From NCBI GenBank assembly GCA_023664945.1, contig JAMPER010000003.1, positions 1 to 64,000 on the forward strand: 64,000 nucleotides of DNA, given 5' to 3'. This document shows, piece by piece, positions 1 through 64,000 of the stretch. The position numbers were made by a program, and so were the translations under genes. The stretch is from Alistipes senegalensis (lineage in GTDB: Bacteria > Pseudomonadota > Gammaproteobacteria > Burkholderiales > Burkholderiaceae_D). Below the pieces are notes generated by a model. That model searched no databases, was not told the origin of the DNA, and saw nothing but the letters and a program-made list of their open reading frames with translations. Position 1 is the first letter of the stretch, and each line of letters begins with the position of its first letter.

Positions 1-220
1 ACATGGAGATGCCGTCACGGGCGTTCCGGATGGCCTGGTTCATGCCGTTGATTTGAGACGTCATCCGGTCGGATATCCCCAATCCCGCCGCATCATCTTT
101 TGCGCTGTTGATGCGTTTGCCTGAAGACAGTCTCTCCAGTGAGGTGGAAAGTGCCGACTGGGTGTTGTTCAGGTGACGTTGGGAGTTCAGGGACGATATG
201 TTGGTGTTGATGACTTGCAT
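1..220 (-). CDS. fliC: Flagellin, N-terminal part (runs off window edge)
   Basis: The minus strand from 220 reads [20 protein letters not shown] and continues to the window edge. This is the classic flagellin D0/D1 start ([53 protein letters not shown]). Flagellin is exported by the flagellar type III apparatus and polymerises into the filament. About 73 residues are visible; the rest lies outside the window. A GGAGAG ribosome binding site lies 5 bases before the ATG. The 292 bases between this start and the next gene on the other strand hold the upstream region but no flagellar sigma-28 promoter that I would defend. The gene implies that the organism is, or recently was, motile. Confidence 0.95.
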
Positions 221-512
221 GATGCTCTCCTTAAAATTTGCCTATGAGGTTGTTTTTTCAGAGAAAAATCGCTTTTTTTGCCCAGGCTTTCTTAACACCG
301 GATTGGTAAAATTGTGGCAAGCGCGCCGTTACTGGCTTTGCGGGCTGTTTTTGTGCCGTTTTTGCGTTTGGTGGGCTGTTGTGGCGTTATCAGGATCAGC
401 CCAGATAGGGCGGGTTGCCGGATTGTTTTTGTGTGGCGGGGAGGGCTGGCTGCTACCGGGCGGCTGATTGGGGGATGGTAGAATGATGCGGCATGGAGAT
501 GGCCGGGCAGGT

Positions 513-1763
513 ATGACGACGATTGAGGAAATTCTGGAAAGGCGGATGCGCCGGATGGCGCCGAAAGAGAAGCGGCCGGTTTCCCGCCGGGATATGGCTG
601 CTTTGGCTGTGCCGCTTTTATGGGCGTTTATTTTTCCGGTTGACCGGGCGGTTGTTTTTCTTCATTTGCCGGTATCGTGGTTTGCGGAGGGGGTGTTGTG
701 GCTGACGGCGCTGGCGTTTGCCACGGCGGCGGTTTTTTCGCCGAGGGAGGATGTGATTTCCTGGGAGCAGGTGCCGGAGCCGTGGCAGCGCGGCCTTTTT
801 TTTGCTGCTGCCGGGGTGGCGCTGGCCGGGACGGCGGCGTTATGGTTTTCCGGCCTGGGTTTTCCTGTTTTTTTTGATTTGGCGCTGGCTTCGCTGACGC
901 TGTTGTGGCTGGCACTGCCGTTTCCGGTGCTGGCGGGCAGCCGGGGGGCGTTGCAGCTGTTGTTGTCTGCCATGCGGGTGGGAATGGTGTGGTGGACGGC
1001 GATGTTTTTGCTTTTGTTTGTCCGCGATGGCGCGGCAGGACTTGGGCGGGGCAGTTTACCTGTGGGGGCGCTTTCTTTTTTGGGGCTGACGTACTGGTGG
1101 TTTCTTTCGGTGGCAAAGAGCCTGCTTTCGGATGAAACAGGCGCATGGCCGCCGTTGCAGCCGGGGTGGCAGCGGCGTTACTGGCTGGGGCTGGCCTTGT
1201 GCGCCTGCCTGGTGCTGTTGTGGATGCTGACAGGTTTTACGAATGACGGGAACGGGGTGTATGGCGGCGTGCCTTACCGGCGGCTTTTTCCTTTTTATGA
1301 TGTGGCGGCGCTTCTGGAGCCGCTGGTTTTTTCCGAGGGCAGTTTTTTCCTGCTGCATGCGGTTCCCTGGCAGGCATTGTTTTTTCCGGGTGAAGGCACG
1401 CTGGCGCTGCTTTCCGGTTTGCACTGGCTGGGGCTGTTTGCACTGGCGGCTGCCATAGCCGGTTTGTTTGCCGCGCTTTATGCAGGGATGGTTACCTGCC
1501 TGATGCGGGTGGCTGCGCCGGTTGCTTTTGCTGTTGCGCTGGCGGCTGCCTGGCGGATTGCTGCGGCGTGGCAGGTATTTGCCGGTTTTTCGTGGCAGGC
1601 GCAAAGCAGTTTGCCGGGCGGGGTGGATGAGGTTGTGCTGGCCGGGCAGCATGTGCCGGCGCTTGTTTGCGCGCTGGCAGCGGCGTGTCTTGCGGCGGTG
1701 TTGTGGCGGATAACGCCTGCCTGCCGCAGGGGGGAATATGCCGGACACGGGAAGGCGGGTTAG
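513..1763 (+). CDS. Multi-pass membrane protein, function unknown
   Basis: A 416-residue protein with a short charged N-terminus (TTIEEILERRMRRMAPKEKR) followed by about ten hydrophobic segments rich in Leu, Ala, Phe and Trp, so it is an inner-membrane protein. I do not recognise a family with certainty. I chose the ATG at 513 because the helix-like cytoplasmic leader starts there and GGGCAGG precedes it. ATGs at 468 and 483 are in frame and would add a low-complexity leader. The last codons overlap the 3' end of the convergent gene on the minus strand by four bases. There are no catalytic motifs, and no neighbouring operon partner suggests a role. Confidence 0.8.
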   Translation: MTTIEEILERRMRRMAPKEKRPVSRRDMAALAVPLLWAFIFPVDRAVVFLHLPVSWFAEGVLWLTALAFATAAVFSPREDVISWEQVPEPWQRGLFFAAAGVALAGTAALWFSGLGFPVFFDLALASLTLLWLALPFPVLAGSRGALQLLLSAMRVGMVWWTAMFLLLFVRDGAAGLGRGSLPVGALSFLGLTYWWFLSVAKSLLSDETGAWPPLQPGWQRRYWLGLALCACLVLLWMLTGFTNDGNGVYGGVPYRRLFPFYDVAALLEPLVFSEGSFFLLHAVPWQALFFPGEGTLALLSGLHWLGLFALAAAIAGLFAALYAGMVTCLMRVAAPVAFAVALAAAWRIAAAWQVFAGFSWQAQSSLPGGVDEVVLAGQHVPALVCALAAACLAAVLWRITPACRRGEYAGHGKAG

Positions 1764-2014
1764 GGCCTGCGTGACATGAGGCGGTTTAGCAGGGCGCGGG
1801 TTTCGGTGAAGGCGGCATCGGCATCGGCGTTGCCGTTGTCTATGCAAGGCTGCTGTGCCGAGAGGTGGGCGATGATTTCTTTTTTGCGTGCGCGCAGGAC
1901 GGGCAGCATTTCTTCAACTACGTCGGTTGTGCCGCGAACTCTGACAGCGCCATTTTTCAGGCAGAATTCGATGCCTTGTTCGCGGCAGTAGGCAATCAGC
2001 TTGGCAATGTGCAT
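1760..2014 (-). CDS. Small protein resembling a TubC N-terminal docking domain
   Basis: 84 residues. The first 50 (LIAYCREQGIEFCLKNGAVRV, then a helix ending ARKKEIIAHL) match the fold pattern of TubC_N-type docking domains: helix, two short strands around a GxxRVRG turn, then a basic helix ending K-E-I-I-A. In known systems this domain mediates subunit contacts at the N-terminus of NRPS/PKS proteins, and it also occurs alone in small proteins of unknown role. No NRPS or PKS gene is present here. The C-terminal 30 residues are polar and probably disordered. The gene is tail-to-tail with the membrane protein gene, overlapping it by four bases. The family assignment rests on pattern only. Confidence 0.65.
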   Translation of the reverse strand: MHIAKLIAYCREQGIEFCLKNGAVRVRGTTDVVEEMLPVLRARKKEIIAHLSAQQPCIDNGNADADAAFTETRALLNRLMSRRP

Positions 2015-2187
2015 AACGCGGTGTTGATCATGATGGCGGATGCCCAGTTTACCGGCAGGCTGGCGGCGGTTTATGGAAATATCTCAAGTTTTTGGATGTA
2101 CCGGGTTTTGGCGGGTGGTTTGAAAAAGCGCTTCCGCCGGGGCATACTGGTATTTTTGGTGTGGGGCAGGGTGCTGCCGGTGGGCTG

Positions 2188-3081
2188 ATGCTGAGAAAAA
2201 CGGTTTTTTCTGTTGGGGTGCGCTTTTTTTGCCGGGTGCTTGTTTTCCCGTTTCTTTTTTTGCTGCCGTCTGTGGTGCTGGCAGATGTTGCCTTTGATCT
2301 GGAGGAAGGGTACCGGTTGTACCAGAAGCGGCAGTACAGGGAGGCGCTGCCACTGGTTAGGCAGGCGGCGCAGGCAGGCAACCCGATGGCGCAGACGCTT
2401 TTGGGGATGATGTATGAGGAGGGGCGCGGCGTTGCGCTGGATATGCATGAGGCAATCAGGTGGTACCGGCTGGGGGCGGAGGGCGGTTCGACGACAGCGC
2501 AGACGGTGCTGGGCCTTTTGTATTACGACGGGCGGGTAGTTTCGCGGGATTATGCCCAGGCGGTGCAATGGTTTTCCCGGGCGGCGCAGAAGGGGCATGT
2601 GATGGCGCAGCGGATGCTGGCAGACAGTTACCGCAAGGGAAACGGGGTAGGCCGCGATGATGCGGCGGCAGCAGCATGGTACAAAAAGGCGGCGCAGCAG
2701 GGGGATATGGCTTCCCAGTACAATTTGGGGTATTTGTATTATGCCGGTTTGGGCGTACGGAAAAGCGACAGCGAGGCGTTGCGCTGGCTGACGCTGGCCG
2801 AGGCCAAGGGGGATATCCGCGCCCGGGCGCTTTTGGGTGTAATGTTTATGCAGGGGCGCGGGGCAAGGCAGGATGCGGCGCGGGGGATGGAGTTGATTCG
2901 CAGCGCGGCGCAGGGCGGCTCGCCGGAGGCGCAGTATCTTTTGGGATATGCCTATGAGACGGGCATGACGGTGAAAAAGGATATTGAGGAAGCGGTCAGG
3001 TGGTACCGGCTTGCGGCGGAGCAGGGTTCAATGGAGGCGAGAAAGCAGCTTCAGGCATTGTATGAGCGCGGTCAATACTAG
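2188..3081 (+). CDS. Secreted Sel1-repeat protein (6 repeats)
   Basis: 297 residues. The start at 2188 gives a good export signal (MLRKTVFSVGVRFFCRVLVF, hydrophobic core, cleavage near VLA-DVA). The open frame extends upstream to 2092 but that part is not signal-like. The mature part begins with a TPR-like unit (EEGYRLYQKRQYREALPLVRQAA) and then has about six Sel1-like repeats of about 36 residues, recognised by the LLGMMYEEGRGV, VLGLLYYDG, NLGYLYYAGLGV and LLGYAYETG cores and A-x-x-WYRLAA helices. Sel1 repeats form an alpha-alpha solenoid used as a protein-binding scaffold, so the expected location is the periplasm or outside. One of eleven Sel1 genes in the window. Partner unknown. Confidence 0.9.
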   Translation: MLRKTVFSVGVRFFCRVLVFPFLFLLPSVVLADVAFDLEEGYRLYQKRQYREALPLVRQAAQAGNPMAQTLLGMMYEEGRGVALDMHEAIRWYRLGAEGGSTTAQTVLGLLYYDGRVVSRDYAQAVQWFSRAAQKGHVMAQRMLADSYRKGNGVGRDDAAAAAWYKKAAQQGDMASQYNLGYLYYAGLGVRKSDSEALRWLTLAEAKGDIRARALLGVMFMQGRGARQDAARGMELIRSAAQGGSPEAQYLLGYAYETGMTVKKDIEEAVRWYRLAAEQGSMEARKQLQALYERGQY

Positions 3082-3205
3082 GTGTTTTCGGGCAGGTTTT
3101 CGTGGTTTTTCAGGAAAAAGGAGGGGGCTTTTCTGCTATGCTTTTGCCTGATGGAAGGACGGTGTGAACCTGCTATTGCGACAGGAAACGAAAAGAAGCA
3201 GATAA

Positions 3206-3799
3206 ATGGGACGTTTTACAGATTTGATACGGCAGCATGTGAACCGGTATGCCCATCTGGGTGCGGAAACGGCTCCCAATGGCGCGGTTTGCACGGGATA
3301 TGTCCGGCATGTGCCGGGCGGCGCATGGCTGCATACGGCTTATCCTCCTTTGACGGAAGAAGGCGTGAGGCGCATGGTGCGGCTTATCCGGCGGAAGTTG
3401 CCGGGGGAGCTGCACGAATTTTACCTTGAGGCGAACGGCCTGGGTTATATGCTGGATACGCTTATTCTGGCAGGCTTGCCGGAGAGCGCTGTCCGTACGC
3501 CGGATGCCCCGCCTATGCCTTATTCTATTGAAGCGCTGGACGGGCAGGACCGTCCGGGCGATGCGCGGGATGATATGGTTTTTTTCGGCGCGTATGACTA
3601 TGATTTTTCCCGGCTGTATATGCGGGAGGATGATTCCCGCGTGTTTTATTGCGCTTTTGATTCGGCCGAGCCGATCGGGGAGTGGCCTTCGCTTTATGAT
3701 TGCCTGCGCAGCGAGTTTGGCCGGATTGACAGTTTGCGTAACCGGAACGGGGAGTTGTTTGATCTGGAATGTTCTCCTTTGCCGTTTGGACGAACGTAG
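3206..3799 (+). CDS. SUKH (SMI1/KNR4) domain protein
   Basis: 197 residues, no signal peptide. The core (PGELHEFYLEANGLGYMLDT, later FFGAYDYDFSRLYMREDDSRV and EWPSLYDCLRSEFGRIDSL) follows the SMI1/KNR4 pattern: an acidic helix with a LxxFYxxANG turn, a strand region, W/F-rich strands reporting a Ser or Asp-rich stretch, and a terminal helix. SUKH proteins commonly act as immunity proteins of polymorphic toxins, but many are stand-alone with no known partner. No toxin gene is visible next to it. Its neighbours are two Sel1 proteins, which are another class frequently found near secreted effectors. The start ATG at 3206 follows AAGAAGCAGATAA, a moderate ribosome binding site. Confidence 0.7.
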   Translation: MGRFTDLIRQHVNRYAHLGAETAPNGAVCTGYVRHVPGGAWLHTAYPPLTEEGVRRMVRLIRRKLPGELHEFYLEANGLGYMLDTLILAGLPESAVRTPDAPPMPYSIEALDGQDRPGDARDDMVFFGAYDYDFSRLYMREDDSRVFYCAFDSAEPIGEWPSLYDCLRSEFGRIDSLRNRNGELFDLECSPLPFGRT

Positions 3800-3911
3800 G
3801 CGGGACAAGGGCAGGACGGCTGCTTTTTTTCTTTTTGGAAAGAAATTTGCGGCATGATGAGATATATACCGGAGCCAGGCGTAAGCCTGGCCCGGGGAAT
3901 GGGGGCATTGG

Positions 3912-6900
3912 GTGGATGACAAGGATTTCAGGAAGGCAATGAAATGGTACCGGCGTGCGCCGGTAACCCATGTTGCGCCTGAAACCGGCAGCCTGGCTGC
4001 TCCGCCGAGGAAGGATATTGCCCATCGTGAAAAAGCACGGGTCTGGTTTCCCCGCCAGACGCCGGCCGGCCTGTCCAGCCAGCAGGAGGGTGAGGGAGGC
4101 GGAATGCCGGAGGAAAAAACGGAAGAAGCCATGCAGGGCGCCGTGACGGTTTATCGGGAAAAGAAGGTGGCTGCATACGGCCGTTCTGAAAAGGTGGATG
4201 CGCCGGAAGCCATGGATGCGCCGGATGTGCCGCTGGCTGACACGATGTCGGCAGACAATCCTCCCTGTGATGTGGATTACCGGGCTGTTCCTGATGGGGA
4301 GGTGTTGCAGCTGGGTATGGATGAGGAGGCTGCCTCTTCGGAGGAAGAGGCAGTGTCAGCTGATCCGTTTGCCGATATGATTGCTTCGGTTGAGGCTGGT
4401 CTGGCCGGTATGCTGGCTGAAGGGCCGCCGGTTGCAGACGGTGAATACGATGAGGAGGCAGGTGGGCAGGAGGCTGAAGAGGATGTTGCAGAGGTTGCAA
4501 TGGAACCTGAAACCGGATCTGAAGATGCGCCGGTATTGAGTGAAGAGGCAGCAGAAGAAGATGAAACGGCTGCGCTGCTTGCCGGGTTAAGTGAGGAAGA
4601 GCGTGCGGAGATTGCCGGGTTTGATTTGTCGTTGCTCAGGGAAGACGGGCCATTACCGGCTGGCAGCCCTGGCTTGCAGGAAGAAACGGCGTTGACAACC
4701 GGGATGAGCGAGGAGGAACGGGCAGAGATTGCCGGATTTGATCCGGCTTTGCTGGCTGGGGCCAGCGCATTGGAGGCGGAGGAAGCGGAAGAGTCGTTGG
4801 TGGCAGCAGAGGAAGCCGAAGCGGCCGAAGCGCCATTGGCCGAAGCCTTTAGTGAAGAGAGCGAAGCTGAAGATAGCGGTGAAGAGACAGCATCAGGAGC
4901 CCTGCCCGAACCGGAGCCAGGCAGTGAAGAAGCCGTGTTGCCTGCGGAAGAACCCGGGCAGGCAGCGGTTTCGGGAGAGGCAGAAACTGGCAGCGAACCG
5001 GTGGCCGTATCACAGGAAGCCGATGTTGTTGTGATAGAGGAAGCAGCGGCACCAGCTGGAATTTCAGAAAACGGGATACAAGCCGAACAGGCTTTTTTAG
5101 AGGAAAGCCAGGCAGTACCGGAGGCAATAGAAGCGTTACCGGAAGCCACGGAAGAAAATGCCGCGGTTGTGGCGAAAGAGGCAGAAGCGGTACAGGCAGC
5201 GCCGGAATCCGTTATGGAGGATATTGCGGCAACCGAGGCGGAACCCGTTATGCCGGAAGGTGAAGACGGGACGATGGCCGATGGCGATGCCGCTATCGGA
5301 GAGCCGGAAGTCCCGCTGGTTGCAGAAGGCATGGCAGAGAAGGGGTATCCTGGCGGTGGCGCTGTGCTGCCTGCCTTTCAGGAGGCCGAAGCGGATGTTG
5401 AAGCAATGGCGGCGGAAGGGGAAGCGGTTCAGGCGGGGCAGGAAGCTGCCGGTGGGGGCGGTATGGCGGAGGCCGAACCGGAACCTGTTGCAGAAGCGGC
5501 GGATTGGCCGGAAACAGAATCCTTTGCAGGAGGCGCGGCTTTTGCTGCGGACCATGTTTTTGCCAGTGAAGATGAGGGGGTAGCGGCAGGATTGGCAGGG
5601 ATGCCGGAAGGCGGGCAGCCTGATCCGGCCTTATCTGCCGTGCCAGGGAAAGTTGAGGAAGAAGCAGCGCCGGCGGCTGGTTTTGATGGGGCAGGCCAGG
5701 CATTTTTGTCTGATATGCCTGTTGCAACCGGGCCGGATGAAGCTGGGGCTGCGCTTGATGCGGCAGGTGAGGAAGCTGTAACAGAAACGGTAATGGAACC
5801 GGTACCCAGCCCGGAAGGGGAAGATGCGGCGACAGGAAATGTTCCTGATGCCGGAGAGATATTGCCTGCCGGAGACGCAGGGCAGGAAACAGCAGAAGCC
5901 ACCGGCGATGAGTTGGTGATGTCTGAAGAAAGCGAAGGCAGCGATATCGCGCATGTTGCCGGGGAGCCTGGCGAAGTGGAGGAGGCGCAGCCTGCTCAGG
6001 ATGTGCCGGAGGCAGAAGAAGCTGGTGGAAGAATGATGCCGGAAGCGGGCTTTGCCGGTTTTGCCGAAAGCACGGGCGAAACTGAAGAGGGTTTGCCTGA
6101 AGCAGCGTTGGCGGAATCAGGCGCTGTGCAGGCAGGGCAGGAAGAGCCTGTTATGGAAGCGCCAAGCGCAGGGGGGGATGAGACTGGTGCCGAAGGGGCT
6201 TTGCCGGAAGTGTCCGGGCTGGATGTAACAGAAGCGTCAGCTGGGATGCCAGTTGTGCCGGAAGGAAATGGCAGCGATGTTTCCCTTGCTGTCGGGGAAG
6301 AAGCTGGCGAAGTGGAAGCGGCTTTGCTGGCTGGAGCCAGCGCATTGGAGGCGGAGGAAGCCGAAGAGGCCGAGGCGCCATTGGCCGAAGCCTTTAGTGA
6401 AGAGAGCGAAGCTGAAGCGGGATTAAGTGATTTTGGCGAAAGCCCAGATGAAAGCGAAGCCGGGATATTGGAAGCAGCCTTGGCGGAAGCAGATACTGTG
6501 CAGGCGGAGCCTAAACCTGAAGCCGAAGATAGCGGTGAAGAGACAGCATCAGGAGCCCTGCCAGAACTGGAGCCAGGCAGTGAAGAAGCCGTGTTGCCTG
6601 CGGAAGGACCCGGGCAGGCAGCGGTTTCTGGAGAGGCAGAAACCGGCGGCGAACCGGTGGCCGTATCACAGGAAGTCGATGCTGTTGTGATAATGGATGC
6701 GCCGTCAGCTGAAGCGAAAATGCCGGAGGATGTTTCGGAAGAAGCGGATGTTGGGCAGGATGCGGCTGCCGAAGCGCCTGACGGGGAAGAGGCTGTACTG
6801 ATTCAGGAGATGCCGGAATCAGACGCGGCAGCGAAACCGGCGCAGGAAACCGGGCCGGAGAGCCTTGCCGAAGGAGCAGGTGAGGCTGAAGCCGGCTTGC

Positions 6901-7691
6901 CTGAAGGTGTGCCGGTTGAACCGGAAGCGGCACAGGCAGGGATGGAATCCACTATTGAGGAGGAGGATGCAGGGGATTTAGGGCAGGAACCGGAGGCCGG
7001 ATTGGCCGGACAAGCTGAAGAAGCGGCTGCGCCAGCGCCATCTGGCGCGGCGGTTTTGCCGGACCCGGAGACGGCGCTGGCGGACGGGATTTTGCTGGCG
7101 GAAGGGGAAGCGCTGCCGTCTGCGCCGGTTGCCGCAACAGGCGATATGGTGGCAGGGCCAAAAGTGGTGATGCCGGAAGAAGAGGTGTTTCGCGACAAGA
7201 TGCGGAGCCACCAGCGCAACCGGATGGCGGTTGCAGAATACAAGGTTGCCGCAGCTTATGCGCGGGAAGGGACGGAAAAGGCTTATCAGGAAGCGGTCAA
7301 GTGGTATACCCGTGCAGCGGAAAAAGGGCATGCGGTTTCCTGTTTTAACCTGGGCAATATTTATTATGCCGGACGGGGCGTGGTGCAGGATTATGCCAAA
7401 GCGGCGGACTGGTATGAGCTGGCGGCAAGGCAGGGCGTGGCACGTGCCCAGGATAATCTGGGCCTGATGTTTTTCCACGGCCGGGGCAGGCCGGTTGAAC
7501 CGGAAACGGCTGTGTACTGGTTCCGCCAGGCGGCGATCCAGGGGTTTGCGCCCGCGCAGTACAAGCTGGCGATTCATCTGGAGGCCGGGGTAGGGGTGGA
7601 GCCCAACCGGGAAGAAGCGCTTTACTGGTTTAGGAAGGCGGCTTCGCAGGGGCATGAGCAGGCGGAAAAAGAAGCGGCGCGCCTGGAGTAA
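3912..7691 (+). CDS. Giant acidic low-complexity protein with C-terminal Sel1 repeats
   Basis: 1259 residues starting at GTG 3912 (ATG 3939 is the alternative). Residues 1-90 are mixed and basic. About residues 95-1080 are extraordinarily rich in Glu, Ala, Gly and Pro with almost no Lys or Arg, so this part should be intrinsically disordered with a very large negative charge. Short motifs recur, such as EEERAEIAGFD twice, GASALEAEEAEE twice and APLAEAFSEESEAE twice. About residues 1110-1259 return to normal composition and form three to four Sel1 repeats (NLGNIYYAGRGV, NLGLMFFHGRGR, ending EKEAARLE). No signal peptide or membrane segment is seen, unlike the other Sel1 genes here, so it is probably cytoplasmic. 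Its function is unknown; a tethered scaffold or polyanion-like binding protein is an inference. Confidence 0.85.
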   Translation: MDDKDFRKAMKWYRRAPVTHVAPETGSLAAPPRKDIAHREKARVWFPRQTPAGLSSQQEGEGGGMPEEKTEEAMQGAVTVYREKKVAAYGRSEKVDAPEAMDAPDVPLADTMSADNPPCDVDYRAVPDGEVLQLGMDEEAASSEEEAVSADPFADMIASVEAGLAGMLAEGPPVADGEYDEEAGGQEAEEDVAEVAMEPETGSEDAPVLSEEAAEEDETAALLAGLSEEERAEIAGFDLSLLREDGPLPAGSPGLQEETALTTGMSEEERAEIAGFDPALLAGASALEAEEAEESLVAAEEAEAAEAPLAEAFSEESEAEDSGEETASGALPEPEPGSEEAVLPAEEPGQAAVSGEAETGSEPVAVSQEADVVVIEEAAAPAGISENGIQAEQAFLEESQAVPEAIEALPEATEENAAVVAKEAEAVQAAPESVMEDIAATEAEPVMPEGEDGTMADGDAAIGEPEVPLVAEGMAEKGYPGGGAVLPAFQEAEADVEAMAAEGEAVQAGQEAAGGGGMAEAEPEPVAEAADWPETESFAGGAAFAADHVFASEDEGVAAGLAGMPEGGQPDPALSAVPGKVEEEAAPAAGFDGAGQAFLSDMPVATGPDEAGAALDAAGEEAVTETVMEPVPSPEGEDAATGNVPDAGEILPAGDAGQETAEATGDELVMSEESEGSDIAHVAGEPGEVEEAQPAQDVPEAEEAGGRMMPEAGFAGFAESTGETEEGLPEAALAESGAVQAGQEEPVMEAPSAGGDETGAEGALPEVSGLDVTEASAGMPVVPEGNGSDVSLAVGEEAGEVEAALLAGASALEAEEAEEAEAPLAEAFSEESEAEAGLSDFGESPDESEAGILEAALAEADTVQAEPKPEAEDSGEETASGALPELEPGSEEAVLPAEGPGQAAVSGEAETGGEPVAVSQEVDAVVIMDAPSAEAKMPEDVSEEADVGQDAAAEAPDGEEAVLIQEMPESDAAAKPAQETGPESLAEGAGEAEAGLPEGVPVEPEAAQAGMESTIEEEDAGDLGQEPEAGLAGQAEEAAAPAPSGAAVLPDPETALADGILLAEGEALPSAPVAATGDMVAGPKVVMPEEEVFRDKMRSHQRNRMAVAEYKVAAAYAREGTEKAYQEAVKWYTRAAEKGHAVSCFNLGNIYYAGRGVVQDYAKAADWYELAARQGVARAQDNLGLMFFHGRGRPVEPETAVYWFRQAAIQGFAPAQYKLAIHLEAGVGVEPNREEALYWFRKAASQGHEQAEKEAARLE
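4746..5036 (+). repeat. Internal duplication, copy A
   Basis: Bases 4746-5036 recur almost identically as copy B at 6321-6692, in the same reading frame of the acidic protein. The matching stretches begin GCTTTGCTGGCTGG and end GTTGTGATA. The start and end blocks are nearly identical at nucleotide level with only scattered substitutions, which points to a recent intragenic duplication or gene conversion. Confidence 0.85.
6321..6692 (+). repeat. Internal duplication, copy B (with insertion)
   Basis: Second copy of the 4746-5036 segment. It lacks about 30 bases found in copy A (around 4795-4825) and carries about 107 extra bases (about 6418-6524, encoding GLSDFGESPDESEAGILEAA and the residues after it) between its two conserved halves. 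Both changes keep the frame. Confidence 0.85.
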
Positions 7692-8027
7692 AGAGGGATT
7701 TTAAATTTTTGTCCCGATTTTGGGGAGCAGCCTGTTCCGGATAAAGGCGGCATGCCGAACTGCCTGTTTCAGAGGACAAAATAACAGGAAGAAATGGGCC
7801 TGTCAGGAAAGATGCTGAAGGTTTTTGTATTTATTGCCTGGGGTTTCGCTGCCTAATCTGAACAGGTACCTGCTGCAAAATGAAATGAGGCCAGCCTGTT
7901 TTTTCATTGCACAGGGTTATCCCCTGTTTCAAGTTATTCTGTGTATATCCATATATTTCCGGTAAAAGGCCATTGTTATTTGCCGAAACAGGTTTTCCTG
8001 CCATATCATTTTGTGTGGCGCCATATT
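7692..8027. other. Intergenic region, A+T-rich, convergent gene ends
   Basis: 336 bases between the 3' ends of two convergent genes. It holds an inverted repeat ACAGGG-TTATC-CCCTGT at 7911-7927 that lacks a good T tract. No open frame with a plausible start, tRNA or repeat was seen. The drop in G+C begins here and continues to about 9.9 kb. Confidence 0.6.
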
Positions 8028-9014
8028 CTACGGTGCTGAATGGTTTACTATTTCAGCGGGGTTTCTTATAAAAGGTGATGCCAGTTCGCAAACAATCTCT
8101 TTTGCCGGCATGATGCTGTTTATGCTGCCGACTGCTGTTGAAACGCTGACAACGCCTTCATTTATTTTGCCTTCCAGCATGCCGGTTCTGAAGCCGCCAA
8201 GTGTTTTGTTGATAATATCTCCATCGCTTTTATTATCATCATGATATGCCAGCAGGCTTCGATATTCTCCAAGAGGGCTTGATATTCTTTTCAGGTTTTC
8301 CGGTTTTCCTCTTTTTATAAATTCTTTTGTGTTGATATGGGCAGGATTTTCCTTTGCCATAATAAATCTTGTGCCGACATATACACCGGAGGCGCCAAGT
8401 TCAAAAGCAGCCCTGGCACTTGCCTTATCTACTATTCCGCCTGCTGATATAACCGGAATTTTCAGGGCACGGCAAATCTGGGGCAGAATAGACAAGGTGG
8501 AAAGTTCGTGTTTGGGTAACAGACCCCCTGCCTCGCTGCCGGTGGCAATATATATATCTACGCCCAGTGATTGGGCCATCAGGGCGCTTGTTACAGTGGG
8601 AGAATAATCCCTGTGTATAATAAAAAATCCCAGATTTTTAAGATTGATAATTGTTTTTTTCGCTTCGGAATGCAGGTCGCCGGCAGTCAGCAGGATTTTT
8701 ATTTTTTCATCCAGGCAAACCTCAAGCAACGGTTTCATGTAACGGACAGTCGCATCAATGCCAGGAATGGGGAGCAGGTAGTTTATTGCAAATGGGCAGG
8801 AAGAAATTTCCCGTATTTTTTTGATTTCCCGGCGCATCCTTTCCGCTGATTCCCCGGGATGGCGGGCAGGCGTATATTGACCGGCATTGGGGCCAAGCAC
8901 TCCCAGGCCCCCTGCATTTCCGACGCTTGCGACCAGTTCCGCATTTGTCAGCCAGGCCATTGCAGCCTGAAGTACAGGATAGCGAATTCCAAGCATGGCA
9001 CATATATTTTGCAT
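8028..9014 (-). CDS. Nitronate monooxygenase / NPD-family flavoprotein, atypical active site
   Basis: 328 residues, a TIM-barrel FMN protein of the 2-nitropropane dioxygenase/nitronate monooxygenase family. Supporting motifs are the N-terminal GIRYPVLQAAMAW, NAGGLGVLG at 33-41, AINYLLP, GSEAGG at 159-164, SAGGI at 190-194 and GVYVGTRF near 210-217, the last two being the phosphate-binding loops. Family members oxidise alkyl nitronates; relatives include FabK enoyl reductase. The residue after the EAGG turn, usually the catalytic His (EAGGH), is Leu here, so the substrate may differ. The gene is divergent from an HxlR regulator with palindromes in between, suggesting control by that regulator. 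It sits in an A+T-rich patch, consistent with acquisition. Confidence 0.85.
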   Translation of the reverse strand: MQNICAMLGIRYPVLQAAMAWLTNAELVASVGNAGGLGVLGPNAGQYTPARHPGESAERMRREIKKIREISSCPFAINYLLPIPGIDATVRYMKPLLEVCLDEKIKILLTAGDLHSEAKKTIINLKNLGFFIIHRDYSPTVTSALMAQSLGVDIYIATGSEAGGLLPKHELSTLSILPQICRALKIPVISAGGIVDKASARAAFELGASGVYVGTRFIMAKENPAHINTKEFIKRGKPENLKRISSPLGEYRSLLAYHDDNKSDGDIINKTLGGFRTGMLEGKINEGVVSVSTAVGSINSIMPAKEIVCELASPFIRNPAEIVNHSAP

Positions 9015-9130
9015 AAAAATTTCCCCGAGTTATCCAGATATAAATCAAAACAAAGTTATTTGATATAAAAAGATATCCGATGGCGATAATATAGGAGAAT
9101 AAATCATCGCAGGCAAGAACGCTTTTTTTT

Positions 9131-9156
9131 GATACCTGCTATCTTTTTTGATAGCA
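9131..9156. promoter_or_regulatory. Candidate operator palindrome between nmo-like and hxlR-like genes
   Basis: TGCTATC (9137-9143), six T, GATAGCA (9150-9156) is a perfect 7-base inverted repeat. It overlaps a second one, GATA-CCTGC-TATC (9131-9143). GATACCTGC at 9131-9139 also has its exact reverse complement GCAGGTATC at 9214-9222. It lies in the 288-base divergent intergenic region, where an HxlR dimer would be expected to bind. Confidence 0.5.
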
Positions 9157-9302
9157 TGAATTCCTGTTTCAGGATATTTTTCTGTTGTTATGCAGGAGCA
9201 TCAGATGCCTATGGCAGGTATCCAGGCTTGAAGTGACTGGCGGAATTGCCTAGAATTGATGAATACATTTTCTCCGATTATGGCAATGTCCAGGTTATTG
9301 AT

Positions 9303-9710
9303 ATGGTTTTAAATAAATTTGATTCGCCGGATGTTTTAAACCGATGTGTGCCGATGGGCAGGTTGCAGTCTGTTTTGGGCGGAAAATGGAAGCTGCTGAT
9401 ACTGTGGTATATTGCTTTTTACAAGGTGCAGCGATTCAATGAATTATTCCGGCGTCTTGATGGAATAACGCAGGCAACATTATCCAAACAATTAAAAGAT
9501 CTTGAAACGGATGGTTTTATTCATCGTGAAGTTTACAGGGAAGTGCCACAAAAGGTTGAATATACTCTTACCTTGCAGGGGGAGAGTTTTATTCCTGTTT
9601 TGAATAAGATGGTGTTGTGGAGTGCAGATAATTTATGCGGAGGGTATAAAAATACGCTTCTTGCTGAAATGGCAGATGACAATGAGAATATCCCAAATCG
9701 GGCAGGTTAA
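9303..9710 (+). CDS. HxlR-family transcriptional regulator
   Basis: 135 residues with a winged helix-turn-helix of the HxlR type: the conserved Cys before the first helix (NRCVPMGRLQSVLGGKWKLL), then RFNELFRRLDGITQATLSKQ as the recognition region, and the wing ending EYTLTLQGESF. HxlR proteins are small redox- or electrophile-responsive dimers; the N-terminal Cys is the usual sensor. I chose ATG 9303. The frame also contains a TTG at 9246, which would add 19 residues not needed by the fold. The gene is divergent from the flavoprotein gene and is its likely regulator. Confidence 0.9.
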   Translation: MVLNKFDSPDVLNRCVPMGRLQSVLGGKWKLLILWYIAFYKVQRFNELFRRLDGITQATLSKQLKDLETDGFIHREVYREVPQKVEYTLTLQGESFIPVLNKMVLWSADNLCGGYKNTLLAEMADDNENIPNRAG

Positions 9711-9732
9711 TATATAATCAAAATATATGTTT

Positions 9733-9749
9733 TGTCCATGTTATGGACA
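9733..9749 (+). terminator. Hairpin downstream of hxlR-like gene
   Basis: TGTCCAT-GTT-ATGGACA is a perfect 7-bp stem with a 3-base loop, 23 bases after the regulator's stop codon. No T tract follows it, so it may be a 3' stabilising hairpin rather than an intrinsic terminator. Confidence 0.4.
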
Positions 9750-9867
9750 GTTAATTCTCTCTGTGAGAATATCTTGTTGCCGGCGGAGCCAGTTTTAAAA
9801 GGACGCGCTTTGGGATTGGCTTTTTGTATTGGGCAAAAGATGTACCTGTTTTCTTATGCAGGGATAG

Positions 9868-9895
9868 AAAAAGGAGGTAAGCTGAAGTTACCTCC
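9868..9895 (-). terminator. Intrinsic terminator of the ferritin-like gene
   Basis: Read on the minus strand: GGAGGTAA, loop CTTCAGC, TTACCTCC, then TTTTT. An 8-bp perfect stem followed by a T run, 13 bases after the stop codon of the minus-strand gene ending at 9908. Confidence 0.75.
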
Positions 9896-9907
9896 CCTTA
9901 ATGTTCC

Positions 9908-10315
9908 TTATTGCAGGCGTTTCAAGCGGTAGAGGAGTTGCTGCTGGGCTTCCTGCCAGTCGTCGATGAGGGAATCGGCAAAATCATCGGTGAAGAGTTC
10001 GCGGGCGTTTTCCACTTCATCGTAAAAGGCTTCGCAATGGCTGACCAGGTCTTCGGGTTTTTCGGTTTCGGGGATTGTCAGCGGCAGGTCGCCGTAAAGG
10101 GCGATGCAGGTTTCGGCCAGGCAATCGAGTATGCGGCTCATTTCCTTGATGGCCAGTTCGCATGCCGTGTGGGCGGCATAGCTGCCCGGGCCGGTGACAA
10201 GCCAGTGAAAGAGTTTGAGGCTGGTGGTGTGTGCATACATGTTGCCCAGCAGTTCGGCAATTTGTAATTGTTCTTCTTGCGGTTGGCCGGATTTCTTGGC
10301 GGTTTTGTCATTCAT
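9908..10315 (-). CDS. Small ferritin/Dps-like four-helix protein
   Basis: 135 residues, all helical by eye. The segment IAELLGNMYAHTTSLKLFHW followed by VTGPGSYAAHTACE resembles the first helix of Dps/ferritin-like proteins, in which a chain leaves its helix with an H-W pair. Later segments EMSRILDCLAETCIALYGD and DDFADSLIDDWQEAQQQLLY look like two more helices. It is shorter than Dps (about 160) and the full Dps iron site is not evident, so ferritin-like of unknown function is safer. AAAAAAGGAGGAACC gives a strong ribosome binding site, and a terminator follows the gene. Monocistronic. Confidence 0.65.
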   Translation of the reverse strand: MNDKTAKKSGQPQEEQLQIAELLGNMYAHTTSLKLFHWLVTGPGSYAAHTACELAIKEMSRILDCLAETCIALYGDLPLTIPETEKPEDLVSHCEAFYDEVENARELFTDDFADSLIDDWQEAQQQLLYRLKRLQ

Positions 10316-10615
10316 GAGAGGTTCCTCCTTTTTTACGGGTGATGGGCTTTGCCTGGCTGTTAAAAACCGGCCAGGCAGGGGCCTTGGGGCCGTTTTTTTA
10401 TGCTACCCGGCATAAGAGAAGGGATATTGATTTTGGTAAAAGGAGGGAAGGGAGGCTGCCGGTTTGGTTGGCAGGGTTGTTTTTTCGGTGCGGCACGACT
10501 GCCCGGGCTTTGGTGTACTATCCCAAAAGAATGCCTGATTGTGCCAGGGTATGAGGCGAAGATGGGGAAGGTGCAACCGGGCAAAGATGGGAAATATGGA
10601 GGAGTAAAGACAGTG
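10316..10615. other. Divergent intergenic region with orphan hairpin
   Basis: 300 bases between divergent genes. At 10362-10399 there is AAAAA-C-CGGCC ... GGCCG-TTTTTTT, a stem flanked by A and T runs, so it is terminator-like in both directions although no gene ends here. The open frame continues upstream of the next gene but carries no signal-like sequence. GGAGGAG at about 10598 serves the Sel1 gene downstream. Confidence 0.5.
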
Positions 10616-11413
10616 ATGGGAAGATGGGGCAGGCGCGGCGTGCTGGCTGCGGTAATGGGGATGCTGCTGGGGACAGCGCAGGCCCAGGTAACGACTTGTG
10701 AGGTGGTAACGGCTTTGCAGCCGCCTGATGCCGGGAAGGTAAGTGTGCTGTCAGTACAGGCGAAGGAGGGAATGGCGCGGGCGCAATATGAGCTGGGCTG
10801 CCTGTACCGCTGGGGAAAGGGGGTGAAGAAGGATTTTCGGGCGGCACTGGAGTGGTTTATGCGGGCCGCTGACCAGGATGATGCGGCGGCGCGCCATGAA
10901 ATTGCGGATATGTACCGGCACAGCGGCGGGCAGGAAGGGGAGATGCGCCGGGCTTTCGGGGAGCTGAAGGCGCAGGCGGAAGCGGGCGATGCGCGGGCGC
11001 AGTTCAGTCTGGGGATGATGTATGTCAACGGGCTGGGGGTGGAGCCGGACGATGCGGCGGCGGTTTTGTGGTATGAAAAGAGCGCGGCGCAAGGGAATGT
11101 GGAAGCCAAGGGACGCCTGGCAGGAATGTATGCACGCGGCCGGGGGGTGAAACAGGATTATGCGAAGGCGCTGGAATTGGGCAGGCAGGCGGCTGAAGCC
11201 GGGCATGTGATGTCGTTGCTGAATCTGGGGCGGATGTATGAGACGGGGACGGGTACGCCGCAGGACCTGGACAGGGCGAAGGCTTGTTACCGGAAGGCAT
11301 CGGAGAAAGGGAACCGGCTTGCGGCGCTTTTGCTGCGGCGCATGGAGGGAGGTGAAGGCGCGCCGGCTTCCTCGCCGGATGATGGCGCACGGGCAGCAGG
11401 GATGACGCCATGA
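10616..11413 (+). CDS. Secreted Sel1-repeat protein (5 repeats), first of a five-gene run
   Basis: 265 residues. Start 10616 gives a clean signal peptide (MGRWGRRGVLAAVMGMLLGT, cleavage near AQA-QVT); ATG 10562 is an in-frame alternative. Repeats are seen from the YELGCLYRWGKGV, FSLGMMYVNGLGV, RLAGMYARGRGV and NLGRMYETGTGT cores. One unit (IADMYRHSGGQEG) is degenerate. The Cys pair (TTCEVV near the mature N-terminus, GCLYR) could form a disulfide. Its stop overlaps the next start as ATGA, so translation of the pair is probably coupled. Confidence 0.9.
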   Translation: MGRWGRRGVLAAVMGMLLGTAQAQVTTCEVVTALQPPDAGKVSVLSVQAKEGMARAQYELGCLYRWGKGVKKDFRAALEWFMRAADQDDAAARHEIADMYRHSGGQEGEMRRAFGELKAQAEAGDARAQFSLGMMYVNGLGVEPDDAAAVLWYEKSAAQGNVEAKGRLAGMYARGRGVKQDYAKALELGRQAAEAGHVMSLLNLGRMYETGTGTPQDLDRAKACYRKASEKGNRLAALLLRRMEGGEGAPASSPDDGARAAGMTP

Positions 11414-12723
11414 GGATGGCACCGCGTCTGGCGGTGTGGGCGGCCTTGGCGTTGGCTGCCTGCCTGTTGCTGCCGGATGCGGCTTTGGCGTCCGGCCGGC
11501 GAGGGAGGCCGCTTGCCGCTGTGGAGAAGGAGAGGCTTTCCCGCCTGGTTCAGGATGCGAACGGTGGTTATGATGCTGCGGCATATCGGCTGGGGATGGT
11601 TTTTCTGGAAGGGAAACAGGTACGGCAGGATTATGCGGCGGCTATCAGGCAGCTGGAGGCGGCGGCTGTTCAAGGACATGTCCGCGCGGCGTATGTGCTG
11701 GCGATGCTGTATGCGCGGGGGCAGGGGGCGGCGCGAAACCCGCACGCGGCTTATGGCTGGATCAGCCGCCTGGCACAGGCAGGCCACCGGATGGCGCAAT
11801 ATAATCTGGGCAGGATGCTTGAGGCGGGCGAAGGTGTGGCGAAGGATGAGGGAAAGGCCCGGCAGTGGTATGAGAAGGCGGCAGAGCAGGGCAGTCCTTC
11901 GGCTTTGCACGGTCTGGTACAGCTGGATGAGGCGGCGCTTGCTGCGGATATGGCAGATCCGGCCGGTTTTAATGCTTTGCTTCAACAGGCAAAAGGTGGC
12001 GATTCCCGTGCGCAGTACCGCCTGGGGAGGGCGTATATAAAGGGGATTGGCGTTGCCAGGGATGCGCGTGCCGGACGGGAATGGATGCTTAAGGCCGCTG
12101 AAAATGGCGAGGCTGACGCGCAGTATGAGGCGGCTTATTTTTTTCCGGCGGCTGGTCCGGGCAGGGAGGCTTATGCTGCGGCGCTTGCCTGGACGGAAAA
12201 AGCGGCGGCTGCCGGGCAGCGGTTTGCGGCGTTTAATCTGGCCGGGATGTATGAACTGGGCCAGGGACTTGGCCGGAACTGGCTGGAGGCCGGGAAATGG
12301 TATGTTTACTCGGCGGCGCTGGGCAATGCCAATGCTGTTAAGCGGCTTCATTTGATGGGGGAAACCTGCCGCCGTTTTCCGGAGCGGCCGGTATGCAGCG
12401 GGTTTTCGCTGCGGGATACGGCTTTGGGGGCGGATGTGGTTTCGCTTTACCGGATTGGGCTGACGTTAAAGGATGGGGACGGCCTGCCGCAGGACTGGCG
12501 GCGCGCTTTGTTCTGGCTTAAGGCTGCGGCCGGGCGGGGCCATGCCGGGGCGCAGTATGAGCTGGCCGATATGTATGAGAACGGGCTTGGGACGGGAAGA
12601 AGTATTGCCCAGGCAGGGTTCTGGTATGCGCGGGCGGCGGAATCGGGCCATGCCGGGGCGGCGGCCAGGTTAAGGAAGCTGGAAGGCAGAGAAGAAGGGA
12701 AGATATGGGATGCAGGCCGTTAG
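11410..12723 (+). CDS. Secreted Sel1-repeat protein (about 8 repeats)
   Basis: 437 residues with a signal peptide (MRMAPRLAVWAALALAACLL, cleavage near ALA-SGR). Sel1 cores include YRLGMVFLEGKQV, VLAMLYARGQGA, NLGRMLEAGEGV, RLGRAYIKGIGV, NLAGMYELGQGL and ELADMYENGLGT. Between the second and third blocks the repeats decay (LVQLDEAALAADMADPAGFN), and a Cys-containing insert (GETCRRFPERPVCSGF) breaks the solenoid at about residue 320. It probably carries two repeat domains joined by a disulfide-bearing loop. It is translationally coupled to the preceding gene and is 99 bases upstream of the next Sel1 gene. Confidence 0.9.
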   Translation: MRMAPRLAVWAALALAACLLLPDAALASGRRGRPLAAVEKERLSRLVQDANGGYDAAAYRLGMVFLEGKQVRQDYAAAIRQLEAAAVQGHVRAAYVLAMLYARGQGAARNPHAAYGWISRLAQAGHRMAQYNLGRMLEAGEGVAKDEGKARQWYEKAAEQGSPSALHGLVQLDEAALAADMADPAGFNALLQQAKGGDSRAQYRLGRAYIKGIGVARDARAGREWMLKAAENGEADAQYEAAYFFPAAGPGREAYAAALAWTEKAAAAGQRFAAFNLAGMYELGQGLGRNWLEAGKWYVYSAALGNANAVKRLHLMGETCRRFPERPVCSGFSLRDTALGADVVSLYRIGLTLKDGDGLPQDWRRALFWLKAAAGRGHAGAQYELADMYENGLGTGRSIAQAGFWYARAAESGHAGAAARLRKLEGREEGKIWDAGR

Positions 12724-12822
12724 GAGCGGCGGAAGGCAGCAAGGCAGGCTTTGAGGCGGGCAGGCGCAATGTTATGATGGCTGCAATGGGTATCAGCGCT
12801 GTTTTCCGGAAAGGATGAATAG

Positions 12823-13725
12823 ATGAAGCAGAAAAAGTCGGTATGGTTTGTGACCCGTTTGCTGGCATTGGCTTTTTGCCTGCCTGCCGTTTGCCTGGCG
12901 GCGGAAGGCAGCGCCGGGGAGGAAGACCTGAAGGCCGGGATGGCCCTGTATGAAAAGGGGGAATATGCCGGGGCGTTTGCCCGTGTCCGCCAGGCGGCGG
13001 AGGCGAAGAATCCGGAAGGGGAGGCGGCGCTGGGCTATTTTTATGAAAACGGCATTGGCACACGGACAAACGGGAAGCAGGCAGCCGGCTGGTATGAGAA
13101 GGCGGCAGAGCAGGGCCTGGCCGAGGCGCAATACCGGCTTGGCAAGCTGTATGGCGAAGGCCGGGATGTTTCACGGGATGATAAGGCTGCGGCAAAATGG
13201 TATGGCCTGGCAGCCGGGCAGGGGCATCTTCAGGCGCAGGTTGCGCTGGGTGTGATGCAGCTGGAAGGCCGGGACGGGGAAAAAACGCAACAGGAGGCTT
13301 GCGGCCTGTTTGGGAAAGCGGCAGAAAAGGGCGACCGGGTTGCCCGGTATTATGCCGGCTGGTGTGCGGAGAAAGGAATAGGGCTGCCTGCCGGGCCTGA
13401 TGCAGCGGCGGCTTATGCGCAGTACCGTGAGTCTGCAAGGCAGGAATATGTGCCGGCTATGGCAGCGCTGGGCGCAATGTATTTGACCGGGCGCGGGATA
13501 CGGGAAGATGCTGCCAAAGGGGTGAAGTGGCTTCAGATGGCGGCAGAAAGGGGCGATGCCCGTGCTCAGGCGATGCTGGGAGTGGCTTATGAGAAGGGGC
13601 TGGGGGTTGCGCCTGATCAGGAAATGGCGGCAAGGTGGTATGAGGGTGCTGCCAGGCAGGGTAACGCCGATGCAGCCGTGATTTTGAAAGCGCTGGAAGA
13701 AAAGGAAAAGGCTGCGGCTCGTTAG
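12823..13725 (+). CDS. Secreted Sel1-repeat protein (6 repeats)
   Basis: 300 residues. Signal peptide MKQKKSVWFVTRLLALAFCL with cleavage near CLA-AEG. GGAAAGGATGAATAG precedes the ATG. A TPR-like opening unit (KAGMALYEKGEYAGAFARVR) is followed by Sel1 cores ALGYFYENGIGT, RLGKLYGEGRDV, ALGVMQLEGRDG, a degenerate YYAGWCAEKGIGL, ALGAMYLTGRGI and MLGVAYEKGLGV, ending in a charged tail. Arrangement (TPR-like cap, then Sel1) matches the protein at 2188-3081, so the two are likely paralogs. Confidence 0.9.
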   Translation: MKQKKSVWFVTRLLALAFCLPAVCLAAEGSAGEEDLKAGMALYEKGEYAGAFARVRQAAEAKNPEGEAALGYFYENGIGTRTNGKQAAGWYEKAAEQGLAEAQYRLGKLYGEGRDVSRDDKAAAKWYGLAAGQGHLQAQVALGVMQLEGRDGEKTQQEACGLFGKAAEKGDRVARYYAGWCAEKGIGLPAGPDAAAAYAQYRESARQEYVPAMAALGAMYLTGRGIREDAAKGVKWLQMAAERGDARAQAMLGVAYEKGLGVAPDQEMAARWYEGAARQGNADAAVILKALEEKEKAAAR

Positions 13726-13760
13726 GAAGGGCAATTTTGTTCCTGTTGGTGGCTGGCGGC

Positions 13761-14702
13761 ATGAAAAACGGCGGGCGGTTTTCCGGGATGTGTATCCAGG
13801 GGATGGTGCCGGGGGTATGGCTGGCGTTGTGCCTTTTTCTGCCTGGGTTGGCGGCAGGTATGCCGGCAGGCCGGAAGTTGCCTGATTTTTCCCAAATGCG
13901 GGATGAGCGCCTGGCGCTTGCCATGCAGAAGGCGGCTGAAGATGGCGATATGGCGGCAAAGCTGTGGCTGGCTGACCGGTATTATACCGGCCAGGGGATA
14001 GGGCAGAATTATGCACGGGCGCGCCAATGGTATCGCTGCGCGGCAAAAGAAGGGGCGCGGGATGCCCAGTACAATCTGGGCGTGATGTATGTATCCGGCC
14101 GGGGTGCGAAAAAGGACCTTGCTGCCGGGGCAAGGTGGCTTGAAAAAGCGGCGCTTGGCGGGGATGTGGAGGCGCAGTATTTGCTGGGCCAGATGTATTT
14201 TAACGGGGAAGGCGTTAAGGCAGATCCGGCAATGGCGGCCAGGTGGTGGGAAATGGGCGCTTTGCGGCGGGAGAAGAAATCGCTTTACCATTTGGGGCTT
14301 TCCTGTTATTACGGGCAGGGGGTGCCCCAAAATGACGGCAGGGCGGCCATATTGTGGCAGCGGGCGGCAGAGCAAGGCTTGAAAGAGGCGGAATACAATC
14401 TGGGTGTGCTGTATGACGAGGGGCGCGGCCTGCCGCAGGATGGGGAAAAGGCGCGCGCCTTTTTTATCCGGGCTGCCCGGCAGGGGCATCCGCTGGCGCA
14501 GGTGGCGCTGGGATGGATTTACGAGACCGGGCGTGATGGGACGCCGGTTGATATTCTGGAAGCGATCAGGTGGTATGAGATGGCGGCCGGGCAGAAGATG
14601 GAGACGGCGTGCAGGCGTTTGCGGGTATTGCGCGGCATGGCGGGATTTCAGGAAACGGATGGTTTTGCAGGAAGCGGTAGGGAAGGGGCAGGATGCAGGT
14701 AA
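13761..14702 (+). CDS. Secreted Sel1-repeat protein (6 repeats)
   Basis: 313 residues from ATG 13761; an in-frame TTG at 13737 would add eight residues. The N-terminus (MKNGGRFSGMCIQGMVPGVW, then LALCLFLPGLAAG) is an export signal. Six repeats: WLADRYYTGQGI, NLGVMYVSGRGA, LLGQMYFNGEGV, HLGLSCYYGQGV, NLGVLYDEGRGL and ALGWIYETGRDG. The gene starts 35 bases after the previous stop and its 3' end overlaps the next gene by ten bases, so it belongs to the same operon. Confidence 0.9.
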   Translation: MKNGGRFSGMCIQGMVPGVWLALCLFLPGLAAGMPAGRKLPDFSQMRDERLALAMQKAAEDGDMAAKLWLADRYYTGQGIGQNYARARQWYRCAAKEGARDAQYNLGVMYVSGRGAKKDLAAGARWLEKAALGGDVEAQYLLGQMYFNGEGVKADPAMAARWWEMGALRREKKSLYHLGLSCYYGQGVPQNDGRAAILWQRAAEQGLKEAEYNLGVLYDEGRGLPQDGEKARAFFIRAARQGHPLAQVALGWIYETGRDGTPVDILEAIRWYEMAAGQKMETACRRLRVLRGMAGFQETDGFAGSGREGAGCR

Positions 14703-15481
14703 TCGGGCAGTGGAAATGGGCGGCAGGGTGGCTGGCGGCAGGGTGGCTGGCAATTGGGGCGGCCCTGGCGGGGGAAGCCTATCAGGGGGAAGCTGAAGGG
14801 GTTTTGCCGCTTCAGGCGGTTGTGCCGGAAGATGAGGCGGTGAAAAACAGCCTGGAGAGAGAAGAAGGCCAGGCGGCTGATGTTGCCGGAAAGGGGGAAC
14901 GGGATTTCCGCAAGGGCCTGGCGGCCTGTGACCGGCGGTATGCTAGCCGTGCTGTCAGACTGCTGACCAAGGCGGCAGGGGTTGGCCATGTTGATGCGAT
15001 GCTGAAGCTGGGGCAGATGTATGCTGATGGCGAGCTGGTGGTAGCCAGCCCGGAGACGGCTTTGGGCTGGTACCGGCGTGCGGCTGAAATGGGCAGCCCT
15101 GCCGGGGAGTACAAGGTAGGCATGATGTATTTGCGGGGTCAGGGCACAGCGCGGGATAAAGAGCAGGCGGTCGCCTGGCTGAAGAAATCGGCTGAACAGG
15201 GTTATGCGCGGGCGCAGACGAATTACGGTTCGCTTTATCTGGCCGGTATTGGGGTGGAAACGGATTTTGTGGAAGCGGTGCGCTGGTTCAGGAAGGCGGC
15301 CGAGCAGGAGTATGGCGATGCCCAGTATTTGATGGGGGTGGCGTATGAGTATGGCGAAGGGGTGCCGCAGGATGTGGAGACGGCCCGCGCCTGGTATCGC
15401 CGGGCGGCTGCCAATGGCAACGGCAATGCGGCGGGGCCGCTTTACCGCCTGGAAGGGTATCAGCGAGAGGAGGAGAAGTGA
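14693..15481 (+). CDS. Secreted Sel1-repeat protein (4 repeats)
   Basis: 262 residues. The signal sequence contains a duplicated AGWLA unit (see the tandem repeat entry) and ends near ALA-GEA. A linker of about 55 acidic residues precedes the solenoid. Sel1 cores are KLGQMYADGELV, KVGMMYLRGQGT, YGSLYLAGIGV and LMGVAYEYGEGV. The start overlaps the preceding gene by ten bases, and the stop codon TGA overlaps the ATG of the methyltransferase gene (TGATG), so all three are probably translated as a coupled unit. Confidence 0.9.
   Translation: MQVIGQWKWAAGWLAAGWLAIGAALAGEAYQGEAEGVLPLQAVVPEDEAVKNSLEREEGQAADVAGKGERDFRKGLAACDRRYASRAVRLLTKAAGVGHVDAMLKLGQMYADGELVVASPETALGWYRRAAEMGSPAGEYKVGMMYLRGQGTARDKEQAVAWLKKSAEQGYARAQTNYGSLYLAGIGVETDFVEAVRWFRKAAEQEYGDAQYLMGVAYEYGEGVPQDVETARAWYRRAAANGNGNAAGPLYRLEGYQREEEK
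14722..14751 (+). repeat. Perfect 15-base tandem repeat inside a signal peptide
   Basis: GGCAGGGTGGCTGGC occurs twice, head to tail. Each copy encodes five residues, so a gain or loss of copies would change the length of the signal peptide's hydrophobic core in steps of five without shifting the frame. Confidence 0.9.
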
Positions 15482-16107
15482 TGGATAGTCCCAGTGAAAA
15501 GAACCGGCAGGTGTGGGATGCCCGCTATGGCCGGGAGGGTTATGTGTTTGGCATGGCGCCCAATGCCTGGCTGGCTTCGCAGGCGCACCGCTTCCGGCCC
15601 GGGATGCGGGTGTTGTTGCCGGCGGACGGCGAAGGGCGAAACAGTGTCTGGTGTGCGGAAAGGGGGATGGAGGTTGAGGCTTTTGACCTGTCGCCTGTCG
15701 GGGTGGAAAAGGCAGCCCGGTTTGCCAAAGAGCGTGGGGTGCAGGTGCGCTATGCGGTGGCTTCGGTTGAGGACTGGGACTGGCCGGAGGCAGTTTATGA
15801 TGCGGTGGTGCTGATTTTTGTCAATTTTGCGACGCCTGCCATGCGCAAGCGTCTTTTTGCGCGGTGCATCAAGGCGCTTAAGCCGGGCGGGTTGCTGTTG
15901 CTGCAAGGGTATGCCGTGCGGCAGCTGGATTATGGGACGGGCGGGCCGCCTTCAGCTGAAAAGCTTTATACCAGGGAGATGCTTGAGGAGGCTTTTGCCG
16001 GCATGGATATCCTGGAAATGCAAGACGAGGATGTAGAGCTGGCTGAAGGCAAGGCGCATTGCGGCCTTTCTGCCCTGATGAGCGTTGTGGCGCAAAAGGC
16101 GGCGTAG
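15481..16107 (+). CDS. Class I SAM-dependent methyltransferase
   Basis: 208 residues. A TehB-like, thiopurine-methyltransferase-like small-molecule methyltransferase architecture: N-terminal WDARYGREGYVFGMAPNAWL, glycine-containing motif I region (VLLPADGEGRNSVWCAERG), acidic motif II (VEAFDLSPVGVEKAARFAKE), AVVLIFVNF as motif IV, and KALKPGGLLLLQGY as motif VI. This pattern (GEGRN after the first strand) is typical of methyltransferases annotated as tellurite resistance/TehB family. Substrate unknown. ATG 15481 has GAGGAGAAG just before it and overlaps the Sel1 stop codon. Cytoplasmic, so the coupling to exported Sel1 proteins may be only transcriptional convenience. Confidence 0.85.
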   Translation: MDSPSEKNRQVWDARYGREGYVFGMAPNAWLASQAHRFRPGMRVLLPADGEGRNSVWCAERGMEVEAFDLSPVGVEKAARFAKERGVQVRYAVASVEDWDWPEAVYDAVVLIFVNFATPAMRKRLFARCIKALKPGGLLLLQGYAVRQLDYGTGGPPSAEKLYTREMLEEAFAGMDILEMQDEDVELAEGKAHCGLSALMSVVAQKAA

Positions 16108-16126
16108 CCAGCCAGGTAAGGCGGTG

Positions 16127-16714
16127 TCAGGAGCCGGGTTTTTCCTGGCGTTTGATGTGATTGATGACGAATTGCGCGCGCCTGGCCGGATTTTCTTTGG
16201 GCAACACCAAAGGGGTGTAGCCCAGGCGCTGGTATGCCAGCAGGATGGCTTCATACGCGGCTTGTGCCTGCCCGGGCGACTGCCGTCTTTCGGTATCAGT
16301 CCGGTAAATTTCGGGCCAGTAGGGCGCAATGAATACGGTCTGGTTGTAGCGGTATTGTCCGGCTGCACGAACAAGGTGCGGCGGCGCGGGAAGCCCGCAC
16401 AGTGCCAGGTGGGCGATGATGTCGGGAATGCCACGGTCAAAGAGGACGGGGTTTTGCAGGCGCTTTGCTTCGTGATATGAGCGCAGTTCCCAGCCGAGCA
16501 TGAGTTCTGCGTAGGTTGGGTTGTTTTTCTGTGGAAGCGCGGTTCCGCCGATGGCGGACTGGGTTTGGATAATGAAGCGCGCGCCTTCTTCCATTACGGA
16601 AAAGTGATGGTCTTTGAGGAGGTGCAGCAAGGTGGTTTTGCCTGCGCCCGGCGCACCGCTGATGACAAAGAAACGGGGATGGCATTCAGCCGGTTTTTCG
16701 TGAGATGCTGTCAT
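16127..16714 (-). CDS. AAA_28-type P-loop ATPase/kinase
   Basis: 195 residues. Walker A GAPGAGKTT at residues 20-28, then EEGARFIIQTQ, a D-R-G-I-P-D segment (NPVLFDRGIPDIIAHLALCG) and YWPEIYRTDTERRQS. This is the layout of the AAA_28 family of small nucleotide kinase-like proteins, which includes NadR-like proteins. Molecular substrate unknown. The gene is convergent with the methyltransferase (19-base gap), with 40 bases between its start and the stop of the upstream TerC gene on the same strand. Confidence 0.8.
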   Translation of the reverse strand: MTASHEKPAECHPRFFVISGAPGAGKTTLLHLLKDHHFSVMEEGARFIIQTQSAIGGTALPQKNNPTYAELMLGWELRSYHEAKRLQNPVLFDRGIPDIIAHLALCGLPAPPHLVRAAGQYRYNQTVFIAPYWPEIYRTDTERRQSPGQAQAAYEAILLAYQRLGYTPLVLPKENPARRAQFVINHIKRQEKPGS

Positions 16715-16754
16715 ATTCTGGAATAGGCAGGATGCCGGAAGGGGCGTTGTGGTG

Positions 16755-18344
16755 TCAGCTTAGCCTTTCTTTGTGTGTTTTGTCGCCAGCCGGGGCATCT
16801 GCTGCGTCTGTATTTTCTGTGACGAGGACTTTGGCAATGCGGCGTCCTTCCATTTCCAGTACTTCAAAACGGAACCGGCCATATTCCAGCGCCTGGCCCA
16901 CATGGGGGACGGTGCCGAAGCGTTCAAGAAGCAGGCCGGCCAGTGAGGTGTAGTCGTCGTCTTCATCGGCCAGGCCGTCGGTTTCAAGCAGTTGTTCCAG
17001 GTAGTAGATGCTGGTTGCGCCGTCCATGACCCATACGCCCGGTTTTTCTTCAATAACGCTGGGCTGTTCGTTTTCGTCGGGAAATTCGCCGGCAATGGCT
17101 TCCAGGATATCAATGGGGGTGATCAATCCTTCTATGGAGCCGTATTCATCGGCGACCAGGGCAAGCTGGCCGGGGGTATGCCTCAGGATTTCCATTGCCT
17201 TGAGGACGCCTGCCGATTCGGGCATGACAACGGGTTCCTTGATGTTTTTTGAGTGTGCCAGCGGCAGGCCGGAGTGGATGTCGTCCATCAGGTCTTGCGC
17301 ACGGGCAATGCCGACAAGGTGGTCAAGCTGGCCCTGGCAGACGGGAAAGTAGCTGTGGGGGGTTGAGCGGATTTGCTGCTGGATGGTGTCGGCGCTGTCT
17401 TCGAGGTTGATCCAGGTGACTTCGGTTCGCGGTGTCATGATGGAGCGGATGGAGCGTTCGCCCAGCGAGAGGACGCCGCTGACCATGTTGCGTTCTTCTT
17501 CGGCAAAGGCCGGGGGCGGGCCGGCTTCTTCCGGAAATTCCGGCTCGAATTCTTTTTCCGCCCGGGTTTTTCCGCCCAGGAGCCGCAATACTGCCTCGGC
17601 GGTACGTTCCCGCCGGGGGATGTGGGACATGTTTTTGGCCAGGTTGTGCTGGGCAAGCTGGTTGAGAAATTCGATGAGAATGGAAAATCCGATGGCGGCA
17701 TAGAGGTAGCCTTTGGGGATTTTGAGGCCGATGCCTTCCGCAATGAGGGTTAAGCCGATCATGAGCAGGAAGGACAGGCAGAGAACGACAACGGTTTGAT
17801 GGGCGTTGACGAAGTTTGTGAGGGGGCGGGAGGCCATCATCATGATGCCCATGGCGACGATGACGGCCAGCATCATGATGGGGAGGTGTTCGACGATGCC
17901 GACGGCAGTGATGACGGAATCAATGGAAAAGACGGCGTCCAGGATGACGATTTGGGCAACGACGACAGCAAAGGCCGGTGCGACGCGTTCTTTGGCGCGG
18001 ATATGAATTTTGCCATCCACGCGTTCGTGCAGTTCGGTGGTGGATTTGTACAGCAGGAAGAAACCGCCCAGTACCAGGATGATATCCCGCCCGGAAAAGC
18101 CGGCTCCCCAGAGGGTGAAAAGCGGTGTGGTCAGCCGTACCATCCACGAGATGGCTGACAGCATTAACAGCCGCATGAGGAGCGCCAGGGAAAGCCCGAC
18201 GATACGGGCGCGGTTTCGCTGGTTTGCCGGGAGTTTGTCGGCAAGGATGGCAATGAATACCAGGTTGTCGATGCCCAGGACGATTTCCAGGACGATCAGT
18301 GTTACCAGCCCGGCCCAGGTTGCCGGTTCGAGCATCCATTCCAT
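16755..18344 (-). CDS. TerC-CBS-CorC_HlyC membrane protein (YegH/YoaE type)
   Basis: 529 residues. Residues 1-240 are a TerC domain with seven or so membrane helices and the acidic metal-site motifs ([20 protein letters not shown] and [15 protein letters not shown]). About 290-420 is a CBS pair ([33 protein letters not shown]), and about 440-529 is a CorC_HlyC transporter-associated domain ([18 protein letters not shown]). This three-part layout is standard for the YegH/YoaE family; a metal-ion export role is inferred from TerC relatives. Sigma-70-like promoter at 18501-18528. The next gene on the strand (AAA ATPase) is 40 bases downstream. Confidence 0.9.
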
Positions 18345-18500
18345 GTCAGTTTTCCGAAAACAGCCGGTCGGGATAAGCAGCTATGCCAAGATGGCTGCTG
18401 CCGGTACGGGAGGATGCGAAAAGAGAGGATGCCAAAAAGGGAAAAGCAGTACAGACAACGGTTTGTCCCATTGCGGAAAAGGGTTGTTGGTAACGAATCA

Positions 18501-18528
18501 AGTGTACCGTAATTTTCCCAAATGGCAA
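18501..18528 (-). promoter_or_regulatory. Candidate sigma-70 promoter of the TerC-CBS gene
   Basis: On the minus strand, TTGCCA (18528-18523), 16 bases, TACACT (18506-18501). Both boxes are near consensus. The predicted leader would be about 150 bases. Confidence 0.5.
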
Positions 18529-18601
18529 GGGGCTGACAATGGGCGGGGAGCTGATGAAGGATAAGCCGGGTGAAGAAAAAGCGGCGGTGCGTGTGTTTTG
18601 G

Positions 18602-18618
18602 CATGCCGGTGCGGCATG
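18602..18618 (+). promoter_or_regulatory. Palindrome upstream of the MFS gene
   Basis: CATGCCG-GTG-CGGCATG, perfect 7-base arms, followed by GTATTTTTG. Either an operator for the MFS gene about 80 bases downstream or an orphan terminator-like hairpin. Confidence 0.4.
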
Positions 18619-18698
18619 GTATTTTTGCGTTTATATTGGAAAATGTTGATGATGACAGGGATTGCCTGTTATGACCGGGTTGTTTTCGGAAAGGCGTT

Positions 18699-19955
18699 AT
18701 GCAAAAAGAAGACCGGACGCTTGCCTTGCTGACGGCAGCGGTGTTTTTTACTTATCTGAGTATTGGATTGCCGCTGGCGGTGATTCCGCTTTATGTCCGC
18801 CATGAGCTGGGCCTTTCGAATGTTATGGTTGGCGTGGTGGTGGGTGTCCAGTTTCTGGCGACTGTCGCCACGCGGGGTTTCATTGGGCGCATGGCGGATG
18901 AGAAGGGCGGCAAGCGCTGCAAGATGCATGGCATGGCGGTGTGTTCAGCCGCCGGGCTGGCTTATATTCTGGCGGTGCTTTTGCCGGTTTCTTTGCCTGT
19001 CCGCCTGGGGATTCTCCTGGCCGGACGGGTTTTGCTGGGTCTGGGGGAAAGCCAGCTGATGTCTGGCAATTTTACCTGGGCAACGGGGTTGCTTGGCCCT
19101 TCCCGTTCGGGACAGGTGATGTCCTGGAACGGCATGGCAATTTATGGTTCGCTTGCTGCCGGTGCGCCGGTCGGGCTGGTGTTGTACAGGCAATATGGTT
19201 TTTTGTCGCTGGGTGTGGCGACGCTTCTTTTGCCGCTGGTGAGTTTTCTGCTGGATTGCCGTGTGCCCGGCACCGCGCCGCTTGGCGGGGAGCGGCTGCC
19301 CCTTTGGCGTATTTTCCGCCTGATCTGGCTGCCGGGGCTGGCGCTGGCGCTCCAGGGGACGGGGTTTGCGCTGATCGGGACGTTTGTCTCGCTTTATTTT
19401 GAGGAACAGAAGTGGGGGAATGCCGGTTTTGTGCTGACTTGTTTCGGGGTGTCTTATGTGCTGGTCCGCGTGTTTTGCGGAAGGTGGCCTGACAGGATGG
19501 GCGGGATACGGATTACCTGTTTTTCCCTGCTGGTGGAGACGGCCGGTCTTTTGCTTTTATGGGGGGCGGTTTCGCCCATGATGGCGTTAGGCGGCGCGAC
19601 ATTGACCGGTATGGGCTGTTCTCTTGTGTTTCCGGCGCTGGGGGTGGAGATTGTCAGGCGTATTCCGCCGCAGGCAAGAGGAACAGCGCTGGGCGGTTTT
19701 GCCGCTTTTCAGGATGTGTCGTTTGCCCTGGCAGGGCCGGCTACGGGGACGGTGGCGACGCTGTTCGGCTATGCGCCGGTTTTTGCCATTGGCGCGGCCT
19801 GTGCGGTATCAGGGGTCGGCGTGGTTTTGCGTTTTGCCCATACCCGCAGTTTTGCGGGTTCCGGGAGTGGCCCAGTATTGGGCAGACAGCCGGAATACGA
19901 CGGGGGAGAGGGCTGCCAGCGCAATCAGGTTGGGAATGGCCATGAGGGCGTTTAA
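18699..19955 (+). CDS. MFS transporter (YhhS/YfcJ-like), extended C-terminus
   Basis: 418 residues with twelve predicted membrane helices. GRMADEKGGKRCK is the cytoplasmic loop 2/3 signature of the major facilitator superfamily, and RVLLGLGESQLMSGNFTWAT is typical of the YhhS/YfcJ subgroup. Exporters of sugars or drugs are known there, but the substrate here is unknown. AAAGGCGTT precedes the ATG. The fold should end near residue 375. The last 48 or so residues are Gly-rich, charged and unlike a transporter tail, and are read through the coding end of the convergent AGCS gene (147-base overlap). Confidence 0.85.
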   Translation: MQKEDRTLALLTAAVFFTYLSIGLPLAVIPLYVRHELGLSNVMVGVVVGVQFLATVATRGFIGRMADEKGGKRCKMHGMAVCSAAGLAYILAVLLPVSLPVRLGILLAGRVLLGLGESQLMSGNFTWATGLLGPSRSGQVMSWNGMAIYGSLAAGAPVGLVLYRQYGFLSLGVATLLLPLVSFLLDCRVPGTAPLGGERLPLWRIFRLIWLPGLALALQGTGFALIGTFVSLYFEEQKWGNAGFVLTCFGVSYVLVRVFCGRWPDRMGGIRITCFSLLVETAGLLLLWGAVSPMMALGGATLTGMGCSLVFPALGVEIVRRIPPQARGTALGGFAAFQDVSFALAGPATGTVATLFGYAPVFAIGAACAVSGVGVVLRFAHTRSFAGSGSGPVLGRQPEYDGGEGCQRNQVGNGHEGV

Positions 19956-21206
19956 TGTATCGGCAACGAGCCAGAGCGAACCCAGGTCAATTTGCGGCAG
20001 GACGCCTACGGGAATGAGAAGGACCCAGGCTATCCGGAACGGGATGACGGCTTTGGCTCCAAAGAGGTAGGCGGTGCATTTTTCGCTGTAAAAGCTCCAG
20101 CCGATCAGGGTGGAAAAGGCAAACAGGACGATGCCGAAGGTGACGATGTACCGGCCGAATCCGGGCAGGCTTTCCTGGAAGGCCAGGTTGGTCATGGCTG
20201 CGCCGTTTGCACCGCTTTTCCATGCGCCGGTGACGATCAGAACCAGCCCGGTCAGGGTGCAGATGACGAGCGTATCCATTAAAACGCCGATCATGGCCAG
20301 TATGCCTTGGGAAACTGGGTTGTCTGTTTGTGCGGCGGCGTGTGCGATGGGAGAGCTGCCCATGCCTGCCTCGTTTGAGAAAATGCCGCGGGCAAAGCCG
20401 AACCGGATGGCGGCCCAGACGGTGGCGCCGGTAAAGCCGCCTGCGGCGGCCGCAGGGGTGAAGGCCGCCTGGACAATCAGTGCCAGCGCCTGCGGCAGTT
20501 CGCCGATGTGGATGGCGAGAACGGCCAGGGCGGACAGCATATAGCCGATTGCCATGACAGGAACCAGCCTGCCGGTGACTTCGCCGATGCGGCGGATGCC
20601 GCCAAGCAGGACTGCGCCGGAAAGGAGGGCGGCGACAATGCCGGTAATGAGCGGATTGATGCCGAAGGTGTCAAGGAGGGCATCGGCCATGGAATTGGAT
20701 TGCACGGTGGTGCCGATTCCGGCGGCGGCTGTCATGCCGAAGAAGGCAAAGATGGCTGCCAGCCAGGCCCATTTTTTCCCCATGCCGTTTTTGATGTAAT
20801 ACATGGGGCCGCCTACGGTGTTGCCCTGTGCGTCTTTTTCGCGGAAATAAACGGCCAGCGTGGCTTCGCAGAACATGGTGCCCATGCCGATGACGGCAAT
20901 GACCCACATCCAGAAAAGCGCGCCAGGCCCGCCGTAATAGATGGCGGTGGCTACGCCTGCGATGTTGCCGGTGCCTACATGGGCAGCCATGGCGGTCATG
21001 AGGGCGTTAAACGGGGTAATGTCGCCTTTGCCGTCTTTTTTCCTGCGGCCTTCCCACATGAGCCGGAAGGCATGTCCGATTTGTCTTTGGGGGACCAGTT
21101 TCAGGCCGAATGACAGATACAGGCCCACGCCTGCCAGGGCGAGCAGCATGGGCGGCCCCCAGACGATGGCATTGATGTTTTTGATGAGTTCGGTTGCCTG
21201 TTCCAT
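19809..21206 (-). CDS. Sodium:alanine/glycine symporter (AGCS family)
   Basis: 465 residues from ATG 21206, which AAGGCAAGCC precedes. AGCS features: GVGLYLSFGLKLVPQRQIGH, the sodium-site signature AAHVGTGNIAGVATAIYYGG, GGPMYYIKNGMGKKW, FSNEAGMGSSPIAHAAA and the C-terminal NLIALAALSPVVFRLSAQY. It imports alanine or glycine with sodium across the inner membrane. The frame is open upstream to 21527, but that stretch is not membrane-like and crosses the divergent promoter region. The conserved AGCS end lies inside the 147-base overlap with the MFS gene, so it is the MFS tail that is anomalous. Confidence 0.92.
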   Translation of the reverse strand: MEQATELIKNINAIVWGPPMLLALAGVGLYLSFGLKLVPQRQIGHAFRLMWEGRRKKDGKGDITPFNALMTAMAAHVGTGNIAGVATAIYYGGPGALFWMWVIAVIGMGTMFCEATLAVYFREKDAQGNTVGGPMYYIKNGMGKKWAWLAAIFAFFGMTAAAGIGTTVQSNSMADALLDTFGINPLITGIVAALLSGAVLLGGIRRIGEVTGRLVPVMAIGYMLSALAVLAIHIGELPQALALIVQAAFTPAAAAGGFTGATVWAAIRFGFARGIFSNEAGMGSSPIAHAAAQTDNPVSQGILAMIGVLMDTLVICTLTGLVLIVTGAWKSGANGAAMTNLAFQESLPGFGRYIVTFGIVLFAFSTLIGWSFYSEKCTAYLFGAKAVIPFRIAWVLLIPVGVLPQIDLGSLWLVADTLNALMAIPNLIALAALSPVVFRLSAQYWATPGTRKTAGMGKTQNHADP

Positions 21207-21400
21207 GTTGGCTTGCCTTGCCGGATGGCGGCTGGCAAAAAACTGCCATTTTACCAAGCGGTTGTGCAAATTTTTGCCGAACAGGGGAAAAGCTGCCAAA
21301 AATGGCGGCTTATTTGCCGGAAAAAAGCTATAGTGGCAATAAAAAAGGAAAGATTTGTCTGCTTTTGCCGGGCGGATGTTTATTGGATGAAAGGAACGGG

Positions 21401-22372
21401 ATGGGAAAACGCAAGCTGTTTTTTGCTGTTTGGGTTCTCTTTTTACTGGCGTCAACGGCTGGTGCGGCGCCGGGAAAGCAGGCTGGCGTGCCTTTGGGGA
21501 AGAAACAGGCAAAAGAGGAGGCGGCAAAGCCGGTCGCTGCGGGGCAAAGCCCGGTTTCGCTCGCCAATATGGCGCGGATGTACTATAACGGCCAGGGGGT
21601 TACGCAAGATTATGCGAAGGCACTTTACCTGTACAGGCAGGCTGCCGTGCAGGGACATGCGCCTTCAATGATTGCAGCGGGTTCCATGTATGAGAATGGC
21701 CTGGGGACGCCGCCTGATTATGGCACTGCCATGCAGTGGTACCGCAAGGCAGCCGGACAGGGGTATGCCAGTGCGCAGCAGGCAATTGGCGATTTGTACC
21801 GCCTGGGGCGGGGCGTTTCCCGTGATGAGGCGGAAGCGGCGCGCTGGTATGCAAAGGCGGCTGACCAGCAGTTTGCCGAGGCGCAGTGCCGCCTGGGGTA
21901 CCAGTATCTTCGCGGCCGGGGTGTGGCGGCTGATCCGGTGAAGGCCAGAATGCTTCTGGAGGCCGGGGCAGAGCAGGGAAATGCCTGTTCGCAGCATTAT
22001 CTGGCTTTTATGTATATGAACGGCCTGACGGGGGTATTGCCGGATACCAAAAAGGCGCTGGAGCTGGATAGGCAAGCTGCCGGAAATGGAAATGCCGAGG
22101 CGCAATATAATGTGGCGAAGGCGCATGAAATAGGCTGGATGGAATATGCCACGCAGGCAGATGCGCTTTCCTGGTACCGGCACAGTGCCGGGCAGGGGTA
22201 TCCGCCTGCGATGGAGCGCCTGGCTGAAATTTATGGGAAAGGGGAGTTGCAGCAGGCAGTTGATTTGGAAAAGGCCGGGCAGTGGCGGGAACGGGCGCAG
22301 GCAGCCTGGCAGGCCTGGCCGGAACCGCGGCCGGTTTCCATGGAGGGTATCCGGTTTATGCCGCTGAAATAG
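21401..22372 (+). CDS. Secreted Sel1-repeat protein (7 repeats)
   Basis: 323 residues. ATG 21401 follows AAAGGAACGGG. Signal peptide MGKRKLFFAVWVLFLLASTA with cleavage near AGA-APG, then a short Lys/Ala-rich linker. Seven Sel1 units: NMARMYYNGQGV, AAGSMYENGLGT, AIGDLYRLGRGV, RLGYQYLRGRGV, YLAFMYMNGLTG, NVAKAHEIG and RLAEIYGKG; the last three decay. Divergent from the AGCS gene and convergent with the lipoprotein gene (11-base gap). Confidence 0.9.
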   Translation: MGKRKLFFAVWVLFLLASTAGAAPGKQAGVPLGKKQAKEEAAKPVAAGQSPVSLANMARMYYNGQGVTQDYAKALYLYRQAAVQGHAPSMIAAGSMYENGLGTPPDYGTAMQWYRKAAGQGYASAQQAIGDLYRLGRGVSRDEAEAARWYAKAADQQFAEAQCRLGYQYLRGRGVAADPVKARMLLEAGAEQGNACSQHYLAFMYMNGLTGVLPDTKKALELDRQAAGNGNAEAQYNVAKAHEIGWMEYATQADALSWYRHSAGQGYPPAMERLAEIYGKGELQQAVDLEKAGQWRERAQAAWQAWPEPRPVSMEGIRFMPLK

Positions 22373-22383
22373 GCTGCGTGCTT

Positions 22384-23073
22384 TTACAGGTTGCCGGTAT
22401 CGGTTTTGCGAATGTTTTCCAGGCTGTCTTTACGGCGGATGCGCTCTTTGCCGGCTTCCCGTGCGCGGGCTTCGGCAGCGGCTTCCTGTTCGGCGTTCAG
22501 GATGTTTGTATCAGGGGTTTCCTCATGCGAGGCGGGAGATGGCGTGTTTTGCGTCAGCCCGGCAAATTCGGGCGAGGCCAAAAGGTCTGCCATGAATTGT
22601 TTTACTGACGGCAGGTATTGCCAGGCGGCTTGCAGGCAGGCGGCCTCGCCAAAGCCAATGCTGTTGTATTCGACTGTTTTTTCCAGAACCATCTGCTTGC
22701 CGTTGGAGGAAAGGAAGGTCATGCGGATGATCCATGCGCCTTTTTCTGTTTCGAAATCAATCCGGTTGAGCTGGGCTGTCAGGGTTACCGGCGAATCCGG
22801 GTCGTATCGCCCGGCCTGGGCGAGTTCGTCAATCAGTGCCCGGCGGATGGCATCGGCATAGCTTTGGCCATCAGGCGCACGGATAATGGACAGGCTGCGG
22901 CAGGTCAGTTCTTTGCGGAAGCTGGCATCATGGAACTGGCCGATGTTGACCGGGGTGTTGACGGCGTTTTGCACGGCGGGGATGGTTTCGGGTTCCGGCT
23001 GGTAGGATGCGACTGTCTGACAGGCGCAGCCTGCCAGGAGCAGGAGGGTAAACAGGGCAGGGATGGTTTTCAT
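22384..23073 (-). CDS. Putative outer-membrane lipoprotein
   Basis: 229 residues. ATG 23073 (GAAGGGAAAA upstream) gives MKTIPALFTLLLLAGCACQ with a textbook lipobox LLAG-C. The mature part has a mixed domain (KELTCRSLSIIRAPDGQSYA, then LTAQLNRIDFETEKGAWIIR) resembling periplasmic beta-domain lipoproteins, and a highly charged Ala/Glu/Arg tail. I do not recognise a characterised family. It may sit in the inner leaflet of the outer membrane, as the residue after Cys is Ala, not Asp. It precedes queH by 93 bases on the same strand but shows no functional link. Confidence 0.8.
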   Translation of the reverse strand: MKTIPALFTLLLLAGCACQTVASYQPEPETIPAVQNAVNTPVNIGQFHDASFRKELTCRSLSIIRAPDGQSYADAIRRALIDELAQAGRYDPDSPVTLTAQLNRIDFETEKGAWIIRMTFLSSNGKQMVLEKTVEYNSIGFGEAACLQAAWQYLPSVKQFMADLLASPEFAGLTQNTPSPASHEETPDTNILNAEQEAAAEARAREAGKERIRRKDSLENIRKTDTGNL

Positions 23074-23166
23074 GGGCGTTTTCCCTTCAGGCAGATATAG
23101 CGGCATTGTAAGCGATGATGCGGAAAAAGGCGTTGATTGTTTGTTTTCTGCTATGGCCGGGCGCGG

Positions 23167-23700
23167 TTATTTTCTTATGCTGAATTCGCAGCCGCAGTAG
23201 GTCTGGTTATAGAACCCGTTTTCGGCCAGGAGGATGCGCCGCCGTTCTTCCAGTCCGCCTTTCCGCCAGTTTTTTTCCCAGAAGGCGACTCCGCCGGTTT
23301 CTTTTGCCGCCCAATGTCCGGCCGAAGCGATTTGTTCCAGGTTTTTCCAGCGTGAGGAGGCCAGTGTGGTGGCGAAGCGGGGAAAGCCGCGCTCTTTTGC
23401 CAGGCGGGCGGTGGCAAGCATTCTCATGCGGAAGCAGGCCAGGCAACGGGAGCCGCGTTCCGGCTGGTGTTCGTGTCCGGCGATATGGGCAAGCCAGGCT
23501 GCGTGGTTGTAATCTCCGTCGATGATTTCAAGCCCCAGGCGGGCGGCGTAAGCGGTGCATTCCTGTTTGCGGGTTTCGTATTCGGCGTGGGGAAAGATGT
23601 TGGGATTGAAGTAAAACAGGGTGGGCTTTTCGCTTTGTGCCAGGAGCCATTCCAGGATGGCTGCAGAGCAGGGGGCGCAGCAGGTATGGAGCAAAAGCAT
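23167..23700 (-). CDS. queH: Epoxyqueuosine reductase QueH
   Basis: 177 residues. The family's Cys motifs are all present: HTCCAPC at 5-11, SRCLACFRMR with Cys 86 and 89, and TYCGCEFS at the C-terminus. QueH reduces epoxyqueuosine to queuosine in tRNA with a GUN anticodon, using an iron-sulfur cluster, as a non-cobalamin alternative to QueG. Length is close to the short QueH form. Single gene between a lipoprotein and a Sel1 gene. The 291 bases before the next plus-strand start hold no other gene. Confidence 0.92.
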   Translation of the reverse strand: MLLLHTCCAPCSAAILEWLLAQSEKPTLFYFNPNIFPHAEYETRKQECTAYAARLGLEIIDGDYNHAAWLAHIAGHEHQPERGSRCLACFRMRMLATARLAKERGFPRFATTLASSRWKNLEQIASAGHWAAKETGGVAFWEKNWRKGGLEERRRILLAENGFYNQTYCGCEFSIRK

Positions 23701-23991
23701 GGGTAGCGGTCGTGGTGGGTAACGGGCGAACGTTACACGATTTTGGCTGCCTAGCCAACCGCTTGTTTCAGCCGGCAGAGGCAGTTTTACGGATGATTGC
23801 CATTTTATCCTGTATGGGCAAGGATGATTGGCGTAAAGGCGGGCGGGCTGTCGCTTTTTTCATACAGCCTGCTCTTTTTTGCCCCCTTTTTGTCTGTGCT
23901 TTTTACGGGATGTGGCAAGATAGGCAGGAGGACTGACGCGGCTTTTTGGGTGCGTCATTTGCCAAAAAGGAAGATGGGACAAGGTATTGTC

Positions 23992-24969
23992 ATGGGACAG
24001 AGTAAATACGATTTGGCCTCGCAGATGGTGTTTGCCTTGCTGTTCGGGGTGATGGCGGCCTGTGCCGGGCAGGCGCTGGCAGAGGAAGAGCAAAGCCGGC
24101 AACCAGGGGAAAGCGCCGGTTTTTTCAGTTATGAGGGGGGTGCCCCGGTTTCCGGAGAGCCGGATGGCGTGCGTGAACTGATAAAGGAAGGTTTGCGGTA
24201 TGCCAAAGGCGAGGAAACCGGGCAGGACTATACGCGGGCGATGGACTGCTTTATGCAGGCGGCCCAGGCGGGCAGTGCCGAAGCCCGGTTTTATGTCGGA
24301 TTGATGTATGCCAGGGGCAAGGGGGTAAAGACAGATCTTGCGCAGGCGGCTTCGTGGTACCGGCAGGCCGCTGAACAGGGGCATACTGACGCCATGCTCA
24401 GGCTGGCGGGAATGCATCTTTCCGGCAAGGGGGCGGAAAAGGATTTTGACAAGGCCATGCAGCTTTACCGGCAGGTAGCGGAGACGGGCGATTTGCGCGG
24501 TGTGAACGGGCAGGCTTATCTTTTCATGAAAGGGCTTGGGGTCAAGCAGGATTACAAGCAGGCCATGGCGCTTTATCTCCAGGCGGCGGAGCAGGGCAAT
24601 GCGCATGCCCAGAGCCGTGTCGGGTTTATGTATGCGCGCGGCCTTGGCGTGCGCCTGAATTATGCGCAGGCGTATGAGTGGATGCTGAAAGCGGCAGAGC
24701 AGGATAATTTGTTTGCCCAGGGATTTTTAGGCTCGCTTTATGAGCGCGGCAGGGGGGTAAAAGCGGATTATGCGCAGGCTATGGCCTGGTATGAAAAGGC
24801 GGCGAAAAGGGAGGATGCCTTTGCGGAATTCCGGATGGGAGCCATGTATGAGGAAGGCAGAGGGGTCAAGGCAGACAGGGCAACGGCGGTGGAATGGTAT
24901 AAAAAAGCGGTTTCCCACGGCAGTGACGCAGCAAAAAACCGCCTGATTGAGATGGAAGGGGAGGATTAG
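23992..24969 (+). CDS. Secreted Sel1-repeat protein (6 repeats)
   Basis: 325 residues. ATG 23992 is preceded by ACAAGG at seven bases; the ATG at 23974 is an alternative. Signal peptide MGQSKYDLASQMVFALLFGV, cleavage near ALA-EEE. The mature N-terminus is acidic for about 40 residues. Units: YVGLMYARGKGV, RLAGMHLSGKGA, QAYLFMKGLGV, RVGFMYARGLGV, FLGSLYERGRGV and RMGAMYEEGRGV. It lies upstream of the CstA-like gene (138-base gap). Confidence 0.9.
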   Translation: MGQSKYDLASQMVFALLFGVMAACAGQALAEEEQSRQPGESAGFFSYEGGAPVSGEPDGVRELIKEGLRYAKGEETGQDYTRAMDCFMQAAQAGSAEARFYVGLMYARGKGVKTDLAQAASWYRQAAEQGHTDAMLRLAGMHLSGKGAEKDFDKAMQLYRQVAETGDLRGVNGQAYLFMKGLGVKQDYKQAMALYLQAAEQGNAHAQSRVGFMYARGLGVRLNYAQAYEWMLKAAEQDNLFAQGFLGSLYERGRGVKADYAQAMAWYEKAAKREDAFAEFRMGAMYEEGRGVKADRATAVEWYKKAVSHGSDAAKNRLIEMEGED

Positions 24970-25107
24970 GCTTACCGGTTTTTCAGGGGGTGGCAGGGTT
25001 TTGCAGCGGGTGGCAGGCAGATTTTTGCGGCAGGCCCGGCAGGCAGGGTGTTATGCTGCGTGCTACAATCCGCGAGGCTTGCCGTTACCCGTTTTATCTG
25101 AAAAAAG

Positions 25108-26634
25108 ATGGTTTCCTTTTCTGTCAGTCTGGTTTTGCTTGTTGCTGGCTACCTGGTCTATGGCAAGGTGGCGGAGCGTGTTTTTGGCATGGATCCCGCC
25201 CGTGTGACGCCTGCCTGCGAAAAGGCGGACGGCGTGGATTTTATTGTGCTGCCCGGCTGGCGGATTTTTATGATCCAGTTCCTGAATATTGCCGGGCTCG
25301 GCCCTATTTTTGGTGCGATCCTGGGTGCGCGGTTTGGCGCTATGGCCTATATCTGGATTGTGGCTGGCTGTATTTTTGCCGGGGCGGTGCATGATTATTT
25401 TTCCGGCATGATTTCGCTGCGTAACGGCGGCATGAGTTTTCCCGAGATTGTGGGCAAGTATATGGGCCGGGGGTTCATGCAGGCGGCGCGTGTGTTTACG
25501 CCGCTCATGATGATTTTGGTCGGGGTGGTTTTTGTGGCTGGCCCGGCAGGATTGCTTACCGGCCTGACGGCTGGTTTGTTTTCGGGTTTCCCGGATATGG
25601 CTGCCGGAAAAACGCCGGGGCAATGGTGTTTCCTGTTCTGGTCGGCTGTGATTTTTGCCTATTACCTGCTGGCGACGATTTTGCCGGTTGACCGGGTGAT
25701 TGGCCGTATTTATCCGCTTTTTGCCGCTGCATTGCTTTTTATGGCGCTGGGTATTCTGGTTGCCCTGTATGTCCACTTTCCAGCGATTCCCGAGGTTACG
25801 GACGGATTGGCCAATACGCATCCTGATGCGGCGACTACGCCGGTTTTCCCGATGCTGTTTATTACGATTGCCTGCGGCGCTCTCTCGGGGTTTCATGCCA
25901 CGCAGTCGCCCATGATGGCGCGCTGTATGGAAAATGAGCGCCAGGGCAGGGCGGTTTTTTATGGCGCGATGATTGCCGAAGGCGTGGTGGCGCTTATCTG
26001 GGCGGCGGCTGCCAGTTATGTTTTCCATTCGCCTGAAGGGCGGGCTTTTTTCCATGAGACAAATGCGGCGGTAGTGGTCGATTTTATTACGCGGGAATGG
26101 CTGGGAACGGCTGGCGCGGTGGTGGCAGTACTGGGGGTGGTGGTTGCGCCGGTTACATCGGGCGATACGGCTTTCCGTTCTGCCCGCCTGATTGTTGCCG
26201 ATGCGCTCAGGGTAGATCAGCGCCCTGTGATGAAACGGCTTGGGGTTTCTTTACCGCTTTTTGCCGGCGGTTTTTTGTTGATGGCGCTGCTGGATTTTTC
26301 GGTGGTATGGCGTTATTTTGCCTGGATGAACCAGATTCTGGGTGCGCTGGCGCTGTGGACAGCAACGGTTTATCTGGCGCGTAAAGGGAGGCGTTATGTC
26401 ATTGCCTTGCTGCCAGCCTGTTTTATGACGGCGGTGGTGTCTTCGTATGTGGTGGCCGCGCCGGAAATGCTCGGGATGCCGGGGATGCTTGCCAACGGGG
26501 CGGGTATCGGCGCGGCGCTGGCTTGTCTCGCCGGTTTTTTTGCCTGGAAAGTCCGTTTTGCCGGCGGGGATCAACAGGCGGTTGCCCTGGCAGATGCCGG
26601 GCCGGCAGTTTCTTTTGAAAAAAGTGGTCAATAA
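25108..26634 (+). CDS. Carbon starvation protein A-like transporter (CstA family)
   Basis: 508 residues, about 14 membrane segments. CstA signature regions: VDFIVLPGWRIFMIQFLNIA, GPIFGAILGARFG, AVHDYFSGMISLRNGG, GFHATQSPMMARCM and VVVAPVTSGDTAFRSARL. CstA/BtsT members import pyruvate or peptides in starvation. This is the shorter form (about 500 versus 700 residues), like those in many betaproteobacteria. The substrate cannot be read from sequence. The following FKBP gene starts 21 bases after the stop codon, possibly in one transcript. Confidence 0.9.
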   Translation: MVSFSVSLVLLVAGYLVYGKVAERVFGMDPARVTPACEKADGVDFIVLPGWRIFMIQFLNIAGLGPIFGAILGARFGAMAYIWIVAGCIFAGAVHDYFSGMISLRNGGMSFPEIVGKYMGRGFMQAARVFTPLMMILVGVVFVAGPAGLLTGLTAGLFSGFPDMAAGKTPGQWCFLFWSAVIFAYYLLATILPVDRVIGRIYPLFAAALLFMALGILVALYVHFPAIPEVTDGLANTHPDAATTPVFPMLFITIACGALSGFHATQSPMMARCMENERQGRAVFYGAMIAEGVVALIWAAAASYVFHSPEGRAFFHETNAAVVVDFITREWLGTAGAVVAVLGVVVAPVTSGDTAFRSARLIVADALRVDQRPVMKRLGVSLPLFAGGFLLMALLDFSVVWRYFAWMNQILGALALWTATVYLARKGRRYVIALLPACFMTAVVSSYVVAAPEMLGMPGMLANGAGIGAALACLAGFFAWKVRFAGGDQQAVALADAGPAVSFEKSGQ

Positions 26635-26655
26635 CTGGAATGGAAAGGAAAGATC

Positions 26656-27081
26656 ATGCAAATCAAATGGCGTATGACAGCGGCAATAGCTGTTTTTTCG
26701 GCAGCTGGACTGGCTTTTGCTGCGCCGCAGGGAAAAGGCGGAGACAAGGCAGTGACGCTGCCTTCCGGGGTGAAGGTGGAAATGCTGCGGGAAGGGACGG
26801 GTGCGTTCCCGTCGGCGTCTGACAGGGTAACGGTTCATTACCGGGGAACATTACTGGATGGCACGGAGTTTGACAGTTCGTATGCACGGGGCAAGCCGGC
26901 CAGTTTTCCGTTAAGGGGCGTGATTCGCTGCTGGACGGAAGGGGTGCAAAAGATAAAAACCGGCGGCAAGGCACGGTTGACCTGCCCTTCGGATACGGCC
27001 TATGGCTCGCGGGGGGCTGGCAGGGTTATTCCGCCTGACAGCACGCTGGTGTTTGAGGTGGAACTTTTGGGGATTGACTGA
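26656..27081 (+). CDS. Periplasmic FKBP-type peptidyl-prolyl isomerase
   Basis: 141 residues. Signal peptide (MQIKWRMTAAIAVFSAAGLA, cleavage near FA-APQ), then one FKBP domain: VTVHYRGTLLDGTEFDSSYARG, RGVIRCWTEGVQKIKTGGKA, LTCPSDTAYGSRGAGRVIPP and LVFEVELLGI. The catalytic Tyr (AYG) and Trp (CWTEG) are present. A Cys pair (VIRCW, LTCP) replaces the Gly and Ile seen in Mip-type FKBPs; similar Cys pairs are common in this bacterial subgroup. GGAAAGGAAAG precedes the ATG. A proline isomerase/chaperone for exported proteins. Confidence 0.92.
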   Translation: MQIKWRMTAAIAVFSAAGLAFAAPQGKGGDKAVTLPSGVKVEMLREGTGAFPSASDRVTVHYRGTLLDGTEFDSSYARGKPASFPLRGVIRCWTEGVQKIKTGGKARLTCPSDTAYGSRGAGRVIPPDSTLVFEVELLGID

Positions 27082-27247
27082 ACGGCAAAACGCCGGGATG
27101 CGCGTTTTGTGCCCGTTTTTGCCGGCCCTTTCCTGCCGCTGGAAAAAGTATTCGCGGCGGCGGGCCGGCCGGACTTGTTATGGCGGGGTTATCAGTTAGA
27201 ATAATTGGCTGTTGTTGAATAACGGATATTGGGAAAAAGGGAAAGAC

Positions 27248-29272
27248 ATGAGAGCAGGAAAGGTTGCCCGTTTCAGAGCCGGGGCGCTGGCGGCTGCGCT
27301 GGCGGCTGCGCTGGTATGCGCAGGCAGTGCGTCTGCCGCTTCTTCCAGGGATCTGTGCGTAAACTGTACGGATATCGACCCGCTTATGGAAGCGACGGAC
27401 AATTATTACCGCAAGCAGTATGACCGGGCGTTTCCCCTTTTCCACCGCCATGCCGTGAAAGGCAATGCCCGGGCGCAGAATAATCTGGGCATTATGTACG
27501 AACGGGGCCTTGGCGTGGCGCGCCATGAAGGCATGGCTGTTGAATGGTACAGGAAGGCGGCCGAGCAGGGGCTGGCGGAAGCCCAGTTTAATCTGGGCCG
27601 TATGTATGGCCGCGGCGCAGGCGTGGCAAAGAATGAGCGCCGGGCGGCGGACTGGTACCGGATGGCCGGTGTCAGGGGACATGCGGAGGCGCAAAACAAT
27701 CTGGCGGTGCTGTATCAGGAAGGGCGGGGCGTTGCCAAAAATTATGCCCAGGCAGCCGAGTGGTACAGGAAGGCGGCAGTACAGGGGCTGGCGGAGGCCC
27801 AGAATAACCTGGCAGTGTTGTATGAGGAGGGATTGGGCGTTCCCCGCAATGAGGCGCTGGCGCGCGAGTGGTTCCTGAAAGCGGCCGAACAGGGGTATGT
27901 ACAGGCGCAATACTATCTGGGCATGATGCATGAAAAGGGGATTGGCGTTGGCAGGAATGATGCGCTTGCCCTGGACTGGTACCGGCAGGCTGCGGATGAG
28001 GGTTACAGCCTGGCCCAGCACAAGCTGGGAGAGATGTATGCAAAAGGGCGCGGCGTTTCGCAGGACAATGCGCAGGCCTTTATCTGGTTTTACAAGGCTG
28101 CCGAGCAGGGGTATGCCCCTTCACAGAATGCGCTTGGCGTGATGTATGTTGATGGCAAAGGGGTGATCCAGGATTTTGCCGAGGCAGCGCACTGGCTGGG
28201 CAAGGCTGCTGAACAGGGTTATGCCGAGGCGCAAAATAATCTGGGTGTCCTGTTTGAAAAAGGAGCGGGAAGACAGCAGGATTATGCAAAGGCAGTTATG
28301 CATTACCGCAAGGCGGCAGCGCAGGGTAATGCGCAAGCCCAGTATAACCTTGGGCGTCTGTATGCCGCCGGTGCGGGCGCGCCGCAAAATCACCGGACGG
28401 CGGCTTTCTGGTTCCGTAATGCGGCGGAGCAGGGGCTGCCTGGCGCCCAGAATAACCTTGGTTTTATGTATGCCTGCGGCCTGGGGGTGCGGCATGACGA
28501 TATGCAGGCGGTTTACTGGTATCGGCAGGCGGCAAAGCAGGGGCTGGCTGACGCCCAGTACAATCTGGCAGGTATGTATTACAGGGGGCAGGGTGTTGAC
28601 AAGGATGATATGGAGGCGCATCTCTGGTTCAAGAAGGCGGCTGCCCAGAAAATGGTAGAAGCGCAAAACAGCCTGGGCATTATGTATGAGCGGGGGATTG
28701 GCGTTCCGCAAGAGGAGGTGCAGGCTGTGGTCTGGTATTACATGGGAGCGACCCAGGGTTATGCCGAGTCGCAGAATAATCTGGCCAATATGTACTATGC
28801 CGGACGCGGCGTGAAGCAGGATCATGCCCGCGCCTTTATCTGGTATCACCGGGCGGCCGGGCAGGGGCTGGCGGCTGCCCAGAATAATCTGGGTGTGCTG
28901 TATGAGAAAGGCATGGGGGGCGGCCAGTTTACGGCCCAGGCCATTGAATGGTACAGGAAGGCTGCGGCGCAAGGTAATGCCCAGGCACAGAATAACCTGG
29001 GACGTTTGTATGAATCCGGTACGGGTGTGCCAAAGGATGTTGAGCTGGCGGCCGGCTGGTACCGGCAGGCTGCCGAGCAAGGGCTGGCAGAGGCGCAGAA
29101 CAATCTGGGGGTTCTCTATTATGAGGGCCGTGGTGTGGCGCAAAATTATGTGCAGGCTGCCGACTGGTTTAAAAAGGCCGCCGGGCAGGGGTTACCGGAG
29201 GCAATGGATAATCTGGGCAATCTGTATGTCAGCCACCACAGGACAGGAGCCCATTATGTCGGAGGCGCCTGA
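27248..29272 (+). CDS. Large secreted Sel1-repeat protein (16-17 repeats)
   Basis: 674 residues. ATG 27248 follows AAAAAGGGAAAGAC. The signal peptide has a tandem ALAA repeat and ends near ASA-ASS. The mature N-terminus carries a Cys-x-x-Cys motif (DLCVNCTDID), then a TPR-like unit and 16 almost canonical Sel1 repeats (consensus AQNNLGVLYEEGRGV, AxxWYRKAAEQGLAE) plus a partial 17th. Repeat sequences are very regular, more so than in the neighbouring paralogs, which suggests recent internal duplication. Its likely role is a periplasmic or extracellular scaffold. Confidence 0.92.
   Translation: MRAGKVARFRAGALAAALAAALVCAGSASAASSRDLCVNCTDIDPLMEATDNYYRKQYDRAFPLFHRHAVKGNARAQNNLGIMYERGLGVARHEGMAVEWYRKAAEQGLAEAQFNLGRMYGRGAGVAKNERRAADWYRMAGVRGHAEAQNNLAVLYQEGRGVAKNYAQAAEWYRKAAVQGLAEAQNNLAVLYEEGLGVPRNEALAREWFLKAAEQGYVQAQYYLGMMHEKGIGVGRNDALALDWYRQAADEGYSLAQHKLGEMYAKGRGVSQDNAQAFIWFYKAAEQGYAPSQNALGVMYVDGKGVIQDFAEAAHWLGKAAEQGYAEAQNNLGVLFEKGAGRQQDYAKAVMHYRKAAAQGNAQAQYNLGRLYAAGAGAPQNHRTAAFWFRNAAEQGLPGAQNNLGFMYACGLGVRHDDMQAVYWYRQAAKQGLADAQYNLAGMYYRGQGVDKDDMEAHLWFKKAAAQKMVEAQNSLGIMYERGIGVPQEEVQAVVWYYMGATQGYAESQNNLANMYYAGRGVKQDHARAFIWYHRAAGQGLAAAQNNLGVLYEKGMGGGQFTAQAIEWYRKAAAQGNAQAQNNLGRLYESGTGVPKDVELAAGWYRQAAEQGLAEAQNNLGVLYYEGRGVAQNYVQAADWFKKAAGQGLPEAMDNLGNLYVSHHRTGAHYVGGA
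27284..27314 (+). repeat. 12-base tandem repeat in a signal peptide
   Basis: GCGCTGGCGGCT occurs twice in tandem, followed by a third partial copy GCGCTGG. Each 12-base unit encodes four residues of the hydrophobic core. Confidence 0.9.
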
Positions 29273-29367
29273 GGGGGCGCTTTTGCCCGGCATGGGTATG
29301 GGGAAGAAGCGCAGTTGGTTTTTTCCTTTACGGTGCGGGCGGGCGCTTACATTTTGATGGGCAGATC

Positions 29368-30825
29368 ATGATGCAACCCATATCAGGAAAGCAGGGCAAA
29401 AAGGAAAGGCAGGCATGGTTGTGCCTGCTTTTTGCCATCTGTTTTGCGTTATGGCCCGATGCTGTGCTGGCTGATGATTATGCGGCGGGCGCGGCCTTTT
29501 ACCGGCAACGGGAATACCGCCGGGCGCTTGACCTGTTTGGCCGGGCGGCGCAGCAGGGGAACAGGCGGGCGCAGGCGGCGTTGGGGACGATGTATTACAA
29601 CGGCGAGGGAACGCCGGCAGACCATGCCCAGGCAGCGAAGTGGTATGAAAAAGCGGCACGGCAGGGGGATGCGCAATCCCAGTTTGATTTGGCCGGTATG
29701 CTGGAGGAGGGGGAAGGCGTGCCCCGGGATGAGGCTGCGGCGGCGAAGTGGTATGAAAAGGCAGCGATGCAGGGCCATGCCAAGGCGCAGGATAATCTGG
29801 GGTTCCTTTATTCGGAAGGCCGCGGGGTTGTGCAGGATGATGCGCTTGCGCTGATGTGGTTCAAAAGGGCGGCGGAACAGGGATTGCCCGAAGCGCTGGC
29901 CAATCTGGGCGTGTTTTATTCGGAAGGCAGGGCGGTAGAGAAGAATCCGGCGCAGGCGGCCAGCCTTTACCGGCAGGCGGCGGCGCAGGGGCTGGCAATG
30001 GCACAGTATGAGTTGGGCCATGCCTGCAAGGAAGGGCATGGTGTGCCGAAGGATGTGGCACAGGCCGCAAGGTGGTACAGGAAGGCAGCCGAACAGGGGT
30101 ATGCGGAGGCTCAGTATGAACTGGGGCAGCTTTACCTGGAGGGTCATGGTGTGCCGGAAGATGATGAACAGGCGATGGCATGGTTTGCCAAGGCAGCAGA
30201 AAAGAATTTGCCCGAGGCGCAAGCCAGTATTGGCCTGATGTATGCGACGGGCCGGGGTGTTGAGAAAAATCCGGAAGAAGCGGCTGCGTGGTACGAAAAG
30301 GCGGCCGGGCAGGGTTTTCCTGAAGCGCAGCTTTTATTGGCCGAGCTGTATTACAAGGGAGAGGGGGTATGGCGAAATGATGCGCTTGCGCTGAAATGGT
30401 ATGGGCAGGCGGCCGAACAGGGTTTGCCTGAGGCGCAGGACGCCATGGGGCTGATTTATACGCGTGGCGACGGGGTTGAGCGCGATTATCATAAGGCGGT
30501 GGAATGGTTCAGGAAAGCGGCCGATCAGGGATATGCGGAATCCCAGAATAACCTGGGGTTTATGTATGCAAGAGGGCTGGGGGTGGAACAGGATTATGAA
30601 ACAGCCATCAAGTGGTACCGCAAAGCGGTGGAACATGATTTGCCCCAGGCCCAGTTTAATTTGGGCAGTATGTATTTGCGCGGGGACGGCGTCAGGCAGA
30701 GCGACCAGACTGCTGCCCAGTGGTTTAAAAAGGCGGCTGACCAGGGAATGGAGGCGGCCCGTGAGAGCCTGGAGCGTATCATGATACGGGGGCAGCTGCT
30801 TAGCGAAGAGGAAAGAAGTATTTAG
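29368..30825 (+). CDS. Large secreted Sel1-repeat protein (11 repeats)
   Basis: 485 residues. Signal peptide MMQPISGKQGKKERQAWLCL with cleavage near VLA-DDY, then a TPR-like cap (AAFYRQREYRRALDLFGRAA) and eleven Sel1 units, such as ALGTMYYNGEGT, NLGFLYSEGRGV, ELGQLYLEGHGV, SIGLMYATGRGV, NLGFMYARGLGV and NLGSMYLRGDGV. No Cys in the mature repeats. It is 95 bases downstream of the preceding Sel1 gene, so the pair may be co-transcribed. Its end is followed by A+T-rich DNA and the C10 tract. Confidence 0.92.
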   Translation: MMQPISGKQGKKERQAWLCLLFAICFALWPDAVLADDYAAGAAFYRQREYRRALDLFGRAAQQGNRRAQAALGTMYYNGEGTPADHAQAAKWYEKAARQGDAQSQFDLAGMLEEGEGVPRDEAAAAKWYEKAAMQGHAKAQDNLGFLYSEGRGVVQDDALALMWFKRAAEQGLPEALANLGVFYSEGRAVEKNPAQAASLYRQAAAQGLAMAQYELGHACKEGHGVPKDVAQAARWYRKAAEQGYAEAQYELGQLYLEGHGVPEDDEQAMAWFAKAAEKNLPEAQASIGLMYATGRGVEKNPEEAAAWYEKAAGQGFPEAQLLLAELYYKGEGVWRNDALALKWYGQAAEQGLPEAQDAMGLIYTRGDGVERDYHKAVEWFRKAADQGYAESQNNLGFMYARGLGVEQDYETAIKWYRKAVEHDLPQAQFNLGSMYLRGDGVRQSDQTAAQWFKKAADQGMEAARESLERIMIRGQLLSEEERSI

Positions 30826-30886
30826 CCAGACAGAAAAAAGATTTTTATTTTTGCTGATTAAAATAATCGTACACAATAATTATTTT

Positions 30887-30896
30887 CCCCCCCCCC
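30887..30896 (+). repeat. C10 homopolymer tract in the 5' leader of the opgB-like gene
   Basis: Ten consecutive C, nine bases before the ATG at 30906, where a ribosome binding site would normally sit. A promoter candidate, TTGCTG (30851-30856), 18 bases, AATAAT (30875-30880), would place the transcription start at about the first C. The length of such tracts changes by slipped-strand mispairing. Confidence 0.85.
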
Positions 30897-30905
30897 TTGC
30901 GAACC

Positions 30906-32407
30906 ATGAAATATTTATCAGGTATTTTTCGATTTATCACGGCATTAACCGGATTCCTGGCTATTTTCTTTTTAACCACAACAAAATGGCTCACCGCTAC
31001 TTTTGGAAAAAATATTACCATTGACCAAATATTGTTTCATCTGGTTACACCGCAATCCGGTGTAAGCCTTAAGATTGTTATGAAAATTGCCGTCTTCTTC
31101 CTTGTTTTAATTGCGGGGGGGGGGTATGGGTTTTTCTTGTTTACAAAATTGATTATTTCTCCCGCCTTTTCTTTTCATTGCCCGGTATTCTCATAGCATG
31201 GCATAAAAAAGCCTCTGCCCTCCGGATTCAGCATAATAAAAAATACTTTTTTATCCTTCTTTTTCTTTTTATTATCAGCCTGATTACAGGTTATATCAGT
31301 TTAAAAAAGGCTGATAACAAGCTGCATATCAGGGAATATCTTTCATCTCGTCAGGAAACGACAGGAAAAGATTTTTTTTCGGAACATTATCAGGTTCCGC
31401 CGGCTAGTGAAATTACCTTTAACAAAAAGAAAAACCTGGTGATTGTGTTGGCGGAATCCCTGGAAAACAGTTTTTCCGATTCCCGTATTGGATCTTCTCT
31501 TATACCGAATCTGGAATCATTCAAAAAACAATCACGGCACAATCTTAACCAGATACAGGTTCATGGAACCGGCTGGACGATTGGCGCCATGACAGCATGG
31601 CATTTTGGCGTGCCATTGAAACTGCCGGTTGACGGGAACAACTACAGCACCAAATTTGGCCATACAACGTTCCTTCCCCATGCCACAAGTATTTTTGATA
31701 TTCTCGCCGAAAACGGATATGAACAGGTATTGTTGCTGGGAAGCAAGAAAGCCTATTCAGGCAAGGATAATCTTTACAAGCATGGCAATTTCCGCATACT
31801 GGATAAGGCCTATTGGAAAAAAGCAGGCTATGACATAGATAAATTCAAAGGAACGGACTGGGGATACAATGATGCCTTCTTATTTGCCCGGGCAACAGAA
31901 ATGTATCAAGAGCTGTCCCTGAAAGGGAAGCCTTTTGTCCTGGTTATTGAAACGGTAGATACGCATTTCCCTGATGGTTTTTGCCCTGAAGAGGAAAAGG
32001 TTTACTACGATATCCGTGACGCGATTGTGAAAACGGACAGGGAGCTGGGGAAATTCCTTGCAGAAAATTTTGCAAGGAAGACTGACGATACGGTAGTTGC
32101 CGTATTGGGTGACCATTTGTTTATGGGAAATCCCGTTTTTCTTTCTCCTGTTCGCGAAAGAACTATTTTTAATGCTTTTGCCGGGGATGTGCCGTCATTT
32201 GGAAAGAGAAAGCACTCAGAGAAAGTATCTGCGCTGGATATGGCTCCTACTTTGCTGGAAGCAGCCGGTGCAAAATGGGGATCTTCCCGGTTTGGGCTGG
32301 GGGTCAGCCTGTTTTCTGATGATCCCTCTCTGGTTTCCCTTTACGGGGAACAGGAACTGAACCGCCTGCTCGCTCAATATTCTGCTTTTTATGAGGCTCT
32401 GTATTGA
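30906..32407 (+). pseudogene. OpgB/MdoB-like phosphoglycerol transferase, frameshifted at a G10 tract (phase-off or assembly error)
   Basis: The N-terminal part is read from ATG 30906 (MKYLSGIFRFITALTGFLAI, then NITIDQILFHLVTPQSG) and breaks after the G run; its frame ends at 31196. The rest is in another frame, open from 31073 to 32407: more membrane helices, then a sulfatase-fold domain with NLVIVLAESLENSFSD, GTGWTIGAMTAWHFGVPL (Thr of GTGWT is the expected nucleophile), ETVDTHFPDGFC and VAVLGDH. These match the family that transfers phosphoglycerol to periplasmic glucans (OpgB/MdoB) and the related LTA synthases. With eight or eleven G the frames would join and give about 500 residues. No Shine-Dalgarno is visible. 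The gene is A+T-richer than its neighbours. Confidence 0.8.
31115..31124 (+). repeat. G10 homopolymer tract inside the opgB-like coding region
   Basis: Ten G in a row, read as Ala-Gly-Gly-Gly in the starting frame. With ten G the frame is wrong for the C-terminal part. Eight or eleven G would restore it, giving LIAGG followed by VWVFLVYKIDYFS. This is the usual sign of a contingency locus. Confidence 0.9.
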
Positions 32408-32487
32408 AAGTCTGAATGTTATGATGCTTTTTTTAGCCTGACGGAAGGTGTTTTCCCTGAAGGCAGCAAGCAGTTTTCCAAGGGATG

Positions 32488-32763
32488 TTATGCCTGCAAG
32501 CGGGATTCGAGCAAGGCGATAATGGCGGTATGGCCTGAGGCGTATTCGTCTCCGGCTGCCAGGAAGGGAATGCCGATACAGGTTTCCGGGATGCCATAGC
32601 GTTTGCCTGTTTCCCGCAGTTCTTCGTAATGCGCCCTGTCGGCGTAAATTTCTTTGCAGACCAGATTGGCAAACCGGCCGGAAGCGGCGGCAAGGTACGA
32701 TTCAAGCAAGGCGCAGCCGGGGCAGCCTTTGCCAAGGTAAAGGGTCATGTGGCTAAACGGCAT
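32488..32763 (-). CDS. Small thioredoxin/glutaredoxin-like protein
   Basis: 91 residues. A strand ending in LGKGCPGC (Cys 14 and 17) and a helix follow the thioredoxin/glutaredoxin start, and IPETCIGIPFLAAGDEYASG resembles the cis-Pro turn and last strand (GIPFL). No signal peptide, so cytoplasmic. Neither glutaredoxin (CPYC) nor thioredoxin (CGPC) by its active site; a disulfide oxidoreductase of unknown substrate. It is convergent with the opgB-like gene (80-base gap). Confidence 0.75.
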   Translation of the reverse strand: MPFSHMTLYLGKGCPGCALLESYLAAASGRFANLVCKEIYADRAHYEELRETGKRYGIPETCIGIPFLAAGDEYASGHTAIIALLESRLQA

Positions 32764-33014
32764 AGTTTTTTCCTGAAAAGCAGCTGACAGTTTGCCATGA
32801 TACTGCTTTATGCGGCAGATGTTGTCATTGTGTGTTGGCGCACAGGCAGCCGAAGGGCGGATAAATGGCTGGAAGGCCTGGCGTGTATCCGGGAAATCCG
32901 GCAGCCTTTTTTGCGGGAGGCAGGTTGTGTTGGCAAGTTTTTGGCTTGCACAGAAAGATGCGCAAAGCCGGGTTTCATGGTTTAATTAGGCCTGTCTATT
33001 GGCAGGCGGTGCGC

Positions 33015-33557
33015 ATGAACAGCAAACAGACATTTTGGATAACGGGGATAGGGACTATTTGGGCCGCTTTTTTCCTTTTTATGCCGACTGCCGCCGCGCA
33101 GCAGCAGGCACAGCCTGCACCCCCTGTTCAGGCACAGCAGGCTTCTCCGGCGGCTGCTCCTGCTCCGAATCAGAATCAGGCACAGGCGGCCGCCCCGGCT
33201 TCCGATGAGAAGAAGGATGATGATGAAACCGTTTTTGATAACGGTGTGAAGATGAAAATCCTTCGGGCAGGCAAGGGCCCCAAACCTGCGCCGAACGCTA
33301 TTGTCCAAATACAGTATATTGGCAGTCTGGAGGATGGAACCGAGTTTGACCGGTCTTATTCGCGCCGTTATCCGTCTATTTACAAGTTGTCAGATGTGAT
33401 TGGATGCTGGCAGACCGGTATTCCGGAAATGCAGGTGGGCAGCAAGGCCAAGTTTACTTGCCCGCCCGGATCTGCCAACGGCAAGCGTCCGGTGGATTTT
33501 ATCTGGGGCGATACGACGCTGTATTTTGTGATTGAGCTGATTGCCATTACCGGCTAG
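33015..33557 (+). CDS. Periplasmic FKBP-fold protein, divergent active site
   Basis: 180 residues. Signal peptide MNSKQTFWITGIGTIWAAFF with cleavage near AAA-QQQ, a 45-residue Gln/Ala/Pro linker, then an FKBP domain: VQIQYIGSLEDGTEFDRSYS, LSDVIGCWQTGIPEMQVGSK, FTCPPGSANGKRPV and LYFVIELIAI. Cys occupies the same two positions as in the FKBP at 26656. Where the family has the active-site Tyr (AYG) this protein has Ala-Asn-Gly, so isomerase activity may be weak or lost. Start ATG 33015 has a poor ribosome binding site. The linker may attach it to a partner or surface. Confidence 0.85.
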   Translation: MNSKQTFWITGIGTIWAAFFLFMPTAAAQQQAQPAPPVQAQQASPAAAPAPNQNQAQAAAPASDEKKDDDETVFDNGVKMKILRAGKGPKPAPNAIVQIQYIGSLEDGTEFDRSYSRRYPSIYKLSDVIGCWQTGIPEMQVGSKAKFTCPPGSANGKRPVDFIWGDTTLYFVIELIAITG

Positions 33558-33868
33558 GGCAGCGCCTCCGGGAGAGGTGTGTTTCCCCGGCGTATCGGCA
33601 GCGGGTTGCTCTTCGGATAACTGAAAAAACCAGGCCGCCGGGTTTCATTATTTTCCCGGAAGATTCCCCTGTTTTCGAATAACAATCGGCATGGGATTGG
33701 AACCGGTTTTTATGGCAAAAAAACAACAAACCGGGGGTATTTTGCCGGGTTTTGCGGTGAAAAACGGGGAGGAGGCGACTGTGATCTCCCAAACGGCGCG
33801 GCCTGGCATACAATTTCGCGGGGCTTTCCCCTTTACTTTATTGAATCCGCAATACAGGAACTGACGAG
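33558..33868. other. Porin upstream region
   Basis: 311 bases. A TACAAT -10 box at 33809-33814 with a weak -35 partner, and a small hairpin GGGG-CTTT-CCCC right after it in the leader, are the visible signals for the porin gene. No other gene or repeat seen. Confidence 0.5.
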
Positions 33869-34990
33869 ATGAAAGCGATTTTTGTGGCGCTGGGGGCGTT
33901 GGGTATGGCTGCTGTGACGGCAAAGGCGGCATACGCCCGGCCTGATTTCCGCTTTTACGGTAATGTGGATACCGGCTATGTCAAGGAAAGCGGCCGGGAT
34001 GCCGGTATGGCGTGCAATTACGGCAATTTTATTGGCCTGGCCGGCAGTGAGGATTTGGGAAGGGGGCTGAAGGCTACTTTTACTGTTGAGGAACAGCTTG
34101 AGCTGAATGACGGCGACCGGGCGCGCAGGCGAAATGAGGTGGATTTTGCCCGCAGCCGCGGCGATGGCAATAATGAAGGCATCAGGCGGCCTGATTTTCA
34201 GGGCCAGGCCAATGTCGGTTTGACTCATGCGGAGTGGGGTGCTGTCAGGCTGGGACGTGTGGCCAATTTGTCTGTCGAAAATTACCGCCGCCTGGATCCT
34301 TTTTTCAATTTCAGTGTTGGCGCCAATCTGGCGTATGGCAATAATCTGTATGCCGAGCATTTGCCCAATACCGTGCGTTATGACAGCCCGTCATGGCAGG
34401 GTTTTTCTTTTGGCCTTTCCTATTCGCTGGGGGAGGATGACCATGACAGCGCCTATTACCGGAAGATTGGCAATGACGGCTGGAATGTTGCCTTAAAGTA
34501 TGACAATGGTCCCCTGTTTATGACCGCCAACTATTACCGCATGGCTGATTCTGACAATTCTTACGCCTGGAATCTGGGCGGGGCTTATACATGGGGGGCG
34601 GCAACGGTTTCTCTTGGGTTCCAGGATTCGCGAACCCAGGCCGGTTTTGCCGATACTTACCGGCAGGCAACGGGACTGTATGCCGGCTGGATGGAGGCCG
34701 GCCGTGCGGTGGATCAGCAGGATGCTGTTTTGGGCCTGGCTTACCGGGTTGGCAGCGGTGAAATCCAGCTTGCCTACAGTTACGGTAACTGGGATGATGG
34801 CGTGAATGATGAGGATGTTCACAAGTATTCGGCGGGCTATACTTATTTTCTTTCCAAACGGACGTCTCTTTACGGGATGGTTTCCTATCTGGATGCAGGC
34901 AGTGCTTTTGTCGGCCGGCACTACAATTTCACCATGGTGGACAAAAGCGAGATTGCAGGCGTCCAGTTTGGTATTCGCCACACTTTTTGA
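33869..34990 (+). CDS. Outer-membrane porin (Burkholderiales type)
   Basis: 373 residues. Signal peptide (MKAIFVALGALGMAAVTAKA, cleavage near AYA-RPD), then amphipathic beta-strands with the porin_4 opening (FRFYGNVDTGYVKESG, GFIGLAGSEDLGRGLKATF-like ends), a PEFR-like eyelet region, and the C-terminal Phe (GVQFGIRHTF) required by the BAM machinery. A 16-strand trimeric general porin is expected. Strong -10 box upstream, terminator downstream, so monocistronic and probably highly expressed. Confidence 0.95.
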   Translation: MKAIFVALGALGMAAVTAKAAYARPDFRFYGNVDTGYVKESGRDAGMACNYGNFIGLAGSEDLGRGLKATFTVEEQLELNDGDRARRRNEVDFARSRGDGNNEGIRRPDFQGQANVGLTHAEWGAVRLGRVANLSVENYRRLDPFFNFSVGANLAYGNNLYAEHLPNTVRYDSPSWQGFSFGLSYSLGEDDHDSAYYRKIGNDGWNVALKYDNGPLFMTANYYRMADSDNSYAWNLGGAYTWGAATVSLGFQDSRTQAGFADTYRQATGLYAGWMEAGRAVDQQDAVLGLAYRVGSGEIQLAYSYGNWDDGVNDEDVHKYSAGYTYFLSKRTSLYGMVSYLDAGSAFVGRHYNFTMVDKSEIAGVQFGIRHTF

Positions 34991-35010
34991 CGTTGCATGG
35001 ATACCGGAAA

Positions 35011-35035
35011 AGGCAGGGTTGCAACCTGCCTTTTT
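35011..35035 (+). terminator. Intrinsic terminator of the porin gene
   Basis: AGGCAGG ... CCTGCCT stem with a 7-base loop followed by TTTTCTTTT, 20 bases after the porin stop codon. Confidence 0.85.
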
Positions 35036-35046
35036 CTTTTTGGCGG

Positions 35047-35403
35047 TTAGTAATAGAGTACCCGCAGGCGGCGCGTCCGCAGGATGGGGTGGCCGGAGTG
35101 TGTTTGTTTCAGGTCGCCCCGGATGGCGATTCGGGATGTTTTGAAAAGGGAGGTTTCGCCAAATACCCGAAGGCTGATGCGAATGGCGATACGGCCTGTC
35201 CCATCTGAAAAAAGGTAGCGGTTGCCGCCCAGGAATGCCTCTATTTTGCCTGTCAGCCTGAATATTTCACCATATGGCGGTTTTTCGAGCAGGCTTTTTA
35301 CTGTTTTTTCCTGTTCGGGTTCCATTCTTTTTACTTTACCGGAAGGGTTGGCAGATGGGGTAAAGGTGTTTTTGGCAGGCGGTGAAAACAGGTAAAAAAA
35401 CAT
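35047..35403 (-). CDS. OB-fold protein (YgiW/NirD-like), no clear signal peptide
   Basis: 118 residues. The C-terminal 80 residues have the OB-fold pattern of the YgiW group: IFRLTGKIEAFLGGNRYLFS, DGTGRIAIRISLRVF and ILRTRRLRVLYY. I start at 35403 because AAAGGAAACAGC precedes that ATG; starting at 35325 would give a shorter form with a poor ribosome binding site. The N-terminus is not a convincing export signal, unlike the two relatives at 36214 and 36669. Function unknown; YgiW-like proteins are linked to stress and small-molecule binding. Confidence 0.7.
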   Translation of the reverse strand: MFFYLFSPPAKNTFTPSANPSGKVKRMEPEQEKTVKSLLEKPPYGEIFRLTGKIEAFLGGNRYLFSDGTGRIAIRISLRVFGETSLFKTSRIAIRGDLKQTHSGHPILRTRRLRVLYY

Positions 35404-35618
35404 GCTGTTTCCTTTCTTTTTCGGATGGGCCGCTTTCTTTCATGGCGGCGACCCCTGCTGTTATTTCATCCCGAAAGCGGTTCCTGTGGTTTGTTGCACC
35501 TCAAAAACCGGGCAAAAAGGCGGCGGCCAGGCGGATACCCTGTACTGTGAAAAAGAGGGAAAGGATGGATGAATGGGATGTTATGAAGCGAAAACCGGCC
35601 GTATTTGAGAGGGCTTTG

Positions 35619-36119
35619 TCAGTCGTCTGCCTCATCAGGGGGAAGCTGTCCGTCTGGCGGGTAGGTCAGCTTGACCCGTTTGGAAAGCAGCAAATAGACG
35701 GTGTAGCCTGCGTGGATGACTGTTGCGATGAGCAGCGGGTTTGAATAGCGCAGGATGTTGTGAACGGGGGAACCAAAACCGTACATCAGTGCCGGTAACA
35801 TGAGGGTAAAGGCGTGACCAATTGGCCCTGATGCCCACAGGGCGATGATTGCACCATATACCGAGCTGCGCCTGCGGCGCTTAAAAAGCAGGATGCCGCC
35901 AATTATGCTAATTGCCGCCCGGGCGACTTCTGCAAGAAAAACTGTTGTCCGGAAATAATACCAGGTGTAACGCTCCTGTAACTGGGGAAAATCCAGTTCT
36001 GCTTCCAGGAGGGTATTCCGGAGGCCTATCAGTATCAGAAGCGGTTGCAGTACCAGCATGACAAAAAGCAGTATGCCCAGCCACCCGAAGACGCCTGCCT
36101 TGCGTTTTTCTTGCTGCAT
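35619..36119 (-). CDS. DUF2569-like inner-membrane protein
   Basis: 166 residues from ATG 36119, preceded by AGGACAACTG. Four membrane helices with VFGWLGILLFVMLVLQPLLI, ARAAISIIGGILLFKRRRRS and ATVIHAGYTVYLLLSKRVKL; the layout fits DUF2569. Its role is unknown. Flanked by OB-fold genes on the same strand, which may be chance. Confidence 0.7.
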   Translation of the reverse strand: MQQEKRKAGVFGWLGILLFVMLVLQPLLILIGLRNTLLEAELDFPQLQERYTWYYFRTTVFLAEVARAAISIIGGILLFKRRRRSSVYGAIIALWASGPIGHAFTLMLPALMYGFGSPVHNILRYSNPLLIATVIHAGYTVYLLLSKRVKLTYPPDGQLPPDEADD

Positions 36120-36213
36120 CAGTTGTCCTGTATATCGACCAGCTCTGCATTTTCTCACAAAAACAGGGCCGGCAGAAGGGAGGCGGCCCTGTGGTGATGC
36201 TGCCTGAATCTGC

Positions 36214-36588
36214 TTACGGCTTGATGACGGTCAGCCGTTTGACATCAATTTCAAGCGGACGGGCAAAGTCTTTTTCCACTTCGCCGTACACTTCGACCAG
36301 GGTTTTGTCTGTGACCCGGATGTTATGGAAATATTTGTCGTCAATTTCCATGCGGACGGTACCGGTGTTGTCCTGGAATTCGTAGCGTTCTTTTTTCAGT
36401 TTTTTGGTAATCCGGCCGCGCAGTGTGACTTCCTGGTCATCGGCCGCGTTTTTCATGATATCGGCGACGGTTGTTATTGCTGTTGCCGTGCTTTGGCCGG
36501 GGCCGGTATATTGCGCCTGGGCCTGGCCAAACAGACCGGCGGCCAGGGTAATGCCTATTACTGCCATGATTTTTTGGGATGCTTTCAT
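36214..36588 (-). CDS. Periplasmic OB-fold protein (YgiW/BOF family)
   Basis: 124 residues. Signal peptide (MKASQKIMAVIGITLAAGLF, cleavage near AQA-QYT). BOF motif VTLRGRITKKLKKERYEFQD, NTGTVRMEIDDKYF and LVEVYGEVEKDF. Periplasmic proteins of this family are small OB-fold barrels associated with stress tolerance and possibly ligand binding. About 33% of residues match the protein at 36669, so a local duplication is likely. Confidence 0.85.
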   Translation of the reverse strand: MKASQKIMAVIGITLAAGLFGQAQAQYTGPGQSTATAITTVADIMKNAADDQEVTLRGRITKKLKKERYEFQDNTGTVRMEIDDKYFHNIRVTDKTLVEVYGEVEKDFARPLEIDVKRLTVIKP

Positions 36589-36668
36589 GTCAACTCCTTT
36601 TTGTTGTTAAAAACAGGGGCAGCTGTATCCGGCTTTGCCGGATACAGGCGGATTGATTGCAGAAGATA

Positions 36669-37043
36669 TCAGGATGCCGCTACGGTAAGGCGGAATACCT
36701 TGACAATGGGGGATTCCACCAGCCGTTTATCCACTTCGCCAAAGATTTCTACGGTGGTGTTTTCTGTAACTGTCAGGTTATAGAAAAGTTTTTCACTGAT
36801 TTTGGCGCGGATTGTGCCGGTATTGTCCTGAAATTCGTAATATTTTTTGCCGAATCGACGGGTAATGCGCCCTTTGAGCAGAACTTGCTGGCCGTCGATG
36901 GGTTTGGCAATAATCTGGGCGACGGTTGTGTCAGCCTGCATTTCGCCCGGGCCCAGGTACTGGGCGTGGGATATGCCGGCCAGTGCCATGAAAACCGCAG
37001 CCAGTATGATGCCCGCTACTCCTTTTATTTTTGCTTTCCACAT
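36669..37043 (-). CDS. Periplasmic OB-fold protein (YgiW/BOF family), paralog
   Basis: 124 residues from ATG 37043 (GGAGG seven bases before). Signal peptide MWKAKIKGVAGIILAAVFMA, cleavage near SHA-QYL. The same BOF layout as the 36214 gene: VLLKGRITRRFGKKYYEFQD, NTGTIRAKISEKLF and VEIFGEVDKRL. It is 80 bases upstream of that gene on the same strand, so the two are likely one operon and tandem duplicates. Confidence 0.85.
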   Translation of the reverse strand: MWKAKIKGVAGIILAAVFMALAGISHAQYLGPGEMQADTTVAQIIAKPIDGQQVLLKGRITRRFGKKYYEFQDNTGTIRAKISEKLFYNLTVTENTTVEIFGEVDKRLVESPIVKVFRLTVAAS

Positions 37044-37252
37044 GCTTGCCTCCTTCAGGAATATAAGGTTGTGTTGCTGTTGCTTTCTCATCAGACACGA
37101 AAACCGGGCAGCGTTTGCTGATGAGAATCAGTAAATTGCCAAATGAAGGCAGATCAGGGGGGAAAAAGCGATGAAAGCAGGAATTTCCTGCCATAAATGT
37201 GGCATGATGTTCTTTCCGTTTTTTTGCAGCCTGCACAGGAAAACCCGAAAAG

Positions 37253-37708
37253 ATGGAAAGTTGTTTTTCTTACCATTCCAATCCGCATATTGCCTTTCCG
37301 CTGGGTTTTGGCGATATGAAGTCGCAAAGTGCCCGGGCGGAGCGCTTTTTGCCGGAAAAGCAGGCCTGGTTATGTGTGCGTGTGGAGGCAGTTGCTTATG
37401 ATGCCTTTACCCGAAAGGAAGCCGGGCGGGGCAATCTTGACCGGCTGTTTCCGGGAATGACGGAAAGTATGGGAAGGCTGCCTGATCCCGACGCGCTATG
37501 GCTTTACCATGTTGTTGTTTTTACGGCCCGCTCTTTGGGTACGGAAAGCCGCCTGATTTTGCCGGCGGATGAGTGCGGCGTTGCGGCGGCATGGTTTGAT
37601 GATTTCCATGCCATGCTGGCGTATTGCGAAAAGGAGCATGGTATTGCCGCTTCCGGTTTTGAAAGCCGGTTTGCCGGCAAATCTCTGGGGGGAATCGAGG
37701 CGCCCTGA
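37253..37708 (+). CDS. Hypothetical protein
   Basis: 151 residues, no signal peptide or membrane segment. Start at 37253 has a weak AAAACCCGAAAAG upstream. Segments such as ALWLYHVVVFTARSLGTESR and WFDDFHAMLAYCEKEHGIAA look like a compact alpha/beta domain, but I do not recognise a family. Divergent from the OB-fold operon; codon use is like that of its neighbours. Confidence 0.55.
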   Translation: MESCFSYHSNPHIAFPLGFGDMKSQSARAERFLPEKQAWLCVRVEAVAYDAFTRKEAGRGNLDRLFPGMTESMGRLPDPDALWLYHVVVFTARSLGTESRLILPADECGVAAAWFDDFHAMLAYCEKEHGIAASGFESRFAGKSLGGIEAP

Positions 37709-38000
37709 TCAGGCTGTTTTTTTGACATGATCAGCTGCCCTGTGCCGGTTGATAAGCGGGTATTGAGGCTTCACCTGCCGGCATTGTCACGCAAGAAGCC
37801 TGTACAAATTTTATGGGTATTATTTCTGCAAAGCCGCAATGGAGGGGATAAGAGAACCCCCCCTTCATGGCGAGAAAAGCCGTTTGCAGTATCCCGAAAT
37901 GGCCTCATGGCATCCATGCAAAGGGTCGATATGGCGGATTCAGGGGCACATGTTGATGTGCATCTGAAGAAAAAATGTGCATGTTCCCGTCAAGCCGGAG

Positions 38001-38198
38001 ATGACGGGATTAAACATTTTGTTTTTGGCAGTATCCGTTCCCGGCTTTTCTCTACAGGCAGAGCCGCCGGGCAGGATGTACAGCCGTTGTATGGAAGAAG
38101 CCGGTATAACGATCGGAATGGATAATTGTACAGGAGCGGAATATGACCGTTTGGACAAGGTGCTGCATGCCGCTTACAGGGATTTGGCAGCCGGATGA
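38001..38198 (+). pseudogene. Truncated LprI (DUF1311)-like secreted protein
   Basis: 65 residues. Signal-like start MTGLNILFLAVSVPGFSLQA, then the LprI N-terminal pattern: SRCMEEAGITIGMDNCTGAE followed by YDRLDKVLHAAYRDLAAG. The domain normally continues for about 50 more residues, but a stop occurs here. A shifted frame continues DETARRAAAFLQDEMKGAE to 38252, so the gene seems broken. LprI-type proteins inhibit lysozyme or sit in toxin loci. Confidence 0.45.
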
Positions 38199-38306
38199 GA
38201 CTGCAAGAAGGGCGGCTGCGTTTTTGCAGGACGAGATGAAAGGGGCTGAGTAAGGTTGCCTTTGGCCAAGCAGGGGGCGCCGGTTTGGCCTGCTGCGGCA
38301 GGCGGC

Positions 38307-39020
38307 TCAGTTTTCCCATGTTTCTGCCCGCAGGGGCAGCCTGTTCAGGCGCTTTTTCATCGTCCGCCAGTGCGGCAGGTGTTTGTCCAGGATGGCGGTG
38401 AAGCGGACGCCGTGATTGGGTTCCAGAAAGTGGGTCAATTCGTGGAGGATGATGTACTCCAGGCATTCGCGCGGTTTTTTTGCCAGTTCGGTATTCAGCA
38501 GGATGCTGCCGTGCGCCGGTGTACAGGAGCCCCAGCGGGTTTTCATGCGGCGGATGCGCAGGGTGACGGGAGGCAGGTTCAGCCGGTCTTGCCATGCGGC
38601 CAGGCGCGGCAGGGCAGCTTCGCGCAGGATGCGGCGATACCAGCCTTGCAGGAGCCGGTCCATGCTTTCTGCCGTGGCATGGGGACGGACTTGCAGGATC
38701 AGGGCGGTGTGATCGAGGGTGACGCGGGGAGCGGCGGGTTGTTCTTCGATGTGAAGCAGGCAGGGGTATCCCCAGACGAAATGGGTTTCTCTGTTGAGGT
38801 ATTCCCGCGGGGTTTCGCGTTCCTGCGCCTGCATGAGGCGACGCTGTTTTCTTATCCAGTTTAGCCGTGAGAGGGCGAAGAGGCGGATACGTTCTTCGCT
38901 CATCCACGGGGGCGCGGAGATGCGTACGTCCCCGGCTGGCGGACAGACGGCCAGGCGCAGGCTTTTGATGGGTTTTCGCCGGATGCTGATAGTCAGTTCC
39001 TGAAGGTGAAATTTTTCCAT
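38307..39020 (-). CDS. YgjP-like metal-dependent hydrolase (DUF45)
   Basis: 237 residues. Zinc-site motif HELTH at 193-197 with the third ligand His 203 (EPNHG), and the family mark TRWGSC at 161-166. SprT/M48-like fold, cytoplasmic. Genes of this family commonly sit downstream of type I restriction genes, as here: the ATG overlaps the hsdR stop codon (TGATG). A proteolytic or regulatory role in restriction is suspected but not proven. Confidence 0.9.
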   Translation of the reverse strand: MEKFHLQELTISIRRKPIKSLRLAVCPPAGDVRISAPPWMSEERIRLFALSRLNWIRKQRRLMQAQERETPREYLNRETHFVWGYPCLLHIEEQPAAPRVTLDHTALILQVRPHATAESMDRLLQGWYRRILREAALPRLAAWQDRLNLPPVTLRIRRMKTRWGSCTPAHGSILLNTELAKKPRECLEYIILHELTHFLEPNHGVRFTAILDKHLPHWRTMKKRLNRLPLRAETWEN

Positions 39021-42000
39021 CAGTATTCTTCCTGCGCTTCGATGATGGGGTAGAGTCTTTCGACTTCTTCGCGGGAGACGACGTATTGTGCCAGGCGCTG
39101 TTTGACGACTTTTTGCTTGGCGCGGTTTTGCCGCCAGTCGTGCGGGCAGTGCTCAAGCAGATCTTCGTGGAGGTTCAGCGCCAGTTCTTCGTTGTTGTTC
39201 AGGTTCTGGTAGAGCGCCCGTTTGGCTTTTGTGTCGCAGGCGGCGGGGATGCCGTCGTTGTATCCGCGTTGCAGGGGACGCAGGATTTGTTCTTCGAGAC
39301 GGCGCAGGTATTCTTCGTATGCGAGCGCATTGGCGCGTCTTTGTTCGACCAGTGCGGTGAGGAGTTTTGACATGCGTTCGTAAAATTCCGGGTTGGCTGC
39401 GTGTTCGCTGGTAATGGCGCGGCGGACATTGTTTTCGACGGCTTCGGCAACGGCTTCTTTGCTCTGGAATTTGGCAAATTTTTTTGCGATGGTTTCGCGG
39501 ATGCCGCTTTGGGCGACGATTTCCAGGAAGGGGAGGTTCTCGAAGGCGGAGAGGGTGCGCGGCGCGGCGGCTTCCACGTAGCGGTCGAGCAGGTTGCGCA
39601 TATCGGCTTCAAAGGGGCGGGTATCGAGGTATTCCCCGGCGGCCATACGCACCATGTTGCGCAGTTCGCCGGCGCGCCGGGTTTCGGCTGCAATTTGGGT
39701 TGCTTCTTCCGGTGTGTAGCCTGCATCTGTTATTTCATCGGCTATGGCGGCGTAAGCGCGAAGGAGTTTGACGGCGCTCTGGTAAAGCGCCAGACGGCGG
39801 GATTCGGTTTCTGTCAGGGCTTCCGGGTTTTCGGGGTTGCCGCAGAAGTAGCGGATGTTTTCTTCTTCGCCTTGGGGAGGCGCTACCTGTTCGCAGAGCA
39901 GCTGGAAGGTTTGCCGCGCCGCGTCAAGTTTTTCGCGGCAGGCTGTCAGGCGGTTTTGCAGGCGGATTTGCGGATCGCTGCCGTCGGGCGCGGGGTCCAG
40001 TTCGGCAGTGTACACGCCGATGGCGTTTTCCATCTGGCGAAAGAGGTCTTTGAAGTCCACAATGCGGCCAAAGTCTTTCCAGTCGACTTCATCCTGCGCG
40101 ATACGGTTGGTGCGGCAGATGGCCTGAAAGAGGCTGTGGTCCTGCATGTGTTTATCAATGTAGAGGTAGGAGCAGGGGACGGCGTCAAAGCCGGTCAGGA
40201 GTTTATCCACGACGATGACGACCGAGAGGGCGGCGGGTTCTTTTTTGAAGCGTTCCTTGATTTGGGCTTCGTAGGTTTCGGCTTTGGTTTTACCTGGCAG
40301 GGGGGTGATGTCCTGCAGCAGTTTCTGATAGGTGCGATACACGAATTGCCTGCCGGTTTCGGTGTTGTCGCCCATGTCTTCTGCGGCGTCTTTTGTTTGC
40401 GGGTTGTAGGAGGTGACGATGCCGCATTTTCCCCTGAGCGGGGAATCCTGAAAGAGTTCGTAGTATTTGCAGGCGTCCCGGATGCCGGCCGCTACGAGCA
40501 GGGCGTTGCCGCGCCCGGATTGCAGGATGGGCTTGGTTTCAAAGTCGAAAGCAATTTCCCCGATGATTTTTTCCATGCGGGATTTGGCGCTGAGGAGGTT
40601 TTGCATGGTTCCCCAGCGTTTTTTCAGTTCGGCTTTCTGCCAGCTGTTCAGGGTTTTTGTGCGGGCTTCGAAAAGGGCGTCTATTTTTTCTTTTTCGGAA
40701 AGACGCTGATCGATATCCCGCGCTTCGTAGAGCAGATCGAGTACTACGCCGTCTTGTACGGCTTCGTCAAATTTATAGACGTGAATGTAGTTGCCAAAGA
40801 GTTCCCTCGTGGTTTTTTTATCGGTTTTAATGAGCGGTGTGCCGGTAAAACCGATGAAGACGGCGTTTGGCATGGTGGCTTTCATGGCGCGATAGAGGTC
40901 GCCGCTCTGGCTGCGGTGGCATTCGTCCACAAAAACGATGAGTTCGCCCACGGCGAGGTTTTTTTGCGACCGGAGGGCTTCGATGTAGGCTTTCAGGCTT
41001 TGGTCGCCCCGCTGGCTTAGGGTGGCAAATTTGTGGATGAGGGCGCAAAGCAGGCGGTTTTCGTGCTGCCCCAGCGCGGGCAGGAGCCGGCTGGCGCTGG
41101 TGATGCGCGTTATGTTGTCTTGCCCTGCGCTGATAAAGTTGCCTTCGATTTGTTCGTCCAGTTCGACACGGTCAGTGACGACCAGTATGCGGGATTCAGG
41201 ACGATGTGTCAGTATCCAGCGGGCGAGCATGACCATGAGCAGCGATTTGCCGCTGCCCTGGGTGTGCCAGATGATGCCGCCTGTGCGGGCGCGGAGGGCT
41301 TCCTGCGCGCGTTTGATGGCGTGATACTGGTGGGGACGAGGCAGTTTTTTGACGCCGCCGTCAAAGAGGATGAAGTCATGCAGTAGCTCAATCAGGCGCG
41401 CTTTGTTGCAGAGTTGTTTCAGGTGTCTGTCCAGCAGGGGGAGGTTTGCGTCTTCTTTGTTTTCGGTTTCTTCTTTCCATGCCAGGTAGTATTTTGCCTG
41501 CGTGCCGATGGTTCCGTAGCGCACGCCTTCGCTGGCGTTGCACGCCATGAGCCATTGCGCGGCGGTAAAAAAGCCCGGATTGTATTCTGGCCGCTGGTTG
41601 GAAATGAATTGGGCGATGCCGTCGACAAGGGAAACCGCTGACCGCTTCAGTTCCATAACGGCAACGGCGATGCCGTTGAGGTAAAGCACAAGGTCTGGCC
41701 GGCGTTCCTGCCCTTCGCGCAGGGTGACTTCTTCTGCCAGGGCAAAATGGTTGTTTTCCGGGTTTTCCCAGTCGATGGGGAACACGGTATCGTGGTTTTT
41801 GTCTGCCCGTGTTTGCACATTGACGCCGTAGTGCAGTTGTTCGTAAACGGCTTTGTTGGCGTCATAGAGGGAGCGGCCTTGCAGGCGGGCGGCCTGTTGC
41901 AGCTGATGAACGGCGGGCGTTATCTGTTCCGGCGCGTAACCCTGTTTTGTGAGGAAGGCGACGAGCAGTTTTTCTTCCACAGGGGCGTTGTTTTCCCGGT

Positions 42001-42091
42001 ACCGCCAGTTGCCGAGGTATTCATAACCCAGTTTCCGGGTGAAAAGGGCAATGATGCGGTCTTGGGTGTGGCGTTCGGGGAAATCTGTCAT
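39020..42091 (-). CDS. hsdR: Type I restriction endonuclease subunit R
   Basis: 1023 residues. N-terminal PD-ExK nuclease with Asp 133, Glu 147 and Lys 149 (PDLVLY, MELKRS); SF2 translocase with Walker A GSGKS at 279-283 and DECH at 389-392; then the helicase C lobe and a C-terminal helical region. With HsdM and HsdS it cuts unmethylated DNA far from the site after ATP-driven translocation. Overlaps hsdS by ATGA and YgjP by one base, so all are one operon. No disruption seen, so the enzyme is probably active. Confidence 0.95.
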   Translation of the reverse strand: MTDFPERHTQDRIIALFTRKLGYEYLGNWRYRENNAPVEEKLLVAFLTKQGYAPEQITPAVHQLQQAARLQGRSLYDANKAVYEQLHYGVNVQTRADKNHDTVFPIDWENPENNHFALAEEVTLREGQERRPDLVLYLNGIAVAVMELKRSAVSLVDGIAQFISNQRPEYNPGFFTAAQWLMACNASEGVRYGTIGTQAKYYLAWKEETENKEDANLPLLDRHLKQLCNKARLIELLHDFILFDGGVKKLPRPHQYHAIKRAQEALRARTGGIIWHTQGSGKSLLMVMLARWILTHRPESRILVVTDRVELDEQIEGNFISAGQDNITRITSASRLLPALGQHENRLLCALIHKFATLSQRGDQSLKAYIEALRSQKNLAVGELIVFVDECHRSQSGDLYRAMKATMPNAVFIGFTGTPLIKTDKKTTRELFGNYIHVYKFDEAVQDGVVLDLLYEARDIDQRLSEKEKIDALFEARTKTLNSWQKAELKKRWGTMQNLLSAKSRMEKIIGEIAFDFETKPILQSGRGNALLVAAGIRDACKYYELFQDSPLRGKCGIVTSYNPQTKDAAEDMGDNTETGRQFVYRTYQKLLQDITPLPGKTKAETYEAQIKERFKKEPAALSVVIVVDKLLTGFDAVPCSYLYIDKHMQDHSLFQAICRTNRIAQDEVDWKDFGRIVDFKDLFRQMENAIGVYTAELDPAPDGSDPQIRLQNRLTACREKLDAARQTFQLLCEQVAPPQGEEENIRYFCGNPENPEALTETESRRLALYQSAVKLLRAYAAIADEITDAGYTPEEATQIAAETRRAGELRNMVRMAAGEYLDTRPFEADMRNLLDRYVEAAAPRTLSAFENLPFLEIVAQSGIRETIAKKFAKFQSKEAVAEAVENNVRRAITSEHAANPEFYERMSKLLTALVEQRRANALAYEEYLRRLEEQILRPLQRGYNDGIPAACDTKAKRALYQNLNNNEELALNLHEDLLEHCPHDWRQNRAKQKVVKQRLAQYVVSREEVERLYPIIEAQEEY

Positions 42092-43320
42092 AGGAGGCGA
42101 ATCTTTCCGGTAAGCAGTTGCTGCATCATGCCGCTTTTGAGCAGGCGGGTTTTGGCAAGCCTGTTTTCCAGCGCGGCGATTTCTTCATCCATGTCGGCAA
42201 GGACGGCAGCGATGGCGGTTTGTTCGGATTTATCAGCCGGCGTGAGTATTTCAATATTTTCAAGGGTTGTTTTTGATATTTCCAGAAATGTTGATCCTGA
42301 CGCCTGCGCTATTATCGTTTCTTTCATAGGTTGAATGGCATAATATAGCCATTCGTTATCGACATTATCAAAGCATGACAAATTCTTAAAGCCCTGATTT
42401 GTGGAGACTGGCGTTGCGGCAATAGCCAGTTCGCCTATTGTCGCGCGAGTGCAAAGTAATAAGGTTCCAGGTGGCAAAAGCGTAGCGGCGCTGTTTTTCA
42501 TCCCTTTTTCTGTAATTTTTCTTTTTGAGGAAGATATATATTTTTTATGTGATTCTGTTATATCAGTCGGGACAATCCAAACAATATCGCCATGCCAATA
42601 TTTTTCTATGGATGTATTGGGTGTACCGCCGCTCGATATGTTAGCCAGTGTTTTGATGGGTTTGGGATACCACCCTCCGGTAAACCCCGGCAGCCGCCGC
42701 TTTCCGGTGAGCAGTTCCTGCATGGCGCCCTGTTTGACAAGGCGCTTTTTTGCAAGGCTTTGTTCCAGGGCGTCGATAAGGGCATCCATGTCGGAAAGGG
42801 CTTCGGCGATGGCAGCTTGTTCGGAAGATGTTTTAGGTAAAGCAATAAGCGTATTTTTAATAATATTTGTATTTAAATTCATTTGTGAACCAGTTTGGCC
42901 TTTCTTTTGCCATGATGGTTCAAGATATTCTAAAATATAGTATAAAAATATTTTATTAATATTTGGATTATTAAATTCTACAAAACCATCGTGAATACAT
43001 ACATCGAGCATTGTGATAATTGGTTTTCCAATAGTTGCGCAGATACTCATTATCAGAGCAGGATGTTGTATGAATCTGCTTTTTTGTATTCCCTTTGTAC
43101 TAAGATGTTGTTCTGTATGAGAAAGAGTTTTATGTACTGATGATATATCGCTTATTCTAACCCAACCAATTTTTGAATTTTCGTCAAACCAAACTGGACT
43201 TGCTATTGGACGGGGGCTTGCGCCACGAAAAATGCCTTGGCAAATATCTTCCAGCGTTTTCACCTCCCAATCCTCTGGTATTTCCCCGACTTCGGTCAGT
43301 TTGTAGCCTTTCGTTACCAT
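42088..43320 (-). CDS. hsdS: Type I restriction specificity subunit S
   Basis: 410 residues: two target-recognition domains (about 20-160 and 215-360), each followed by a conserved helical spacer. The spacers at 166-210 and 365-410 are near-identical repeats (SEQAAIAEALSDMDALIDAL and SEQTAIAAVLADMDEEIAAL; both end QLLTGK or ELLTGK). This is the standard two-half HsdS, recognising a bipartite site. The recognition domains are A+T-rich while the repeats and neighbouring genes are G+C-rich, which is the usual sign of domain exchange. Site specificity cannot be read from sequence. Confidence 0.95.
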   Translation of the reverse strand: MVTKGYKLTEVGEIPEDWEVKTLEDICQGIFRGASPRPIASPVWFDENSKIGWVRISDISSVHKTLSHTEQHLSTKGIQKSRFIQHPALIMSICATIGKPIITMLDVCIHDGFVEFNNPNINKIFLYYILEYLEPSWQKKGQTGSQMNLNTNIIKNTLIALPKTSSEQAAIAEALSDMDALIDALEQSLAKKRLVKQGAMQELLTGKRRLPGFTGGWYPKPIKTLANISSGGTPNTSIEKYWHGDIVWIVPTDITESHKKYISSSKRKITEKGMKNSAATLLPPGTLLLCTRATIGELAIAATPVSTNQGFKNLSCFDNVDNEWLYYAIQPMKETIIAQASGSTFLEISKTTLENIEILTPADKSEQTAIAAVLADMDEEIAALENRLAKTRLLKSGMMQQLLTGKIRLL

Positions 43321-45755
43321 GTGAAGCCCATTCTTTTGAGGTGGGCGCGCACTTTGTTTTCCTGTTCGGTGACGGCGGCCTCCAGTTCGGGCAGGGGGCG
43401 GGCGTAGCGCGCTGCCAGTTCCTGGATGCGGCTGATTAACTGCTGTTCGGTGTTTTCAATGAGGACGGCAAGGCTTTGCGCCAGCTGCGCCAGCCATTTA
43501 TCGTTGATGACAAGGTTTTTTGTTTCTTCTTCGGTTAATTGCCGGATGCGGTTTTGGGCGGCGGCATCCAGCGCTTTTTCTTTTTCCCTGAGGTCTTTTT
43601 TCAGTTTGCCGGCCGTGTTGGACAGTTGCCGCCATTTTTCCAGCCGGGCAAATTCTTCGGCGTAGAGCAGGTTTTCCAGCTGGTGTTGTTTTATCAGTTT
43701 TTTGATTTCGGCGACGGCTTTCTTTTTGCTTTTTTCTTTTTCGCCGCTGTTTTCGCTTTTCTGGTTCAGGACGGGGGTTTGTGCTTCGGCGTCTTCTTCT
43801 TCAAGCGCTCGCTGTTCTTCCTGAAGGGAGGCGAGTTTTTCCTGAAGGCGGTCTATGGCTGCCTGTTCCCGGGGGAAATAGCGGGCGACAACGAGGGGTT
43901 TGGGCGTGAGGTCGCAGGACCAGCCTTTGTTTTTTTCCTGGCCTTTGTTTTTGCCGTTTCGGGTGATTTCCACGATGTTTTCGATTTCGGGCTTCCAGCC
44001 GTTTTGACTGATGCTGTAGCAGTCGTCCTGCATGGTGTTTTCCCACAGGTCCATGAAGGCCTGATAGACGGCGTAGTTGTCGATGAGGGGCTGGCCGGCA
44101 AAGTGGGCGAGCAGATCTTCCGCGGTGGTTTCGCCCAGGGGGTTGCCGGGTTCTCCCTGCCTGAAGGCGGCCAGGCGCGGCCGCTGTTTTTGCTGCCAGG
44201 CGGCATAGCGGCTCCTGACGCCTTGTTTGAAGGCAAGCATTTCGGGGTGCTGCTGCACGGTGCGGCGGATGTCGCCTGCTTCTATGGCAAGGCGCAGGCA
44301 GCCGGGGCGGCCCGGCAGGGGAGTAAAGAGGGCGTTTTTCAGGCCGGGGCAGATTTGCCAGCAGGCCGCCAGTTTTTCCACGTCTTTGGCCGGGATGCCG
44401 CCGCGCAGGTGGGCTTCGATGTTTTGGCTGTCTTCGGTTTCGCGGCTGTCAATATAACGGGGCAGATTGAGGTTGCTGTTGTTTTTTTCGATGATTTCCT
44501 GATGGCTGACCAGGCGGGAGTAGCCTGGTATTTCGCGCTGGCGGGTGAAGACGTCAATGATGCGGTGGATGTCGCGGGCGCGCAGGCGGTTTTTGGGGCC
44601 GTCTTTGGCGTAATCGCGGCTTGCGTCTATCATGAAGATGCCTTTGCGGGCGGCGGCGTTTTCTTTATCGAGCACGATGAGGCAGGCGGGGATGCCGGTG
44701 CCGTAGAAGAGGTTTGGCGGCAGGCCAATGATGCCTTTGATAACGCCGCGCCTGATGAGTTCCCGCCGGATGCCGGCTTCGGCGTTGCCGCGAAAGAGGA
44801 CGCCGTGCGGGAGGACGCAGACGCCTTTGCCGGCGGGGCTCATGGAGGCGAGGATGTGCAGCAGGTAGGCGTAATCGCCGTTTTTTTCGGGAGGAACGCC
44901 GAGGTGAAAGCGTTCCCAGCTGTCTTTTTCGGGGACGAGTCCCAGGCTCCAGGCTTTGTCGGAGAAGGGGGGATTGGCCACGACGTAGTCGAAGGTTTGC
45001 AGGGCTTCGCCACGCTGAAATCTAGGGCTGGTCAGGGTGTTGCCGCCTTCGATGGCGGCTGTGGCAAAGCCGTGCAGAACCATGTTCATGCGGGCAAGGC
45101 CCTGGGTGGCAATGTCTTTTTCCTGGCCGTAGAGGCTGATATTGGCGTCGGCGGCGTCGCCCATTTTAAGGAGGAGGGAGCCGGAGCCGCAGGTGGGGTC
45201 GTAAACGGTAGTGCCGGCGGTAGTTTTGGCACCGGCGATACCGGTGATACCGGTGATGACGCGGCTGACTTCGGGCGGGGTGTAGAACTGGCCTTTGCTT
45301 TTGCCGCTTTCGGTGGCGAAGTGGCGCATGAGGTATTCGTAGGCGTCGCCCAGAATATCGTCTCCGTCGGCGCGGTTGCGGGTGAAGTCCAGGTTTTCGA
45401 AGATGCCGATCAGGGCTGTCAGGCGGTCAACCCTGTCCTGGCCGCTGCCGAGTTTGGCTTCGTCGTTAAAGTTGGCGAAAGGGGGCAGGTCGTTGGCTTC
45501 GGCGATGGGCGCAAGAATGTTTTTGTTGATCCGGTCGCCTATGTCAGGTTTGCCTTTCAGGGCGGTCATGTCGGCAAAGGAGGCACCTTTCGGGACGGTG
45601 ATTTCCGCGTAGTCGCCGGTGTATTTGTCGCTGATGTATTTGACGAAGAGGAGGGCCAGGACGTAATCCTTGTACTGGCTGGCGTCCATGCCGCCGCGCA
45701 GGGCGTCGCAGGATTGCCAGAGCCGGGTATAGATTGCGGATTTTTTCAGCGCCAT
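43314..45755 (-). CDS. hsdM: Type I modification methyltransferase subunit M with long C-terminal extension
   Basis: 813 residues. N-terminal HsdM_N helical domain, then an N6-adenine methyltransferase with motif I DPTCGSGS at 186-193 and catalytic NPPF at 261-264. The catalytic part ends near 450; the remaining 360 residues are mostly helical with a coiled coil (DRLQEKLASLQEEQRALEEE and a Lys/Glu-rich run). Typical HsdM has about 500 residues, so this is the long subtype. Overlaps hsdS by seven bases. The start is 140 bases from the recD end; I see no separate strong promoter. Confidence 0.95.
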   Translation of the reverse strand: MALKKSAIYTRLWQSCDALRGGMDASQYKDYVLALLFVKYISDKYTGDYAEITVPKGASFADMTALKGKPDIGDRINKNILAPIAEANDLPPFANFNDEAKLGSGQDRVDRLTALIGIFENLDFTRNRADGDDILGDAYEYLMRHFATESGKSKGQFYTPPEVSRVITGITGIAGAKTTAGTTVYDPTCGSGSLLLKMGDAADANISLYGQEKDIATQGLARMNMVLHGFATAAIEGGNTLTSPRFQRGEALQTFDYVVANPPFSDKAWSLGLVPEKDSWERFHLGVPPEKNGDYAYLLHILASMSPAGKGVCVLPHGVLFRGNAEAGIRRELIRRGVIKGIIGLPPNLFYGTGIPACLIVLDKENAAARKGIFMIDASRDYAKDGPKNRLRARDIHRIIDVFTRQREIPGYSRLVSHQEIIEKNNSNLNLPRYIDSRETEDSQNIEAHLRGGIPAKDVEKLAACWQICPGLKNALFTPLPGRPGCLRLAIEAGDIRRTVQQHPEMLAFKQGVRSRYAAWQQKQRPRLAAFRQGEPGNPLGETTAEDLLAHFAGQPLIDNYAVYQAFMDLWENTMQDDCYSISQNGWKPEIENIVEITRNGKNKGQEKNKGWSCDLTPKPLVVARYFPREQAAIDRLQEKLASLQEEQRALEEEDAEAQTPVLNQKSENSGEKEKSKKKAVAEIKKLIKQHQLENLLYAEEFARLEKWRQLSNTAGKLKKDLREKEKALDAAAQNRIRQLTEEETKNLVINDKWLAQLAQSLAVLIENTEQQLISRIQELAARYARPLPELEAAVTEQENKVRAHLKRMGFTW

Positions 45756-45895
45756 CGGGGGTGTTTTTTATGGGAAAGGGCGGATGGATGTGCGTGGGAG
45801 TATGACAAGCCTGCCGGGTTTTGTCAAAAAGGGGCGGTGTATTGTGAAAGAGCGCAGGGTGTTGTCGCTGTGGGTTGCAGGTAGCGGCAATATGG

Positions 45896-47734
45896 TTAGT
45901 CGCTTTGTTCCGGGGTGTTTCCGGCGCTGGCTTCCCGCAGGCGGGCAGCCAGCCCGGAGTGCCTGTGTACTGATGCGCCAATGGCAGTATGGAGGATTGT
46001 TTCGGCGCAGGCCAGCCAGACGTGCTGCCGTGCGCGGGTGACGGCGGTGTACAACAGTTCGCGCGTAAGAAGCGGGCCGGGAGTTGGCGGCATCAGGATA
46101 AGAAGGGATTCAAATTCCGAGCCTTGCGACTGGTGTACTGTCATGGCGAAGGCGGTTTCATGGGCTGGCAGCCGGGCAGGCGGTATGGTGCGGAATCCGT
46201 TTTTCCCGTCCGGAAAACAGACGGTTTGCCTGCCTTGCCCGGTTGGCAGAACCAGGCCGATATCCCCGTTGAAAAGCCGTAGGCTGTAATCGTTTTGCCG
46301 TATCATGACGGGCCGGCCTGTGTACCATATTTCCTGCTGCGGGGTTTCCCGTTTTGCCTTGAACCAGGCCGAGATAAGCGCATTGACGGCTTCTGCTCCC
46401 TGAGGGCCTTCCCGGAGCGCGCAAAGCACCCGGAAACGTTCGAAGGCTTCAAAGGCAGCGGCAGGGTTTTCCGGGGAGCAGTTGTTGATTGCCCGGAGAT
46501 AGGCGGCATAGTTTTCGCGGATGCAGGCGGCGGCTTGTCCGTTGGGTGCGGCGTTGGCGTTTGGCAGCCAGGTCAGCGAACTATCCGGGGAGTTTGCCAG
46601 TACGGCGCAGGCATCGGCTGTGTTGCCTTCACGCACAGCCAGCGCAAGGCGGCTGATGCCGGAGTTTTCGCCAAAACGGAAGTTTTGCGTCAGCCATACG
46701 GTGTTGTCCTGCCATGGCGGCTGTGTTGCCTGAGCGGGCGGAAGGATTGTTTTTTCGGGGATGCCTGTCATGGCGGCAAGATCGGCTGTGCAGGCAGGCG
46801 TGAGCGCGGGGCAGGCCGAGAGTTCGGCGAAAACGGCGCCGGCTTCCACGGCCGCGAGCTGGTCTTTGTCTCCCAGCATGATGAGGCGCGCATGCGAAGG
46901 TAGGGCTTGAAGCAGGCGGCAGGCCAGCGCCAGGTCGACCATGGAGGCTTCATCGACAACCAGGATGTCCAGTGCCAGGGGACGCCCGGCATGGCGTCTG
47001 AAAACGCCCGGCCGAGAAGTGGCTTCCAACAGACGGTGCAGGGTGAAGGCTTCTGTTGGCATGGCGGCCTGTATTTTTTCAGGGAAGCGCGCTGTCTGGT
47101 GACGCAGGGCTTCCAGCATACGCATGGCAGCTTTGCCGGTGGGCGCGGCCAGTGTGATGCGGGTTTGCGGGTTGAGGGAAAGCAGGCAGGCCAGGATGGC
47201 GGCTACGGTGGTGGTTTTGCCGGTTCCCGGGCCACCGCTGATGACAGTGAGGCGCTGCCTTAGGGCGAGTGCTGCTGCAAGCCGCTGCCAGTCGGCTCCG
47301 GTGGTTTTTTGCGGTCCGAAAAAATGCGCCAGGCTTTCTTTTGCGGCAACCATATCGACCGGCAGGGTTTCATGCAGGGATAAAAGCCGTTTTGCAAGGG
47401 CGCGCTCATAGGCAAAGTAACGATGAAGGTACAGGCGGTTTTCTGCATCCAGCACCATCGGCAGGTTGCCGGGCGAGTGAGGTGTGCCGACCAGCCCTGA
47501 AGTCAAGAGGGTAGGACGCAGATCTTCGGACGGAGGCAGGTTTTCTTCATCTGACACCATTTCCAGCGGCAGGCAGACATGCCCGGCTGATACAGCCAGG
47601 CTCAGCCGGCGTGCCAGTTCCGGCAGCCATTTCATTGCCTGCTCATCTGCATGTTGTTCCTGTGCCCACAGCCTGACATGTTCGGCAAAGGCATCAGCCA
47701 GCAGACCAGGCGGTGTTGGGGAAAATGGTGTCAT
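45896..47734 (-). CDS. recD: Exonuclease V subunit alpha
   Basis: 612 residues from ATG 47734. SF1B helicase: Walker A GGPGTGKTT at about 167-175, LAAPTGKAAMRMLEALRHQT, LVVDEASMVDLALACRLLQA (motif II, with DEAS), LGDKDQLAAVEAGAV, and the C-terminal TVHQSQGSEFESLLILM and VTRARQHVWL motifs. The fast 5'-3' motor of RecBCD. The ATG overlaps the recB stop codon (ATGA). Confidence 0.97.
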   Translation of the reverse strand: MTPFSPTPPGLLADAFAEHVRLWAQEQHADEQAMKWLPELARRLSLAVSAGHVCLPLEMVSDEENLPPSEDLRPTLLTSGLVGTPHSPGNLPMVLDAENRLYLHRYFAYERALAKRLLSLHETLPVDMVAAKESLAHFFGPQKTTGADWQRLAAALALRQRLTVISGGPGTGKTTTVAAILACLLSLNPQTRITLAAPTGKAAMRMLEALRHQTARFPEKIQAAMPTEAFTLHRLLEATSRPGVFRRHAGRPLALDILVVDEASMVDLALACRLLQALPSHARLIMLGDKDQLAAVEAGAVFAELSACPALTPACTADLAAMTGIPEKTILPPAQATQPPWQDNTVWLTQNFRFGENSGISRLALAVREGNTADACAVLANSPDSSLTWLPNANAAPNGQAAACIRENYAAYLRAINNCSPENPAAAFEAFERFRVLCALREGPQGAEAVNALISAWFKAKRETPQQEIWYTGRPVMIRQNDYSLRLFNGDIGLVLPTGQGRQTVCFPDGKNGFRTIPPARLPAHETAFAMTVHQSQGSEFESLLILMPPTPGPLLTRELLYTAVTRARQHVWLACAETILHTAIGASVHRHSGLAARLREASAGNTPEQSD

Positions 47735-50700
47735 ACCGGGGTTCCTTCCCAAAGCAGGGTATCCAGGTGGCGGATGGTTTCTTCAGCAGCGCGATGGAAG
47801 AAGACGCCGCAGGGGCTGCCGCCGGCGGTTTTCCATGCCGGCCGGACACCGCGCACGAAAAGATAGAGCACTCCGCCAAAGTACCGGTTATAGGTATAGC
47901 CTGGCAGGCGCTGCGAGAGATAACGATTTAACGCAACGGTGTAGAGCAGGTGCTGGAGATGGTAGTGGTGTTGTGCCATGGCTTCTTCAAGCGCTGTGCC
48001 GGTATAGTCTGCCGGGGCCATGCCCAGGAAATTGGATTTCCAGTCCACCAGGTAAAAACGGCTGTTGTGTTCAACAACCAGGTCTATCATGCCTTTGATG
48101 TAGCCTTCCAGCACAGGGAAGGCCAGGCGCGATCCCCGGTATGCGCTGTCCATGAGTGTATTCATGGCGGCTGCCGGCAGGTGTTTTACCGGCAGGAAGA
48201 ATTCCAGTTCGGTCAGGCGTTTGTCCATGCCTACGGTTTCCAGGCGCAGGCCGTCGTGGAGCGGGGTAGCCAGAACCTGGCGCAGCATACTGCGGATCAT
48301 GCCGGGCAGCGCGCCGGATTGTTCTTTCTGTGGCATGGCGGTTCCATGCGGCGGATGGCGGAGCAGGGCCTGGCTGATGGCCTGTTCCCAGGTGGTTTCA
48401 TCGGTAAAGTCTGCTTTTTCAAAGACAGCATGGAGGCAATTTCCTGCATAGCGTGAGGCAGGAAAGTACAGGATATCGTCCGGCGGCAATGCCGGGTTTT
48501 CTTCTTCCGGCAGTTGCCCGGCGGTACGCTCGTCGCGGTCGCTTCCCTGTGTTTCATGCGCAGCGCCGTAAACCAGGGCGGAGTAGCTGCCGATTCGCCA
48601 TCCGGGCGCAATCCATGGCGGCAGGGGCAAAGCTTGCAGGGGCGGAAGCGATTCTGCTGCGGGCAGCGGCAGGTTCGGGTTGGCCTTGTCTGCCATGGGC
48701 AAGGCTGCCAGCGTAATGCCGGTATCATTGCCTGCGAGCGATTGCCAGCCTGCCTCAATGGCGTTTACCCGTTTTTCATCTCCTTCTTTCAGCCATGTTT
48801 GCGGTGTGATGCCGCTGCTTACCAGCCAGTTAAGGGTACCGCTTGTGCTGGCCTTGATGCTGGGTTTGCCGCTGGTCGGCTGAAGGTAGCAGCCTGCGAT
48901 GAGGTAACAACGGTAAATGGCTCTTGTCAGCGCTACATAGATCAGCCGCAGGTGTTCTGCCGCCTCTTCTATTTGCATAAGGCTCCTGATGGCTTCTTGC
49001 TGATCCGGGCCATGTTCCCTGAAGTCCATAACCAGCTGCCCGTTTTCCTGCCAGAGCAGGCCGGGCAGGCTGCTTTTCCGGTTGATCCGGTTGGCATCCC
49101 AAAGAAACGGGCAAAAGATAAAGGGGAATTCCAGCCCTTTGGCGGCATGGATGGTGATGATGCGAATGAGCCGGTCGTCTGATTCGAGCCTAAGCTGTGT
49201 CTGTTCGTCCGGGCGGGTATCCCGCTGCCTGGCTATCCACCTCAGGAGGGACTCAGGCAGGGGATATGCCTGTCCTGCCTCATGGAGCAGTTCGGCCAGG
49301 TGCAGCAGGTTGGTCAGGCGGCGCTCTCCCTCCGGCAGCGCCATCAGCCGGGCAGGGATGTCATGGCTGCTGATGATTTGCCGGATGGCAAATCCTGCGC
49401 CGTGCTCCAGCCAGGCTGCCTGACAGGCCATGAATTTTTCCAGCCAGTCGAGCTGTAACGCATCGTGGCTGGCGATTTCTTCTATGGTGGCGGCGTTTAG
49501 CCCCAGCAGTTCTGTTGCCAGCGCTGCTTTCATCCTTGCCAGGCTGCGCGGCTGGGCGACAGCGGCCAGGATGATGGCCAGTTCGCCGGCTTCCTGCGAT
49601 GCCCAGATGCTGTTTGGCGACAGGGAAACGCTGGGAAGGCCCAAGGCGGCCAGTGCCTGCTGTATAATATCTGCCTCGTTGTGGGTGCGTACCAGCACGG
49701 CGATATCCGATGCCTTGAGGGGCATATCGCCAATGGTGATTTTCTTATTGTTGCCGGCGGCCAGAAGGCGGACGATTTCTGCTGCCGTTGCGGCAGCAGA
49801 AGCCTGCCTGGCTTCTGCCCGTGTCAGGCGTGTTTCGTCTGTATGGGGCAGCTGCCAGACGACTATGCCGTTTTTTGCCGCTTTGCCGGGTATGCTTGTA
49901 TCTTGCAGCGCCTCGCGTTTCCGCTTTCCCGGCAAAGCCGGCAGGTAGCTGATGCCCTCCAGCATGAAGGCTTTCGGGTTGTGCATGAAAAGGGTGTTGC
50001 AGGCGGCAATGATTTCCGGGGCTGATCGCTGGTTGGCGGTTAGGGCGTAAGTGTTGTCCACTTCTTTTTTTGCTGCCAGGTAAGTATGCAGGTCGGCGTT
50101 TCGAAAACGGTAGATGGCCTGCTTGGGGTCACCCACCAGGAAGAGCGGTTGTTCGGAACCGGCATAGATGGCCCGAAAAATGAAAAGCTGGATGGGGTCG
50201 GTATCCTGGAATTCATCGACCAGTGCTGCCGGGCACAGGCTGCGGATGGCTTTGGGCAGGCCTGGCAGGGCCGGATTGCGCAGGGCATCGTACAGGCGGT
50301 AGAGCATGTCGTCCGGCGAAAGGAGGCGGTTGGCCTGCCTGCGGCGGCGGACTTCTGCTGTTTCTTCCGACAGCTGGCAAAGCAGGTGCAGGTAAGCACG
50401 TTCCAGCATTGACAGTACGGTATCCCGCTTTTCCATCCATGCCTGGGCGCAGGCGAAGAAAGGATGCGAGGGCGCGGTTTTCCCTTTGTTTTGGGCAGCT
50501 TCAAGTGCTGATGTGGTCAGTTTTCCCAGGCGCTCGAGCGAGCCGGGTTCGGAAAGGGTAAACAGGGCGGCCGGGTCGCCATGCCGGAAAAGTTGCTCAT
50601 AGGTATCCAGAATTTGTGGCAGGTTTTTAGTTGGGTATTTTTTGGCGCTGATGTTTTTTTCTTCCAGTGCCCTGGCGATGATGCCGGACAGTGTTTCCCG

Positions 50701-51417
50701 GCATGAGGGCCACAAGTCTGCCAGTTCGTTGTAGGATTCGTGTAATTGTTCCAGCGTTTGCCGGTTTACCGGAGAGAGGTTTTCCGGCCAGCGTTTTTGT
50801 GCCAGCGGCCGGCTGATTTCCCGCTGAAGGAATTCGCACAGGGTTTCCGGTGTGACGCGCATGGCGTGCAGGTAGTGTGCCAGGGTTTTATCGAGCGTAT
50901 CGGCGGCGATGTTTTTTCGCCAGAAGTCTTCCACGACCTGGCGCAGTGTTTCCTGTTCTTCATGCGAGACCTCGAAAGTGAAGGGCTGGCCGGTTTCAAA
51001 TGCCAGGGAGGCGGCGATTTTCCGGCAGAAGCCGTGGATGGTCAGGATCATGGCTTCATCAAAGGAAGCCAGCGCCGCCTGAAGGGATAGTTTTATGTCT
51101 TCGCGGATGGCGCCGGTTTGGGCCAGCCGGGCAGCCAGTTGTGCCAGGACGGGATCGGTTTCTTCCCCGGTTTCCAGAAGCAGCAGCATTTCTGCCAGTC
51201 GGGCGCGGATGCGTTCTTTCAGCTCTGCCGTGGCCGCGTTGGTAAAGGTGACTACCAGGATTTCCGGCACAGTCAGCTTCTTTTCGAGAAGCAGGCGCAG
51301 GTAAAGCATGCAGATGTTCCAGGTTTTGCCTGTTCCGGCAGAAGCCTCGATCAGGGTCATACCGCCCAGGCGGCATTCCAGTACATCCAGTGTTTCAGGA
51401 ATGGTTGTTTCCGTCAT
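47731..51417 (-). CDS. recB: Exonuclease V subunit beta
   Basis: 1228 residues. UvrD-like helicase with Walker A EASAGTGKT at 24-32, VVTFTNAATAELKERIRARL, DEFQDTDPIQLFIFRAIYAG (motif II) and FLVGDPKQAIYRFRNAD, helicase 2A lobe (TIHAAKGLEFPFIFCP), and a C-terminal RecB nuclease with GMIDLVV and VDWKSNFLG (Asp, Asp, Lys). It unwinds and degrades broken or foreign double-stranded DNA and loads RecA after Chi. Coupled by ATGA to recC upstream and recD downstream. Confidence 0.97.
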   Translation of the reverse strand: MTETTIPETLDVLECRLGGMTLIEASAGTGKTWNICMLYLRLLLEKKLTVPEILVVTFTNAATAELKERIRARLAEMLLLLETGEETDPVLAQLAARLAQTGAIREDIKLSLQAALASFDEAMILTIHGFCRKIAASLAFETGQPFTFEVSHEEQETLRQVVEDFWRKNIAADTLDKTLAHYLHAMRVTPETLCEFLQREISRPLAQKRWPENLSPVNRQTLEQLHESYNELADLWPSCRETLSGIIARALEEKNISAKKYPTKNLPQILDTYEQLFRHGDPAALFTLSEPGSLERLGKLTTSALEAAQNKGKTAPSHPFFACAQAWMEKRDTVLSMLERAYLHLLCQLSEETAEVRRRRQANRLLSPDDMLYRLYDALRNPALPGLPKAIRSLCPAALVDEFQDTDPIQLFIFRAIYAGSEQPLFLVGDPKQAIYRFRNADLHTYLAAKKEVDNTYALTANQRSAPEIIAACNTLFMHNPKAFMLEGISYLPALPGKRKREALQDTSIPGKAAKNGIVVWQLPHTDETRLTRAEARQASAAATAAEIVRLLAAGNNKKITIGDMPLKASDIAVLVRTHNEADIIQQALAALGLPSVSLSPNSIWASQEAGELAIILAAVAQPRSLARMKAALATELLGLNAATIEEIASHDALQLDWLEKFMACQAAWLEHGAGFAIRQIISSHDIPARLMALPEGERRLTNLLHLAELLHEAGQAYPLPESLLRWIARQRDTRPDEQTQLRLESDDRLIRIITIHAAKGLEFPFIFCPFLWDANRINRKSSLPGLLWQENGQLVMDFREHGPDQQEAIRSLMQIEEAAEHLRLIYVALTRAIYRCYLIAGCYLQPTSGKPSIKASTSGTLNWLVSSGITPQTWLKEGDEKRVNAIEAGWQSLAGNDTGITLAALPMADKANPNLPLPAAESLPPLQALPLPPWIAPGWRIGSYSALVYGAAHETQGSDRDERTAGQLPEEENPALPPDDILYFPASRYAGNCLHAVFEKADFTDETTWEQAISQALLRHPPHGTAMPQKEQSGALPGMIRSMLRQVLATPLHDGLRLETVGMDKRLTELEFFLPVKHLPAAAMNTLMDSAYRGSRLAFPVLEGYIKGMIDLVVEHNSRFYLVDWKSNFLGMAPADYTGTALEEAMAQHHYHLQHLLYTVALNRYLSQRLPGYTYNRYFGGVLYLFVRGVRPAWKTAGGSPCGVFFHRAAEETIRHLDTLLWEGTPV

Positions 51418-54400
51418 GGTTTTTCTGTCATTTCGTTAAGTGGGGACATGACTTGCCGGGCGCATTCTTCAAAAGCGGTATTCAGCACGGTATCCTGCCC
51501 GCGCAGGGCCAGCCGGTAGAACGGGTTGTCTCCCTCGCTTTTGGCGTTATGGTAATTGCTTTCCCATTTTTTACGGGCTTCTGCCAGGCTTTCGTTTTTT
51601 TCCACAAAGGCCAGCGCTGTTTGCGGGAAGAAATGCAGCGGTTCTGTAAGGCCTTTCCGGTAGAGGGAAAGCAGTTTTTCGAGGTGTTGTTTGGCCGCGG
51701 CTGGCGGACAGGGGGAAAAGGATAGCCGGCTGCCGGCAAAATGGCAGGTTGTCCGGCAGGTAACATTTTCGGGCGCCAGTGCGTTCAGGAAAAGGTGGTC
51801 TATCCAGGCAGACAGCCTGAAGCGGATGCCGCTTTCGCCATCTGCTTTGATGTAGCGGTAGCGGATAAGGCCGTTTTTCCGCACATCTGCCAGTTCTCCC
51901 TGAAGTGTCCATATTTCTTCCTGCAAGGTAAAGGCCAGTTTTCCTGATAGCGGCGGCAGCACGGGCGCAGCCAGGTTTTCTTTGAGGGGACCTGCGAAGC
52001 CGGAGAGTTTTTCCAGTTCTGTTTCCATGGTGATTTCTCCCATCCTGCCCGGCGGGAATTCGTTGCCGGCCTGCGCTGCTGCCATTATTTTTTCTTTTTC
52101 GCAATCTGATAACAACAGCGGCAGCAGGCGAGAGGCGAAGCGGAAGGTATCCAGTCCGTTTGCCGTGAAAGGTTCGCTTTCCGGCAGGGCTTCCTGTTCT
52201 GTCGGGAAAGACAGCCCCAGGCGGCTGGATAGCAGGAAGCGGCTGGGGTTTTCAAAGAAGTAGGCCAGATCCGCCAGGGTGACTTGCTGCCAGGAGGCAT
52301 CCGGCCTGGCCAGTGCTTGACCGAAGAAGAGCGCTCCGGTTGCCTGACGGGATGTTTTTTGTTCTGTTTCCTGTCCGGCTGCTGCCAGAAACGCTTTTTC
52401 AGCCTGTGATTGGCGGTTTGCTGTTTGGGTACGGCGCGCCAGCAGGGCCCGGCAAAATCCGGTATGGTGGCTTTTGATGCGTTCATCGCCGCCGGCTTCG
52501 AAGTACCGCGCTGAAAATGCCTGCAAGGGATGGACAATGACCAGATGCGCTTCTACGGCTTTTTCTGCCTGGCACCTGTCTGTTTGCGGGCATCCTCTCT
52601 TTACGGCGCGAGCCAGGCAATCCAGCAGTTCCGAGACGACGATGGAGGGCGGCAGGGACGCGTTGTCCCGCGCGTTTCGTCCGGTATAGCTGATGTACAG
52701 GCGTTCCTTTGCGCTTAGCAGCCAGTCCAGGAAGAGGTTGCGGTCGTCTTCTTTGCGCTGCATGTCGCCTGTCCGGCGGTCGTGCGCCATGAGGTCGAAT
52801 CCCGGCGGGCGGCGCTCTGCCGGGAAAGCGCCGTCACTCATGCCGACGATGAAGACAAAACGGTAAGGCAGGTTTCTCAGCCCTGCCATCGGAGCCAGTG
52901 TGACAGCACCTGACGGGATGCTGCCGTGCGCCGGTTCGTCCAGCGCCGCTGACAGTGCCTGCCGCATGACGGCGGCTTCTATTGGGGTGCTACCGGCTGT
53001 TTCCATGCAGTCGAACAGCTGTCCGATGGTTTCCCGCACGGCCAGGTCATCTTCCGGTTCGGCAGCCTCACTACAGATAAAATGGTCCATGGCGGCCAGC
53101 ACAATTTTCCGCCAGTCATGGCCGGGGCGGGGGGAATCCAGCTTTTGCGCCAGTTCTTTCAGTTGCCCAAGCAGGCGCCACAGGCAACCCAGCTGTGCGG
53201 CGGCGGAGCCTTCCGGGTTGCCCGCAGGCAGGCGCGAACCAAACGGCGCGGCGGTATCCGGCGGCAGGGCGTAGGCCAGGAAAAGCCGGTAAAACCCGTC
53301 GTAAAAACTCCGGCTGTTGTCTTGCGGCAGGCCAAAGGCTGTTTTCTGTTCTCCGTCAAATCCCCAGCAGACGCCGGCTTCTTCCAGCCAGGCATGAACC
53401 TGTTCCAGTGCGGTTTCCAGCCCGAATTGCCTCGCTACCAGAGGCTGCAACAACAGGTCGTACACGGCCGCCGCTGTCAGGCGCGATGCTGCCAGCGACA
53501 ATACGTCCAGGAGTGCTTTGGCTACCGGGTTTGTCAGGCTGGCAGGGCGGCCGGTTATACGGTATGGAATGCGCCTGCCTGAGGCTGCATCGTCAAATAC
53601 GGCTTCCATGAGCGGGGCAACCTGCTTAACATCCGGCGTGATAATAACGACATCGGATGGGGAAGGCGGGTTTTTTCCCGAAAAGAGTGACAGGAGCTGA
53701 TCGTGCAGGACTTCTACTTCCCGCATGAGCGAGTGGCAGATATGGATTTCTATGCTGCGGTCTTTTTGGGGCAGGGCCGCCAGTACCGGTTCTTCAAGTG
53801 CCAGTACGGCTTTTTGCAGGCAGCCCAACAGGGAAGGCGCAGGCGGTGTTTCCGGTTCCAGAAAATCATAGTCGGTGTTAAGTGCGGACAGCTGGGAGAG
53901 GCAGGATTGCGTCTGTTTTCCCCAGGCTGCCAGGAGGGCGTTTCCTGTTTCGTGATAGGCGGCTTTTCCTGCCTGCTGCAAGGCGGCCAGCTTTTTTTCC
54001 GGTACGATATCAAACCAGTATTCCCGGCAGGGGTTCAGCACATACAGGTTGACTTCCACCCATTGGCTGATGGCTTCCAGCATGCCCAGGTATTGCGGGG
54101 GTATGGCTGGCAGGCAAAATACCGAGAGCCTTTGGGGCAGTGTTTTTGCCGCCGACGGGTTTTCCTGTAATGCCGCAAAAAAACGATGGGCGGGATGCAC
54201 ACCGTCCGAGCCGGTTTTTTCTTCGATTTTTTTCCATAGCGCGGCTTGCCAGGCTTCGTCTGCCGGGCAGCCTTTCACGGCTGTTTTGCCGTCAAACCAG
54301 GCTTTGAGCCAGTCCGGGCGGTAGGTGAGGTATTGCTCAAACAGCGTTGCCAGGAGGAGGGACAGCTCAAAGCGGCCTGTCTGGTCATTGCCGGCCAGCC

Positions 54401-54734
54401 AGCGTTCCAGGCGGAGATGCGCTGATATGAAGGCTGTTTCGCCCAGGATGGGAAAGATTTGCCAGACGAGCCTGTTACGCGCATACGGTGAATCCGGCGC
54501 GACAGGCATGATTTTGCGGATTTGTTCCCAGAACCAGCTTCCCAGGTAGGAGAAATGCAGGTTGGCGCAAATGCCGCCTTGCCGGGCCAATGCCAGTGAA
54601 AGGTAGCGGCGCATGGCTGCGCATGGAACAATGACTTCTTCCGCGGCAAAAGGCGGCAGGGGCGAAGCGGCCAGCCGGTTTGCCAGGCAGCCGGCAAGCT
54701 GTTCTGTGCGTGCGGCCATGGTGATGGTCAACAT
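51414..54734 (-). CDS. recC: Exonuclease V subunit gamma
   Basis: 1106 residues starting at MLTITMAARTEQLAGCLANR (ATG 54734), close to the usual 1,120. An inactive helicase-like fold with LQALPLP-type loops, the segment PSDVVIITPDVKQVAPLMEA, VFIVGMSDGAFPAERRPPGF (RecC signature) and DLMAHDRRTGDMQRKEDDRN followed by LFLDWLLSAKERLYISYTGR. RecC recognises Chi and splits the strands. The frame extends upstream to 55133, but that part is not RecC-like. First gene of the recC-recB-recD operon; the 229-base gap to the divergent AEC gene holds its promoter. Confidence 0.95.
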   Translation of the reverse strand: MLTITMAARTEQLAGCLANRLAASPLPPFAAEEVIVPCAAMRRYLSLALARQGGICANLHFSYLGSWFWEQIRKIMPVAPDSPYARNRLVWQIFPILGETAFISAHLRLERWLAGNDQTGRFELSLLLATLFEQYLTYRPDWLKAWFDGKTAVKGCPADEAWQAALWKKIEEKTGSDGVHPAHRFFAALQENPSAAKTLPQRLSVFCLPAIPPQYLGMLEAISQWVEVNLYVLNPCREYWFDIVPEKKLAALQQAGKAAYHETGNALLAAWGKQTQSCLSQLSALNTDYDFLEPETPPAPSLLGCLQKAVLALEEPVLAALPQKDRSIEIHICHSLMREVEVLHDQLLSLFSGKNPPSPSDVVIITPDVKQVAPLMEAVFDDAASGRRIPYRITGRPASLTNPVAKALLDVLSLAASRLTAAAVYDLLLQPLVARQFGLETALEQVHAWLEEAGVCWGFDGEQKTAFGLPQDNSRSFYDGFYRLFLAYALPPDTAAPFGSRLPAGNPEGSAAAQLGCLWRLLGQLKELAQKLDSPRPGHDWRKIVLAAMDHFICSEAAEPEDDLAVRETIGQLFDCMETAGSTPIEAAVMRQALSAALDEPAHGSIPSGAVTLAPMAGLRNLPYRFVFIVGMSDGAFPAERRPPGFDLMAHDRRTGDMQRKEDDRNLFLDWLLSAKERLYISYTGRNARDNASLPPSIVVSELLDCLARAVKRGCPQTDRCQAEKAVEAHLVIVHPLQAFSARYFEAGGDERIKSHHTGFCRALLARRTQTANRQSQAEKAFLAAAGQETEQKTSRQATGALFFGQALARPDASWQQVTLADLAYFFENPSRFLLSSRLGLSFPTEQEALPESEPFTANGLDTFRFASRLLPLLLSDCEKEKIMAAAQAGNEFPPGRMGEITMETELEKLSGFAGPLKENLAAPVLPPLSGKLAFTLQEEIWTLQGELADVRKNGLIRYRYIKADGESGIRFRLSAWIDHLFLNALAPENVTCRTTCHFAGSRLSFSPCPPAAAKQHLEKLLSLYRKGLTEPLHFFPQTALAFVEKNESLAEARKKWESNYHNAKSEGDNPFYRLALRGQDTVLNTAFEECARQVMSPLNEMTEKP

Positions 54735-54963
54735 ACGGGCAGGAAACGGGAATGGTGGAAATTGCTCATCATACCTGCCTTTTTTTGTGCGGGAAATCCT
54801 CCATACAGGGCAGGCTGTTTTGGGCAGTGTTGATTCCGGCAGGGAGGCGGTTACTGTCTGTGCCGGAATGGCTGGCGGGGGAAAAGCGGCGTAAAATTTG
54901 TTCCCTGACCGGGCGGTGTTTTCCCGGCATTTTCTTTTTGTCTGTTTTGGCAACGCTGTTTGA

Positions 54964-55893
54964 ATGATGCTGGAAATTGTCCCGGTTGTCCTGCCGGTTT
55001 TTTTGCTGATCGCTTTGGGGTATTTCTTTAGGCGAAGCGGCGTGATGCAGGCTGCCGCGGTTGCCGAGCTTAACCGTTTTGTGGTTTTTCTTGCCCTGCC
55101 GGCGCTCACGGTGGATATTCTTGTCAACAGCACCTGGGAAGCGCTTTGGCAGCCCGGGTTTATTCTGGTTTTTGAAATTGCTGTCGCGGCGCTTTTTATT
55201 CCGGTTTTCCTGGTTCGTTTTTTCAGTAAGAAGGATGTGGCCGCTGCGGCGGTTGACGCGACTGCCGCTTCTTATGCCAATACGGGGTATATCGGTATTC
55301 CGCTGTGCCTGCTGGCTTTTGGCGAGGCCAGTCTTCCGCCAGTGGTGATTGCCGGTGTACTGACGGTTTCAGTCAATTTTGCTTTTTCACTGGTGTTGAT
55401 GGAGGTGGGCAAGAACCGGAGCGGGGAGGCTGCCAGGACGGCAAGGCAGGTTGTGTTTTCCCTTTTCAGGAATCCGCTTATTCTTTCTCCGATCGCGGGC
55501 ATGGCTATGCTGGCTTTTGGCTTTCGCTTTCCGGATGGCATCCAGCAGGGCGTCAAGCTGCTGGGTTCGGCGGCTTGTCCCTGCGCGCTGGTGGCAACCG
55601 GCCTTTTTCTGGCGCAAAAGCAGGAAGCAACCAGTACGGCGGTTTCTGTGGGGCTGGTTTTGCTGAAGCTTGTTTGCCAGCCGCTGATTGCCTGGGTGCT
55701 TGTGAGCCAGTTTTTTCCCCTGCCGGATATTTGGGCCAAAACGGCGGTGATTTTGTCGGCGATGCCGACCGGCACCGGCCCTTTCATGCTGGCAGAGTTT
55801 TATGGAAAAGGGGCAGGGGTGGCCTCGCGTACGATCTTTTTTTCTACGGTTGGTTCTGTGGTAACGCTTGTTGTCTGGCTAAAGCTGCTCTGA
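54964..55893 (+). CDS. AEC-family transporter (auxin efflux carrier-like)
   Basis: 309 residues, ten predicted helices. The AEC pattern is clear: VLPVFLLIALGYFFRRSG, VVFLALPALTVDILVNS, ASYANTGYIGIPLCLLAFGE and the second half NPLILSPIAGMAMLAF and LSAMPTGTGPFMLAEFYG. Bacterial relatives move malonate or other dicarboxylates, but the substrate here is unknown. Adjacent convergent gene (24-base gap) is a BASS-like carrier, giving a two-carrier locus. Confidence 0.88.
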   Translation: MMLEIVPVVLPVFLLIALGYFFRRSGVMQAAAVAELNRFVVFLALPALTVDILVNSTWEALWQPGFILVFEIAVAALFIPVFLVRFFSKKDVAAAAVDATAASYANTGYIGIPLCLLAFGEASLPPVVIAGVLTVSVNFAFSLVLMEVGKNRSGEAARTARQVVFSLFRNPLILSPIAGMAMLAFGFRFPDGIQQGVKLLGSAACPCALVATGLFLAQKQEATSTAVSVGLVLLKLVCQPLIAWVLVSQFFPLPDIWAKTAVILSAMPTGTGPFMLAEFYGKGAGVASRTIFFSTVGSVVTLVVWLKLL

Positions 55894-55916
55894 TTTTTGC
55901 CGTAGGGGCGGGGCTG

Positions 55917-56846
55917 TCAGTCTTGCTCTTTTTCCCGTGTGATGCCGCGTTCTTCTTCTTTTCTTTGCTGCCAGAGCTGCCAGGAGTTGATGATGTTTTG
56001 CCAGAGTACATAAGCGCCGGGGCCTACGGCTGTGATGGGCGTCATGTAGGTGTGTGCCATCCAGACGGCCAGGATGGTATTTTTTTGCCCCAGCGCCTGG
56101 CCGCCGGTGATTTTTCCCCCGTAAAACGCGCCGATACGTTTGCCCAGAAAGAACTGGAGACAGCAAACGGCCAGTGCGCCCAGCGCGATCCAGATTTCTG
56201 TCAAGCCTTCTGCCGGTTCATGGATAACGGTGTGGGTGGTTTGCGCCATGACAATCATCAATGCCACGGCCCAAAGATAAAAGGAGGCTTCATGCCTGGC
56301 CGCGATACGGGCATTCCATTGCGGGAAAAAGCGGCGCAGGCAAACCGCTGCCACAAACGGCGCAACGAGGAGGGGCAATACCCGCTGGAAGATGAGGAAA
56401 AAGGCTTCCCAGAAATCCAGTCCGCCATACATGGGGTGGACAACCGGGAAGAAAAGCGGTGCGGCGATGGCGGTTGCCAGGTTTGATAGGAGCGTATAGC
56501 CCGTGATGCTGGCCGCGCTGCCGCCCAGTTTGTCTGTAATGACTGCTGCGGCTGTTGCCGTGGGCGCCATGACGCAGACCATGGCACCTTCTGCCGCCAG
56601 TACGTTAAAGGGTGCCAGCGCGTAATAGACGGCTATGGCGCCGCCTATCTGAAGCGCCAGCAGCCAACCGTGCAGCATCCTAAAATGGATGGCAGAAAAG
56701 GGTACCCGGCAGAATGTCAAAAACAGCATGGTAAAGATCAGGAAGGGGGTCAGCGGCGAGAGGTGAACCAGCACGGGAAAACCTGCCGCACCGGCGATCA
56801 TGGCCAGCGGCAGTGTCCAGTTCCTGATGAAGGCCATTGCTTTCAT
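55917..56846 (-). CDS. BASS-like (bile acid:sodium symporter fold) transporter
   Basis: 309 residues from ATG 56846 (GTG 56858 is an in-frame alternative). Eight to ten helices. The crossing-helix motifs include APTATAAAVITDKLGGSAAS, GYTLLSNLATAIAAPLFFPV and GQKNTILAVWMAHTYMTPIT. The BASS superfamily imports organic anions with sodium. Charged C-terminal tail. Convergent with the AEC gene; together they suggest organic-acid exchange. Confidence 0.85.
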   Translation of the reverse strand: MKAMAFIRNWTLPLAMIAGAAGFPVLVHLSPLTPFLIFTMLFLTFCRVPFSAIHFRMLHGWLLALQIGGAIAVYYALAPFNVLAAEGAMVCVMAPTATAAAVITDKLGGSAASITGYTLLSNLATAIAAPLFFPVVHPMYGGLDFWEAFFLIFQRVLPLLVAPFVAAVCLRRFFPQWNARIAARHEASFYLWAVALMIVMAQTTHTVIHEPAEGLTEIWIALGALAVCCLQFFLGKRIGAFYGGKITGGQALGQKNTILAVWMAHTYMTPITAVGPGAYVLWQNIINSWQLWQQRKEEERGITREKEQD

Positions 56847-57005
56847 GGCGTTTTTCACTTTTGTACCGGATATGACGATACGCTTTTAGCAGGAAAATGC
56901 AAGGAAGATGCGTTGTTTTTTGTTTACTGGTGGAAAAGAAGGATGCGCAAGAAATACGGAAAATAGTAAATTCCTGATAGACGTGGCGTTACCAAGATTG
57001 CTGTT

Positions 57006-57031
57006 AGTATTCTAGCAAAGAATACTTTTTT
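57006..57031 (+). terminator. Terminator-like hairpin in the leader of the A+T-rich orphan gene
   Basis: AGTATTC, 7-base loop, GAATACT, then TTTTT. A perfect 7-bp stem plus T run, 57 bases before the TTG start, although no gene ends upstream on this strand. It may be an attenuator or an operator. Confidence 0.6.
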
Positions 57032-57087
57032 ATACTTGTGACATGAGCATAAACCAGCAATGAATTATGTTAGAAGGAGCATTTGCT

Positions 57088-58164
57088 TTGAAGAATCTTT
57101 CCAGCGGGCGTGATGGACGCAGTAGACCTTGGGCATTTAGTGATCTTTTCTTATGGCATCCTCTGCTTGAAATGGAACTAATGAAATTATCAAGGTCTGG
57201 CTTGGCTGATTTTATAGCCTCTGATAACCCTGAAAATGCCAAGATGCTAAAGAGAGTTTTCTATGATATCGGACGAAAGGAAGGAAAGGAAGATATCAAG
57301 AAAAGAATGAGGAAGGTACTTCATATCTTTAAGGAATTGTCCCGTATTCTTGACGTATCGTGGAAATTTATAATGGGTATGGCCAGGAGGAGGATGCCTT
57401 GGAATGCTTTTTTTTATGGAATATCCCATGGCGATATTTCCAAACTTTCTCCTTTGGCCTTGCATATTATTGAGGTAGAGAAAGAATTAAAGGTTCCTAC
57501 TTTGAAATTCTGTAAAAAGGAAATGCAGGCATGTTGCGATATACTCAAGACGAGTTGCCCTAACGTCAGGAAACATCTGGATGAAGATGTTTTTGGTATA
57601 TTGCAGGGTATTCAGGATCCTAAGGAGTTTTGGCCTTATCGGGCTATGGTTATGCTGGATATACAACTGTCGGTGATAGCCTATACAGGATCAATCATAC
57701 TGCCAGATATTGATTTGCATGATTTTTTCCCGGAGTTTGATGCCGATCCATTGGTACATCCGAATGTCAAGTTTTTCTTATGGCTGGAAAAAGAGGCAGG
57801 AGGGAAACAAAGCCTGATTTCTCTTATTCCGCAAATTAATAAGAAAGAGAAGGATAGGGATATAGAATCTGTAAAGCATTTGTATCGCAAATGGAAAGAA
57901 GGAACCATGCCCTCTAATGAGTCACTGACGGTTTTGTTGGAAAAACTTTATGCTGCTGATAAGAAGAAGGTTGAAATTGCAAATAAGATATATTATGTTA
58001 TAAGGAGGATAAATTTCTTTTTTATAACCCTTTTTAAAAAAGTAAGAGAAAAGAATGGTGGTATATTGGTTCATTCCGGTTATCATTCTATACAGGAATG
58101 GTTTGAGGGACGCTATAATTACTGGTTACAGCATTGGAGTTCCATCTCAAAAAGTATTTCCTGA
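57088..58164 (+). CDS. Orphan A+T-rich protein of unknown function
   Basis: 358 residues. I put the start at TTG 57088 because GAAGGAGC lies six to seven bases before it; the ATG at 57067 is in frame but has no ribosome binding site. Lys- and Ile-rich, with codon use far more A+T-rich than its neighbours, which is a sign of transfer. Mostly helical by eye, with one hydrophobic stretch (IYYVIRRINFFFITLFKKV) near residue 320 that might be a membrane anchor. No catalytic motif or known family recognised. Terminator-like hairpins flank the gene, so it appears to be a single-gene insert. Confidence 0.75.
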   Translation: MKNLSSGRDGRSRPWAFSDLFLWHPLLEMELMKLSRSGLADFIASDNPENAKMLKRVFYDIGRKEGKEDIKKRMRKVLHIFKELSRILDVSWKFIMGMARRRMPWNAFFYGISHGDISKLSPLALHIIEVEKELKVPTLKFCKKEMQACCDILKTSCPNVRKHLDEDVFGILQGIQDPKEFWPYRAMVMLDIQLSVIAYTGSIILPDIDLHDFFPEFDADPLVHPNVKFFLWLEKEAGGKQSLISLIPQINKKEKDRDIESVKHLYRKWKEGTMPSNESLTVLLEKLYAADKKKVEIANKIYYVIRRINFFFITLFKKVREKNGGILVHSGYHSIQEWFEGRYNYWLQHWSSISKSIS

Positions 58165-58186
58165 TGTTTATCAATATGATAAAATT

Positions 58187-58225
58187 AAAAACCTCCTGAA
58201 ATTATTATTTTGGGAGATTTTTTTA
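58187..58225. terminator. Bidirectional terminator after the orphan gene
   Basis: AAAAA-C-CTCC, loop, GGAG-A-TTTTTTT. The short GC stem with A and T flanks can act on both strands, ending the orphan gene and the small minus-strand gene that stops at 58242. Confidence 0.5.
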
Positions 58226-58241
58226 GTAAAATGTATGAGAT

Positions 58242-58391
58242 TTATTTTTTATCCGGTGGGTATAAATTATCAACAGCCAGGCGATCTTCCCAGTCTTCCG
58301 GTCTTTCTTCCCACCCTCTTGATTCCCAGTAAGCATCGTTGTTGGGATTGAGCTGATTGCTGCGGTTGTCCTTATTTTCCTTGTTTTTCAT
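58242..58391 (-). CDS. Small 49-residue hydrophilic protein
   Basis: 49 residues: MKNKENKDNRSNQLNPNNDA, then YWESRGWEERPEDWEDRLAV and DNLYPPDKK. A strong GAGGAGAAGCC ribosome binding site precedes the ATG. The NQLNPNNxAYW-xSRG block resembles short conserved hypothetical proteins of betaproteobacteria and gammaproteobacteria. No signal peptide, helix-breaking residues throughout, probably largely disordered. Function unknown. Confidence 0.7.
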   Translation of the reverse strand: MKNKENKDNRSNQLNPNNDAYWESRGWEERPEDWEDRLAVDNLYPPDKK

Positions 58392-58619
58392 GGCTTCTCC
58401 TCTGTAGAGATTGTTTATAAAAATGCTATGAGAAGTATAAGGTTGGCACTGAAGAACCCAAAGGACACGGTTTGTTCATTTGTAATTTATTGATATTTAT
58501 AGAATTTTTCGGTTGATTTCAGAAAGGGTTATCTGGGGCGGACGTTTACAGGGGAAGGGACAAGTAAATTTCCAATATGCTGCCGCCTGAAAACAGCACA
58601 TTTTCTATAAGAGAAAAAA

Positions 58620-58835
58620 TTATTTTTGCAGGCAGGATGAAACCCATTCATGCCGGCAGGCCGGGCACATGCGGTTTGCAATGGCGCCGTTTTCATCAGG
58701 GAAGGCGATGCAGCCGCCAAAGCAGGTTTTTTCCGGCAGGCTGGCGGAAGATGGGGTGGAGCAGGATTTGCCATAGACAATGGCGACAGCCGGGCTATGG
58801 CATAAGGGGCAGTATTCCTGGTGCGGTTTTTCCAT
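58620..58835 (-). CDS. Small double zinc-ribbon protein
   Basis: 71 residues with CPLC near the start, CFGGC in the middle and CPACRHEW near the end, plus the YGKSCS turn. Two Cys-x-x-Cys pairs could hold one zinc. It resembles short zinc-ribbon proteins often annotated as hypothetical. ATG 58835 has only a weak GGAACC upstream. Divergent from the RhlE-like gene. Confidence 0.7.
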   Translation of the reverse strand: MEKPHQEYCPLCHSPAVAIVYGKSCSTPSSASLPEKTCFGGCIAFPDENGAIANRMCPACRHEWVSSCLQK

Positions 58836-58991
58836 GGTTTTACGGTTCCGGGAAAGGCTGCGCTTTGTTTGCGCAAGTGGCGTACAATACGCCTGTTTCG
58901 AAACTATTTTAATCCGCTTGGGCCAGATTGCCCGGATGGCAGTTTTTTGCCTGCCCTGAATCAGGCAGGCTGCTGTTGTATTCATTTTATT

Positions 58992-60443
58992 ATGTCAGAA
59001 AATCAAAAGATGGTCGATGAGGCGGCTGCTGCGCCGCGGTTTGAGGATTTTGGCCTGGATGAGAAGGTTCTCCGGGCATTGCGCGACCAGGGGTATCTTT
59101 CCCCTACTCCTATCCAGCAAAAGGCGATACCGGTTGTGATGCAGGGGCGCGATGTGATGGGGGCTGCCCAGACCGGCACAGGGAAAACGGCCGGTTTTTC
59201 CTTGCCGCTTATCCAGGCGCTGCTGCCTTTTTCCAATACCAGCATGTCTCCCGCACGCCATCCGGTGCGTGCGCTTATTTTGGCTCCTACCCGGGAGCTG
59301 GCCGACCAGGTGGCTGACAATGTGCGCAATTATGCGCGCTATACCGGGCTGCGTTCGGCAGTGGTGTTTGGCGGTGTGGATATGGCTGGCCAGACGGCTG
59401 CGCTTAGGGCGGGTATTGAGATACTGGTTGCCACGCCTGGCCGCCTGCTGGATCATGTGCAGCAAAAGTCTGTCAGCCTTTCCCAGGCCAGTATGCTGGT
59501 GCTGGATGAGGCGGACCGGATGCTGGATATGGGTTTTTTGCCGGATTTGCAGCGCATTATCAGCCTGTTGCCCAAAAAGCGGCAAAACCTGATGTTTTCG
59601 GCGACTTTTTCCCCGGAGATCAAGAAGCTGGCGGCCAGTTTCCTGCGCGATCCGGTCATGGTGGAGGTGGCAAGAAGCAATGCGGCTGCCGATACGGTAT
59701 CCCAGGCTGTTTATCAGGTGGGGGAAGCTGAAAAGAGCGATGCGGTTGCCTATCTTATCCAGAGCCGGAATTTGAAGCAGGTGCTGGTGTTTACCAATAC
59801 GCGTATTGGCGCTTCCCGCCTGACCCGCTTGCTGGAAAGAAAGGGGATTCGCTCGACTGCCATTCATGGGGACAGGACGCAGCCTGAAAGGATGGCGGCA
59901 CTGGAGGCGTTTAAGCAGGGGGAAATTGATGCGCTGGTGGCAACGGATGTGGCGGCAAGGGGGCTGGATATTGCGGAACTGCCGTGCGTGATTAATTATG
60001 ATTTGCCTTTTTCGGCGGAGGATTATGTGCACCGGATTGGCCGGACAGGCAGGGCGGGCGCTTCGGGCGATGCCATTTCGCTTTATTGCGACAAGGATGA
60101 GCGGTGCCTGGCCGAGATTGAGAAGCTGATTAAACGGAAGCTTTCTCCTGTTTCCCTTCCCGGTTTTGAACCGGGAAGGGCGGCAGCGCGCCGGTTTTCT
60201 GGCGGGCAACAGGAGGGCCGCCAGGGGGCGGCATTGTCTCTCAGGCGTTCGGAACGCAGCCCTTACCGGTCGGTTATGGCTGCCAAAGGCCAGCCGCATG
60301 ATCCGTGGTTTGACAAGCCTTATGAGCCTGCTTCTCCCGCACCCCAGGCAGATGCCGGTGCGCTTCCTGCTTCTCCTGCGCCCCGAAAGAAGGTTGCGGC
60401 GCTTTTGGGCGGCTGGCCCTGCAAGGCGGTAACAGGGGAATAG
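58992..60443 (+). CDS. rhlE: DEAD-box ATP-dependent RNA helicase, RhlE type
   Basis: 483 residues from ATG 58992. Q motif (Phe 17, PTPIQ 38-42), Walker A AQTGTGKT 59-66, PTRELADQV, DEAD at 172-175, SAT at 203-205, and HRIGRTGRAG in the second lobe. The basic, Ala/Pro-rich tail of about 90 residues fits the RhlE/RhlB group. It unwinds RNA duplexes in ribosome assembly and mRNA turnover. No Shine-Dalgarno is obvious before the ATG, which may indicate a leader-controlled gene. The exact RhlE name is less certain than the family. Confidence 0.88.
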   Translation: MSENQKMVDEAAAAPRFEDFGLDEKVLRALRDQGYLSPTPIQQKAIPVVMQGRDVMGAAQTGTGKTAGFSLPLIQALLPFSNTSMSPARHPVRALILAPTRELADQVADNVRNYARYTGLRSAVVFGGVDMAGQTAALRAGIEILVATPGRLLDHVQQKSVSLSQASMLVLDEADRMLDMGFLPDLQRIISLLPKKRQNLMFSATFSPEIKKLAASFLRDPVMVEVARSNAAADTVSQAVYQVGEAEKSDAVAYLIQSRNLKQVLVFTNTRIGASRLTRLLERKGIRSTAIHGDRTQPERMAALEAFKQGEIDALVATDVAARGLDIAELPCVINYDLPFSAEDYVHRIGRTGRAGASGDAISLYCDKDERCLAEIEKLIKRKLSPVSLPGFEPGRAAARRFSGGQQEGRQGAALSLRRSERSPYRSVMAAKGQPHDPWFDKPYEPASPAPQADAGALPASPAPRKKVAALLGGWPCKAVTGE

Positions 60444-60487
60444 GTTTTTATACCCTGCAAGGAGCCGCAGGTAGCTGCGTGATCAGG

Positions 60488-61411
60488 CTAGGGGTTTTTG
60501 ACCAGGTCTGGCGCCAGTGTCATGGAGACTGTCCATGATTTTTTGCCTGGACGGGATTGTACGACGACTTCGTTGGGGTGCGCAGCCAGTACGGCAGCCA
60601 GGCTGCGGCCATTCATGTTTGCCCTTTCCAGTGCCCGGGCAAGCGGCACAGTGACATAAAATTCTTTGGGCGCTTGTTTGAGTATCATGCTGTAGTAAAC
60701 GTAGCCGTGTGCCATGAGGGATTCATGGACGGCGGCCGGCGTTTTGCCCGGCGTGCCTTTGGCGACCATTTCCATTTGCCTTAACCGGCTTTCAGGCGCA
60801 TTGCCCGAGAATGTCATGGCGAGATTCCATGGACGGTTTCCCCATAAAAGCGTGGTTTCCTGTTCGTTGGGTTTGCTACCGGTCTTTGCACCGCGCTGGA
60901 TGGCTTCAGCCAGGGTGGTTTTTCCTACGCCGAAGGGGACGGCGCCCAGTATCTGGGGAAAGTGCCAATCGGCATTGTCGCCGGTGATATCGGCTTTTTT
61001 CCTTTCCTCAAAGCGGAGGACAGGAACGGAATCTTTCCTGAGCAGCAGGGTCATGGCCGTGTTTTTTTCGTTGGCGAATGGGGTGAAAGGAAAGGAAAAT
61101 TGCCCTTTGCTGTGGGTGATTTCCATTTTCATTTTTTCACACGCGGGCCGGGCCAGGGTGATGCTTTCTCCGGGTGCAAGGCTGGTTTCGGCATGGACCT
61201 GGATGAGGCCGTAGGGCGCCAGGATGATTTTGGTGATTCTGGCCGGGCTTTTGTTGGTGAGAACCAGTTTGTAACTGGCGGTTTCCTGTGGGAAGGCGGG
61301 GTTGGGTGCGAACAGCAGGCAAAGGCTGGCAAGGACGAGCCATCTTTTTATGAGGTGGGCCAGGCGGGTGCTTTGGGAAGGGGGCTGTTGCATCTTGTTC
61401 TCCGATGTCAT
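60488..61411 (-). CDS. Exported protein of unknown function
   Basis: 307 residues. The basic N-terminus followed by HLIKRWLVLASLCLLFAPNP and AFPQETAS forms a signal sequence; ATG 61393 is an alternative start. The first half has a beta-rich domain (SYKLVLTNKSPARITKIILA, then PGESITLARPACEKMKMEIT) like a small carbohydrate- or partner-binding barrel. The second half ends in HPNEVVVQSRPGKKSWTVSM. No recognised family. Divergent from dnaE with a 123-base gap. Confidence 0.7.
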   Translation of the reverse strand: MTSENKMQQPPSQSTRLAHLIKRWLVLASLCLLFAPNPAFPQETASYKLVLTNKSPARITKIILAPYGLIQVHAETSLAPGESITLARPACEKMKMEITHSKGQFSFPFTPFANEKNTAMTLLLRKDSVPVLRFEERKKADITGDNADWHFPQILGAVPFGVGKTTLAEAIQRGAKTGSKPNEQETTLLWGNRPWNLAMTFSGNAPESRLRQMEMVAKGTPGKTPAAVHESLMAHGYVYYSMILKQAPKEFYVTVPLARALERANMNGRSLAAVLAAHPNEVVVQSRPGKKSWTVSMTLAPDLVKNP

Positions 61412-61534
61412 AGTCCTTTTTATTTTACGGTATGGCGGCGGGTTTTCGCCAGTTATGCGGGGTTATGGGGGGACAGGCCAAAAATCATCATGACAAGACG
61501 GTGTGGCGGCAGGCAGACAGGGTAAAATAGCGGA

Positions 61535-64000
61535 ATGATTTCTCCCCAGTTTGTTCATCTCCGCCTGCATTCCGAATATTCCATTGTGGATGGGCTGGTG
61601 CGCATTGACGATGCGGTGAAGGCAGCGGCAGAAGATGCGCAGCCGGCGATGGCGCTGACGGATCTTTCCAATCTTTTCGGGCTGATCAAGTTTTACAAGG
61701 CGGCGAGGAAGGCGGGTATCAAGCCGGTTGCGGGCTGCGATGTATGGGTGAGTAATGACCAGGACAGGGATCAGCCTTCCCGCCTGTTGCTGCTGGTTAA
61801 GAACCGGCACGGCTATTTGCAGCTTTGCGATTTGCTTTCCCGCGCCTGGCTGGAAAACCAGTATCGCGGGCGGGCTGAAATCCGGGTGGAATGGCTGGAG
61901 GCGCTGTCGCAAAGTGATGAAGGCAATGGGCTGATTGCGCTTTCGGGGTTCAAGGATGGCGATATTGGCCAGGCATTTGAGAAAGGCAACACGGCGGCGG
62001 CGGAGAAGAAGGCACAGCGCTGGGCGAGTATTTTCCCGGACAGTTTTTATATTGAGATACAGCGCACCGGACAGCCGGGCGCGGAAGCGCTCCTTAAGCA
62101 ATCGGTGGCGCTGGCGGCGAAGTTGCAGCTGCCGGTGGTTGCCACGCATCCGATTCAGTTTCTTTCGGCGGAGGAATTTACCGCGCATGAGGCGCGTATT
62201 TGTATTTCCGGCGGGGAGATTCTTTCAAACCAGCGCCGGCCCCATTTGTTCAATGAGCATCAGTGCTTCCTTCCCAGGCAGAAAATGGAGGAGCTGTTTT
62301 CGGATTTGCCCGGCGCTTTGCAAAATACGGTGGAGATTGCCAAGCGCTGTAATCTGGTGCTGACGCTGGGCAAACACTATTTGCCGGAGTTTCCGACGCC
62401 GCCCGGGATGACGCTGGATGATTTCCTGGCGCAGGAAGCCAGGGAGGGCCTGAAAGGAAGGCTGCTCCAGCTTTACCCCGCCGAAGCCGAGCGCGAAGCA
62501 GCAAGGCCGCGTTATGAGGAGCGACTGGAGTTTGAGATTGGCACTATCACCAAGATGGGGTTTTCCGGCTATTTTCTTATTGTGGCCGATTTTATCCGCT
62601 GGGCGAAGCAAAACGGGGTGCCTGTCGGCCCCGGCCGGGGTTCCGGCGCGGGTTCGCTGGTGGCTTATTCTCTTCATATTACGGATTTGGACCCGCTGGC
62701 CTATAACCTGATTTTTGAACGGTTTTTAAATCCCGAGCGGGTATCCATGCCGGATTTTGACGTTGATTTTTGCCAGGAAGGGCGGGATCGCGTTATCCAG
62801 TATGTGAAGGAGCGCTATGGCAAGGATGCGGTTTCCCAGATTGCAACGTTTGGCACGATGGCTGCCAAGGCGGCTGTGCGCGATGTGGGACGGGTGCTGG
62901 ATTTTGGCTACAGTTTCTGCGATGGTATTTCCAAGCTGATTCCATTTAAGCCGGGCAAGCAGGTGACGATTGCCGAGGCGAAGAAGGAAGAGCCGCTTTT
63001 GGCGGAGCGCGAAGCCAATGAGGAGGAGGTGAAGCAGCTTCTGGCGCTGGCAGAGCAGGTGGAAGGGATTACGCGGAATGTGGGGATGCATGCCGGGGGG
63101 GTGTTGATTGCGCCGGGCAAGCTGACGGATTTTTGCCCGCTTTACACGCAGGGGAATGAATCCGGCGTGGTTTCGCATTTTGACAAGAAGGATGTGGAAG
63201 AGATTGGCCTGGTCAAGTTTGACTTTCTTGGCCTGGCAACGCTGACGATTCTGGATTTGGCTGTGCGCTATATCCGGGAGCAGGGGCCGGAGCAGGCGGA
63301 TTTTTCTCTTGATTCGATTCCGCTTGACGATAAGCCGACTTATGAGCTGTTGACGAATGCCAAAACGGTTGCGGTGTTCCAGCTTGAAAGCCGGGGGATG
63401 CAGGGGATGCTGAAGGATGCGCGGCCTGACCGGTTTGAAGATATTATTGCGCTGGTTGCCCTGTACCGCCCCGGGCCGATGGATTTGATTCCGGATTTTT
63501 GCCGCCGCAAGCACGGGGAAAAGTTTGATTATCCTGATCCGCGCACGGAAAAGATTCTTGCCGAGACCTACGGCATTATGGTCTATCAGGAGCAGGTGAT
63601 GCAGATGGCGCAGATTATTGGCGGCTATTCTTTGGGCGGCGCTGATCTGCTCAGGCGTGCCATGGGCAAGAAGGATGCCGATGAGATGGCGGCGCAGCGC
63701 CAGATATTCCGTGAGGGGGCAGCGAAAAACAATCTTTCGCAGGAAAAGGCGGATGAGATTTTTGACCTGATGGAAAAGTTTGCCGGGTACGGGTTCAATA
63801 AATCCCATGCGGCTGCCTATGCTTTGCTGGCTTACCGGACGGCTTATCTGAAGGCGCATTTTCCGGCGGCTTTTATGGCAGCCAACATGTCGCTTTCCAT
63901 GGAGGATACGGACAAGATCCGTATTTTGACGGAGGATGCGCTGGATGTGTGCGGGCTGGCGCTTTTGCCGCCGGATATCAATTTTTCGGTATATCGCTTC
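61535..64000 (+). CDS. dnaE: DNA polymerase III subunit alpha (runs off right edge)
   Basis: 822 residues are visible. Starts MISPQFVHLRLHSEYSIVDG, with the PHP-domain HSEYS motif; polymerase catalytic motif PDFDVDFC at about 406-413 (Asp 407, 409 and 411, matching the D401/D403 pair of E. coli); GVPVGPGRGSGAGSLVAYSL fingers; HAGGVLIAPGKLTDFCPLYT; and YQEQVMQMAQIIGGYSLGGA. Replicative polymerase of the holoenzyme. It ends at 64000 only because the window does. Confidence 0.97.
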   Translation, partial: MISPQFVHLRLHSEYSIVDGLVRIDDAVKAAAEDAQPAMALTDLSNLFGLIKFYKAARKAGIKPVAGCDVWVSNDQDRDQPSRLLLLVKNRHGYLQLCDLLSRAWLENQYRGRAEIRVEWLEALSQSDEGNGLIALSGFKDGDIGQAFEKGNTAAAEKKAQRWASIFPDSFYIEIQRTGQPGAEALLKQSVALAAKLQLPVVATHPIQFLSAEEFTAHEARICISGGEILSNQRRPHLFNEHQCFLPRQKMEELFSDLPGALQNTVEIAKRCNLVLTLGKHYLPEFPTPPGMTLDDFLAQEAREGLKGRLLQLYPAEAEREAARPRYEERLEFEIGTITKMGFSGYFLIVADFIRWAKQNGVPVGPGRGSGAGSLVAYSLHITDLDPLAYNLIFERFLNPERVSMPDFDVDFCQEGRDRVIQYVKERYGKDAVSQIATFGTMAAKAAVRDVGRVLDFGYSFCDGISKLIPFKPGKQVTIAEAKKEEPLLAEREANEEEVKQLLALAEQVEGITRNVGMHAGGVLIAPGKLTDFCPLYTQGNESGVVSHFDKKDVEEIGLVKFDFLGLATLTILDLAVRYIREQGPEQADFSLDSIPLDDKPTYELLTNAKTVAVFQLESRGMQGMLKDARPDRFEDIIALVALYRPGPMDLIPDFCRRKHGEKFDYPDPRTEKILAETYGIMVYQEQVMQMAQIIGGYSLGGADLLRRAMGKKDADEMAAQRQIFREGAAKNNLSQEKADEIFDLMEKFAGYGFNKSHAAAYALLAYRTAYLKAHFPAAFMAANMSLSMEDTDKIRILTEDALDVCGLALLPPDINFSVYRF

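Follow-up and report, generated by a model that had tools for sequence, protein, structure and literature searches.

A guanine tract in a split Sulfatase-family gene of a probable Oxalobacter species: a candidate contingency locus for envelope modification

The window, i.e., the whole stretch of 64,000 nucleotides that was analysed, carries a gene of the Sulfatase family whose N-terminal and catalytic halves are parted at a run of ten G. The question raised by this locus is whether the length of the run switches the gene on and off, or whether the split reflects decay or an error in the assembly. Re-reading of the sequence and its translations confirmed that the tract is real and that the two frames part there. 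The features of the locus are as follows.

30887-30896, forward strand: leader run of ten C, with nine bases between it and the ATG at 30906, missed by the preliminary description.
30906-31196, forward strand: N-terminal frame, with an ATG start and 96 residues before a stop (from the translation).
31073-32407, forward strand: catalytic frame, open, with 444 residues and a stop (from the translation).
31115-31124, forward strand: run of ten G, encoding glycines in a hydrophobic stretch.
31565-31579, forward strand: GTGWT motif, whose Thr151 (numbered as in the aligned piece) is invariant (7/7 sequences).
32105-32116, forward strand: LGDH motif, with Asp329 and His330 of the aligned piece likewise invariant (7/7).

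With ten G at 31115-31124, a length taken from one assembly, the two halves are in different frames, and the arithmetic given in the preliminary description, by which eight or eleven G would fuse them, is consistent with the flanks. The N-terminal frame provides 69 residues ahead of the tract and includes long hydrophobic stretches that by eye constitute a membrane anchor; a search of 30906-31196 against Pfam gave no match. The catalytic frame has no further stop or frame break in its 444 codons and does contain both the GTGWT and the LGDH motifs that had been reported in it. Its first start codon is the TTG at 31178 and its first ATG lies only downstream of GTGWT, and it is thus unlikely to be well made alone. 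The GC content of the split gene is 42%, compared with 56% for the window.

A second copy of the gene is also split, at the matching place.

C8:895436-896936: second copy of the split gene, with a run of nine G at the matching place (C8:895645).

Ahead of the tract the two copies share 40 of 69 residues, and beyond it 256 of 425 (60%). The G9 of the second copy has the same flanks as the G10 of the window gene. The 40 bases at the tract are the most identical stretch between the copies (0.90 vs 0.68 overall, with the run itself counted). The tract lengths differ, 10 vs 9, and both are OFF lengths in the present assembly; apart from this break, the catalytic frame of the second copy (447 codons) has no other stop or frame break. 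Based on copy-against-copy comparison by the Nei-Gojobori method, omega is 0.28 before the tract (bootstrap 0.12-0.57) and 0.21 after it (bootstrap 0.14-0.28). These values argue against plain decay, since long-dead genes would look otherwise. The dS between the copies is, however, about 1.3 after the tract, so that omega is a long-time average and is compatible with a recent loss. Open frames and purifying selection were found on both sides of the G10 tract, as in a single coding sequence that is joined or split by tract length. A cut-off for phase-variable genes has been set at a G/C tract of at least nine in coding sequence (PMC5953494), and the tracts are G10 in the window gene and G9 in the second copy.

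Whether two runs of ten are more than chance depends on the control: they are surprising by shuffles of the gene region and unsurprising by shuffles of the whole window. Dinucleotide shuffles of the whole window gave a mean of 1.52 G10 matches, with at least two in 36/100, and the raw count of two is thus unremarkable in a G-rich window. The same type of shuffle, however, over-predicts G runs, since it expects 14.22 eight-base matches where 6 were observed. When the 1607-base gene region was shuffled, one run of at least ten was found in 19/2000 and two in 0/2000. The genome as a whole (1.93 Mb, 16 contigs) contains 26 G/C runs of at least eight, i.e., 12 of eight, 6 of nine, 7 of ten and 1 of eleven. 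If run numbers fall by a ratio of 0.25 per base, the expectation is 1.6 runs of at least ten among the 26, and 8 were observed (P 1.3e-4), while at a ratio of 0.4 per base the excess is marginal (P 0.045). The ratios measured within the window are 0.16-0.26 per base, and for such ratios the tail of long G/C runs is too heavy.

Four of the eight tracts of at least ten in the genome were compared with a sister species (G007), whose DNA is 93-94% identical on either side of the window gene. Three of the four differ in length with conserved flanks, and the fourth, the C10 tract ahead of the window gene, is equally long in both species. The three that differ are listed with their counterparts.

L055:8204-8213 (G000 C8:897203-897212): GDPD-like gene beside the second copy, G10 here.
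L113:2741-2751: the GDPD-like gene in G007, G11.
L056:5494-5503: family-9 glycosyltransferase (PF01075), C10 here, whole, 356 aa.
L159:3790-3798: the family-9 glycosyltransferase in G007, C9, split.
L057:4547-4556: leader of a TolC-like gene (PF02321), C10 here, directly before the start codon.
L110:11669-11679: the TolC-like leader in G007, C11, directly before the start codon.

Neither G10 nor G11 joins the frames of the GDPD-like gene, which is thus OFF in both species; its score against PF03009 is 21.3 bits, below the cut-off of 23.6. On either side of the coding tracts of the GDPD-like and glycosyltransferase genes omega is 0.19-0.33. The TolC-like gene, which belongs to the outer membrane, has by eye a possible ribosome-binding site upstream of its tract. 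At L056:10491-10501, a run of eleven G lies within the frame of a family-2 glycosyltransferase, and is followed by a pyruvyl transferase C-terminal half that is encoded in another frame.

The assembly of G007 is broken inside both copies of the split gene, and its G tract is unreadable there since the middle of the gene falls in the assembly gap. This middle part was absent from the G007 assembly by both DNA and protein searches, the latter returning only a 31% relative. Exactly 55 bases at the end of contig C10, from near the start of the open reading frame, recur at the edge of a 100-N gap in C11. Exactly 55 bases that finish at the stop codon likewise stand both at the start of C35 and at the end of C31. 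Equal overlaps of 55 bases would be expected from an assembler using 55-base words if the copies were identical in between, which suggests that the G007 copies are near-identical, putatively through gene conversion.

The leader C10 tract lies at the same position in G007, with its flanks kept and one base fewer before it, and no C tract was found upstream of the second copy. A search of 30700-31250 for a sigma-70-like promoter gave no match, and the C10 may lie in a promoter, in a leader or at an upstream coding start. Pairing in the RNA between the leader C10 and the coding G10 was considered and rejected: the minimum-energy fold of 30870-31196 does pair them partly, but it is no more stable than the folds of shuffled sequences (z -1.10, with 15/100 shuffles as stable), and the second copy is without a C tract. 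In addition to the coding G tract, the leader tract may tune expression of the gene.

Runs of at least ten G or C are present in at least 11 of the 13 genomes of the genus, although a number of them, those of G002 for example, resemble read artefacts. The survey set aside the G32/G31 runs of G002, which are of this type, together with the tracts of G001 and G008 and one of the two tracts of G006. Among genes of the AT3-SGNH acyltransferase type, one in G011 is in frame with a run of fourteen C and one in G005 is split at a G10, where the halves match profile positions 4-205 and 215-325. Another tract in G011 lies close to the end of a pyruvyl transferase gene, and in G007 a C10 comes ahead of the bulk of a sugar epimerase, which sits in another frame. 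The complete genome G003 (L100-L104) contains G/C runs that are 22 to 26 bases long, an unusual length, and that may be real or artefactual; the frame of a sensor kinase gene is broken at a run of 26 G. Also in G003, a run of eleven C at L105:2615-2625 immediately precedes the main reading frame of an N6 DNA methylase gene, with 73 upstream codons in a different frame, and it is possible that this methylase is phase-variable. One split gene in G006 is of a solute-binding type and is at odds with an envelope theme. As to the identity of the genus, a formyl-CoA transferase gene (429 aa) is located about 4 kb from the second copy; it matches TIGR03253 on part of its length (E value 8.8e-104), and that part scores below the whole-protein cut-off. 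On the basis of this gene, the genus is probably Oxalobacter.

The preliminary description had proposed that relatives be searched for the same tract. The second copy, with its G9 and split frame, carries one, whereas a G/C run of at least seven was found in 0/7 relative loci. Among the relatives, a protein of 506 aa (L054), 46% identical and from a metagenome-assembled genome (MAG) titled Desulfovibrionaceae, is encoded in one frame with no tract. The same holds for a protein of 507 aa and 28% identity on contig C13 of the same genome (L061:6187-7710), and for three relatives from the genus (L042, 509 aa; L043, 515 aa; L040, 529 aa). Relatives of the C13 type are also present in G007 and G001. 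Relatives of the split gene at an E value of 1e-25 or better were found in 3/399 genomes of the order, its own genome included; a search of the genome contig collection returned one relative, in a Desulfovibrionaceae MAG, and a plasmid search gave no match. The core of the gene, compared at the DNA level with the 12 other genomes of the genus (at most the best 23 candidates per genome), had no match, G007 being accounted for by its assembly gap, and at the protein level 3 of the 12 hold relatives, all only about 31% identical. The split gene was probably acquired. The gene upstream of it, at 29368-30825, is a Sel1-repeat gene (PF08238, 11 stretches), one of several long Sel1-repeat genes in the window between 23797 and 30825, the others being Sel1-like by eye. 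In G001, an open reading frame that is Sel1-like by eye comes after a relative of this upstream gene.

The catalytic piece (31178-32404) matches the Pfam Sulfatase family PF00884 (E value 5.8e-15; 55.8 bits with a cut-off of 25). Glu110, Thr151, His280 and the Asp329-His330 pair of the aligned piece are invariant in 7/7 sequences, which would be expected if the enzyme is an active member of this superfamily: the Thr of GTGWT is presumably the catalytic residue and the LGDH residues are presumably metal ligands. The only PDB sequence matched at an E value of 0.01 or better is that of VP1736 (PDB: 3lxq), an uncharacterised Sulfatase-family protein (E value 1.4e-15 over 76-367 of the piece), to which the likeness is one of sequence. 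The best curated models in NCBIfam are OpgB (E value 2.2e-41) and phosphoglycerol transferase I (E value 2e-40). For the catalytic piece alone, however, the OpgB equivalog NF003000 gives 142 bits vs a cut-off of 574, and NF009027 gives 139 bits vs 572; the intact L054 protein is also under both equivalog cut-offs, with 120 and 127 bits. As for OpgB/MdoB of E. coli (phosphoglycerol transferase I), the catalytic domain corresponds to positions 111-468 of the 763-position model, the rest of which is unmatched. Of the preliminary label "OpgB-like", therefore, membership in the Sulfatase family and retention of the catalytic residues can be kept, but equivalence to OpgB cannot. OpgG is a part of glucan synthesis in E. 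coli, and its family (PF04349) was found in 0/13 genomes of the genus, with the E. coli control positive (1/14 controls). This result, together with an OpgB equivalog score far below the cut-off, leaves the periplasmic glucans earlier named as the target without support. The enzyme is likelier to be a phospho-substituent transferase for another envelope glycan, with LPS, an exopolysaccharide or a protein-linked glycan as the most likely acceptor.

We consider it likely that the split gene is a contingency (phase-variable) locus whose product would transfer a phospho-substituent in the envelope. The hypermutable tract that was earlier proposed to set an ON or OFF frame gains support from the other length in the second copy, the selection on both sides of the tract, and the variation in three of the four tracts compared. 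In the proposed mechanism, slipped-strand mispairing would alter the length of the G tract within the membrane segment. Depending on that length, translation would either run on from the membrane anchor into the catalytic domain, giving one enzyme, or end soon after the tract. The latter is the present state of both copies, from which return would be possible. The enzyme, when made, would move phosphoglycerol or a similar phospho-substituent, putatively from phospholipid, to an envelope glycan other than the periplasmic glucans of opgG type.

Several other readings have to be weighed against a contingency locus. Since homopolymers are error-prone in sequencing, the true tract length might join the frames, leaving the gene always on; the G10 is known from one assembly, and length differences between assemblies can themselves be sequencing errors. 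The second copy is, however, split at the matching place with another length, the glycosyltransferase C10 is in frame in the same assembly, so that not all tracts are misread into breaks, and a run of ten at this place stays slippery even if its length was misread. We regard such an error as very unlikely. Slightly less so, though still decidedly improbable, is that a horizontally acquired gene is losing its function and that the G run marks a random frameshift. Decay would likewise give two OFF copies and a GDPD-like gene that is OFF in both species, and the AT-rich composition of the gene and the absence of a DNA match to its core in the 12 other genomes of the genus (at most 23 best candidates in each) would agree with a recent and dispensable arrival. 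Against this stand the low omega on each side of the tract, the otherwise unbroken catalytic frames of both copies with their catalytic residues kept, and the fact that the two copies are broken at the very same run.

It is also conceivable, although unlikely in our judgement, that the OFF state is leaky. Long G runs can cause slippage, and slippage of polymerase or ribosome, or initiation at TTG 31178, might yield some enzyme at every length, so that the tract would act as a volume control instead of a strict switch. The frame from this TTG retains, by eye, one hydrophobic stretch before the catalytic domain, but the codon has no evident ribosome-binding site (by eye) and the first ATG is downstream of the catalytic Thr. 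The least probable of the readings, which we consider hardly credible, is a phase-variable OpgB that decorates periplasmic glucans. The two best curated models would favour it, while the score of 142 bits against 574 and the result for OpgG in the genus, with its positive E. coli control, speak against it; we know of no phase variation in OpgB.

Beyond the contingency locus itself, we tentatively put forward a more elaborate arrangement, which we think rather doubtful, in which switching in this gut commensal takes place at two levels and two sites. One coding cassette with its G tract would be present at two expression sites, only one of which has a leader C tract, and would be copied between them by conversion, the copies having diverged here but being near-identical in the sister species. 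Which envelope modification is made would depend jointly on gene conversion and on the two tracts, in the leader and in the open reading frame, and the neighbouring, tract-controlled GDPD-like gene might act on a related glycerophosphodiester group.

Switches of this kind have been described elsewhere. In Neisseria meningitidis, a coding G run switches pptA, a phospho-substituent transferase acting on pili, and the switching was measured at about 1 in 100 colonies (PMC3656113). As described there, pptA resembles the present gene in that a surface phospho-substituent transferase contains a coding G run read as glycines, with some lengths in frame and others not; it differs in being another gene in another host, with pilin as its target. 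The Campylobacter gene N149_0993 is listed as phase-variable under the entry "Phosphoglycerol transferase, G (8-9)" (PMC6321876). By that annotation, on which the likeness depends, it is an enzyme of the present type whose G tract varies, and the passage on it mentions neither a second copy nor a leader tract. Given these two precedents, the kind of switch is already known, and the less usual aspects of the present locus are the host, which belongs to another phylum than Campylobacter, the tract in its leader, and the presence of two copies that are probably subject to conversion. Among the matches listed in a search of the open-licence literature, no paper on phase variation in Oxalobacter was found.

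Oxalobacter has been studied as a helper against kidney stones. If the proposed reading is true, a bacterium whose genus has the formyl-CoA transferase of oxalate breakdown, probably Oxalobacter, varies its envelope by chance switching, as do Neisseria and Campylobacter, and the list of tracts given here makes the question of switching open to amplicon sequencing. Such variation could bear on colonisation and on escape from phages or antibodies.
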